Assembly: GCF_014202895.1 (NCBI RefSeq)
Contig: NZ_JACHHV010000014.1
Span: 1 to 42,800, forward strand
From: Lactovum miscens
GTDB lineage: Bacteria > Bacillota > Bacilli > Lactobacillales > Streptococcaceae
Direction of reading: 5' to 3'
DNA: 42,800 nt
This document shows positions 1-42,800 of this stretch, piece by piece; within the stretch, counting starts at the first letter, position 1, and each line of letters starts with the position of its first letter. The translations under genes were made by a program, and so were the position numbers. The notes under the pieces were generated by a model. That model saw only the letters and a program-made list of their open reading frames with translations. It was not told the origin of the DNA and searched no databases.

Positions 1-95
1 GAGTCCTGTTCAATATCGTTTGAACTATTTAAAATAACAAAAAAGGCAAGAAATGAATCTTGTCTAAAAAAGTCTAACTTTTGGGGTGCACTACA
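1..95 (+). mobile_element. 3' end of an IS3-family (IS150-like) insertion sequence
   Basis: The bases around 73-95, read on the minus strand, begin TGTAGTGCACCCCAAAAG, which resembles the terminal inverted repeat of IS150-group elements. The end of an OrfB reading frame lies just inside it. The rest of the element is outside the window. The element ends about 33 bases after the hpf stop codon, so it sits directly behind hpf. The exact outer base is inferred from the family terminus. Confidence 0.7.
2..37 (+). CDS. IS3-family transposase OrfB, last 11 codons only
   Basis: The reading frame gives SPVQYRLNYLK followed by TAA. This matches the characteristic C-terminus of IS3-family OrfB transposases, where the integrase core domain ends in a [YS]P-[VE]-[QE]-YR motif. 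The remainder of the gene is cut off by the window edge. The terminal inverted repeat follows 36 bases later, as expected for this family. No function can be claimed for the fragment. Confidence 0.7.
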   Translation, partial: SPVQYRLNYLK

Positions 96-127
96 TAATA
101 GTTCCATTTTTTATTTTTGATTGTAAA

Positions 128-670
128 CTATCTACCTTCGATTAATCCTACATTACCATCTGAACGTTTGTAAATAACGGCTGGTTGATTTGTATCACCA
201 TCAATAAAGAAAAAGAAATCATGTGAGAGCATATCCATTTGCAGAGTAGCTTCATCAACAGTCATTGGCTTCAAATCAACATTCTTTGTTCGAACAAGTC
301 TTGAAACTGCTTCTGTTAATTCTTCGCCCGCTTCTAACTCCGCAAACTCATCAGCTAAAGCGGTATGTTCAGACTTGGTATTGATACGAGTTTTATATTT
401 ACGAATTTGACGGGCCAACTTTTCTTGAACGGAGTCAATTGAGTTATAAAGGTCACGAGATTTATCCTCAGCACGAAGCGTTATTTGCTTTGCTGGAATT
501 GTTACTTCAACTTTGGCGGACTTGTCTTTATAAGTTTTAAGACTAACGTGAGCAATCATCTCATGACCGTCGTTAAAGTACTTCTCGAGATTAGAAATTC
601 GATCCTCGACATAGTCGCGTAAGGCTTCGGTGACTTCGATGTTTTCGCCACGGATGTTGAATTTAATCAT
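128..670 (-). CDS. hpf: Ribosome hibernation promoting factor, long form
   Basis: This 180-residue protein matches long-form HPF (YfiA). That protein binds the 30S decoding region and dimerises 70S ribosomes into inactive 100S particles in stationary phase or starvation. Residues 1-100 form the ribosome-binding domain (MIKFNIRGENIEVTEALRDY onward). Residues of about 125-180 form the dimerisation tail, with the typical MTVDEATLQMDMLSHDFFFF segment followed by the NVGLIEGR end. The start is supported by AAAGAGG eight bases upstream. The gene has its own promoter and a structured leader, and it lies downstream of clpC with no strong terminator between them. The IS3-family end lies directly behind the stop codon, so any native terminator may have been displaced. 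Confidence 0.95.
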   Translation of the reverse strand: MIKFNIRGENIEVTEALRDYVEDRISNLEKYFNDGHEMIAHVSLKTYKDKSAKVEVTIPAKQITLRAEDKSRDLYNSIDSVQEKLARQIRKYKTRINTKSEHTALADEFAELEAGEELTEAVSRLVRTKNVDLKPMTVDEATLQMDMLSHDFFFFIDGDTNQPAVIYKRSDGNVGLIEGR

Positions 671-704
671 AAAAACCTCTTTCTATTAGCCATAATCGCT
701 TTAA

Positions 705-778
705 CTCTGATACTTAATTCTAGGGTAATAAGCATCAGAGAATAAAGCGTTTACAACCTTATGGTTTAACTTATTATA
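705..778 (-). promoter_or_regulatory. hpf promoter, cre-like site and leader stem-loop
   Basis: An extended -10 (TGGTATAAT, hexamer at 773-778) is present without a good -35. A cre-like sequence TTGTAAACGCTTTATT at 741-756 matches the CcpA consensus except at the last CA, and lies just downstream of the predicted start. A 12-bp stem with one G-U pair (arms 705-716 and 729-740) lies in the leader and is not followed by a U tract, so it is unlikely to be a terminator. Control by carbon starvation is known for hpf in L. lactis; involvement of CcpA here is inference. Confidence 0.6.
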
Positions 779-873
779 CCAAATTAACTTTTTTTTGGCT
801 TGAAATGATTTTACAATTAAGAACTTAAATTTTTCTTCAAATATGACGTTTGATTAAGATGAGAACTTAAACA

Positions 874-3357
874 TTATTCGAGAATAAAGGCTTCTGCAAC
901 GGCAAATTTCATTTTATCTTTTTCACAAGTTACAGTCACAATTTGATTGTTTTTAACTTCTTCCTTAAGGATCATCTCCGAGAGTGGGTCTTCAATTTCT
1001 CGTTCAATAACTTTTCGAATTGGTCGAGCTCCATATTCAGGGTCAAAGCCCTTTTTAGCAATATATTTAATAGCTGATGGGTTAATTTTTAGGCCAATTT
1101 CTTGCTTGGATAGGTGGTCAACCAATCCCTTGGTCATATATTTAACAATTTGATAGATCTCGTCTTCTGTCAAATTATGGAACACTATCGTCTCATCAAT
1201 TCGATTAAGAAACTCCGGACGGTAATGAATTTTGAGCTCTTCCAAAATACGTTTTTTCATTGCGTTATAATCTTGTGTCCAGCTTTTGGTGGCAAAACCT
1301 ACTATTTTGTCATCTCTTAAAGCTGTTGCGCCAAGATTTGATGTCATAATAATAATAGTATTGCGGAAGTCGATTTTTCTTCCCTTGGTGTCTGTCACAA
1401 AGCCATCATCAAGAATTTGTAACATAACATTAAAAACATCTGGATGTGCTTTTTCAACTTCGTCAAGTAAGACCACCGAATAGGGTTTGTTACGCACACG
1501 CTCTGTTAATTGTCCCCCTTCGTCATAACCAACATAGCCTGGAGGAGCACCTATAAGACGACTGGTTGAAAATTTCTCCATATATTCACTCATATCTACA
1601 CGAATAAGATTGTTTTCTGAGCCAAAGACGCTGGCAGCAAGAGCTTTGGCAAGTTCTGTTTTACCGACTCCAGTTGGTCCAAGAAACATAAAGCTTCCGA
1701 GAGGACGGCCCCCAGTTGAAACTCCTGAGCGACCACGACGAATCGCACGAGATACAGCAGAAATAGCCTCTTCTTGTCCAATCACCCGCTTATGCAATTC
1801 CTTTTCAAGATTGATAATTCGATCTGTCTCCGACTTGCTCATTTGTTGAACCGGAATTCCAGTCAAACTTGATAGAACTTCATAAACATCCTCCTCTTTA
1901 ACTTCAGCTTTACTTGAATTTGAATTCAAAGAAGACTCATATTTTGACAACTTTTGCTCTATTTTTTCAATTTGCTTATTGATAGCCTTTGCCTTTTTCA
2001 AATCAAGTAGCTCAACAGCTTTTGGCAAATCCTTCTTTAGCTTTTCAAGTTCGATTTCATCATCAATATTCTTATTCGTAAAAGTTTTTTCAGTAATTTT
2101 AACCTTAGCTGCTGCTTCATCTAGTAAGTCAATTGCCTTATCCGGTAAACGCCGGCTAGGTTGATAACGAATACTCAATTCAACCGTTTTTCGGATCGCT
2201 GATTCTGATATTGAGATACCATGAAACTTTTCGAATTTTTTTCTAAGTCCATTTAGAATTTCAATTGCTTCATTTTCAGATGGTTCATCAATATTAATCT
2301 TAGCAAAACGACGCTCTAATGCCTCATCCTTTTCAATATATTTTTGATATTCCTTATACGTTGTCGCACCAATTAGTTGAAATTCACCGCGAGCAAGTGC
2401 TGGCTTCAGTATGTTTGAAGCATCACTTACAGAATCTTGCCCCCCTCCTGCCCCAATAATGGTATGAAGCTCATCAATGAAGAGAATTGTATGAGGGTCT
2501 CTACTAACCTCATCAACAATTGCAACCATACGATCTTCAAATTCACCACGCAAGGAAGTGCCTGCAATTACATTAGCCATTGAAAGAGAAACTAACCGTA
2601 CACCCAGAAGATTTTTTGGAACGTCACCTTTAATTATTCGCGTTGCCAGTCCTTCTACAATTGCAGTTTTTCCAACACCGGGTTCACCAACCAGAACAGG
2701 ATTATTTTTCCCACGTCGACTTAAGATATGAATTATTCGATCAATTTCAACATCTCGTCCAACAGTCGGATCGAATTTTCCAGCAATCGCTTGTGCTGTC
2801 ATGTCATCAGAAACTGTATCAAGAGTTGGTGTTTTTGAGTTTTTATCAATTGATTTCGTCCTACGACGTTGTGACATAGGGGTGATTGGCTTGATTGGAC
2901 GTTCGGGATGAGGAATTTGTAAATCATTATCTTTAATTACAGATTTAAAAAGATTCCGCATATCCACGTCAAGCTCATCCAAGATGGTTAATGCAAAGGA
3001 ATTATCCTCATTTAACATTGCAAGTAATAAAAACTCAGTTCCTATTTTTTCAAGGCTATTTTCTTTGGTATATGCGAGAGCAGTATCCAAGATTTTTTTC
3101 AGCCGAGGACTGAAGTCCATATCTGATTTGTTAAAAATATTATGACTTGAATATGCTTCTAACTCTTCTGCAATAAGCTCATAAGTCACACCACGATCAA
3201 TTAAATAACCATCCACTAATGTATCAGAAACATCCACTAGAGCCGCCAATAAATGCTCTGAACCGACAAATTGATATCCAAAACGGTAAGCAATGTCAAT
3301 TGCACGCTTCAAAACTTTTTGTGCCGAAATTGTGTAATCATTTTTGTTGAATAACAT
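874..3357 (-). CDS. clpC: ClpC ATPase, Clp protease chaperone subunit
   Basis: This 827-residue Hsp100 ATPase unfolds substrates and feeds them to ClpP, whose gene is at 39637. Two ClpN repeats occupy residues 1-145. AAA-1 has its Walker A GEPGVGKT at 224-231, and a coiled middle domain spans about 410-470. AAA-2 has its Walker A GPTGVGKT at 560-567 and Walker B VVLLDE about 60 residues later. The C-terminal D2-small domain follows. AGGAATTAAA precedes the start. The gene begins one base after the ctsR stop, so both are translated from one mRNA controlled by CtsR. No clear terminator follows, and read-through into hpf is possible. Confidence 0.96.
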   Translation of the reverse strand: MLFNKNDYTISAQKVLKRAIDIAYRFGYQFVGSEHLLAALVDVSDTLVDGYLIDRGVTYELIAEELEAYSSHNIFNKSDMDFSPRLKKILDTALAYTKENSLEKIGTEFLLLAMLNEDNSFALTILDELDVDMRNLFKSVIKDNDLQIPHPERPIKPITPMSQRRRTKSIDKNSKTPTLDTVSDDMTAQAIAGKFDPTVGRDVEIDRIIHILSRRGKNNPVLVGEPGVGKTAIVEGLATRIIKGDVPKNLLGVRLVSLSMANVIAGTSLRGEFEDRMVAIVDEVSRDPHTILFIDELHTIIGAGGGQDSVSDASNILKPALARGEFQLIGATTYKEYQKYIEKDEALERRFAKINIDEPSENEAIEILNGLRKKFEKFHGISISESAIRKTVELSIRYQPSRRLPDKAIDLLDEAAAKVKITEKTFTNKNIDDEIELEKLKKDLPKAVELLDLKKAKAINKQIEKIEQKLSKYESSLNSNSSKAEVKEEDVYEVLSSLTGIPVQQMSKSETDRIINLEKELHKRVIGQEEAISAVSRAIRRGRSGVSTGGRPLGSFMFLGPTGVGKTELAKALAASVFGSENNLIRVDMSEYMEKFSTSRLIGAPPGYVGYDEGGQLTERVRNKPYSVVLLDEVEKAHPDVFNVMLQILDDGFVTDTKGRKIDFRNTIIIMTSNLGATALRDDKIVGFATKSWTQDYNAMKKRILEELKIHYRPEFLNRIDETIVFHNLTEDEIYQIVKYMTKGLVDHLSKQEIGLKINPSAIKYIAKKGFDPEYGARPIRKVIEREIEDPLSEMILKEEVKNNQIVTVTCEKDKMKFAVAEAFILE

Positions 3358-3358
3358 T

Positions 3359-3802
3359 TTAATTCCTATCTAAACGTTGTAACACTTCGTGCAGTAGATG
3401 ACCGCGGGTAAGGTCAGAGATTTTGTCTGAGGAAAGAACAACCAAGAGTAGATTTCCCTCTTGCTGAGTCAAAATATTTTCCTCAAAGAGCATTTGCAGC
3501 ACTTCACGCATATCTTGACTCGTAAGTAAATATGGTAATCGTTGATAAAAATCAGATAAAAAATCATGCTTACTTGAATAGTCAAACTTAACAATTTTGA
3601 TGTAGCCACCGCCACCTCTTTTAGATTCCACATCAAAGCCTTGATTTGAATTAAAGCGAGTTTTTATAACATAGTTGATTTGAGATGGAACCACAGAAAA
3701 TCGTTCAGCTAATTCAGAACGTTTGATTTCGATCTCACTGGCTTGTGCTTGAGCTAAAAGCTGTTTTAGATAAGCCTCAATCATATCTGAAGTATTTTCC
3801 AT
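3359..3802 (-). CDS. ctsR: CtsR, repressor of class III heat-shock genes
   Basis: This 147-residue protein is a full-length CtsR, the repressor that binds tandem GGTCAAA heptads upstream of clp genes and releases on heat or protein stress. The N-terminal winged helix holds the conserved RFSVVPSQINYVIKTRF segment (residues 30-46), followed by the glycine-rich wing ESKRGGGGYIKI, the thermosensing loop of the family. The C-terminal half is the dimerisation and tetramerisation region. It is the first gene of the ctsR-clpC operon, preceded by AAAGAAAG as ribosome binding site. A CtsR box sits directly after its own -10, so it is autoregulated. Confidence 0.95.
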   Translation of the reverse strand: MENTSDMIEAYLKQLLAQAQASEIEIKRSELAERFSVVPSQINYVIKTRFNSNQGFDVESKRGGGGYIKIVKFDYSSKHDFLSDFYQRLPYLLTSQDMREVLQMLFEENILTQQEGNLLLVVLSSDKISDLTRGHLLHEVLQRLDRN

Positions 3803-3865
3803 TTTTCGATCTTTCTTTATTTATTTAAGTCACCCTGAACGTTGTGAACGTTAGAGAAATTCGAC

Positions 3866-3910
3866 TTTGACTATATCTGACTATTATACCATACGCCAAT
3901 TTTACCGCAA
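3866..3910 (-). promoter_or_regulatory. ctsR-clpC promoter with CtsR box
   Basis: On the minus strand TTGCGG (3905-3910), a 16-base spacer and TATAAT (3883-3888, with upstream TGG) form a sigma-A promoter. Immediately downstream AGTCAGA-TAT-AGTCAAA (3866-3882) is a CtsR box: two heptads separated by three bases, with one deviation from the consensus. Binding there would block initiation. Further into the leader, TGAACGTT occurs twice with a period of nine (about 3835-3852 on the plus strand); its role is unknown. Confidence 0.88.
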
Positions 3911-4157
3911 CTTATACAATACTATTAAATGGAATCAAGAATAATTTTGGTTTTATAGATTCAACAATCCAATAGACCTTTTCACAATTAACGATGGTAA
4001 AGGATTTTTCTCATGGCGATTGATGACTAAGTGCACGAAAGCCTATAAAATAATGCACAAGACTCTTCAATCTGGAAAATCCTCAAAATGAACACCCACA
4101 CTTGAGGTTTTTAAATATAATATTAGGTAATAACAACAATTTTTTATATATTCGACT
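3911..4157. other. Gene-free stretch between ctsR promoter and greA terminator
   Basis: No gene with a start codon and ribosome binding site is visible. On the plus strand an open frame without a start reads through about 3955-4090, ending in a lysine- and serine-rich tail. On the same strand a CCTCAA...TTGAGG stem (4079-4111) followed by TTTTT resembles a terminator with no gene ahead of it. The stretch may be the decayed end of a mobile element, but I could not assign it. Confidence 0.35.
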
Positions 4158-4159
4158 AT

Positions 4160-4180
4160 AAAAAAACTGCCAAGGGCAAT
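4160..4180 (-). terminator. greA terminator
   Basis: On the minus strand ATTGCC-CTT-GGCAGT forms a six-pair stem with one G-U pair, followed by seven U residues. It lies about 58 bases after the greA stop codon. Confidence 0.75.
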
Positions 4181-4237
4181 TTTCATTTTCTATTTATAAA
4201 TCAAAGCAGATTCACTAATTAGGACTAAAAGTAAATC

Positions 4238-4717
4238 TTATTGTGAAACCTTCATAATCTTAACATTCATCTCAGCACCATTAGGAAGTTCAACTTTAAC
4301 CAAGTCACCTTTTTTGCGGCCAATAAGGGCACGAGCAATCGGACTTTCGTTTGAAATCTTTCCTGAGAATGGATCAGCTTCTGCTGTACCAACAATTTGG
4401 TAAGTTTCTTCCTCATCTTCACCCTCAGTCAGAATACTCACTCTCTTACCAAGAACAACCACATTTTTTGCAACGCTTGAACTGTTGACGATTTCAGCTG
4501 AACGGATCATTGATTCCAATGTTGAAATTCGTCCTTCGATGAAGGCTTGCTCATCTTTAGCTGACTCATACTCTGAGTTTTCAGATAAATCTCCGTATTC
4601 ACGAGCAGTTTTAATGCGTTCAACTACTTCTGGGCGCTTTACAAGCTTGAGCTCCTCAAGTTCTGCTTCAAGCCTTTCAAGACCTTCTTGGGTCATTTGA
4701 TATACTTTTTCTGCCAT
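4238..4717 (-). CDS. greA: Transcription elongation factor GreA
   Basis: GreA enters the RNA polymerase secondary channel and stimulates cleavage of backtracked RNA. From the ATG at 4717 the protein is 159 residues, the normal family length. An upstream in-frame start at 4753 would add 12 residues, but AAGGGAA lies at the right distance before 4717. Residues 1-75 form the coiled-coil finger, with the acidic tip [15 protein letters not shown] carrying the catalytic Asp and Glu. The rest is the FKBP-like domain, ending [14 protein letters not shown]. The gene has its own promoter and terminator and is separated from mltG upstream. Confidence 0.94.
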
Positions 4718-4835
4718 ATTATTCCCTTTTTCTGTTAACCGCCAATACTTCAATGCATTGCGATTCGACCTTTAAGGACAACTCAGATTAGGCCACTGAC
4801 GCAAAGATAAAATAGGTTACGGTTTATTTTTGATT

Positions 4836-4863
4836 ATTTTAGCACTAAATCGCTTTATTTCAA
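4836..4863 (-). promoter_or_regulatory. greA promoter
   Basis: TTGAAA (4858-4863), a 16-base spacer and TAAAAT (4836-4841) preceded by TGC form an extended -10 promoter. It lies in the gap between the mltG stop and greA. The predicted leader is roughly 110 bases. Confidence 0.6.
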
Positions 4864-4883
4864 GCAATTAAGTTTTTTGAGGA

Positions 4884-7064
4884 CTAGTTTCCTCCTAAGT
4901 ACAGCTGGACATCTGCATCGTGCTCAGCAGAAGTCTCTTCAAAGTGAAGCGTTCCAGTACTATCTGCAATAAAGTAATAGTAAGAATTTGAAGTGTGATT
5001 CATCACCGCTCCCAATGACATAGCACTTGGAGAGACAACTGGACCAGGACCAGTTCCTTGATTTGTATAGAGGTTGAATGGAGAATTCATACTAGTATCT
5101 ATATTTGCATCATCCTTAGCACTTACATTTGTACCAAGTTTTCCCTCAGCATAGAGAATTGCCACATTTGAACCAAGAGCCATGCCCTGATTAATTCGTT
5201 TGAGGAATACATCAGCTACATTTTTACGATCTGATTCTGTGTTTGCCTCTTTTTCAACTAAAGCTGCCAAACTTATAAATTGATTCACATTAAGATTAAG
5301 TGATGAAATTTGATCATAATAAGGTTGCATATTTTTATCCATTGCCTTAATCATTTGTTCAACCACTTCTTTCAGGCTAGTTCCTGCGGCGTATTCATAT
5401 GTAGCTGGAAATAAATAACCTTCAAGTTGATATTTAACTCCAGAATCTGCTTTTGGTAAATTTACAAACAATTTGGGATATTTAGCTGCCATCTGAGAAA
5501 TAAAGCTTGGATCAGTCACAATTTTCAAGAATTCATCTTTTGAAAATGGAGAGGCAGTGGAATCCTTGCTTCCTGCATTTATTGTGATTGCTGTTGAAAT
5601 TTGATCAAGTGTGTATCCTTCTGGAATTGTAACTTTACCAGTGATGGTTACCCCACCCTTGACAAGTGTTTGAGCAATTTGAAGGGGAGTCATGCTCTTA
5701 GATAAATTGTAAGAACCAGACTTAAAATTAGTTTGCCCTTTAATCAAAGCATAAATATTAAAAATAGTTGGATTTTTGACTAGATTATTATTTTTAAGAA
5801 TATTCGCAACATTTTTTGAACTTGTTCCAGCAGGGATTGTGACGAGGTGTGTTGTTTTATTGTTTGGATCAACCGCTTTTAAATTTGAAGAAATATAAGT
5901 GTACCCGAAGCCACCAAGAGCTAATAAAAGAAATATAAGAACAATTGCAATCGATCTTCCAATATGAATTTTCGATTTCTTTTTTTCCTTTTTTTCAACT
6001 TTGTTCAATTTTTTTTCTTCAGTTTCTTCATTAAAATTGCGGGCTTTCCTACTCATTATTAAGGGGTTCTCTCTGATTTCATTACTAATTGTAACTCGAT
6101 TCGCCTGACTTAGTCCATCCTTAATTTCTGGAGATTTTTCGACAATTTTTTCATCACTTCTTACTGAAGCATGAGCCTGTTTGCGGGTCGCAAGCGCTCG
6201 TGCAAGCGCAGGACTTATATCAGGTTCTTGAGCCTCAAGTGGATTCCGAGATTTTTTAGATTCAGGATGGAGCGTATGATTGAGATCAGAAAACTCCGAT
6301 TTTTGAGTCGTCTGGAAACTTTCAAAGTCATCAAGCTCCTCAGAAGGTTCTTGAATAAATCCTTTAATTTTCTCCGTGTGTACCTTTGGAAGTGGTGATT
6401 CGGATAAATTATCCGTGATAGCCACAGATTGAGATTTAGACTTCATAGAAGGGTCTTCAGGGTCTTCTGAATCATCATACAACCGAGACATAATCATCTC
6501 TTTAAAAGAGACATACTCTTTAGTGTCTGAGGTCTTTTGGCTATTAGTTGATGAACTCTCCTTAACATCATTCATGTTATTTTTCAATGATTTTGGAATT
6601 AGACCTGAAGTCAAAAGATCTGAATTTTGAGGCAATTCAGATATTCCTTTATTTTCGTTCTCAATCTCACTTGTTTTTCTCTTAGGGAGCTTATCTAGAT
6701 AGTCAACTTTGGATATTTTTGATGAATGAGAATTATTTTCAAATTTTTGCTTTTTTGAAATAATAAAATCATCGTCATCCATTGACATAATAGGTTGATC
6801 AACCATTAGGTGTGACTTCATAACTTTCTGACTATCAGGTCTTTTATTTGTCAGATAAGAATTATCTTCATCTCCTCCAACATGAACTTTTCCTTGCTCA
6901 AACATTGCTTGCTGAGCAATTAGCTGGATGTCATCGGGAACTTTCCGTTCAACAAAAACAGGTGTCCCAGGCACAGGCTTGGGACTACTTTCAAACTCTG
7001 ACTGCGGAATTTCCTTTAGAAGGAAATCGCTAGAAAGGCTTTCGCTGTTGATTTCTTCAGACAA
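4884..7064 (-). CDS. mltG: Endolytic murein transglycosylase MltG
   Basis: MltG cuts nascent glycan strands at the outer membrane face and works with the peripheral wall synthesis machinery. A long, charged, low-complexity cytoplasmic region (residues 1-370) is followed by one membrane segment (about 371-391). A LysM-like and YceG catalytic domain then runs to residue 726, with the family motif LVEKEAN around 602-608 holding the catalytic Glu. A long cytoplasmic part is typical of streptococcal and lactococcal MltG. The start codon is TTG at 7064, supported by AGGAGG five bases upstream. The gene follows rpoE after an AT-only spacer of 56 bases. Confidence 0.92.
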   Translation of the reverse strand: MSEEINSESLSSDFLLKEIPQSEFESSPKPVPGTPVFVERKVPDDIQLIAQQAMFEQGKVHVGGDEDNSYLTNKRPDSQKVMKSHLMVDQPIMSMDDDDFIISKKQKFENNSHSSKISKVDYLDKLPKRKTSEIENENKGISELPQNSDLLTSGLIPKSLKNNMNDVKESSSTNSQKTSDTKEYVSFKEMIMSRLYDDSEDPEDPSMKSKSQSVAITDNLSESPLPKVHTEKIKGFIQEPSEELDDFESFQTTQKSEFSDLNHTLHPESKKSRNPLEAQEPDISPALARALATRKQAHASVRSDEKIVEKSPEIKDGLSQANRVTISNEIRENPLIMSRKARNFNEETEEKKLNKVEKKEKKKSKIHIGRSIAIVLIFLLLALGGFGYTYISSNLKAVDPNNKTTHLVTIPAGTSSKNVANILKNNNLVKNPTIFNIYALIKGQTNFKSGSYNLSKSMTPLQIAQTLVKGGVTITGKVTIPEGYTLDQISTAITINAGSKDSTASPFSKDEFLKIVTDPSFISQMAAKYPKLFVNLPKADSGVKYQLEGYLFPATYEYAAGTSLKEVVEQMIKAMDKNMQPYYDQISSLNLNVNQFISLAALVEKEANTESDRKNVADVFLKRINQGMALGSNVAILYAEGKLGTNVSAKDDANIDTSMNSPFNLYTNQGTGPGPVVSPSAMSLGAVMNHTSNSYYYFIADSTGTLHFEETSAEHDADVQLYLGGN

Positions 7065-7120
7065 AAGGGCCTCCTAAATTTCTATAATAAATATTAAAAT
7101 ATTAAAATTAATATTAAAAA

Positions 7121-7669
7121 TTAATCTTCATCGTCGTCATCGTCAACTTCTCCGATTGCCCCGACTTCATCTTCAGGAATTTCAGCGTCAATTTCAACTT
7201 CAGCAAGCTCTTCATCATAAGCTTTTGCTTCATCTTTGTCCTCATCAGACTCATCGTCATCATAACTGATCTCTTCGATCTTTTTGGGAACAAAGCCCCC
7301 ACTGTCTGACTCATCATCATTTATAGTAACATCAAGAATATCTTCATCAAGCTCATCTTTGATCTTATTTTCATCATCGAAATAATCAAGTGAGATTGTT
7401 TCCTCATCAATGGAGTCAATCGCATACCATGAACGAAGTCCCCATGTATTGTTACCAAGTGGTATGAATGAGCCATCCGTGTTTAAGTCAGTATAAAAAT
7501 GAGACAAATCAGCTGACATTTTCTCATCTGATTTTCCTAACATACTTTGAACTTCAGTCACGATATCAGCAAATGCCATCTCTTCACCAGCTTGATCAAG
7601 TAAGGCATGTGCCACTTCAATCATAGAAAGTTCTTCAATATTTTGGCCTTCAAGTGCTTTAATTTTCAT
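7121..7669 (-). CDS. rpoE: RNA polymerase delta subunit
   Basis: This 182-residue protein has the two-part structure of the Firmicutes delta subunit. A folded N-terminal HARE-HTH domain (residues 1-90, ending in NTWGLRSWY) is followed by a disordered, extremely acidic tail of Asp and Glu. Delta binds core RNA polymerase near beta', displaces nucleic acids and sharpens promoter selectivity and recycling. GGAGGATC precedes the ATG. It lies 28 bases after apt on the same strand. The acidic tail makes codon use strongly repetitive (GAT, GAC, GAA), which produces a long open frame on another phase; I do not count that as a gene. Confidence 0.94.
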
Positions 7670-7697
7670 AAAAGATTAGATCCTCCGGAATTATTAA

Positions 7698-8210
7698 TTA
7701 GTAATGTAAAAGAACTTTATAATCAGTGCCTTTAAGCTTTTCTCTACCCTTAAGTTCATCAAGTTCAATAATAAAGGCAGCTCCAGCAACTACACCACCT
7801 AGTTTTTCAACTAAAGCAATAGTTGCTTCAATTGTTCCACCAGTTGCAAGTAGATCATCAACTATCAGAACACGTTGACCTGGTTTAATGGCATCCGCAT
7901 GAATCGTCAATGTATCAGTTCCATATTCTTTTTCATATGTTTCTTCAACCACCTCACGCGGAAGCTTTCCTGGCTTGCGCACAGGAGCAAAACCAACTCC
8001 CAAAGCATAAGCGACTGGACAGCCAATGATGAATCCACGAGCTTCTGGTCCAACAACAAGATCGATTCCTTTATCACGCGCATATTGTACAATTTCAGTA
8101 CAAGCATAGTTAAAAGCATTTCCATCAGCCATAAGGGGAGTTACATCACGGAAGACAATCCCTGGTTGTGGGTAGTCTTTAATTGTCGCTACGTACTCTG
8201 AAAGTTCCAT
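7698..8210 (-). CDS. apt: Adenine phosphoribosyltransferase
   Basis: Apt salvages adenine by joining it to PRPP to give AMP. The 170-residue length is standard. Residues 1-35 hold the substrate flap start ([18 protein letters not shown]). VGPEARGFI follows, and the PRPP-binding motif [13 protein letters not shown] lies near residues 113-125. The start lies ten bases after the recJ stop and has no strong Shine-Dalgarno sequence, so translation probably depends on ribosomes leaving recJ. The recJ-apt order is common in lactococci and streptococci. Confidence 0.95.
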
Positions 8211-8220
8211 AATTAAGTTA

Positions 8221-10494
8221 CTACTGGTATCTCAACTCAGTAGTCTCTCCATTCTTTAGTTTATTATAAATTTCTTTGACCGAAGATAGGGCAAAAAACT
8301 CTTGTAATCGGATTGTTTCTTCAAGTTCCTGAAAGATCTTGCTTTCTCTGATCTCACGCTTCTCAGCATTTTTTACTACTGACATTAACCCATCTTCAAG
8401 CTTGACAAAGCCAAGTTCTTCGAAAATTTGTATCATCTTAACGAGTAAGTCTTTTGGAATTTTAAGATAGTTTGAGAGTTCTCCTAATTTAAATCGGACA
8501 TCAAACTCAGGAAATTGATAGATTGCTTTAAAAAGACCCGCATACTGGTCACGGCTTCCAGACCCATTGAGATAGTAGGACTTTTCAATTTGATTTAAAA
8601 AGTAAACTAACTCCAAATTTTCAGAAAGCAGGGCATTATGCAAGACTTCAAGCCCCGCTTTTCCGGTCGGAGCATCTTTTATGAGCAATACAGAGTTCAT
8701 TATACCATTTTTCAAAGAATTATTCTCAAAAATGCCAATTTTGTCCTGAAAGTCTGCTATCGTCATTGGGTGGCTACGTAAATCGACCAATTCAATTCCA
8801 ACTGCTCGTGCATCCTCTACCATTAATTGTAGACTTGTTTGTCCATTCCAAGTATTGCTCGAAACTTGAACCATGAGTTCTGTCTCTACCTGTTCAAATT
8901 CAATAGCCTTATTCCCTTGTCTGAAAAGGACCGCATCCAACTGAGTTTTTCCCTGGCTTAGACGCATCTTTAGATGTGAATTATCCTTACCCATAGTTCG
9001 GATGTTTTGAGTTTTAAAGTTTCTGAGTAAGAATAAAGGTTTTGGGTTTCCCATCCCAAAGGGTGAAATTTTAGCGAGCGACTTTAGCGTATCAAGTGAG
9101 ATTTCATCAAGCAAAATTTCTTCGGCTACCTGTAAATTAGGTTTTGCTGATAAATTTGTCCCTTGAAACTTAAGTTCTTCGTTTAAGACTTTGCGAAGTT
9201 CTTCAACTTTATCTACATCAATCGTCAAGCCACATGCTTGAGCATGCCCTCCAAATGCTTTGAAAAGATCTCGATGCTTCGTAAGTGCTTCAAAAATATT
9301 AAATCCAACTACTGAACGACCAGAACCTCTAAGCTCACCCGTTTTTTCATCCAAAGATAACATTATTACTGGTTTTGAATGTTTCTCAAGCAAACGACCA
9401 GCCACAATGCCAAGAACTCCTTTATGCCAATTTGCATGGTAAAGTACTTCAACTGATTTGTTTGGATCTATCATAGACTCAGCTTCAAGCATAATTTTTT
9501 CAACAATGTTTTTTCGCTCAGTGTTTTTCATCTCAATGAATTTTGCAATTTCAAGATTGGCTTCTTCATCCCAACCTGTTAAAAGTTCAATTGCGGGATT
9601 CGGATCATCTAAACGTCCAAGTGCATTTAAACGAGGTGCGATTTGAAAACCTATTGCCTCCTCATCAAGCTTTCTTAAATCACAACCTGCTAATTGCATC
9701 AAATGGATCAAACCTGAACGATCAGTATTTTTTAGTTGATGAAGTCCAAGAGAAACAAGTACACGATTTTCTCCACCGGGGCGAAGTGAAACCATATCCG
9801 CCACAGTACCAATTGCCACAAGATCTAGCATTTCCATCGGGATTGACTCAAGTAATGCACAGGCAACCTTAAATGCCACCCCCGCGCCACACAGATCATC
9901 AAAAGGATAAAAAGAATCAGGATGCTGAGGGTGTACAATTGCATAGGCTTTTGGCAAAATCTCGGGAATTGAGTGATGATCTGTCACAACAACGTCGCAC
10001 CCATGGCTTTGTGCCCAATCAATTGGTACATTTCCAGCTACTCCATTATCTGTTGTAATAATCAGACTAACAGCCTCTTTTTCAATCCAATATTTATAAA
10101 CATCTATATTAGGACCATACCCATCGGTGAAACGATTAGGAAGATAAACCTGAGCCAACTCGTCAGCACCAAGTTCATCCAATGCCGATTTCATGATGGA
10201 AGCAGATGTCATCCCATCGGCATCATAGTCTCCATAAATGAGGATCTTCTCTTGATTTTCAATAGCAGTACGGATCCGGTCTACTGCCTTCTTCATATCA
10301 TGCAGAAGAAAGGGATCGTGTAATTGGGAACTGTCTGGATTTAAAAAAGCTTCTATTTCGCTTTTGCTTCTAACGCCTCTCTCCCACATGATGGAAGCTA
10401 CAATCTTATCTATTTTTTCTTTTTTTACAATTTTCACGAAGTCTTCAGAAGGTTCCGTTTCTAATAACTTCCAGTTATACTTTGCTTTTATCAT
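8221..10494 (-). CDS. recJ: Single-stranded-DNA 5'-3' exonuclease RecJ
   Basis: RecJ degrades single-stranded DNA 5' to 3' in RecF-pathway recombination, base excision and mismatch repair. The protein is 757 residues. The DHH domain has GDYDADG (88-94), TDN (148-150), DHH (172-174) and HPQ (188-190), all metal-binding motifs. DHHA1 follows with [11 protein letters not shown] and [10 protein letters not shown], then an OB-fold. The C-terminal part from about residue 560 is the extra domain seen in Firmicutes RecJ. A TATAAT ends seven bases before the ATG and no Shine-Dalgarno sequence is present, so the mRNA from this promoter may be leaderless. Confidence 0.95.
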
Positions 10495-10501
10495 TCTTTT
10501 A

Positions 10502-10524
10502 ATTATATCAAAAAAGGCCAGATA
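10502..10524 (-). promoter_or_regulatory. recJ extended -10 promoter overlapping a weak terminator
   Basis: TGATATAAT (hexamer 10502-10507) follows directly on a run of six T residues that ends a weak AAGG-C...G-CCTT hairpin behind comEB. The -10 ends seven bases before the recJ ATG, which places the transcript start at or within a base of the start codon. No -35 consensus is visible. Confidence 0.55.
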
Positions 10525-10556
10525 ACCGTCCTTCTTAACTCATCTTATTTCAATAC

Positions 10557-10988
10557 TCAATCTACTATTTGATATTTTCTAATACTTATTCCAGCACTCT
10601 TAAGAAGTTCTTTGGCATAATCGGTGTCCCCATACTCGCGACCATAAACGATTTCTGAAATTCCAGCCTGAATGACGAGCTTGGTGCAGATTAAACAAGG
10701 AAAGTCCGTCACAAAAATGATCGTTCCTTCAGTTGACTCACCATACTTCGCACATTGAATTAAGGCATTTTGCTCAGCGTGTACTGTTCTAATACAATGA
10801 CCGTTTTCAATCTTATGCCCTACTTCATCACAGTGGACATCACCAGAAACTGAACCATTGTACCCTGTCGCGATAATATGCCTATCTCGCACCACAAGCG
10901 CACCCACATAACGACGATCACAAGTTCCACGGGAGCTCGTGAGTTGAGCAATTTCCATAAAATACTGATCAAGGGAAGGGCGTGTCAT
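10557..10988 (-). CDS. comEB: Deoxycytidylate deaminase, ComEB-like
   Basis: This 143-residue zinc enzyme converts dCMP to dUMP, the precursor for dTMP. The zinc site is complete: HAE at 70-72 (zinc His and catalytic Glu) and PCLIC at 97-101. A second Cys and His set (VHCDEVGH) lies at 51-58, as in dCMP deaminases of the ComEB group. In Bacillus the gene sits in the comE operon but is not needed for DNA uptake; here no other com gene is adjacent. AAGGAG precedes the start. Confidence 0.92.
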   Translation of the reverse strand: MTRPSLDQYFMEIAQLTSSRGTCDRRYVGALVVRDRHIIATGYNGSVSGDVHCDEVGHKIENGHCIRTVHAEQNALIQCAKYGESTEGTIIFVTDFPCLICTKLVIQAGISEIVYGREYGDTDYAKELLKSAGISIRKYQIVD

Positions 10989-11029
10989 TTAATTCTCCTT
11001 ATTTTCACAAAGATTTTTTCATTGCAATT

Positions 11030-11626
11030 TTAATATGGACTTGAGTTCGTAATTGAAACAACCTGTTTCGTTGCATTTGCAACTTTGCCTGAAAATTGGC
11101 TTTGAAGCTCTGAAATAGTCAAACTTGCCTGTGTCTTCCAAACAATTTCACTCCAATTACCAGAAACGCCATTAGGAAAAGACGGAATTTGGAAAGTGAC
11201 CTGATCGCCTTTTACCAAAAATTGTGCAGAATTTTGCTCATTTTTCAGGCTGATACCCGATGGACTGTTTCCATAATAATCTTTTCCAGTCCCATTTATT
11301 CCACCATTAACAAAGACATATACTGTTGTGCCATCATTATTGTTAAAATACTGTACTTCGTATAGGCCTTCTGAATTTTCAACTCTTGATGCCAAAAGAT
11401 AAATCAAATCAGTCTGAGAAATCGAAGCAGCCGCGACAGAGCTGCTTGACTCTGTGGAAGTGGAATTTGATGACGAGGAATTAGATTTAACCTGAGAACT
11501 CGAAATAATTGAACTCGTAGAACTTGAACTGCTATTTGATTTTTTTTCAGGTGTACAAGCTACTAAGATCCCAGCTGATATTAATATAGTAAAAACCAAA
11601 GCAATATTTTGAAAAGTTTTCCTCAT
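11030..11626 (-). CDS. Lipoprotein of unknown function
   Basis: The 198-residue protein has a lipoprotein signal peptide: positively charged start (MRKTFQ), hydrophobic core and lipobox LVAC with Cys at residue 24. A linker of nearly pure Ser and Thr follows (about residues 30-68), a typical spacer between membrane anchor and folded part. The C-terminal 125 residues appear to be a small beta-rich domain, which I do not recognise beyond resemblance to uncharacterised lactobacillar lipoproteins. TGGAGG precedes the ATG. Its promoter starts at the end of the upstream SDR gene. No functional call is made. Confidence 0.8.
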   Translation of the reverse strand: MRKTFQNIALVFTILISAGILVACTPEKKSNSSSSSTSSIISSSQVKSNSSSSNSTSTESSSSVAAASISQTDLIYLLASRVENSEGLYEVQYFNNNDGTTVYVFVNGGINGTGKDYYGNSPSGISLKNEQNSAQFLVKGDQVTFQIPSFPNGVSGNWSEIVWKTQASLTISELQSQFSGKVANATKQVVSITNSSPY

Positions 11627-11681
11627 GGCAGACCTCCAAATCTAAAAATTCTTTTGAAAATGGAATTCTTAAATTAGCTCT

Positions 11682-11690
11682 ATTATATCA
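11682..11690 (-). promoter_or_regulatory. Promoter of the lipoprotein gene, formed on a stop codon
   Basis: TATAAT (11682-11687) is preceded by TGA, giving an extended -10. The TGA is the stop codon of the SDR gene. The leader to the lipoprotein ATG is about 50 bases and contains a Shine-Dalgarno sequence. Confidence 0.5.
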
Positions 11691-12323
11691 TTTATAGTCA
11701 AAGAATTTCTTGGAGACCTTGTCAAAGAGTTTAGGCGAAAGTGCTCTGGCTTTTGCTGCCAATGCCATTGAAAAAGGTAAGTTTAGCTCTCGACGTTTGC
11801 TGTCAAGATTTTTGACAATCTTTTCAGCTACAAATTCTGAACTAATAGCATGCTTACCTACCTTTTTCAGATAATCACCATTGTTAGCATGAAATTTGGT
11901 AAAGACAGGCCCTGTATTCACTGTCAAAACTTCTTTTCCTTCCATCCTAATTGCATCAGAGAAGGCGATAACTGCTGCCTTACTAGCTGCGTAAACACTT
12001 GATTTAGCCGTTGGAATTTTTCCAGAAATGGACGCAATATTCACAATCTTATCTGGATGAAGTACTCTGGTTAACTTAATGAGATCAGTCGTATTAATTT
12101 TAAACATCTCATCGATCTGAGATTCTGATAAATTGGTTAGCTCCTCAAAGATACCAAACCCAGAATTGTTAATCAAGATGTCAATATGTGCTGGAAGATT
12201 TGGCCTAGGTAAGCTTCTACTCAGAAGAAAAAGTTGATCCTGAGTGAGTAATTTTATTAAAGATTGGGCAATATCTCCTGTCGCACCTGTAATCACAATA
12301 TTTCGATTAGATTTTTTCTTCAT
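11688..12323 (-). CDS. Short-chain dehydrogenase/reductase
   Basis: This 211-residue protein has the Rossmann nucleotide motif TGATGDIA (residues 12-19), NNSG (residues 52-55) and a catalytic Ser plus YxxxK (IASISG...YAASK). It is therefore a classical SDR oxidoreductase using NAD(P)H. It is somewhat shorter than the usual 250 residues, because the segment between the first two beta strands is reduced. The substrate cannot be told from sequence. The ATG lies inside the end of rnz (17-base overlap) with AAGGA upstream, so both are co-translated. The rnz-SDR pair is found in lactococci and streptococci. Confidence 0.87.
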
Positions 12324-13233
12324 AGAAATCCTTAGCTACGAAAGAATTTTCAAAAATGCTTTTCGCTCCTTGAGCCAGTTCAGAAATGTCTGCCCCCATA
12401 TATCGAGCTGAAACATGATTCATAAGAAGTCGTTTGACCTTTGCCTCATTGGCTACTTCTGCGGCTTGACGACTACTTGAGTGCCCATGATTTTTAGCCA
12501 TTTTTTCATCACCAGCCTTGTAAGTTGCTTCATGAACGAGCACATCAGAACCAATAGCAAGATGAACTGACCGATCCGTTTTCCTAGTATCACCCAGAAT
12601 AGTAACAACCTTACCTATTTTTTCATCACCAATATAATCTTCTGGTCTGAAAGTTTTACCTTCAAACTCGACCGTTTCTCCTTTTTTAATTTTTCCAAAT
12701 AGGGGACCAAAAGGTAGGCCATCCGCTTTCAGACGATCAGAATTTAGTTCGCCAACCCTATTTTTTTCAACAATGCGATAACCAAGACAAAAAATTGTAT
12801 GATCTAGTTTCTCTGTATAGACTTCAAAAGTTTCATCTTCAAAAATTTTACCTGCTTCACTTAACTCATGAAAGTTAATACGGAAAGCAAGATGTGTTTT
12901 TGTCAGTTTCAATGAATTCATCACAAAATCTTTAATCCCAATAGGACCAAATATATCCAGTTCTGTTTGCCCGTCTTCATCACTAGCTTGAAAATTTCTT
13001 GATGCTAAAAATCCTGGCAAGCCAAAAAGATGATCCCCATGCATATGAGTTATAAAAAGCTTTGCTACTTTCCGAGGTTTCAAAGTCGTTGACAGAATCT
13101 GTCTTTGTGTACCCTCACCACAGTCAAAGAGCCAAACTTCATTTCTCTCATCAAGTAACTTAAGGGCGGTTGAGCTGACATTACGAGCTTTGGACGGTTG
13201 TCCTGCAGAAGTTCCTAAAAATAATAGTTCCAT
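12307..13233 (-). CDS. rnz: Ribonuclease Z
   Basis: RNase Z trims the 3' trailer of tRNA precursors lacking an encoded CCA. The protein is 308 residues from the ATG at 13233. An in-frame TTG at 13245 is rejected because GGAG lies between the two, six bases before the ATG. The metallo-beta-lactamase motif HMHGDH (63-68) holds the zinc ligands. GDTRKTD and [14 protein letters not shown] provide later ligands, and the flexible exosite arm lies around 150-190. A tRNA gene without encoded CCA lies 160 bases upstream on the same strand, a fitting substrate. Confidence 0.95.
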
Positions 13234-13267
13234 ATATTTCTCCAACTTTTAGATAGTTCGTAAAAAT

Positions 13268-13362
13268 TAAAAAAGCCCAACGGGAAATTACATTCTGAGG
13301 CACGAGGTCTAGAATTCATCTTGGAAGCAATGCCTCCTGACCGTCCGTTGGTTTTTTAAAAG
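13268..13362 (-). ncRNA. Candidate structured RNA or long terminator between tRNA-Arg and rnz
   Basis: On the minus strand CCAACGG (near 13345-13351) pairs with CCGTTGG (near 13275-13281), and GCTTTTTT follows. Inside, GGAGGC-ATT-GCTTCC forms a hairpin with one G-U pair; alternatively GAGGCA pairs with a later TGCCTC, so two folds compete. The outer arms are flanked by A and T runs on both sides, so it could end transcripts in either direction. It could serve as terminator for the tRNA, a leader for rnz, or an independent small RNA. I know no family that matches. Confidence 0.5.
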
Positions 13363-13394
13363 TTTTACAAAGTTAAACATGTTAAACTCAATTT

Positions 13395-13466
13395 TGAGCT
13401 CGGGGGGAATCGAACCCTCATCTCAAGAACCGGAATCTTACGTGATATCCATTACACTACGAGCCC
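13395..13466 (-). tRNA. tRNA-Arg (anticodon CCG)
   Basis: The minus strand folds as a cloverleaf. The acceptor pair is GGGCTCG/CGAGCTC with one G-U. The D arm is GTGTAATGGATATCAC. The anticodon loop TTCCGGT carries CCG, reading CGG codons, and the T arm has loop TTCGATT. The discriminator is A and CCA is not encoded. The T stem contains an A-C opposition at its second pair (GAGGG against CCCCC). The gene has its own promoter. Confidence 0.93.
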
Positions 13467-13478
13467 ATAACGTAGTCA

Positions 13479-13507
13479 ATTTTACAGAAATTTCTCCAAA
13501 ATTGCAA
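13479..13507 (-). promoter_or_regulatory. tRNA-Arg promoter
   Basis: TTGCAA (13502-13507), a 17-base spacer and TAAAAT (13479-13484) are well placed. The predicted transcript begins a few bases before the mature tRNA 5' end. Confidence 0.75.
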
Positions 13508-13528
13508 ATTTGTGAAAACCACTTTTTA

Positions 13529-14158
13529 TTAACTGAATAAAAATACTACAACTTGAATTAGCAAATAAATACCATAAACCAGAACGATTAGCCCAGAGAG
13601 GATATTCACCCAAAGGAGAAATTTCTTTGGTAACTTTTCTTTAAGAAAAGAAATTAAGATAGTAATACCATAGAACCAGATAAACGTTGCTATTAGGACA
13701 CCAATAATAAAATAAACTGAACTCAAATTTGAAAGAGTTCCTTTGAGTGCACCTAACATTAAGGAACCATCAATTAGTGCTTGAGGGTTCGCCCAGACCA
13801 GAAGAATTGAAGAAAGGATAACATTAAGTACTGTTTGTGATTGTTGCCTTTCTAAGTCAGGAGTAAACCTTGCTTGTTGTGCTCCCCTTAGAATACCCCA
13901 TGCAATATAAATCAATAAAATACCTCCAATAAACATTACAGTTATTTTAAATATGCTATTGGTCGAAATCAATGTTCCCATGCCATAAAAGGCTACTATT
14001 TCAAAGGTAGCATCAGAAAACCAAAGAAAAAAGGCATAAACTAAGGCCCTTCTGAGTCTATTTGATAAAGCACTATTAAAAACATATAAATTTTGCATCC
14101 CAATGGGTGAAATAACTGCAAAACCAATTAGCATACCTTTAAAAACTTCAATTAACAT
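13529..14158 (-). CDS. LysE/ArgO-family amino-acid exporter
   Basis: This 209-residue membrane protein has about six hydrophobic segments. It carries the family signature near the start, where PIGMQNLYVFNSAL (about residues 18-31) corresponds to the IGAQN motif of LysE. LysE proteins export basic or other amino acids by exchange or proton coupling; the substrate is not determined here. The chosen ATG matches family N-termini. It has no Shine-Dalgarno sequence, and a TATAAT ends only six bases upstream, which suggests a leaderless mRNA. tRNA-Arg lies downstream on the same strand with its own promoter. Confidence 0.88.
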   Translation of the reverse strand: MLIEVFKGMLIGFAVISPIGMQNLYVFNSALSNRLRRALVYAFFLWFSDATFEIVAFYGMGTLISTNSIFKITVMFIGGILLIYIAWGILRGAQQARFTPDLERQQSQTVLNVILSSILLVWANPQALIDGSLMLGALKGTLSNLSSVYFIIGVLIATFIWFYGITILISFLKEKLPKKFLLWVNILSGLIVLVYGIYLLIQVVVFLFS

Positions 14159-14164
14159 TTCTTA

Positions 14165-14170
14165 ATTATA
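14165..14170 (-). promoter_or_regulatory. lysE-type gene -10 element, leaderless spacing
   Basis: GTGTATAAT is followed by TAAGAA and the ATG. The six-base gap places the transcript start on the A of the start codon. No convincing -35 is present; the region upstream is the unusual GC-rich GCGCGCGAGCG. Confidence 0.5.
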
Positions 14171-14194
14171 CACTCAAAGTCATCGCTCGCGCGC

Positions 14195-14228
14195 AAATAA
14201 GACCAAGAGTTTCCTCTTGGTCTTATTT
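14195..14228 (-). terminator. ABC exporter operon terminator
   Basis: A perfect 15-bp inverted repeat (arms 14195-14209 and 14214-14228) encloses a four-base loop and ends in CTTATTT on either strand. It lies 14 bases after the stop of the second ABC gene. Confidence 0.85.
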
Positions 14229-14242
14229 AACCCTTTTGAGAA

Positions 14243-16369
14243 TCATTCAAAAACGAATTGGTTCTTGTAAAGTTCAGCATAGAAGCCATTTTGAGCGACT
14301 AGCTCATGATGGGTGCCACGCTCGATAATTTCTCCGTCCTTAAGGACAAGAATCACATCAGCATTCAAGATTGTCTTCAGACGGTGTGCAATGACAAATG
14401 AGGTACGGCCAGCAATAGCTGCCTCCATGGCCCATTGAATCAATCGTTCTGTTACAGTGTCTACGTTTGAAGTAGCTTCATCCAAAATCAAGAGTTCCGG
14501 ATTTGTTAGGATAGTACGCGCAATCGATATCTGTTGTTTTTGGCCAACAGAGAAGACAGATTCATCATCAGAAACGTGAGTATTATATCCCTGAGGTAAG
14601 CTTTCAATAAACTCATGGATATGAGTTGTCCTCGCAACTGTGATAATTTCTTCCATTGTTGCATCTTGTTTACCAAACTTGATGTTGTCTGCAATTGTGC
14701 CATCAAATAAGGTTGACTCTTGAAGTACAATACCAACATTTGAGCGGAGTGAATCAAGGTCAAATTCTCGAATATCTGTCCCATCAAATTTGATTGATCC
14801 ACCTGTAACGTCGTAGAAGCGGTTCATCAAGTTCATTACAGTTGTCTTACCAGAACCTGTAGGTCCAACAAGGGCAACCATTTGGCCTTTTTCAACGTCA
14901 ATATTAACATTTTTTAAGACAGGTTTACCTGGAAGATATTCGAAGTCAAGGTTTTCAACCAAGACATTTTTCTCGAGTTTTTCAAACTTCTTTCCATTTT
15001 CAGGTCGAATTTCTTCTGGTTCATCGAACATGACATTCAAACGAGTCGCACCAGTAATTGCCAATTGCAATTGACCAAAGTTAGATGATATTTGCATAAT
15101 TGGATTGTAGTACGTCTGAACGTATTGAACGAAAGCAGACAAGAGTCCTAAACCAACAGGCAATGATATGCTATTATTGCCTAATACATAAGCTGTACCA
15201 CCAAATATAACAATAGCCAAGCTTAAAAGTTGGAACCCATTCATAAGTGGGAAAATCATGCCTGACCAAGCTTGCGCTGCAAAGGTACGTTTCTTTACCC
15301 TGGAATTATGTTCCAAGAAGCCATTGATAGACTCTTCTTGAAGTCCCTCAACAATGATCGCCTTTTGTCCTGAGATTTTCTCATCCATGTAGGCATTAAG
15401 TTGTGAAACTTCTTCTTGTTGTTTATCGGTTGATTTCTTAGCCTGATGAATGATGACCAAAGATGCCAAAATCGCAATTGGTGAGGCTGAAATTGTCAAC
15501 CACGCAAAGGTCACATTCTTGTTAAACATTTCGATAATAACACCAATAAAGAGGGCACTATTTGAAATAACTGAAACTAACGCTTGATTCAAGGTATTTT
15601 GAATATTGTCCAAGTCAGAGGTAAAGCGGGCCAATATATCACCATCATGATGATGATCAAAGTAAGAGATGGTTAAACGTTCTAACTTACCGAATAGACC
15701 CTTACGCATACGATTAGTTGAATGTGCAACAATACGGCTAAATAACAATGTGTAGATCAACATTGAAAGACCCGTTGCAACGTAAGCGGCTAATAAGAGC
15801 CACATACCTTTCATGAAGTTAACTGTTGAAGCCGCCGATGAGTGAGCCACTGAAATCAATTGGCTCAAAGATGTGCCACTAGATTTCAATCCATCAGCAA
15901 TGGCTGCAGGTACGTTTGAGTTCGTCAATTGACTCCAGTTTGCTGGCATTTTAGCCATTTGTTGCAAACTATCAATTGTTGTCCCAGCTGGCAGGTGAGA
16001 AGTCACAACTGAAGGGACATTAGTTGAAGTCAAACTTTGCCAATCAACTGCGTGACCCGTAGCAGCTGTCAATTGTTGAGCAATTTGCTGTAAAGAATCT
16101 TGAGCAGTTGTTGAATATGTAGCAATTTTCTTCAAACCATTAATTGCATCTGAAGCATGCTGATGAGTAAAGAAGTCTTTAACATAAGTCGCCAAATTTG
16201 TAATGGCATCACCCAACAGTGATGGGGCAACAACTTGAAGCCAAGTAGCTGAAATAATGAAGACAAGAATGACCAAAAATTGTAACTTATATTTCTTAAG
16301 GTAAAGATAGAAAAATTGAAGGGCACGTAGAGTATCAGACTTTTGTTTTACAGATGTATTTTTTTCCAT
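14243..16369 (-). CDS. Heterodimeric ABC exporter subunit with consensus ATPase and extracellular domain (LmrD/BmrD type)
   Basis: This 708-residue half-transporter fuses six membrane helices to an ATPase. Walker A is GPTGSGKT (502-509), Walker B LLILDEA with catalytic Glu 631, and the switch His is 662. All are intact, but the signature is SVGQ (607-610) instead of SGGQ. It therefore complements its partner, whose signature is intact and whose catalytic residues are not. Between helices 1 and 2 lies an insertion of about 120 residues (62-185), rich in Ser, Thr and Gln. BmrD of B. subtilis is known to carry an extracellular domain at this place. The gene starts two bases after the partner's stop. 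Substrates are probably drugs or lipophilic compounds; this is inference. Confidence 0.93.
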
Positions 16370-16371
16370 TT

Positions 16372-18111
16372 TCAGTCCTCCTGCGCTTTCTGAGTGTTGT
16401 AGATTTCTTGATAGATAGCATTATTTTCCACCAAATCATGATGCTTGCCTTCACCAACCAATTTACCTTGGTCAAGAACCAGAATTTTATCCGCATGAAC
16501 TACTGAAGAAATCTTTTGAGCAATGATAATGGTTGTTGTGCTCTTAAGTTCATGATTTAAAGCTTCTTGGACCAAAGCTTCAGATTTTGCATCAAGAGCT
16601 GAGGTTGAATCATCGAGGATTAGAATGCGAGGATCTTTGACTACCCCACGAGTGATTGACATCCGTTGTTTTTGACCACCTGAGAAATTGTTTCCACGCT
16701 CTTCAACTTCAGCTTCATATTTGCCTTCTTTTGTTTCAATGAATTCGGCAGCTTGAGCTATACGAGCGGCACGTGTCATTTCTTCGTCTGTTGCATCATT
16801 CTTTCCCTGCTTGATATTTCCTGCTATAGTTCCAGAAAAAAGAATAGCTTTTTGGAGAACTATCGAAATATTTGACTTCAGTGTCCCACGGCTGACAGAT
16901 TTAAGATCTTTTCCTCCAACAATGACCCTGCCTTCGGAAGGATCAAAGAGACGCGGGATCAACTGTGCCAATGTGGACTTACCTGCACCAGTAGCTCCAA
17001 CAATGCCAATCATTTGACCCGCTTCTATTTTGAAGCTGATATCTTTCAGAGTTAATTCGTCATCATTTGGATAGCTAAATGAAACATGCTCAAATTCAAC
17101 AGAACCATCTAGAATTTCATTTTCAGCTTTTTCATCAAACTTCATCACAGATTCAGTAGCCATAACTTCATTAATACGGCCGATTGACACCATACCACGA
17201 GAAGCAAACATTGACATCATGCCCCCCATAATGATGGCAAACATAATCATACCCATGTAAGTCATAAAGGTTGTTAGACCACCTATACTATTTGTAGCTA
17301 CCGTAGGTGAATCAGTCACAAAGGTAGAAACAAAATAAATGGCAACCCAGATAGCACCTTGAGCTATGACAGTGAAGAGAGGAATCATAGCTGAAAAGAG
17401 CTTTCCAACAGCCCAGTTGTGTCCGTAAAGTTCATCTGAGGTCTTATCAAAATCCTCAATTTGAGTGTTTTCTTGAACAAATGACTTAACTACGCGCGCA
17501 CCACGCAAATTTTGCTTTGCAATCGCATTAATACGATCCATCAACTTTTGGAAAGCCATAAAGTGAGGACCCATTTGCCCCATCAAGACACCTGTAACTA
17601 AGAGGATCAAAACGATTAAGACAAGTGTAATCCACCAAAGTTTTGGCATCGTGGTAACTGAAAGAATGACTCCCCCAATTAAAAGAACTGGAATACGTAG
17701 TAAAATTTGGAAGACCATCATCATCAGGGTTTGAACCTGTGTGACATCATTGGTCATACGGACAACAAGGTTACCGGCATTAAAATGTTCAATATTTTCA
17801 TAGGAAAAAGTATTAATTTTTCGGTAAGTTGCCTCACGTACATCCGCACCGATATCTTGAGCTAGACGGGCTGCGGCCAAAGTTGAGATAATAGCAAAAA
17901 TAATACCAATTCCCGCAACGATTAGAAGTGCAATACCTGGCCCAACAATTTTTGTTGACATTTGATGACGTGTATAGGTCGTTGAAGACATAATGGTCAT
18001 GACTTGTTTCATAATTTGAGGCTGATAAAGTTGAACACCAGCATAAAGGAAGGTAGAGAATACTGACAAAAGCGCTATCCACTTATGTTTAATGATCGAT
18101 TTAAAAATCAT
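16372..18111 (-). CDS. Heterodimeric ABC exporter subunit with degenerate ATPase site (LmrC/BmrC type)
   Basis: This half-transporter has 579 residues from the ATG at 18111, which has AAAGGA upstream; a TTG 30 bases earlier lacks a ribosome binding site. Six membrane helices are followed by an ATPase with Walker A GATGAGKS (372-379) and intact signature SGGQ. Walker B reads LILDDS, with Asp 501 in place of the catalytic Glu, and the switch His is Gln 532 (IIIAQKIS). This is the degenerate half typical of heterodimeric type IV exporters, in which only one of two sites hydrolyses ATP. It is first in the two-gene operon. No LmrR-like regulator gene is adjacent. Confidence 0.93.
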
Positions 18112-18236
18112 AGAATTCCTTTCTAATTGTGAGTTTAACAACTCTTAAGTAATGTAAATATTCAGCATATATCACTAAATATATGTTAAGCAGAGAAATT
18201 ATAACAGAATTTTCATAATAAATGATAAGATTTCAT

Positions 18237-18311
18237 TTGAAAACGTTTTACTTAGTTTTAATATTCTAAATCTAACGAAATTATTTTACACTTTTACAAG
18301 ATCACTGTCAA
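18237..18311 (-). promoter_or_regulatory. ABC exporter promoter with cre-like site
   Basis: TTGACA (18306-18311), 17 bases and TAAAAT (18283-18288) form a near-consensus promoter. A cre-like sequence AGTAAAACGTTTTCAA (18237-18252) lies downstream, matching the CcpA consensus apart from the TG at its start. A second possible extended -10, TGTTATAAT, lies nearer the gene. The leader is about 165 bases from the first promoter. Confidence 0.7.
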
Positions 18312-18323
18312 CAATTTAGAATT

Positions 18324-18342
18324 AAAAAAGCCCCAATTAGGG
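18324..18342 (-). terminator. CDF gene terminator
   Basis: On the minus strand CCCT-AATT-GGGG is followed by C and six U residues, 22 bases after the stop codon of the CDF gene. Confidence 0.75.
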
Positions 18343-18363
18343 ATTCCAAAGTATAAAAATACT

Positions 18364-19527
18364 TTAACTTTTTTTTGTAACTTGACGGAAATAACATTTC
18401 CAAGTACCGTAGCGACGCCAAACAGAACTTATAATTTTTCCGTCGGTCTCGTAGTTTAGGATAAAGGTGCGAGCACTGATTTGATTCGCCGAATAATGAA
18501 GAATACCCATTGGAGAAAGGGTTGCTTCAAGGCTTTCTTGGCCTAATTCGTTTATTTCAACAAACCCTTTTGCTTTTAGATTTTTACCTGCTAATAATTG
18601 TTCTTCTTTAGAAAGTAGTAATAGCGAAACATTGGCCACGCGTGATTCTTCTGGCAGCTCCGAAGGCTCAACATGGACATCTGTATCATAGACATCAAAT
18701 TCATCCCGGAGGATGCGTTCAATATCTTCTGTAGCTTTATGACTTTCCGACACACTCATATCTGGAGACATCTCAACAACAACATCCAAAAAGATATTTG
18801 CACCGTAAGTACGACCACGGAGCATTTTGACGGATTCAATCTTATGAACTTTCTCAATAGCAACTTTATATTTTTCTAATAGCTGTTCATCAAATCCATC
18901 AGAGAGAGAAAAAGCAGATTCTCTAAAAATGTCAAAAGCCGTCTTTAAAATAAAACCACAAATGACAACGGCTGCTAGTCTGTCCACGATAACCCAATGA
19001 AAGCTTCCAGCAACAATTGCCACTGCTGTGCCAATTGAAGTTACAGCATCACTCAAATTATCTCTGCTTGCAGCCATAAGAGCGGGTGAATTTACCTGTT
19101 TAGCTAAACGACGATTGTAATAAAACACTGCTAGCATCACAACAGCCGCAATCACACCTATTACAGCTCCCAACGGTTCAACCTTAGTCTGTTTATTTTC
19201 AATTAGGTTTTGAATAATTTCCCTTAAAACCTCAAAACCAACTAAAGCCATGATAAAGCTTGAAATTAAACTGGCAATAGATTCAATTTTCCAATGCCCA
19301 TAAACGTGATTATCATCTGCTGGCACCCGTGCCATTCTTAACCCAATTAGTAATGCAATGTTTCCTAAAATATCAGTAACATTATTGAAGCCATTCGCAC
19401 GAAGTGATTCAGACCCAACTATATTTGAAATTCCTAACTGCATAATTGACAAGGCAATATAAGCGCTGATAGAGATCCAGGCTCCTTTTTCAGCTATTTT
19501 CAGGTTTTGTGTGCGTATATTTTGCAT
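18364..19527 (-). CDS. Cation diffusion facilitator family metal exporter
   Basis: This 387-residue protein has the CDF layout. Residues 1-205 hold about six membrane helices. GFNNVTDILGN (about residues 45-55) carries the helix-2 metal-site Asp, and DNHVYGHWKIES follows it. Helix 5 holds SRDNLSDAVTS, the second metal-site part. A cytoplasmic ferredoxin-like dimerisation domain follows, with DVVVEMSPDMSV and TDVHVEP, then about 90 extra residues. CDF proteins export Zn, Mn or Fe by proton antiport; the ion is not certain here. The ATG is preceded by six A residues and a TATGAT, so the transcript may be leaderless. Confidence 0.9.
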   Translation of the reverse strand: MQNIRTQNLKIAEKGAWISISAYIALSIMQLGISNIVGSESLRANGFNNVTDILGNIALLIGLRMARVPADDNHVYGHWKIESIASLISSFIMALVGFEVLREIIQNLIENKQTKVEPLGAVIGVIAAVVMLAVFYYNRRLAKQVNSPALMAASRDNLSDAVTSIGTAVAIVAGSFHWVIVDRLAAVVICGFILKTAFDIFRESAFSLSDGFDEQLLEKYKVAIEKVHKIESVKMLRGRTYGANIFLDVVVEMSPDMSVSESHKATEDIERILRDEFDVYDTDVHVEPSELPEESRVANVSLLLLSKEEQLLAGKNLKAKGFVEINELGQESLEATLSPMGILHYSANQISARTFILNYETDGKIISSVWRRYGTWKCYFRQVTKKS

Positions 19528-19533
19528 TTTTTT

Positions 19534-19545
19534 ATCATATCAGAA
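19534..19545 (-). promoter_or_regulatory. CDF gene -10 element, leaderless spacing
   Basis: An extended -10 TGATATGAT (hexamer 19534-19539) is followed by six A residues and the ATG. No Shine-Dalgarno sequence can fit between them. Confidence 0.45.
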
Positions 19546-19626
19546 AATTTTTGTCTTTTCCGTTTGTCAGCCCAAGAACTTGTGATTCATAAGCTTAGTA
19601 AGCACCTTTTCGGTACAGTAGAAATA

Positions 19627-19648
19627 AGCCAGCTCTTTAGGTCTGGCT
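19627..19648 (-). terminator. Possible htpX terminator
   Basis: AGCCAG and CTGGCT pair across a ten-base loop, followed by TTATTTC. The U tract is poor, so efficiency is doubtful. It lies just behind htpX. Confidence 0.45.
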
Positions 19649-19660
19649 CTGTGAATCTTG

Positions 19661-20650
19661 TTAAATTTGTAGGTTATCTGGATCAATCTGTGCACCCATC
19701 TCGCGAAGCTTTTCAATTCGCTTACGAGTTGTGGGATGTGTTGAGAGAGACATTTTCAGTGACATGGGATTAAAGAAAGCAACTGGACCAATGGTTTGGT
19801 TAAAGTTTTTTAAAGATTGTTTGTCTTCTTTACGGCTGCCACGCTCTAAGGCTAACAAGGCGCTAGCCAAGGCAGTTGGATTACGAGTGAATTGAACTGA
19901 GCTTGCATCCGCTCTTGACTCACGTTCACGTGACATGTATGACTCAGCCACCTTGGCTAATAGTGGAGCTACAATTAAGAATATAAATGAAATAATGATA
20001 ATCACAATTGCAAGTGGGTTGTTACCACCTTCACGGTTATCATTAGAACGACGTCCTCCTCCCCAAAACATCATCCGACCAGCTGCACCTGCAATAAGAG
20101 CAGTCGTTGAAGTGAGGGCAACCAGTTTTGTCATAGCCTGTGAATCACCTTCAACAATATGACCAATCTCGTGACCGATAACACCTTGAAGCTCTTCACG
20201 ATTATCAAGCACATCAAGAAGTTCCTGAGTGATCACAACTTGAGTATTACCCAGATTGTCCGCACAGGCATAGGCGTTTGCCACGCCTGAGCCACGGAGC
20301 AAATAGACTTCTGGAATTTTGGGTAGGTTGGCAGCAATTGCCATTTCTTCAACAATATTAAAAATTTGCCCCTCTGCCAAATGAACAGCATCTCCAGCTG
20401 GGGCTTCTAATAGAATTCGAGTAGAGTAATTTGATACAAAGAACATCACAATAATCGAAATAACTAAGGAAATAGCTGCAATGATAAGCATTTGGGTAGC
20501 CAATTGTTGATTGCTAACACGTGTTGACAATGTGAATACAACCCCGATTGCAATACAAAGGATCCAGATAATAGCAAAATTAATTATCCAAGCTATTCTA
20601 ATTCCTTTTTTGAGCCGTGAAATCTCATCACGAAACGTAGTTATTGCCAT
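19661..20650 (-). CDS. htpX: HtpX-type membrane zinc protease (M48)
   Basis: HtpX degrades misfolded membrane proteins. From the ATG at 20650 (AGGAAGG upstream) the protein is 329 residues; an upstream in-frame start at 20683 lies inside an intergenic hairpin and is rejected. Two membrane helices (about 20-75) precede the zinc site GHEIGHI (HExxH), with further metal ligand Glu in SRERESRADASSVQ. A second membrane pair lies around residues 200-245. A glycine- and asparagine-rich loop (GGGRRSNDNREGGNN) interrupts the domain, as in Gram-positive homologues. It is downstream of lemA, a classic pairing. Confidence 0.92.
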   Translation of the reverse strand: MAITTFRDEISRLKKGIRIAWIINFAIIWILCIAIGVVFTLSTRVSNQQLATQMLIIAAISLVISIIVMFFVSNYSTRILLEAPAGDAVHLAEGQIFNIVEEMAIAANLPKIPEVYLLRGSGVANAYACADNLGNTQVVITQELLDVLDNREELQGVIGHEIGHIVEGDSQAMTKLVALTSTTALIAGAAGRMMFWGGGRRSNDNREGGNNPLAIVIIIISFIFLIVAPLLAKVAESYMSRERESRADASSVQFTRNPTALASALLALERGSRKEDKQSLKNFNQTIGPVAFFNPMSLKMSLSTHPTTRKRIEKLREMGAQIDPDNLQI

Positions 20651-20667
20651 AAAAACCTTCCTAAGCA

Positions 20668-20695
20668 AGCAGCTTCGCGTCAAGGCGAAGCTGCT
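20668..20695 (-). other. Intercistronic stem-loop between lemA and htpX
   Basis: AGCAGCTTCGC and GCGAAGCTGCT form a perfect 11-bp stem around a six-base loop, a few bases before the htpX ribosome binding site. No U tract follows on the minus strand. It could be a processing or stability element, or reduce htpX translation relative to lemA. Confidence 0.75.
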
Positions 20696-20719
20696 GCATT
20701 GTGAACACTCATAGATAGA

Positions 20720-21286
20720 CTAAAATTGAACTTTAGGTGCTTCCTTAACAGCTTCATTTTCTACTTCAAACATTTCACGCTTGTGGAACCCAAACATACC
20801 AGCTATCAAGCTTGTTGGAAAGACTTGAATTCCAATATTGAAAGCACGAACACTATCATTATAAGCTTGACGAGCAAATGAAACTTTGTTTTCAGTTGAA
20901 GTTAATTCTTCTTGAAGAGCTAAAAAGTTTTGATTGGCTTTAAGGTCTGGGTAGTTTTCAGCTACCGCATTGATGGCCAAACGAGCAGATTGGTACTGTT
21001 TCTCAGCTTCATCGACAGCTTCAGGACCAACGTTCTTTAATGCATTACCAATTGCATTGCGGGCTTCAGTTACTTTATTGAATGTTTCTTGTTCGTGCTT
21101 TGCATATCCTTTAACAGTTTCAACCAAATTTGGAATTAAGTCAAAACGACGCTGAAGTTGAGTTGATATTTGAGCTGCAGATTCATCAACACTAATGTTC
21201 AAACGAACAAGTCTATTTCGTCCACCCCAGAATAGCCAAACGACTGCAAGAATGATGACAACGATAATTATAAGGGATATAGTCAT
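20720..21286 (-). CDS. lemA: LemA family protein
   Basis: The protein is 188 residues from the ATG at 21286, preceded by GGAGG eight bases away; the TTG at 21301 is part of that ribosome binding region. An N-terminal membrane helix (residues 3-22) is followed by a four-helix-bundle domain. The family core is RRFDLIPNLVETVKGYAKHE, with YPDLKANQNFLALQEEL later. The end, VENEAVKEAPKVQF, is typical. LemA proteins are anchored with the C-terminal domain outside or inside, depending on family; the role is not settled. The frequent link with htpX suggests a part in envelope quality control. Confidence 0.92.
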   Translation of the reverse strand: MTISLIIIVVIILAVVWLFWGGRNRLVRLNISVDESAAQISTQLQRRFDLIPNLVETVKGYAKHEQETFNKVTEARNAIGNALKNVGPEAVDEAEKQYQSARLAINAVAENYPDLKANQNFLALQEELTSTENKVSFARQAYNDSVRAFNIGIQVFPTSLIAGMFGFHKREMFEVENEAVKEAPKVQF

Positions 21287-21313
21287 GTTTAAATCCTCCA
21301 ATTTCTTATGTAA

Positions 21314-21354
21314 ATTATATCACATTATAATGAGTCTAAATAGGCCTTTAGACT
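21314..21354 (-). promoter_or_regulatory. lemA-htpX promoter with inverted repeat
   Basis: An extended -10 TGATATAAT (hexamer 21314-21319) lacks a TTGACA-like -35. In its place is an 8-bp inverted repeat AGTCTAAA-N6-TTTAGACT (21333-21354), centred about 38 bases before the predicted start. This is an operator-like position for an activator or repressor. Confidence 0.5.
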
Positions 21355-21376
21355 TATTGTTACACTAATTTTCAAT

Positions 21377-21404
21377 CAAAAAAGTTAGGCTAAAGGTCTA
21401 ACTT
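21377..21404 (-). terminator. pepN terminator
   Basis: AAGTTAG and CTAACTT pair around a nine-base loop and continue into six U residues, just behind the pepN stop codon. Confidence 0.85.
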
Positions 21405-21415
21405 CATAAATTTAC

Positions 21416-23941
21416 TTAAAGCTTCTTTTCAAGAGCTACAACGCTAGAGGTAACCGCTTCTTTTTGGCTCTCAACCAATTCTACACGATCTGAGATTTCT
21501 GTCAAAGCCATGTTTATCCCACGCTCAAGTCCAAGTTGACCTTTGCGAGGTTCAAAGAAAGCCTTGGCTTCAGCAAGCATTTCAGCTGTCTTGAAGGTGT
21601 TGCCTGAATAAGTAATGTAGTGATCAAAGCTCATGTCACCTCCAAGCTTCTTTACTACCCAATCCCAGTTAGCTTTCAACCAGTTCCAGACCTTCTTCTG
21701 TGTGAAATCTTTCTTGATCAAGTAGTTATACCAGAAAAAGAGATCTTGTGGTTTTATTTGTTCAGCATCTTTTTGAGCATCCAAAATTGTTTCAACAACT
21801 GAATCGAGCTTTGTGTTTGACAGAGCTGCACCTAATTCACGTTTGTAGAAGGACTCGCTACTAGATTTATAATCTGCAAAAAATTTATCAGCTAATTCAA
21901 CTGAGTCTGAAACCTTGATCTCATTAATCAAAACAATTGGTCGAACATCCGCTGGAATCTTTGAAGTATCTGACTCAAACTCAAGATAAAGTTTTTTTGC
22001 CTTTTCTACAGCGTCTTTGTTTTCTCCAATAATTAAGTTAGAAAGAACAAGAGTACGGAGAGCCTCATCGTCTGCGCTTTCACCCTTGATTTGTGTCCAA
22101 CCAAGTCTAGCATATTCCTTCACAAACAGTTTGTTGCGAAGCGACTTGAAGGCAACATCGGCTTCTGCCCCTTCTTCAATAAATATAGCCAAATCTGCCA
22201 AAAGTTGATTTACCGCATTAGACACAGTGTAAGACTTCTCGCCAGAATAGTAACCAAGAATCTCGATCAAAGTCGAATATTCAACGCGTTGAGCTTTAGT
22301 AAGAAGTTTCAAGTCTTGGAGAAGTTGGAACTTTGTCAGGTCGTCTTGAGAATCAAGATTGGTTAAGATGGCGTCAAGTAAGGTTGCATCATAGTTTACG
22401 ATATAGTGAGCAGTATTTTCTTGATTAATCAGGAGTGGCTTACCCTCTTCAAGCTTGAAATTAGGAATTTCAAGGCGTTCAGCTGTCATGACCTCAGGAA
22501 GGGCATCATAGTTTGAACGAAGTGGTATTTGCCAGATGCGTCCTTTTTCCTCACCTTCACCAGTAAAGAATTGCTCTTGTGAAAGGACCAATTTACCGTC
22601 ATAGTAATTTACCGTCAACACTGGATAACCAGGTTGCTCCAACCAAGAATTCATAAATACAGCTACATCACGACCGGAAGCTTCTGACAGGGCAGCCCAG
22701 AGGTCTTTACCTTGAGTATTACCATATTTATGTGTATCAAAGTAGTCATTTAAACCTTTTGAGAAGTTCTTATCACCCAACCAAAAGCGAAGCATGACCA
22801 TAAGACGTGCACCCTTGGCATAAACGATGGCTGGATCAAAGAGAGTATTAATCTCTTCAGGCTCATTTACTTCAACATGCACAGATTGAACACCATCAAT
22901 TGCATCACGATTCAAAGCAAGGTTAGCTTCAACTGCTGAAAATTGTGACCAAAGATTCCATTCTGGATGGATAGCATCAACTGCTACATATTCCATCATG
23001 TTAGCAAATGATTCATTCAACCACAAATCATCCCACCACTTCATAGTAACCAGATCCCCAAACCATTGGTGAGCAAGTTCGTGAGCCACAACGGTTGCAA
23101 CATATTGCTTAGTCGATTGGGTCGCATGAGGCTCCGCAATCAAGCAGGCCTCTCTATAAGTTATGCAGCCCCAGTTCTCCATCGCACCAGCTGAGAAGTC
23201 AGGTAGTGCAATATGCCAGCTATGTGGCAATGGATAGGCCACACCAAAGTAATCTTCATAAAATTCTATAGCTTTAATTGCAATATCTTTGGCAAATTCG
23301 AGAGACTCTGGTGCGTGTACTTTAGTAGAAAAGATACCAACTTCAACACCTGTCTTTGTCTTTCCCTTGACAGCTTGCATATCTCCAAAGGCAAAAGCAA
23401 GTAAGTAGCTCGACATCTTGACCGTACGCTTAAAGAAATGAATTCCGTCTTTTTGTTCAATTTCAGGCATGTTTGAAACAATAATATCGTTTGCTTCTTC
23501 ATCAAATTTTATGGAAAGATCAAAAGTTGCCTTGGCTTCAGGTTCATCAATACAAGGAAAGGCTTGACGGGCAAAGTGAGACTCAAATTGAGTTGAAACC
23601 AGTTGACGTTTCTCTCCATTTATTTCGTAATAAGAGGGGTAAATACCCATCATATTGTCAGTTAGCTTTGCTTCATATTCGATTGAAAGAGAGACTATGC
23701 CTTTTTCAGTGAGATTGACTAAGACTTCTTCTGCTGCACTATTCAAAGTGAAACTAGTATCAGTGCCCAAGAAAGTGATTTTATTAATTTCTAGATCTTT
23801 GGCATGAAAGGCAACTGGTAGATTCTTTGCCTCTCCAGTAATGACTGTCTTACCTTTGATAGTCTTTGCTTTTCGGTCGATATCTAGAAAAACTTCGTAA
23901 TTTTCGGGGATAAAGTTTTCGATTAAATGTTTAACTGCCAA
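21416..23941 (-). CDS. pepN: Aminopeptidase N (lysyl aminopeptidase)
   Basis: PepN is an intracellular M1 zinc peptidase that removes N-terminal residues from peptides imported during casein breakdown. The protein is 841 residues. GAMEN (252-256) binds the substrate N-terminus. HELAH (287-291) with Glu 310 in LWLNESFA forms the zinc site. The ERAP1-like helical C-terminal domain follows. The sequence resembles L. lactis PepN throughout but differs at many positions. There is no signal peptide, in agreement with a cytoplasmic enzyme. The start codon is TTG, with AAGGAG six bases upstream. It is monocistronic, with its own promoter and terminator. Confidence 0.96.
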   Translation of the reverse strand: MAVKHLIENFIPENYEVFLDIDRKAKTIKGKTVITGEAKNLPVAFHAKDLEINKITFLGTDTSFTLNSAAEEVLVNLTEKGIVSLSIEYEAKLTDNMMGIYPSYYEINGEKRQLVSTQFESHFARQAFPCIDEPEAKATFDLSIKFDEEANDIIVSNMPEIEQKDGIHFFKRTVKMSSYLLAFAFGDMQAVKGKTKTGVEVGIFSTKVHAPESLEFAKDIAIKAIEFYEDYFGVAYPLPHSWHIALPDFSAGAMENWGCITYREACLIAEPHATQSTKQYVATVVAHELAHQWFGDLVTMKWWDDLWLNESFANMMEYVAVDAIHPEWNLWSQFSAVEANLALNRDAIDGVQSVHVEVNEPEEINTLFDPAIVYAKGARLMVMLRFWLGDKNFSKGLNDYFDTHKYGNTQGKDLWAALSEASGRDVAVFMNSWLEQPGYPVLTVNYYDGKLVLSQEQFFTGEGEEKGRIWQIPLRSNYDALPEVMTAERLEIPNFKLEEGKPLLINQENTAHYIVNYDATLLDAILTNLDSQDDLTKFQLLQDLKLLTKAQRVEYSTLIEILGYYSGEKSYTVSNAVNQLLADLAIFIEEGAEADVAFKSLRNKLFVKEYARLGWTQIKGESADDEALRTLVLSNLIIGENKDAVEKAKKLYLEFESDTSKIPADVRPIVLINEIKVSDSVELADKFFADYKSSSESFYKRELGAALSNTKLDSVVETILDAQKDAEQIKPQDLFFWYNYLIKKDFTQKKVWNWLKANWDWVVKKLGGDMSFDHYITYSGNTFKTAEMLAEAKAFFEPRKGQLGLERGINMALTEISDRVELVESQKEAVTSSVVALEKKL

Positions 23942-23969
23942 TTTGAACTCCTTATATAGTATTCTTTAT

Positions 23970-23999
23970 ATTTTATCATTTTCTGACAATTTTTCCCAA
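23970..23999 (-). promoter_or_regulatory. pepN promoter
   Basis: TTGGGA (23994-23999), an 18-base spacer and TAAAAT (23970-23975) preceded by TGA. The leader is about 25 bases. Confidence 0.55.
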
Positions 24000-24037
24000 C
24001 TAAAAATTAGCCCTTATTTAAAGACTGATTATTAAAG

Positions 24038-25468
24038 TTATTTACCTGCAACAGTTCTCTTTCTGGACAGTAAACGAACGAGACAAAGAACCCAGCTAAT
24101 CAACACAACAATCAAGGCAATTTCAAAGGAAAAATGGATACCATTAATGAAAACACCTGGCTGATCCTTGAGGTAAGTTGTTACCTTTTTACCAAGTTGG
24201 CTAGACATTGACATAAATAGGGAAATAGTTGCTACAGAAGTCCCCAGTACAAAGGCAACATTTCGAATCAAGGAATTGACTGAACCAACAATTCCTAGAT
24301 AATTACGCTCGACCGTTTCCATGATGAGAGCATTGTTAGGACTTTGAAATGTGCCCATAGCTGATCCCTGGATAAACAAAATACCTGCAACCATGTATGG
24401 AGATGAAGTTGCGTTAATAAAAAAATAACCAACTTGCGCGACAACAATTAAACAGATTCCAATAAAGGTAACAAGTTCCTTATCAATCCGATCAGACATC
24501 CAGCCAGAAATTGGCGAAAAAATCAACATTCCCACTGGGTAGCACATCATGATTAGACCTGCAAATCCTGGCACAAATCCCTTGAAGTCTTGAAGATAAA
24601 AAGGTAAGAGAATACTTGAAAACATGGCTACGGTAAAGTTAAGTAGAGCCATGAACAAGGAAATTGATAAAAGCTTTGATTTGAAAATGTTCAAATTCAA
24701 AAGTGGTATAGTCTTTCGCTTCTCGGTAATCACAAATGTTACAAAAAAGATTATCGCAAACAATGCCGCAATTAAGATAATTGGATTTGTCCAACCAATT
24801 ACTTGTGCAAAGTTTAAAGTCACAAAGATCAAGACCAAGACAATCATCATTTGGAGACCACCAATTAAATCAATATCTTTGATACTCCCATGCGATTCAT
24901 CCTTAGGGAGGGCACGATTGCCATAAATCCAAGCAACGATTCCAATAGGTACATTTATCCAGAAAATATAATTCCAACTTGCGATTTGAAGAATTAAACC
25001 TCCAAGTGCTGGACCAGCAATTGCACCAACCGATACAAACATAGCATTGATTGAGAGAGCACGAGCTCTAGTCTCAATCGGAAAAATTTGTGCAACAAGT
25101 CCAAAGCTAGTTGCCATCATCATTGAAGCCCCCAAAGCCTGCACAACGCGTGCTATCAACAAAATTGTAAGGCCTTGACCCAAATTCAATCCTGCAAGGA
25201 ATGAACCAAATATAAAAATTCCCCAACCAATTTTTGTGACTTTAGACTTCCCAATCAAGTCTGAAAGTCGCCCGAAAATCAGAATAATCGCTGAAATAAC
25301 GATCAAATAAATAGTAACAACCCAAGTCACTTGAGAAGTCGTGACATTCAATTCGCGCGACATTGTGGGAAGTGCAATATTAACAATTGATCCATCCAAA
25401 GTTGACATAAATGTAAAAATACCAATAGCAATCAGTGCTTTGATACGAGGTTGGACTTTTCCTGCCAT
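24038..25468 (-). CDS. MFS drug:proton antiporter, DHA2 (14-helix) type
   Basis: This 476-residue protein has about 14 membrane helices. The motif LDGSIVNIALPTMSREL at residues 24-40 is characteristic of DHA2 (EmrB/QacA) exporters, and GRLSDLIGK is the loop 2-3 motif A. ALGASMMMATSFGLV in helix 4 and GPALGGLI in helix 5 (motif C) mark it as an antiporter. Such proteins export toxic cations or lipophilic drugs; the substrate is unknown. AAGGAG lies eight bases before the ATG at 25468; an out-of-frame ATG four bases earlier is ignored. The promoter carries an operator-like inverted repeat, but no regulator gene is adjacent. Confidence 0.9.
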   Translation of the reverse strand: MAGKVQPRIKALIAIGIFTFMSTLDGSIVNIALPTMSRELNVTTSQVTWVVTIYLIVISAIILIFGRLSDLIGKSKVTKIGWGIFIFGSFLAGLNLGQGLTILLIARVVQALGASMMMATSFGLVAQIFPIETRARALSINAMFVSVGAIAGPALGGLILQIASWNYIFWINVPIGIVAWIYGNRALPKDESHGSIKDIDLIGGLQMMIVLVLIFVTLNFAQVIGWTNPIILIAALFAIIFFVTFVITEKRKTIPLLNLNIFKSKLLSISLFMALLNFTVAMFSSILLPFYLQDFKGFVPGFAGLIMMCYPVGMLIFSPISGWMSDRIDKELVTFIGICLIVVAQVGYFFINATSSPYMVAGILFIQGSAMGTFQSPNNALIMETVERNYLGIVGSVNSLIRNVAFVLGTSVATISLFMSMSSQLGKKVTTYLKDQPGVFINGIHFSFEIALIVVLISWVLCLVRLLSRKRTVAGK

Positions 25469-25502
25469 ACATGGTTCTCCTTAATAAGCTAAAAGTAAAG
25501 CT

Positions 25503-25545
25503 ATAAAAAGTTTACACTTTTTATTCCGTAGAGCAATTGTAATTA
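25503..25545 (-). promoter_or_regulatory. MFS exporter promoter region with inverted repeat
   Basis: A perfect 9-bp inverted repeat ATAAAAAGT-TTAC-ACTTTTTAT (25503-25524) overlaps a possible -10 (TAAACT), with TTGCTC about 16 bases upstream of it. Such repeats over a -10 often bind TetR- or MarR-type repressors; no regulator is identified. Confidence 0.45.
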
Positions 25546-25623
25546 ATTAATATAATGTATATTTATTGCTTTTTATGTGTCTTTTCCCCCCAAAAAATAC
25601 TAAGCTGTAGATTAAATAAGGGC

Positions 25624-25694
25624 AAAAAAAGGAGCCTCTGGACTTATCCACCTGATGCTGAACACTAGTGACATGGTCCAAGAGTCCTACTCCT
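25624..25694 (-). terminator. Long structured terminator-like element behind thiI
   Basis: On the minus strand AGGAG (25690-25694) pairs with CTCCT (25630-25634), followed by seven U residues. Inside, GGACT pairs with AGTCC, and other pairs extend the stem around a loop containing the palindrome CACTAGTG. It lies 23 bases after thiI and about 150 before the MFS gene. It is most simply the thiI terminator, but its length (about 65 bases) also permits an attenuator or small RNA. Confidence 0.6.
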
Positions 25695-25716
25695 AATAAT
25701 TAGATCTAGTTATATT

Positions 25717-26940
25717 TTATAAGAAATTTGCGAATTCATTTGAAGCAACTTCTAAATTTTCACGATCCCCTGAAATTAATTCAATCTTAATTTCCCTCAC
25801 AGCACGCTCAACCAGGCCTTCAACATCTAACTTTTGCTCATAAAACTCTGCTTTATTGAGCTTTGGATTTGTCTTTGGATTAGGTGGTGCAAAGATAGTA
25901 CAACAGTCTTCAAAAGGAAGAATTGATAAATTGAAGGTGTCAATCCTTTCGGCGAGTTCAATAATTTCCAACTTGTCCATTGTAACAACTGGACGGATAA
26001 TTGGTGTATTGGTCACAGCATTAATCACTTCCATTGACCCAAGCGTTTGTGAGGCAACTTGTCCAAGTGACTCTCCATTAATAATAACCTTACCTTCACG
26101 GAGTTCACGAATCTTATCGACAATGCGAAGCATGAAACGGCGGGTCAACGTCATTAGGTAAGTTTGAGGCACCTTATCACGAATTTCTTCTTGAACCTCT
26201 GTAAAAGGAACTTCAATAAATTGAATTGAGCCACCGAATACCGTTAACTTTCCAGCCAAATCTTTGGCCTTTTTTAAAGCTCCAGGAGACGTGTACGGAG
26301 GACTAGCAAAGTGAACTGCTTCAATTTCAACCCCACGCTTAAGCGCCAAATAGCCTGCAACTGGTGAATCAATTCCACCAGATAGCATAAGATGCCCGCG
26401 TCCAGCAGTTCCAACAGGCAAACCACCCGCACCCCTGATTGTCTCATAGCTCAAGAAGATCTCTTCTGAACGAACCTCAACACGTAAAGTTATATCTGGA
26501 AATTTCATCTGTACCTTAGCATAATCAAAATTGTCAAAAATTAAATCACCCAAAACCTGATTGATTTGCATTGAGTCCAACTCAAAGCTATGATCCGCTC
26601 GACGGGCTTGAATCTTAAATGTCATATTAGGCAGATAAATGTTATTAAAGAGAGCAACGACAGTTTCTTTCAAAACCTCAAGATTTGCATCAATCTTCAA
26701 AGACGGGGAGAAGTTTTGTAGACCAAAAACCTTTCTCAAACGTTCTGCTACAACATTGTAATCAGCACCATTCAGGATTACATGTGCATGATCACGATTC
26801 GCAGTGACCTTTACTGGTAGATCAGAGAGAACATCAATCATATTATGAGCCAGACGGTTGATGAAAACTCCTCTATTTTTTCCCTTGGTTGAAAGTTCAC
26901 CATAACGAACCAAAACCTCTGTATATTCAGTATTAACCAT
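25717..26940 (-). CDS. thiI: tRNA 4-thiouridine synthase ThiI
   Basis: ThiI adenylates U8 of tRNA and transfers sulfur to make 4-thiouridine; it can also serve thiazole synthesis. From the ATG at 26940 the protein is 407 residues. An N-terminal ferredoxin-like part begins [16 protein letters not shown], the THUMP domain extends to about 165, and the PP-loop ATPase has [15 protein letters not shown]. The Cys pair EDCCTIFAP is near residue 345. The rhodanese domain of E. coli ThiI is missing, as in Gram-positive species. The frame stays open upstream, but family alignment supports this ATG. No Shine-Dalgarno sequence precedes it, and a TATAAT ends seven bases upstream. Confidence 0.94.
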
Positions 26941-26947
26941 GAAAGAT

Positions 26948-26956
26948 ATTATATCA
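26948..26956 (-). promoter_or_regulatory. thiI extended -10, leaderless spacing
   Basis: TGATATAAT (hexamer 26948-26953) is followed by ATCTTTC and ATG. Transcripts from here would begin at or next to the start codon. A second -10-like TATAAC farther upstream, beyond the nine-G tract, may give a leadered transcript. Confidence 0.5.
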
Positions 26957-27025
26957 TATCTCCCCCATAACTTAGATCTTACAATCCTCAATTTTAATCT
27001 AAAAATATAAGCCCAGTAAAGTTTT

Positions 27026-27034
27026 CCCCCCCCC
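27026..27034 (-). repeat. Nine-G homopolymer upstream of thiI
   Basis: Nine consecutive C on the plus strand (G on the coding strand of thiI) stand out in an AT-rich genome. The tract lies about 90 bases before the thiI ATG, between a possible upstream -10 and the gene. Its length could vary by slippage. Confidence 0.7.
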
Positions 27035-27236
27035 TTTAAGCATGTTATAATCATATGCATAAATATAAATGATTACGGTTAGGAGAACGATAAACCTTAA
27101 TGATATAGATTTTGGCCCGATTTATTTACAAAGAATTACGAGAAACAAAAAGAATACTGTAGCCTGATTTTTCTGGGTCAGTCGTGAATTGTGCCTCAAG
27201 TTATAACTTTTTGATCCTGGGAGTTCGATTTTAATC
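27035..27236. other. Non-coding stretch between thiI and IS30 element
   Basis: No convincing gene is seen. A 32-codon open frame with ATG at 27069 lacks a ribosome binding site and similarity to anything I know. The stretch may be part of a decayed locus into which the IS30 element inserted. Confidence 0.4.
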
Positions 27237-27249
27237 ATTGATAAGTTTT
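27237..27249 (+). repeat. Left direct repeat flanking the IS30 element
   Basis: ATTGATAAGTTTT is repeated exactly at 28304-28316 on the other side of the element. It looks like a target-site duplication of 13 bases. Confidence 0.85.
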
Positions 27250-28303
27250 GGCAAATTGCAAATTTAATTTAGCCACCCCGATACATCTGAAATGGTGTCT
27301 GATACTTGAACATTTTTCTTGGATAACAATTCATCCAAGTCTCAATTTTAGCAACTGCTGAAGCTGTTGTTTGCTTCGTTCCTTTGGGTAAGAAGCGTCG
27401 GATCATGCGGTTATGATTCTCATTGCTTCCACGCTCAAAGCTGGCATAGGCATGACAGTAGTACACCGGACAAGTCACTGCTTCATGTAAACGGGCGAAT
27501 TCACGGCCATTATCTGACGTGAGGGATTCAAACTGAACCTTCTCTTGAAGTGCTAAAAGTGCCGTATTGACAGATTGGGCAGACTTATCTGGAATCAGAC
27601 GAATGATTTCGAAGCGTGTTTGGCGCTCTGTGAGTGTCAAAAGACAGTCATTTTTTTCTTTGGTCAACAGCACCGTATCGATTTCCCAATGGCCGAATGC
27701 TTCACGATGGTTAATTTCCTCTGGACGTTGGTCAATGGACAAGCCATACGGACGCTTGGGGTGAGTTTTTCGGAGCTTCTTAGCCTTCTTATAATGCGGA
27801 TAAAGTAAATTATGATATTTTACATCAAGCCAGCCTTTGTCCACCCAGTGATAGAGGGTGCGCAAGCAAACACCTGTCAGTTTTTGGAGAATCACTTCTA
27901 ATGATTTCTTATCTCTGACACCCGCACTTATGGTTTCATTGAGGGCCGATGTAAGCTTAGAATGACGACCACAGTGGCTTTTATTGGCGCTGTGGTATTC
28001 TTGTGCATGAGACGCAGAGTACTTTGTCTTTATTTTTAAGTGCACTTCCCCTTTACGAAGTTCATTGTTTATTGTTTGGGGCGCTTTATTCAAGAGCTGA
28101 GCGATCCGACGATTACTTAGCTTCTCCTTGTTGTGCCAACGTTCAATCAACTGACGTTCTGTATAAGTAAGTTCCTTGCCTTTTGTGTTAAAATAACCGT
28201 GCATCTGAATTCCTTTTCTACTTGTCTTCTTTCAAATTCAAGTATAAGAAATTCAGGTGTTTTTTTCTTGCTTCAGGTGGCTAAACTAATTTTACAATTT
28301 GCC
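27250..28303 (-). mobile_element. Complete IS30-family insertion sequence (1054 bp)
   Basis: The element is bounded by 28-bp inverted repeats matching at 25 positions, beginning GGCAAATTG and ending TTTAGCCACC. It contains one transposase gene on the minus strand. It is flanked by a 13-bp direct repeat. A -10-like TATACT precedes the transposase ribosome binding site. A related copy starts at 42710 in the opposite orientation. Confidence 0.92.
27269..28204 (-). CDS. IS30-family transposase
   Basis: This 311-residue transposase has an N-terminal helix-turn-helix (ELTYTERQLIERWHNKEKLS, then RRIAQLLNKAPQTINNEL), as in IS30. The catalytic core has Asp 176 in HWEIDTVL, Asp 231 in LTSDNGREF and Glu 262 in RGSNENHN. 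It is followed by IRRFLPKGT, the family signature after the Glu. All three acidic residues are present and no stop or frameshift is seen, so it is probably active. AAAGGA lies seven bases before the ATG. It is likely expressed from the weak promoter inside the element's right end. Confidence 0.95.
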   Translation of the reverse strand: MHGYFNTKGKELTYTERQLIERWHNKEKLSNRRIAQLLNKAPQTINNELRKGEVHLKIKTKYSASHAQEYHSANKSHCGRHSKLTSALNETISAGVRDKKSLEVILQKLTGVCLRTLYHWVDKGWLDVKYHNLLYPHYKKAKKLRKTHPKRPYGLSIDQRPEEINHREAFGHWEIDTVLLTKEKNDCLLTLTERQTRFEIIRLIPDKSAQSVNTALLALQEKVQFESLTSDNGREFARLHEAVTCPVYYCHAYASFERGSNENHNRMIRRFLPKGTKQTTASAVAKIETWMNCYPRKMFKYQTPFQMYRGG

Positions 28304-28316
28304 ATTGATAAGTTTT
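28304..28316 (+). repeat. Right direct repeat flanking the IS30 element
   Basis: Exact copy of ATTGATAAGTTTT found at 27237-27249. Confidence 0.85.
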
Positions 28317-28528
28317 TTAAAGTACTTAAGAATATTAGTATTTTACCTAATGATTACACATGTCTAGTTCAACTATAAAGATACCAAGAATCCGATCTAC
28401 TTGTCTGAGGTAAAAATGGCCTTTACTACACACAGTAATATCGCTTTAGAAAAGCATTATATCAAGTTTTTTTGAAGAGAAGTATGAGAAATCCATACAA
28501 TGCTTTAATTTTAGCTCAGTAAAAGGAA

Positions 28529-28714
28529 GACATTTTTCATCATCTGGCGAAGATCTTCTACTTACACATGGAATCAGATTTATATTTGATTATTTGATGG
28601 CATCGTTTATTGCCTCTTGAAGAAGATATCGAAAAATGCATACTTTATTTAGAAATTCAAAAGAGAAATTCAAAGTTGATTTGGTCAACGCTCGAACCAG
28701 AGATTTTCATTTAA
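28529..28714 (+). pseudogene. Probable remnant of a sensor histidine kinase
   Basis: The frame reads through an in-frame TGA (28595-28597). It contains LPLEEDIEKCILYLEIQK, which resembles the region after the phosphoacceptor His in LytS/YesM-type kinases (PLEEELE...YLEIQK). No start codon, ribosome binding site, H-box or ATPase domain is visible, and stops follow. The rest of the 490-base stretch from 28317 to the lysS start shows no gene. The call rests on one short motif and is tentative. Confidence 0.35.
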
Positions 28715-28786
28715 AGTGTGTTAGAATATTAGGTGATTGAAAATTTTGATTTGGCACTTTTCTCTCGCTTTATCAAATAAAAATAA

Positions 28787-30292
<1,506 letters not shown>

Positions 30293-30308
30293 TGTGTTTA
30301 CGGTATTA

Positions 30309-30373
30309 ATTAAATAAAGTATATTAAAAAATTCAGGTTTCAAGCCTGAATTTTTTAATATACTTTATTTAAT
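30309..30373. terminator. Bidirectional terminator between lysS and apbE
   Basis: A perfect 29-bp inverted repeat (30309-30337 and 30345-30373) encloses the seven-base loop TTTCAAG. The top is CAGG/CCTG next to six A or T residues, so both strands give a stem with a U run. The right arm includes the last six codons and stop of apbE. Confidence 0.92.
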
Positions 30374-31329
30374 ATTTCTTTAATATAATATTCAGAATCT
30401 GTAATTTGAATATTATTTTCGTCAAAATTAAGCAATGTAATGGATTTATCTCTATAAGCAATGATAGCTGGAAATTTATACTGATTCGGTATCGCATCAG
30501 CAAAGAAAAGTCGAGTAGTTTCAACCTCTCCATCAATTGATTCGTCAGTCAAAACAGTGACGCTTGCAATATTGTTATCATGAGGATAGCCAGTTTCTGG
30601 ATCAATAATATGGTGATAACTTTTTCCTTCTTGAGTAAATGCTCGTTCAGAAATTCCAGATGTCACAACTGAACCTGCTCCACTTTTAATGACAGCTATT
30701 GTCTCCTTCGTAGATCTCAACGGATCCCTAATCCCCACTCGCCATTTTAAATCTGGTTGATGAGGTGCATTACCCACTAACAGAAGATTTCCACCAAGAT
30801 TTATGATACCTGATTGAATAGACCGTGATTTCCATAAATCAGCAACTCGATCAGCAATGTATCCCTTAGCAATTGCTCCCAAATCAAGCTCCATTCCATC
30901 TTCCTTGAGAAAAATCGTCTGATTAATTGGATTGAGTTCGATATTTACCGGGTTGGTAAGCTGTAATTTTTCAATTATCTCAGATTTACTAGGAACTCTA
31001 GCATCCTTGAAACCAATGTGCCATAGCTTTACCAATGGACCAATGGTAGCATTAAAACCAAAATGTTCTAAGCTTTTTTCAATAGCTTTTTTCACTAGTA
31101 CAAACGTTGCTAGGCTGACCTGCACAGGTTCGATACCAGCCTTATCGCTAATTGAAAGCACTTCAGAAGTCTCTCGATTTACGGTAAAAATCTTTTCATA
31201 GTACTGAATAAGTTCATTGCTTTCATCCAGTAGTTCTTTATCTTGACTTCCAAAAATCGTTAAATTAATAACTGTTCCCAGTCCTCGATAGTTCTTTGTA
31301 ATCTTTGAATGACCAAGTTCTGTGATCAT
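30355..31329 (-). CDS. apbE: FAD:protein FMN transferase (ApbE family), cytoplasmic
   Basis: ApbE attaches FMN covalently to Thr or Ser of target flavoproteins. The 324-residue protein has DLGAIAKGYIADRVAD (about residues 153-168), IINLGGN and VVTSGISERAF, with HHIIDPETGYP near 245-255; these are the family's FAD and Mg sites. There is no signal peptide or lipobox, unlike exported ApbE, so it should act in the cytoplasm. It starts two bases after the FMN reductase gene. Its target may be a cytoplasmic fumarate- or urocanate-reductase-like protein encoded elsewhere. Confidence 0.92.
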   Translation of the reverse strand: MITELGHSKITKNYRGLGTVINLTIFGSQDKELLDESNELIQYYEKIFTVNRETSEVLSISDKAGIEPVQVSLATFVLVKKAIEKSLEHFGFNATIGPLVKLWHIGFKDARVPSKSEIIEKLQLTNPVNIELNPINQTIFLKEDGMELDLGAIAKGYIADRVADLWKSRSIQSGIINLGGNLLLVGNAPHQPDLKWRVGIRDPLRSTKETIAVIKSGAGSVVTSGISERAFTQEGKSYHHIIDPETGYPHDNNIASVTVLTDESIDGEVETTRLFFADAIPNQYKFPAIIAYRDKSITLLNFDENNIQITDSEYYIKEILNKVY

Positions 31330-31331
31330 CT

Positions 31332-32084
31332 TTACTCATCTGCACTTTCCATTGCGTCTAAAGCCCACGCTAACTCTTCTTCTATATTTAATCGATTGGC
31401 TTCTAATTCATCATCTACTTCATCATCTACTGAAGCACCAGTGTCTGCGTCAATTTGGCTAAAATCTTCAATGGTCCAGACTTTATTCTCAGATTTATCG
31501 CTAGAATTGCTACTTTTTAACTTTTCTTCTTGATTTGATATAGGTTTGATAATATTTACATAAGAGATAAAAGCAGTGAAACAATGTTCGAGCCATGTAA
31601 TTGTTCGCTCATCAATCAGGTTCCCATTTATATCAAATGCCTTTGCAGCATTTCCCAGTAAAAATTGATTTCCTGGAAGCACAAAGGAATTAAGACCTGG
31701 ACTAGACAAAATTTGTCGAAGGTTTTCTTGAGCAAAAACAGTACCCATATTTCCTAATGATGCTCCCACAATCATGACTGGTCTATTAGTTAGAGGATGG
31801 AACTCCCCCCAGCTCAACCATTCAATGGTTGATTTCAAAGCTGCTGAAATTGAGTGATCATACTCGGGGGTTGAAAAGATGATACCATCAGAAATTTCAA
31901 TAATTTGAATTAAATCATTGACACGTTTTGGTACTTCAACGGCATCTTCAATGAACATGGGAATATCTGAAATTTCTTGAATTTCAATATTTGCCTGAGT
32001 TCCAAAATGCTTTTTCATAAACCACAAGAGTTTTCGGTTGTATGAAAAACTCGCATTGGTGCCAACGAGGGCGATAAAGTTCAT
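31332..32084 (-). CDS. NADPH-dependent FMN reductase family protein
   Basis: This 250-residue flavodoxin-fold protein begins FIALVGTNASFSYNR, has STPEYDHSISAALKSTIEWL (about 95-115) and PVMIVGASLGNMGT, all typical of NADPH-dependent FMN or azo reductases. Residues 190-250 form an additional, highly acidic tail with no clear fold. AAGGAG precedes the ATG. It lies two bases upstream of apbE in the same operon, which suggests it supplies reduced flavin or acts as an electron donor for an ApbE-modified protein. This link is inference. Confidence 0.87.
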   Translation of the reverse strand: MNFIALVGTNASFSYNRKLLWFMKKHFGTQANIEIQEISDIPMFIEDAVEVPKRVNDLIQIIEISDGIIFSTPEYDHSISAALKSTIEWLSWGEFHPLTNRPVMIVGASLGNMGTVFAQENLRQILSSPGLNSFVLPGNQFLLGNAAKAFDINGNLIDERTITWLEHCFTAFISYVNIIKPISNQEEKLKSSNSSDKSENKVWTIEDFSQIDADTGASVDDEVDDELEANRLNIEEELAWALDAMESADE

Positions 32085-32122
32085 CTAATCTCCTTAAATA
32101 TAACGTTTTATGAATATACAAA

Positions 32123-33580
32123 CTAATCTTTATGTCTTGATAAGTCTACATCTTCAAGGGGAATAATTTTTGTGTTGTACTTCCATTTATAGCTGAAATA
32201 CAAAATAATAAAGATAGGAAAGGCGGCATAAGTCGCCAACGCTTGGCCCCATTGGGCACTGAAAAGTTGTGCTGGGTCAAGATTGACCATAATGGCTAAG
32301 GTCATTAATAACGCTAAAATTGGGCCAATTGGAAACCATTTAGCCTTATATGGTAAATCATTCAAATCTTTATTTTGTACCATATAAGCGCGACGGAAAC
32401 GAATATGACTAAAGGAAATACCTACCCAGGCTAAGAAACCAGTTAGGCTTGATAAGTCAACTAGAAAGATATAAATTTGAGTTCCAAAAATTCCTGTCAA
32501 AAAGGCCAGAACACAGATTATTGAAGTCAGAATCAAGGCATTAATAGGGATTCCGTTTTTTGCAACTTTACCAAAGATGTTTGGGGCTCCTTTTCCTTTA
32601 CCCAATGAGTAAAGCATACGCGTTGAAGCATACATAACCGAATTGGCTGATGATATCACTGAAGTCAGAATAACAGCATTCATAACAGAAGCAGCCAGGG
32701 CAAAACCGATATTTTTAAATACAATAGTAAATGGGCTCATGACGGCTGTTGAATTTGGGTTGAGCAAACGTGAGTCCTTATAATTAATAATAGCTGCAAT
32801 TACGATAATTGTCAAAATATAAAAGAGCAGTATACGCCAAAAGATTGAATTCATGGCCTTAGGAATTGATTTTTCAGGATTCTCCGACTCACCTGCAGTA
32901 ACACCCAATAATTCCGTCCCTTGAAAAGAAAAACCAGCAATCAGAAGCACTCCAACGAAGCCATAAACTCCACCAATAAAGCCATGATTCCCTGCTGTCA
33001 GATTTCCAACCACATTTACATTACCTTGACCTAGAATACCAAAAATAGTCAGCACACCTATTGCCACAAAGAGAGTGATGGCAACTACCTTAATCATGGC
33101 AAGCCAGTATTCAGTCTCACCAAAAGCTCCAACCGCTAAGACATTGATAATAAAAATCAAAATCGTTGCGACACCTGAGAATATCCAGGCTGGGATGTGA
33201 GGAAACCAGAACTGAGTAATTAATCCAACCGTTGTCAAATCAACGGCAATCGTAATCGCTCCATTAATCCAGTAGTTCCAAGTTAAGGCGAAACCAAAAG
33301 CGGGATCTACGTAACGTGAACCATAATCGCCAAACGAACCCGTTGTCGGTAAATAAGTTGCCATTTCTCCCAAAGAGGTCATGACAAAGTAAACCATTAT
33401 GCCAATGAAAACGTACGCAGATACCGCTCCCAAAGGACCAGCTTGTGAGATAGTTGCACCTGAAGTTAAGAAAAGTCCTGTTCCGATCGTCCCACCGAGT
33501 GCAATCATTGTAATATGACGTTGTTTCAGATTTCTTTTTATCTGATTATTGTTTTGATTATTTAATTCTAGATTTTCCAT
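32123..33580 (-). CDS. Amino-acid permease, AAT/APC family, probable histidine permease
   Basis: This 485-residue, 12-helix protein belongs to the amino acid transporter family. Helix 1 has MIALGGTIGTGLF, followed by MTSLGEMATYLPTTGSF. It is close in character to lactococcal LysP and HisP. The leader RNA has a peptide with four His codons among its last six residues, which points to histidine as substrate. The ATG is preceded by only a weak AAGAAAG. The gene follows the leader terminator by about 45 bases. The family is certain; the substrate rests on the leader. Confidence 0.9.
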   Translation of the reverse strand: MENLELNNQNNNQIKRNLKQRHITMIALGGTIGTGLFLTSGATISQAGPLGAVSAYVFIGIMVYFVMTSLGEMATYLPTTGSFGDYGSRYVDPAFGFALTWNYWINGAITIAVDLTTVGLITQFWFPHIPAWIFSGVATILIFIINVLAVGAFGETEYWLAMIKVVAITLFVAIGVLTIFGILGQGNVNVVGNLTAGNHGFIGGVYGFVGVLLIAGFSFQGTELLGVTAGESENPEKSIPKAMNSIFWRILLFYILTIIVIAAIINYKDSRLLNPNSTAVMSPFTIVFKNIGFALAASVMNAVILTSVISSANSVMYASTRMLYSLGKGKGAPNIFGKVAKNGIPINALILTSIICVLAFLTGIFGTQIYIFLVDLSSLTGFLAWVGISFSHIRFRRAYMVQNKDLNDLPYKAKWFPIGPILALLMTLAIMVNLDPAQLFSAQWGQALATYAAFPIFIILYFSYKWKYNTKIIPLEDVDLSRHKD

Positions 33581-33620
33581 ATGAAACTTTCTTATTATAA
33601 AGATCTCAAGCTATCTAACT

Positions 33621-33807
33621 TAAACAAAAGACCAATTAGTCTTCACTAACCGGTCTTTTTTAGAATCACCGGCATAGATAGCAACAGCAAAGCTGCATCT
33701 ATACCTTCGTCAGACACAACTCATTATCTATGCAAATGATGGTGTTGAATAAACATGTGATTCTTCCTTTCTTTAGTTAAAGTCATATGTATAATACAAC
33801 TTAATTC
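33621..33807 (-). promoter_or_regulatory. Histidine-type attenuator leader of the permease gene
   Basis: The 190-base leader contains a short His-rich reading frame and competing stems. The terminator is AGACCGGTTAGT-GAAG-ACTAATTGGTCT (33629-33656) with TTTTGTTT. A CCGGT (33668-33672) can pair with ACCGG of the terminator's first arm (33650-33654). A hairpin spans 33671-33705. The leader's last codons GCATAGATA (33725-33733) can pair instead with TATCTATGC (33672-33680), and AGAATCAC at the ribosome binding site (33757-33764) with GTGATTCT (33662-33669). No T-box motif is present. The pattern suggests that ribosome position on His codons decides termination. Confidence 0.75.
33724..33756 (-). 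CDS. Leader peptide MFIQHHHLHR
   Basis: Ten codons followed by TAA and TGA encode MFIQHHHLHR. The His codons are CAC, CAT, CAT and, after Leu, CAT. AGGAAG lies about eight bases before the ATG. Its 3' codons form one arm of an RNA stem. It begins about 50 bases after the predicted transcription start and ends about 70 bases before the terminator. Its density of histidine codons is far above expectation and fits a sensor of charged tRNA-His; the peptide itself probably has no function. Confidence 0.78.
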   Translation of the reverse strand: MFIQHHHLHR

Positions 33808-33813
33808 TGTTTA

Positions 33814-33842
33814 ATTATACATAACCCTTTGTCATTATGCAA
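33814..33842 (-). promoter_or_regulatory. Promoter of the permease leader
   Basis: TTGCAT (33837-33842), 17 bases and TATAAT (33814-33819). The sequence ATGTATAAT is mirrored 18 bases away by ATTATACAT, so a plus-strand TATAAT (33790-33795) faces it and may help transcribe the cyclophilin gene. Confidence 0.75.
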
Positions 33843-33863
33843 GAATTTAACTTATTTTTTTGC

Positions 33864-33869
33864 TATACT
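33864..33869 (+). promoter_or_regulatory. Cyclophilin gene -10 element, leaderless spacing
   Basis: TGCTATACT is an extended -10 that ends six bases before the ATG at 33876, with GAAATC between. No Shine-Dalgarno sequence is present. Confidence 0.5.
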
Positions 33870-33875
33870 GAAATC

Positions 33876-34658
33876 ATGAAAAATAAGAAAAATATTCAAA
33901 TATTAACTGGAGCAATTATTATTTTGCTACTACTTAGCCTCGGCGCCTTTTTTGTTAATAAAAAAGATACTGCAGGATTCACGCTTACCTCGCTTGATGG
34001 AAAGATCACGAAACAAGCAGATTTAAACGCTCTTAGCTTCCCACAATTGTCAACCAAAGTCGCTAAAGATGAGGCTGAAATCGAGTTAATCACGACTGAT
34101 GGAAATATTGATATTAAACTTTTTCCTAAGCTCGCGCCTATGGCAGTTAAAAATATTCTAACACTTGCCAAACAAAACTACTACGATAACAATCAGTTTT
34201 TTCGCGTCATGAGTGGATTCATGATTCAAACGGGTGATCCAAGTAACACAGGAACGGGAAGCAAGGTCATAAGTACAGTCAATAATGGAAAACCTTTCGC
34301 TACTGAGATCTCAAATCAACTTTATAATATTCGTGGAGCAGTCTCACTTGCCAATGCAGGTACAGCTGATTCATCAGCTGCTCAATTCTTTATTAACCAA
34401 AATAATCAAGATGCAACTGGACAATTAACTAAATATCTGTACCCAGATTTAATTAAGAAAGCCTACGAAAATGGTGGGAACCCAAATCTTGACTCTGGTT
34501 ACACAGTATTTGGGCAAGTTGTGTCTGGCATTGACGTAGTTGACAAGATTGCTTCTGGTGCTGTTACGGCGAATTCGCAAGGGGAGAAGTCTACACCAAC
34601 TAGCCCCGTCACCATCAAAAGTGTTTCTATTTTGAAAGACTATAATTTTTCTAAGTAA
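33876..34658 (+). CDS. Membrane-anchored cyclophilin-type peptidyl-prolyl isomerase
   Basis: From the ATG at 33876 the protein is 260 residues. An in-frame ATG at 33837 would add 13 residues rich in Phe that weaken the signal, and it has no ribosome binding site. Residues 3-24 form one hydrophobic anchor without a lipobox. The cyclophilin domain starts near 65 (AEIELITTDGNIDIKLFPKL). It holds FFRVMSGFMIQTGDP, GAVSLANAG, AAQFFINQNN and TVFGQVVSGIDVVDKIA. It should help fold proteins outside the membrane. It is divergent from the permease and convergent with rluA. Confidence 0.9.
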   Translation: MKNKKNIQILTGAIIILLLLSLGAFFVNKKDTAGFTLTSLDGKITKQADLNALSFPQLSTKVAKDEAEIELITTDGNIDIKLFPKLAPMAVKNILTLAKQNYYDNNQFFRVMSGFMIQTGDPSNTGTGSKVISTVNNGKPFATEISNQLYNIRGAVSLANAGTADSSAAQFFINQNNQDATGQLTKYLYPDLIKKAYENGGNPNLDSGYTVFGQVVSGIDVVDKIASGAVTANSQGEKSTPTSPVTIKSVSILKDYNFSK

Positions 34659-34681
34659 ACGGAATTAATATAATTTTACAA

Positions 34682-34711
34682 AAAATGCATATCATAATTG
34701 ATGTGCATTTT
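34682..34711. terminator. Bidirectional terminator between cyclophilin and pseudouridine synthase genes
   Basis: A 13-bp stem with one G-U pair (arms 34682-34694 and 34699-34711) and a four-base loop ends in TTTT on either strand. It touches the stop codon of the minus-strand gene. Confidence 0.85.
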
Positions 34712-35613
34712 CATATTTCTTTAATTCCTGATTCAAGCAAACAAATTAAATCTTCTGGAAGCCCACAATCAACTTCGATGAGATTTTCACGAAAATGATT
34801 ATCAAATCTAACATAATGACAGTGTAAAGCTTGACGTTGAATCTTGTGAGTATCCCCTCCGTATAAATCATCGCCTAAAAGTGGATAGCCAATATAAGCG
34901 AGATGAACACGAATCTGATGCGTTCTACCTGTATGGAGCGTTACGTCAAGAAGTGCCAAGCCATTTTTTACCATAATAAGTTGATAGCTTGTCTTTGCTG
35001 ACTTTGCTTCTAAGAGGCCATCAAATCTAACACGACGTTCAATAATTGACCCTTCAGCTCTACCAATAGGAGCATCTATAACTCCTGATTCAGCCAAATT
35101 CTCATCCCATTTCACGATTGCATAATATTTTTTGGTAAAATCCGAATTCTGGGTCTTGAGAATAGAATGAGCAAAACTATGCTTGGCAAAGATCATGATT
35201 CCGCTAGTATCACGATCAAGGCGTGTTGCTAAGTGAACTGTCTTATTAGGGTACCCGTGAGAAATAAAATACCCAGCAACATAATTACACATGGAACCAG
35301 TTGGTGCTTTTAAACCTGTGATTGATGGAATACCATAAGGCTTATTTATTAATAGGTAATCTTCATCTTCATAAAGAATCTTGAGATCAGTTTCTTCCGC
35401 AATTAGTTCATCATTTACTGGCTCATCAGGTGTAATTATTTTAACGATATCTCCTACTTTAACTCTGAAGACTGCATTTTCTTCTTTTCCATTCACTAAA
35501 ATTTCCCCTCCGTTAAACTTTATCTTGGAGAGAAGTCTTTTAGAAACATGATGTCTTTTCAGAAAAAATTTAACTTTCTGATTTTCAATATCTGCGTGAT
35601 ACGTAAATTCCAT
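34711..35613 (-). CDS. RluA-family pseudouridine synthase
   Basis: This 300-residue enzyme isomerises uridine in rRNA or tRNA. An S4-like RNA-binding part (residues 15-75, SKRLLSKIKFNGGEILVNG) is followed by the catalytic domain. That domain has HLATRLDRDTSG, with catalytic Asp near 136, and RTHQIRVHLAYIGYPLLGDDLYGG near 230-253. The target site cannot be told. It is third in the relQ-nadK-rluA group, the same order as in Bacillus yjbM-nadK-yjbO and in streptococci. The ATG has only a weak ribosome binding site and is 40 bases after nadK. Confidence 0.92.
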   Translation of the reverse strand: MEFTYHADIENQKVKFFLKRHHVSKRLLSKIKFNGGEILVNGKEENAVFRVKVGDIVKIITPDEPVNDELIAEETDLKILYEDEDYLLINKPYGIPSITGLKAPTGSMCNYVAGYFISHGYPNKTVHLATRLDRDTSGIMIFAKHSFAHSILKTQNSDFTKKYYAIVKWDENLAESGVIDAPIGRAEGSIIERRVRFDGLLEAKSAKTSYQLIMVKNGLALLDVTLHTGRTHQIRVHLAYIGYPLLGDDLYGGDTHKIQRQALHCHYVRFDNHFRENLIEVDCGLPEDLICLLESGIKEI

Positions 35614-35653
35614 TAATTAACTTTTACTAATCCAAATCTTCATAGTTGGCATC

Positions 35654-36526
35654 TTATTCTGAACCGATGAAGTTATTTCTCACTCGAGACCAAAATGGAG
35701 TATGTGCACAATTTGCAAAAGCAATAGTATGGCCATCTAAACTGTATACCACTTCTTTTAGATTAGTCATTTTATATTCTTTTTGATCGATGGTGAACCA
35801 AAGTTCATTTTCTGATTCTGGTATTATAGTGATACTGTCTTTCTTGGCTACAATCATAGGAGAGCCTAAGGTACGAAAAATTCGATTATTAATTGAAGCA
35901 ATTTCAGCCATCTGCATGGCTTCAACTTGAGGATGCATTACAGCACCTCCGATCGACTTATTATAAGCAGTTGAGCCTGTCGGTGTCGAGACAACCAACC
36001 CGTCCCCTCTAAATTTTTCAAAAATAAAACCGGATATATTCACTTCAGCAACCAAGGTTTCTGCACCACGACGGACTGTAGACTCATTCAGAGCATAAAA
36101 AGATTTACTATTTCCATCATCAAGGTTAACTTTTACCTTTAGCAATGGATAATGTACTGCATTTCTCGGATCTTCATTTTTCAACGCAGCCACTACTTCA
36201 TCTAATTGGCTGGATAAGAAATCTGTATAAAATCCAAGATGGCCCGTATGAACACCAACAAAACGAATCTTATCAGCCTGAGTTTCATATTTATGAAACG
36301 CTGAGAGCATCGTCCCATCACCGCCAATTGAAATGACAATATCAGGGCTTTCTTCATTAAATTCAAAATGTCCATCCTGAACTAATTGTGTTTGAATCAA
36401 TCCTGGTGAAGCTTGATGTTCTTTGGTCCTTAGACTTCCTGATGCTAAAAGCTTTTCACGAAGCTTCTTGGAAGTCTCTTGTGAATGCAAGCTTTCATTA
36501 TCATAAATCCAAATTTTCTTTACCAT
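35654..36526 (-). CDS. nadK: NAD kinase
   Basis: NadK phosphorylates NAD to NADP. The 290 residues include GGDGT (68-72) with the catalytic Asp. ALNESTVRR is the NE motif, and TPTGSTAYNKSIGGAVMHP is the nucleotide-binding loop. All are conserved. AAGGA precedes the ATG. It follows relQ by 24 bases, so production of alarmone and NADP is linked in one operon. It has the longer spacer at residues 30-60 seen in lactic acid bacteria. Confidence 0.95.
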   Translation of the reverse strand: MVKKIWIYDNESLHSQETSKKLREKLLASGSLRTKEHQASPGLIQTQLVQDGHFEFNEESPDIVISIGGDGTMLSAFHKYETQADKIRFVGVHTGHLGFYTDFLSSQLDEVVAALKNEDPRNAVHYPLLKVKVNLDDGNSKSFYALNESTVRRGAETLVAEVNISGFIFEKFRGDGLVVSTPTGSTAYNKSIGGAVMHPQVEAMQMAEIASINNRIFRTLGSPMIVAKKDSITIIPESENELWFTIDQKEYKMTNLKEVVYSLDGHTIAFANCAHTPFWSRVRNNFIGSE

Positions 36527-36550
36527 TCTCGTCCTTAATTATTATCTATT

Positions 36551-37198
36551 CTAATCATTGTCAATCAACCCGTCAGGTAGAGGACGTTCTCCATCAAAAA
36601 GCAGTTGAGCTTCTTGGATTTCTTCACGAATGTTTGACATCTCACGGTCCAAAGCATACGCAATTTCGGCCGTTCTAGACAAACGATCGCGAATATCTGT
36701 GGGAATTTCTCCTTCATACTTGTAATTTAAAGAATGTTCTATAGTTGCCCAGAAATTCATTGCAAGAGTACGAATCTGAATCTCGGCTAAGACCTCTTGA
36801 TGCCCATCGATAATGTCAATAGGATACTTTATTATTACATGATAGCTCCGATAACCTGACTCTTTTTGATTATTGATATAATCTCGTTCTTCAATAATCT
36901 CAAAGTCTTGACGTCTGTGCAAAATTTCTAGCACATCATAAATATTTTCCACAAACTGGACCATAATCCTAATTCCAGCAATATCTTCCATTTCAACAAT
37001 CTGGCTAGGCTTGTAACCTCGTCTTTTGGCTTTTTTTTGAATTGAATCCAAACGTTTGACTCGTCCTGTTACAAATTCAATTGGCGGATAGATGTTTCTT
37101 TTTTGATATTGCTTACGAACGCCACGTAGTTTTATTTTTAGCTCGCCAACTGTCTGCACATACGGATCTAAAAATTCTTCCCACTCTTTTTTATTCAT
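36551..37198 (-). CDS. relQ: Small alarmone synthetase RelQ
   Basis: From the ATG at 37198 (GGGAGG ten bases upstream) the protein has 215 residues. An earlier in-frame start at 37276 is rejected on family length. It has only the RelA/SpoT synthetase domain, with VEMEDIAGIRIMVQF, RDYINNQKESGYRSYHVII and AEIQIRTLAMNFWATIEHSLNYKY motifs. The hydrolase, TGS and ACT domains are absent. It makes (p)ppGpp from GTP or GDP and ATP without the ribosome. It is divergent from the CYTH gene with 110 bases between the starts, and leads nadK and rluA. Confidence 0.94.
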   Translation of the reverse strand: MNKKEWEEFLDPYVQTVGELKIKLRGVRKQYQKRNIYPPIEFVTGRVKRLDSIQKKAKRRGYKPSQIVEMEDIAGIRIMVQFVENIYDVLEILHRRQDFEIIEERDYINNQKESGYRSYHVIIKYPIDIIDGHQEVLAEIQIRTLAMNFWATIEHSLNYKYEGEIPTDIRDRLSRTAEIAYALDREMSNIREEIQEAQLLFDGERPLPDGLIDND

Positions 37199-37308
37199 GT
37201 GATTTCTACCTCCCTGATGCACACCGACTTTGCAATACACTACTATGTCAGATAATTTGACGAGATTATGATACAATCAAAATATATTTTAACACAAAGA
37301 AAGTCAAA

Positions 37309-37911
37309 ATGCCTACACATTTAGAAATTGAATTCAAATCTCTCCTCTCAATGCCTGAATATGAACGATTACAAAAATTATTCAGCCACGTTAAACCCGT
37401 CACGCAGACAAATTATTATTTTGATACCAAAGATTTAAAGATGCGCGAGAATCATCTTTCCCTTCGAATCAGATGTTTTTCTGAGACTGCAGAAATGACT
37501 TTGAAGGTACCACAAGAAGTTGGAAATCTAGAATATAATATTGATGTACCTCTAGTTGAAGCAAAAAGTTTAATCGAAAATAAGTCTCTTGTTAAATGCC
37601 AGCAAAATATCTCAAGTATCTGTGATATAATTGCCGAACGAGGACTCACTTTTTCAGATATTACCTGTATTGGTTCCCTCAGAACAACACGCCGTGAATA
37701 TCAAATGTCAATCGGTTTAGCCGCTCTTGACTTCAACGAGTACCTTGGAACTTCTGATTATGAATTTGAACTAGAAGTTGAAAATGACAAACAAGGTCAG
37801 AATGACTTTGATGAATTTTTGGAAAAAAATGGGATTGAATTTCGATATGCTCGAAGTAAGGTTGTTCGCTTCCTAGATACTTTGAAGCATAAAAGCAGAG
37901 AGAAAGATTGA
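37309..37911 (+). CDS. CYTH domain protein (YjbK family)
   Basis: This 200-residue protein starts with HLEIEFKSLL, the EXEXK signature of CYTH enzymes, which bind triphosphates and metals in a beta-tunnel. YYFDTKDLKMRENHLSLRIR (about 30-49) and later GTSDYEFELEVE and FRYARSKVVRFL add conserved charged residues. Bacillus YjbK is the nearest kind; activities such as triphosphatase are known for the superfamily, but none is certain here. It is opposite relQ, as in many Firmicutes, so a role with nucleotides is plausible. AAAGAAAG precedes the ATG. Confidence 0.9.
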   Translation: MPTHLEIEFKSLLSMPEYERLQKLFSHVKPVTQTNYYFDTKDLKMRENHLSLRIRCFSETAEMTLKVPQEVGNLEYNIDVPLVEAKSLIENKSLVKCQQNISSICDIIAERGLTFSDITCIGSLRTTRREYQMSIGLAALDFNEYLGTSDYEFELEVENDKQGQNDFDEFLEKNGIEFRYARSKVVRFLDTLKHKSREKD

Positions 37912-37930
37912 TATGGCTTCTCTTTTTTTT
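37899..37930 (+). terminator. CYTH gene terminator
   Basis: AGAGAA pairs with TTCTCT around a 13-base loop that contains the stop codon, followed by eight T residues. Confidence 0.75.
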
Positions 37931-38109
37931 TACTTCATTCATATGAAATAAACGGAAAGTTATAAGTCAGGAGTAAATCATAATAATTTTCTACCTTAAT
38001 TACCCATCTTTATAATTTCATCCATGGAGTCATCCAGTTCAATCTTTTCTTAATTCATTTTGTGTTGCAATTATGATCCATGCTATGATAGGTTTTTCAA
38101 ATTTTCCGA
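37931..38109. other. Non-coding stretch behind the CYTH gene
   Basis: AT-rich sequence with no open frame that has a start and ribosome binding site. No IS terminus was recognised. It leads into the decayed transposase. Confidence 0.5.
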
Positions 38110-38800
38110 TGAATTAAAATATAACTATCATAAACTCATGTTTGAGTAGTACAGAAAAATTCTCTATCACTAAATTATCATGACAGTTACCATTATGACT
38201 CATTGATTGGATAATCTTATTAGATTTAAGCGTTAAAACATAATGCTTCATCTGATATGTCCAACCATGTTGGAGTGGAAAGTACAGCGATAAACACATT
38301 CAGAGATATTTTCTATGGTCAGAATTAAAGTTGTTAAGATCGCTTGATAAGTATGATTGCTTAGTGATTTAAAAGCTGGAAACCTCGTTGTTAAACAAGT
38401 AAAGATAAGAATTGAGATAACATTTTCTGAACTTTGTTTTCGTAATATTCAAATTTGTGGTGTCCGTTGTAAGTTTTTGATGTCAAATAAAGGTCTTAAA
38501 GTTTCTGTGAAATTTTTTTCGGTTGTACAACTTGTCCCTTACACGGATTAACCTGATGTGATTTGCGCTAATAAGAAGTTACATGAAGACTTATTTTTTC
38601 ATCAAGCGTTTACCTTCTTGTGATCCACGTAGGCTCTACATTGCTTAAGCAATTTTATCATTGGGCAATATCTTGCGTTAGCGTATTCTTGACGAATTTC
38701 AAACCTTTCTTGTTCAATTGCTTCATATTTGTTTGAACATTCAAAATGAGATACTTAATAATATGTTGCTTTGGCATACTTTTCAAAGCCAATGAATACT
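38110..38800 (-). pseudogene. Decayed IS3-family transposase OrfB
   Basis: Pieces in all three minus-strand frames align in order with IS3 OrfB. They are a KATYY-like segment and NKYEAIEQERF (about 38710-38790), HKKVNA followed by MKK (about 38605-38620), and LYLFNNEVSSF (near 38390). Then come GWTYQMKHYVLTLKSNKIIQ and NGNCHDNLVIENFSVLLKHE in the clearest part (38114-38270). The last segment includes the Asp-Asn and Glu of the integrase core. Stops and frameshifts occur throughout, so no product is possible. No terminal inverted repeats were found. Confidence 0.8.
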
Positions 38801-38807
38801 TTACCAT

Positions 38808-38837
38808 AAGAAAAGACCTTCCTAATTTGGAAAGTCT
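38808..38837 (-). terminator. ylbG terminator
   Basis: AGACTTTCC and GGAAGGTCT pair with one G-U around a six-base loop, followed by TTTTCTT. It is 22 bases after ylbG. Confidence 0.82.
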
Positions 38838-38858
38838 ATATTGTTGGAGTCACATCAA

Positions 38859-39140
38859 TTATTCTTCCGTAGTTTTATTTCTTATTGCTGTTTCGCCGAT
38901 GTAGTCCGCAAAAGCTTCACCAAAGTCAGAGGCAAGGTTCATCATCTGCCCTTTTTTGACAAATTTCACAAACGGAAGCTTTTTTAATTCCGCCGCTTTT
39001 GAATCTGTCTCCCCCGAATTCAAGTAAAGACAGGCGTAGTTTTTCTTTTCTGAAACAAAAACAACTTCTCCAAACTTACTAAGATGACGTGCATCCTTTT
39101 TTGAACGGAAAAATACGTAAATTGGCTTGCGGCCATTCAT
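38859..39140 (-). CDS. ylbG: YlbG/DUF2129 family protein
   Basis: This 93-residue protein has the DUF2129 pattern: KPIYVFFRSKKDARHLSKFG at residues 5-24, YACLYLNS, and LPFVKFVKKGQMMNLASDFG near the end. It is a small cytoplasmic protein of unknown function, usually next to ylbF in Firmicutes. GAGG lies eight bases before the ATG. The frame remains open upstream to a GGGAGG motif inside the end of ylbF, but no ATG, GTG or TTG is available there. It is 49 bases after ylbF and followed by a good terminator. Confidence 0.88.
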   Translation of the reverse strand: MNGRKPIYVFFRSKKDARHLSKFGEVVFVSEKKNYACLYLNSGETDSKAAELKKLPFVKFVKKGQMMNLASDFGEAFADYIGETAIRNKTTEE

Positions 39141-39189
39141 TTCAAAATCCTCGCTTGTATTACCTGATACCTCAATAGGTTCTAAATTT

Positions 39190-39564
39190 TCAATTTCTTC
39201 GATGATGGTGATGACCTCCCTTCAATGGTAAATTTTCATCAATATTAATGTGCTCTGAAACGCTTGAGACAATCACACTTGTTTCTCCAGAAAGTATTTC
39301 TTGCAAGTCATTTTCAGCTAATCGAAATGCGTAAACTTTAGGATTCATATTAATTCTCTTTTTCAAATCCTTAAATTCAGTTCGGGAATCAATAAAATTA
39401 AGATTTTCATTTAAGGTCTGTAAATCAGCTTGTAGATCAAAATCAGACAAAAACTCTTCACGTGCCTGACAGTAAGCTTGAGCTTGCTTAGTTTTTAAAA
39501 TGTTGTCCACTAGCTTTTCAATTTCATCATCTATTGCCAGTAGTTTTTCATCCAAATGTAACAT
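39190..39564 (-). CDS. ylbF: YlbF/YmcA family regulatory protein
   Basis: This 124-residue helical protein belongs to the YlbF/YmcA group (Com_YlbF). In Bacillus YlbF forms a complex with YmcA and YaaT that affects RNase Y and competence or sporulation. Residues 1-110 give two long amphipathic helices with AYCQAREEFLSDFDLQADLQ. The tail LPLKGGHHHHRRN has four His in a row, and it may bind metal or simply be unstructured. It lies 72 bases after clpP, with a terminator and a -10 sequence between them. The ATG follows TATAATAAGAGAATAT. Confidence 0.85.
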   Translation of the reverse strand: MLHLDEKLLAIDDEIEKLVDNILKTKQAQAYCQAREEFLSDFDLQADLQTLNENLNFIDSRTEFKDLKKRINMNPKVYAFRLAENDLQEILSGETSVIVSSVSEHINIDENLPLKGGHHHHRRN

Positions 39565-39574
39565 ATATTCTCTT

Positions 39575-39612
39575 ATTATATCAAAAAAAGTGGCTCATTT
39601 CAGCAGCCACTT
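39575..39612 (-). terminator. clpP terminator fused to a ylbF -10 element
   Basis: AAGTGGCT and AGCCACTT pair around a nine-base loop (39588-39612), followed by a run of T. The last T bases lead directly into TGATATAAT (hexamer 39575-39580), an extended -10 ending ten bases before the ylbF ATG. So clpP transcripts can stop and ylbF transcripts begin within about 20 bases. Confidence 0.75.
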
Positions 39613-39636
39613 AGTTATGGTAAGCCTCGAGAAAAC

Positions 39637-40233
39637 TTACTTCAAGTCGTTACGCTCCATGATTTCATCGATTAAACCATAGTCTAAGGTTTCTTTGGCA
39701 TCCATCCAATGATCACGTTCGCAATCCGCATGAACTTGATCAATCGGTTTTCCAGAGTTTTCTGCTAATATTTTTTCAAGGCGATCACGAGTCTTCTTGA
39801 TTGAATCTGCAATGATCTGAATATCAGTTTGTTGAGTACCTTGTCCTGTACCACCCATTGGCTGGTGAATCAAATACTCAGCATTAGGTAGCATAAAACG
39901 TTTGCTCTTTGTACCACTTGAAGCAATGATCGTACCCATTGATGCAGCCATACCCATAACAATAGTTTGCACATCAGACTTGATAAAGTTCATAGTATCA
40001 ACAATCGCAAGACCAGCTGAAACAGATCCACCAGGTGTGTTGACATAAAGATAGATATCTTTAGTATTATCTTGAGCATCAAGGAAAAGGAGCTGAGCAA
40101 TGATGGCGTTAGCCATTGCATCTTCCACTTGTCCTTGAAGCATAATAATGCGGTCTTTCAAAAGTCGGCTGTAGATATCATAAGAACGTTCACCGCGGCT
40201 AGATTGTTCAACAACATAAGGAATTAATGCCAT
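39637..40233 (-). CDS. clpP: ATP-dependent Clp protease proteolytic subunit
   Basis: ClpP forms the tetradecameric protease chamber that works with ClpC and other Clp ATPases. The 198 residues include Ser 98 in GMAASMG, His 123 in YLIHQPMGG and an Asp near 170, the catalytic triad. The N-terminus [22 protein letters not shown] is family-standard. AAGAGG lies before the ATG. The promoter is covered by a CtsR box, so it is co-regulated with ctsR-clpC at 874-3802. Confidence 0.97.
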
Positions 40234-40300
40234 TTATATTTACCTCTTTTAAAATTGATAGGCTAAAGCCCAAATTTCACTTTTAATTTGTGATAAATGT

Positions 40301-40330
40301 ATTATAACTCATTGGTCAAGAAAGGTCAAA
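40301..40330 (-). promoter_or_regulatory. clpP promoter with CtsR box
   Basis: TTGACC (40324-40329), 17 bases and TATAAT (40301-40306) form the promoter. On the plus strand GGTCAAG-AAA-GGTCAAA (40314-40330) is a CtsR box with one deviation that overlaps the -35 and spacer. The predicted leader is about 60 bases. Confidence 0.9.
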
Positions 40331-40444
40331 GATTTAAGTCGGAAAAATATATTGATTTTTTTTTACTTATATTAGCCCGGAATGTTTAAAAAATGGTTAT
40401 TATGTGGCAATTTTCAATTTAAAGTTAAAACATAAAAAATAAGC

Positions 40445-40473
40445 TTGTATTTTCCCGGAGCTCTTTGTATAAT
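40445..40473 (+). promoter_or_regulatory. Promoter of the unknown membrane-protein gene, leaderless spacing
   Basis: TTGTAT (40445-40450), 17 bases and TATAAT (40468-40473). The -10 ends six bases before the ATG at 40480. The GGAG that could be read as a ribosome binding site lies in the promoter spacer and would not be transcribed. Confidence 0.7.
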
Positions 40474-40479
40474 GACTAT

Positions 40480-41010
40480 ATGACTATTTCAGTGTTATTA
40501 GCTTTTTTATTTGGTTTTATTATCTCTTTTTTACTCTCCCTTTTCACCTTCTTTATTATTAAACGTTATGATGAAAATCGATATAAAAAAGATTCAGCAA
40601 TCATTAAGTTGCATAAGGAAATTGAAGTTCGACGTCAACTCAATATTAAGATTATTGAAATTCTCAATCGCCCTGTTTCTGTCTTGGATAAGAATTTTGT
40701 TGATCCACGTGAAGATGTTAAAGTAGCTTTTGCAGACTACAATTACTTGAAAAACTTTACATCTTTGCATAATCTGTATATGCCAGTATATTTCATGGAT
40801 CAGTTCTTCAAAAATCTTTCAAATCATTTAGCCATCTTTGAAGATCAGGACGATTTAAAAAATGGTGGCTATATTTTTCGTGATTCTCGTCGTATCTTTG
40901 AAGACTTTTCTATAGTCATCACTAGTGAGATGGAATCAAAGAAAAAAGAACTAAAATCTTTAAAAAATATTTACCCTGAAATTTTAAGAAAACAAAATTT
41001 TGATTTGTAA
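40480..41010 (+). CDS. Small membrane-anchored protein of unknown function
   Basis: From the ATG at 40480 the protein has 176 residues; a TTG 15 bases earlier overlaps the -10 hexamer and is rejected. One strong membrane helix (residues 4-27) is followed by a Lys- and Asp-rich cytoplasmic part with likely helices and a coiled region near the end (ESKKKELKSLKNIYPEILRK). I recognise no family. It is placed between clpP and ftsW, facing away from the first and converging on the second. The promoter suggests a leaderless mRNA. Confidence 0.75.
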   Translation: MTISVLLAFLFGFIISFLLSLFTFFIIKRYDENRYKKDSAIIKLHKEIEVRRQLNIKIIEILNRPVSVLDKNFVDPREDVKVAFADYNYLKNFTSLHNLYMPVYFMDQFFKNLSNHLAIFEDQDDLKNGGYIFRDSRRIFEDFSIVITSEMESKKKELKSLKNIYPEILRKQNFDL

Positions 41011-41023
41011 AATTACTGCAGTT

Positions 41024-41056
41024 AAAAGAGGTCCCTGTTCCATAGTGGCCTCCTTT
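41024..41056. terminator. Possible bidirectional terminator
   Basis: GAGG (41028-41031) pairs with CCTC (41049-41052), with two further G-C pairs inside, and CTTTCTTT or TTTTAACT follows on the two strands. It sits between convergent genes. Confidence 0.5.
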
Positions 41057-41078
41057 CTTTACCAAATTTCATTCAAAG

Positions 41079-42344
41079 TTATTTCCAGTGTAACGTATTT
41101 TCTCTTTGCTTCATTATCAAATTGTTCTCTACCGAAAGTTCAAGAAGTTTTTCATGTGCTGAAGCATTCAAAGCTAAAGCAATACCAATTGACAAGACAA
41201 AAAGTGAGGATCCCCCTTGGGAGAGAAACGGGAAGGTGACTCCAGTCTCAGGAATCAAGCCAGTTGCTCCACCTACATTTACAAAAGTCTGGACTAAAAG
41301 CATAGAACTTACGCCAATACAAATAAATGCATTAAAGGGGTGACGGGCACGAATCCCTACTAACATGATTCTTAATATAAGAAAGAACAAAATTCCTAAA
41401 ACAATGAATCCGCCTATAACTCCAATTTCCTCTATTACAATTGGAAAAACAAAATCAGTTGAGGCAAAAGGAAGGTAACCTTTTTTTTCAATTGAATTGC
41501 CAAGACCCAGGCCCGTCCATCCTCCATTTGAGATGGCAAAATATGAATTTGCTAGCTGTTTTCCATAACTATTTAATCCCGAAAAAGGATCAATCCAAGC
41601 CATAAAACGATTATTGAAATATGTAAAAGAACTGAGTGAACTTGGTACTATATTTCCTTTTGTTATTGCTACTAAACCAAAGAAAGCGGTAAATATGATA
41701 ACAAAAATTCTAAAGATCCCATTTGCCCATTTTGATGAGATACCAGATACACCAAGCAAAATCATTGCAATGATGATACAAATAATGCCATTTCCAAAGT
41801 CAGGCATAATAATAACTGCAGCGATTAAAAAAACAATCCAACGACGCCACCCAGAAAATAGATTGGCTAAGAGGTGCTTTTTAGGGAAAAGTTCAGCTAA
41901 ATCTTTTTTTGCGATGTTTTCTTGTCGTTTGGTTAAAATTAACGCCATATACCAGACAATAAATATCTTTAAGAATTCAGCAGGTTGAATGGTACCAAGT
42001 CCACCTGGTAATGGTATCCAACCATGGGCACCATTGACAGGTTTAAATATAAAACGAGCTGCTAAGAGAAGTATACCTTCAATAATAACAAAGACTCCAA
42101 GCAGTGTGTTTAATTGAAATGTTCTGATATTTATACGATAAATCAAACTCATCACAACTAGCGATAGTATCAAAAATACTGATTGGGAAATAACTTGTTT
42201 ATAGATATTTGCACCTAGAGCGACCTGTTCTGGTACGGTGACAGAAAAAACTACTACCAAACCAAAAATAGCAAGAAGTAGGAAAGGTAATAGAATTGAA
42301 TAGTCTAAGAAATTGGATTTACTTATTTTTTCTGGTTGATTCAT
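41079..42344 (-). CDS. ftsW: FtsW/RodA-family peptidoglycan glycosyltransferase
   Basis: This 421-residue, ten-helix SEDS protein polymerises lipid II at the septum with its partner PBP. Early helices include PFLLLAIFGLVVVFSV. The loop GGLGTIQPAEFLKIF is the SEDS motif, and the central ITKGNIVPSS and long loop ISNGGWTGLGLGNS follow. The family hallmark FPFLSQGGSS lies near residue 380. FtsW rather than RodA is preferred because of the C-terminal tail and the lactococcal context; the division is not absolute. AAGGAC lies eight bases before the ATG. Confidence 0.9.
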   Translation of the reverse strand: MNQPEKISKSNFLDYSILLPFLLLAIFGLVVVFSVTVPEQVALGANIYKQVISQSVFLILSLVVMSLIYRINIRTFQLNTLLGVFVIIEGILLLAARFIFKPVNGAHGWIPLPGGLGTIQPAEFLKIFIVWYMALILTKRQENIAKKDLAELFPKKHLLANLFSGWRRWIVFLIAAVIIMPDFGNGIICIIIAMILLGVSGISSKWANGIFRIFVIIFTAFFGLVAITKGNIVPSSLSSFTYFNNRFMAWIDPFSGLNSYGKQLANSYFAISNGGWTGLGLGNSIEKKGYLPFASTDFVFPIVIEEIGVIGGFIVLGILFFLILRIMLVGIRARHPFNAFICIGVSSMLLVQTFVNVGGATGLIPETGVTFPFLSQGGSSLFVLSIGIALALNASAHEKLLELSVENNLIMKQRENTLHWK

Positions 42345-42709
42345 GTTGTTGTCCTTATAAGCTAAATCTTATTGTACCATATTCGCAATACATTATAGAG
42401 CCATAAGAAAAATCATATTGTAAGCCGAAAAACGAAAACAAGAAGCTTGATATTTTAAAGTTCCACAGTTTATAGTGTTAACCTTCATAGGCTTACCTCC
42501 CCATCAATTATAATAATTCTCCCAATTTTCACAATAAATGTTGCTGTGAAAGAGATTATTGAAAAGGTGATCCGTGAATGCAATAAAATCAAATTTTCTG
42601 TCATGCATACGTTCTAAAATAGAGATTTATAAATATCATGATCAATTATTATGAATCGTTAAAAATGAAATAGCAATTCACACAACTTAAAGTTAATTTT
42701 TCAATTAAT
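42345..42709. other. Gene-poor stretch between ftsW and the right IS30 copy
   Basis: An extended -10 TGGTACAAT on the minus strand about 45 bases upstream of the ftsW ATG probably drives ftsW. Beyond it no gene is convincing. On the plus strand a frame without a start codon (about 42500-42618) could be a remnant, but it is not recognisable. Confidence 0.45.
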
Positions 42710-42800
42710 GGCAAATTGTAAAATTAAGTTAGCCACCTGAAGCAAGAAAAAAACACCTGAAACCTTTATACTTGAATTTGGAAAAATAAAGTAGAAAAGG
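42710..42800 (+). mobile_element. Left part of a second IS30-family element
   Basis: The first 91 bases match the transposase-proximal end of the element at 27250-28303 in inverted orientation. They have the same GGCAAATTG terminus, the CACCTGAAGCAAGAAAAAAA stretch, a TATACT -10 and an AGAAAAGG ribosome binding site. Some ten bases differ, so it is a diverged copy. The transposase would start just outside the window. Confidence 0.9.

Follow-up and report, generated by a model that had tools for sequence, protein, structure and literature searches.

A very probable histidine-sensing attenuator upstream of a LysP-type permease in Lactovum miscens and its codon-swappable relatives

On the minus strand of the Lactovum miscens DNA analysed here (a stretch of 42,800 nucleotides, hereafter the window), a leader frame, a set of competing helices and a terminator are located at 33756-33622, upstream of a gene for a LysP-type amino-acid permease. 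This element is very probably a transcription attenuator in which a translating ribosome senses charged tRNA-His, a reading that rests on its parts, their conservation, compensatory changes, the fixed position of the sensor codons and energetic consistency. Almost as firmly, we regard the Rfam trpB motif (RF04312) not as a riboswitch but as the 3' half of a codon-swappable family of ribosome-mediated attenuators of the Lactobacillales. In this family one scaffold is re-targeted to His, Trp or Phe/Tyr via codons -6 to -2 and has been transferred among transporter genes and operons for biosynthesis, and the window would hold a histidine version.

Histidine uptake in lactococci would thereby gain a specific, testable regulator, and an orphan riboswitch candidate with more than 900 published representatives would receive a concrete mechanism. 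The family offers a natural series in which one attenuator scaffold is re-targeted through codon exchange, and it implies that ribosome and RNA polymerase are closely coupled on such leaders, in a phylum that is known more for its T-boxes.

Results

Anatomy of the leader

The features of the element are collected in Table 1. The leader frame starts with an ATG at 33756 and ends with a TAA (33726-33724), then a TGA; the fourth His codon, after the three sensor codons, is a CAT at 33732-33730. The initial annotation had described a Shine-Dalgarno (SD) sequence, the ten-codon frame MFIQHHHLHR, the two stop codons, hairpins and an intrinsic terminator, and all of these can be read on the minus strand. 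It had also called the promoter good. The -10 box is indeed perfect and relatives carry TTGCAA-17-TATA.. at the corresponding position, i.e. the promoter is positionally conserved, but the -35 box is weak and a consensus scan did not include this promoter in its list.

The intrinsic terminator (33659-33626) is the sole terminator-like site of the region, compared with a mean of 0.1 in shuffled sequences. About 45 nt separate the end of its stem from the start codon of the permease (33580), which corrects an earlier distance of 120 bases. The 159-nt leader folds with -55.1 kcal/mol, against -31.1 kcal/mol for dinucleotide shuffles (z = -7.1). When the window was scanned with Rfam, no family reached its cut-off at the leader site, and the weak SpF25 and snoRNA matches that appear there in a low-threshold scan were taken as chance.

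Table 1. Features of the leader and the genes downstream of it. Coordinates are positions in the window.
Feature	Coordinates	Strand	Basis or remark
Promoter TTGCAT-17-TATAAT	33814..33842	-	-35 33842-33837, -10 33819-33814; read from sequence
SD of leader frame, AAGGAAG	33763..33769	-	sequence
SD-proximal segment AGAATCAC, partner of anti-SD	33757..33764	-	minimum free energy (MFE) fold and co-variation across 63 Streptococcaceae leaders
Leader peptide MFIQHHHLHR, including TAA	33724..33756	-	HHHxHR-stop kept in 20 distinct leaders
Sensor codons CAC CAT CAT (codons -6, -5, -4 before the stop)	33736..33744	-	position fixed in all members; modelled antiterminator maximum with A-site codons -6 to -3
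Segment A GCATAGAT, frame end, able to pair with D	33726..33733	-	complementarity; pairing lost once a ribosome covers codons -5 and later
Segment B AGTTGTGTC	33713..33721	-	B:C helix, covariation
Segment C GGTATAGATGCAGCTTT, partner of B or D	33689..33705	-	both fold sets; Rfam RF04312 alignment starts here
Segment D ATCTATGCCGGT, partner of C (predicted termination) or E (predicted read-through)	33668..33679	-	pairing, covariation, ribosome-mask folding
Anti-SD GTGATTCT	33662..33669	-	MFE fold, SD:anti-SD co-variation
Segment E GACCGGTTAG, terminator 5' arm	33646..33655	-	terminator prediction and both fold sets
Segment F CTAATTGGTC, terminator 3' arm and T tract	33622..33639	-	terminator prediction and E:F covariation
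LysP-type APC amino-acid permease, controlled gene	32123..33580	-	NCBIfam/PDB matches; lactococcal orthologues 77-85% identical
Two following genes: ArsH/NADPH-FMN-reductase-like; ApbE-like (flavin transferase)	30355..32084	-	order shared with L002 and L004

Two mutually exclusive folds

The segments can form either B:C together with D:E (antitermination) or C:D together with E:F (termination), and the two fold sets are mutually exclusive. Across 20 distinct His leaders each set is 97.9% paired, compared with 29-42% when it is slid by 1-3 columns. Six pairs per fold set are changed on both sides, a number reached by none of 500 shuffles; this control ignores relatedness. For example, one leader (L135) has CTGGT:ACCAG in place of CCGGT:ACCGG. 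The latter pairing, between CCGGT at 33672-33668 and the first arm of the terminator, had been proposed from the window itself and is borne out, as is the proposal that the ribosome binding region pairs with a downstream segment.

This second pairing is an extra helix, in which the SD-proximal segment of the leader pairs with an anti-SD lying between D and E. Among 63 distinct Streptococcaceae leaders the native SD:anti-SD combinations have a mean of -10.3 kcal/mol, against -7.5 kcal/mol for swapped ones (0 of 5000 permutations, relatedness uncorrected). Pooled over all Lactobacillales the swap test is weak, with a median rank of 0.34, and Streptococcaceae are the only group in which the pairing stands out clearly.

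Proposed mechanism and ribosome-mask folding

While RNA polymerase transcribes the leader, a ribosome would begin to translate MFIQHHHLHR. With ample charged tRNA-His it would reach the stop codon and cover B, so that C:D could form, and SD:anti-SD as well once the SD is free; with C:D formed, the E:F terminator would end transcription. When charged tRNA-His is scarce, we infer that translation halts while one of the His codons -6, -5 and -4 occupies the A site, a position in which the ribosome would cover A and leave B free. B:C would then pair, the free D would take E, and D:E would block the terminator, letting the permease operon be transcribed. If the leader is not translated, SD:anti-SD and C:D would likewise lead to termination. 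The stalling of ribosomes on the CAC CAT CAT codons and the resulting read-through had been put forward in the initial annotation, and our results support this interpretation.

To follow the pairing of D with E, the ribosome footprint was masked in nascent transcripts ending at segment E, and these were folded at equilibrium, with transcription kinetics left out of the model. For the window leader, 6.7 D:E pairs are predicted with the first His codon in the A site, and 0.0 with the ribosome at the stop codon or with no ribosome. Among 21 His leaders, D:E is predicted in 20 when the ribosome is stalled and the SD occupied, and in a single one when it is at the stop codon and the SD is free; L135 shows no D:E in this model. 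The initial annotation had left undecided which fold terminates, and the modelling suggests that C:D with SD pairing and E:F terminates, while B:C with D:E reads through.

When the stall position is scanned, antiterminator pairing peaks with codons -6 to -3 in the A site, where the pairing of the leader with D is just lost and B:C still forms. The sensor codons of His, aromatic and Trp leaders alike sit at these peak positions, i.e. according to the model they are placed so that a stalled ribosome would cover A and free B. With the SD free, even stalling yields little D:E in most of the longer leaders (the window's excepted), and 16-17 of the 21 retain some D:E at the stop codon if the SD is occupied. 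The frequency of SD reloading should therefore matter, and the SD:anti-SD helix may provide a further gate.

Conservation of the histidine leader

We searched 335 Streptococcaceae genomes with a pattern, and also used a covariance model of the His leader. These searches show the leader in each of the 18 genomes examined from the main lactococcal genus (g6) and, within the window's genus, in the window genome (G000) and in G002, G003 and G004. The same leader is located upstream of the orthologous permease in L. cremoris, L. garvieae, L. petauri, L. formosensis, L. ileimucosae and L. nasutitermitis, and a divergent ppi gene adjoins it wherever checked in the genome set.

A translatable short frame with an SD and tandem His codons is found in 20 distinct leaders. 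The last six codons before the stop (-6 to -1) spell HHHxHR in almost every one of these peptides, one variant having a further His as fourth residue (HHHHHR), and the N-terminal half varies in length and sequence. The initial annotation had proposed comparing relatives, and had considered that the idea would fail if they kept the terminator but lost the frame or its His codons. No such relatives appeared in the comparison; the 20 leaders keep -HH(H)xHR-stop, and their stems carry compensatory changes. The Streptococcus matches to the His-codon pattern have a single mismatch, several of them lying within coding regions, and were not accepted as His leaders. A search of a plasmid collection with the leader gave no match.

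Controlled genes

Downstream of a block of ppi and leader that stays constant, either a LysP-type permease or an amino-acid ABC transporter is the controlled gene (L107-L126 and L135 versus L002 and L004-L006). In L002 and L004 the orthologous permease lacks a leader immediately upstream; it is placed after the ABC transporter genes and, in L004, follows a DapF-like gene. In such species the leader could reach the permease through a longer operon. In the window, the ArsH/NADPH-FMN-reductase-like and ApbE-like genes probably belong to the permease operon. A second copy of the leader, MILLSTLSHHHHLHR, is located upstream of hisC in one genome (G021), the sole hisC case.

Permease, amino-acid ABC transporter and hisC are all compatible with histidine. 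Since similar leaders precede the ABC transporter and hisC elsewhere, the permease is probably a histidine importer. HisB was not found in the window's genome, which is 99% complete; the organism is therefore probably a histidine auxotroph for which histidine uptake is probably essential.

Two observations concern other transporters. A divergent leader, MNNSILILVINHRHHR followed by a stop codon (L184, G030:C43:2452-2582), is located upstream of a YjeM-type APC transporter, which may be a further carrier of histidine. Paralogous lactococcal LysP permeases (L011-L013, L015-L017, L019, L020, L034) have an upstream region that, judged by eye, is lysine riboswitch-like.

A codon-swappable family and the trpB motif

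The covariance model of the His leader also retrieves lactococcal paralogues, which have the same scaffold with other codons at identical positions. A VFYFWRR-stop leader precedes an aromatic-type APC permease and a WQSW leader precedes a TrpX-like binding protein, and in the window's genus WQNW leaders are located directly upstream of a trpE-like gene (identified by eye). The frames of two leaders upstream of the trpE-like gene, MNKKTWQNWQR-stop (L354, G002:C69:657-771) and MKKNYWQNWRE-stop (L356, G003:C62:2396-2502), have their ATG about 7-12 nt past TATAAT and no SD, and may be leaderless leader peptides. Leaders of the YYYW type, SYYYWC(R/G)-stop (L168, L173), are found upstream of a GNAT acetyltransferase, which one would not expect as the target of a sensor for aromatic amino acids.

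The exchange of codons bears on whether the peptide itself could be the sensor. In an arrest peptide of the TnaC kind, high free histidine would stall the ribosome and turn the gene on; the anatomy would be identical, and the conserved xR-stop C-terminus could serve as the arrest element. We consider this improbable, as the N-terminus of the peptide is free to vary and the sensing codons switch identity with gene function at a constant position, as codon sensing predicts. Moreover, the controlled genes serve uptake and biosynthesis, functions that a cell has little reason to induce when the amino acid is in excess. A response to translation inhibitors or to a general slow-down of translation, as in mef/mel and bmrCD, would also dispense with histidine, and attenuation of resistance genes by the ribosome is known in streptococci and Bacillus (PMC4335068, PMC4191407). 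This is less likely again, given that the codons are amino-acid-specific and the downstream genes are amino-acid genes.

Narunsky et al. (2024) presented the trpB motif, with more than 900 representatives, as a strong candidate for a riboswitch; it is found most often upstream of an uncharacterised ABC transporter, and the authors were unable to rule out a classic attenuator (PMC11109978). The RF04312 model begins at segment C and thus omits the leader frame and segment B. The window scores 36.7 bits (E 9e-4, 301-base search) against a gathering cut-off of 59, i.e. it is not a formal member. However, the orthologous His leader of G025 (L116) passes the cut-off with 64.8 bits, and homology of the window leader to RF04312 is therefore supported. 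One lactococcal Trp leader matches with 64.5 bits.

We examined 127 RF04312 matches in genomes of Streptococcaceae and the rest of the Lactobacillales. In 118 of them a frame that follows an SD and contains sensor codons ends beside the motif, compared with 0.95 (maximum 2) in shuffles, a control that again ignores relatedness. Most of these frames read WQxW(R/H)R-stop and are located upstream of TrpX, others upstream of TrpB or TrpP, while frames with YYFSYF or FYF are found upstream of shikimate dehydrogenase (aroE), DAHP synthase and TrpX-like binding proteins. The nine matches without a qualifying frame include six low-scoring ones with no convincing leader (L276, L293, L301, L303, L304, L305), several seemingly intragenic, which were treated as false positives. 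RF04312 is nearly confined to Lactobacillales, with 4 of 398 genomes in a phylum-wide survey. One sub-threshold match outside this order (L320, G940:C31) has a possible leader, MNYINNFNLKIQIFFNNHFR followed by a stop codon, rich in Phe and Asn.

The published proposal of a ligand-binding riboswitch, in which the small frame would be incidental, retains a very small probability beside these frame counts. The sensor residue tracks gene function, and apart from the alternating helices nothing conserved resembles an aptamer core. The larger family, including the trpB motif, had escaped the initial annotation, and no paper revisiting the motif was found in a literature search that left subscription papers and supplements aside. 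Finally, the terminator does sit between divergent genes, but that it merely insulates the permease from upstream transcription, with the His run a product of chance, is hardly credible for a leader with its own promoter, a divergent ppi neighbour, and a conserved frame, codons and four helices.

Comparison with known systems

Firmicutes use T-boxes more often than leader peptides. The window genome has about ten T-box (RF00230) matches on other contigs, and T-boxes and the putative leader-peptide attenuator would coexist in it. By eye, the strongest of these T-boxes are located upstream of valS, a MetQ-like SBP, ileS, thrS, trpS, metE, serS and alaS. A His-specific T-box also senses a shortage of tRNA-His in Lactobacillales, whereas the sensor in the window would be the translating ribosome; as first annotated, there is no T-box at the site, and RF00230 is unmatched in the window.

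Attenuators of this kind are already known from His leader peptides in other Firmicutes, namely upstream of Bacillus hisZ/hisS* (PMC2965389) and in the B. cereus group, Peptostreptococcaceae and Erysipelotrichales (PMC9413887). These likewise combine a His-rich peptide with a terminator, but the lineages and genes differ, and lactococcal transporter leaders are absent from those reported in the main text of the two papers. What appears to be new is the version at lactococcal transporter genes, together with the family that swaps codons and the reinterpretation of the trpB motif. The Leu-rich ilv attenuator peptide of S. aureus (PMC5794164) and the mef/mel and bmrCD leaders (PMC4335068, PMC4191407) are also ribosome-mediated transcription attenuators of Firmicutes, with unrelated leaders and other signals.

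The his operon leader of enterobacteria (RF00514) shares the logic, i.e. tandem His codons and six segments that pair as B:C/D:E or C:D/E:F. It differs in that there is no sequence similarity or detectable homology, the window leader being unmatched by RF00514 at the gathering score and among matches up to E 1, and in that the window element controls a permease and adds the SD:anti-SD helix. With the trpB motif the likeness extends to the sequence itself, where the C:D hairpin and the terminator of the window align with RF04312.
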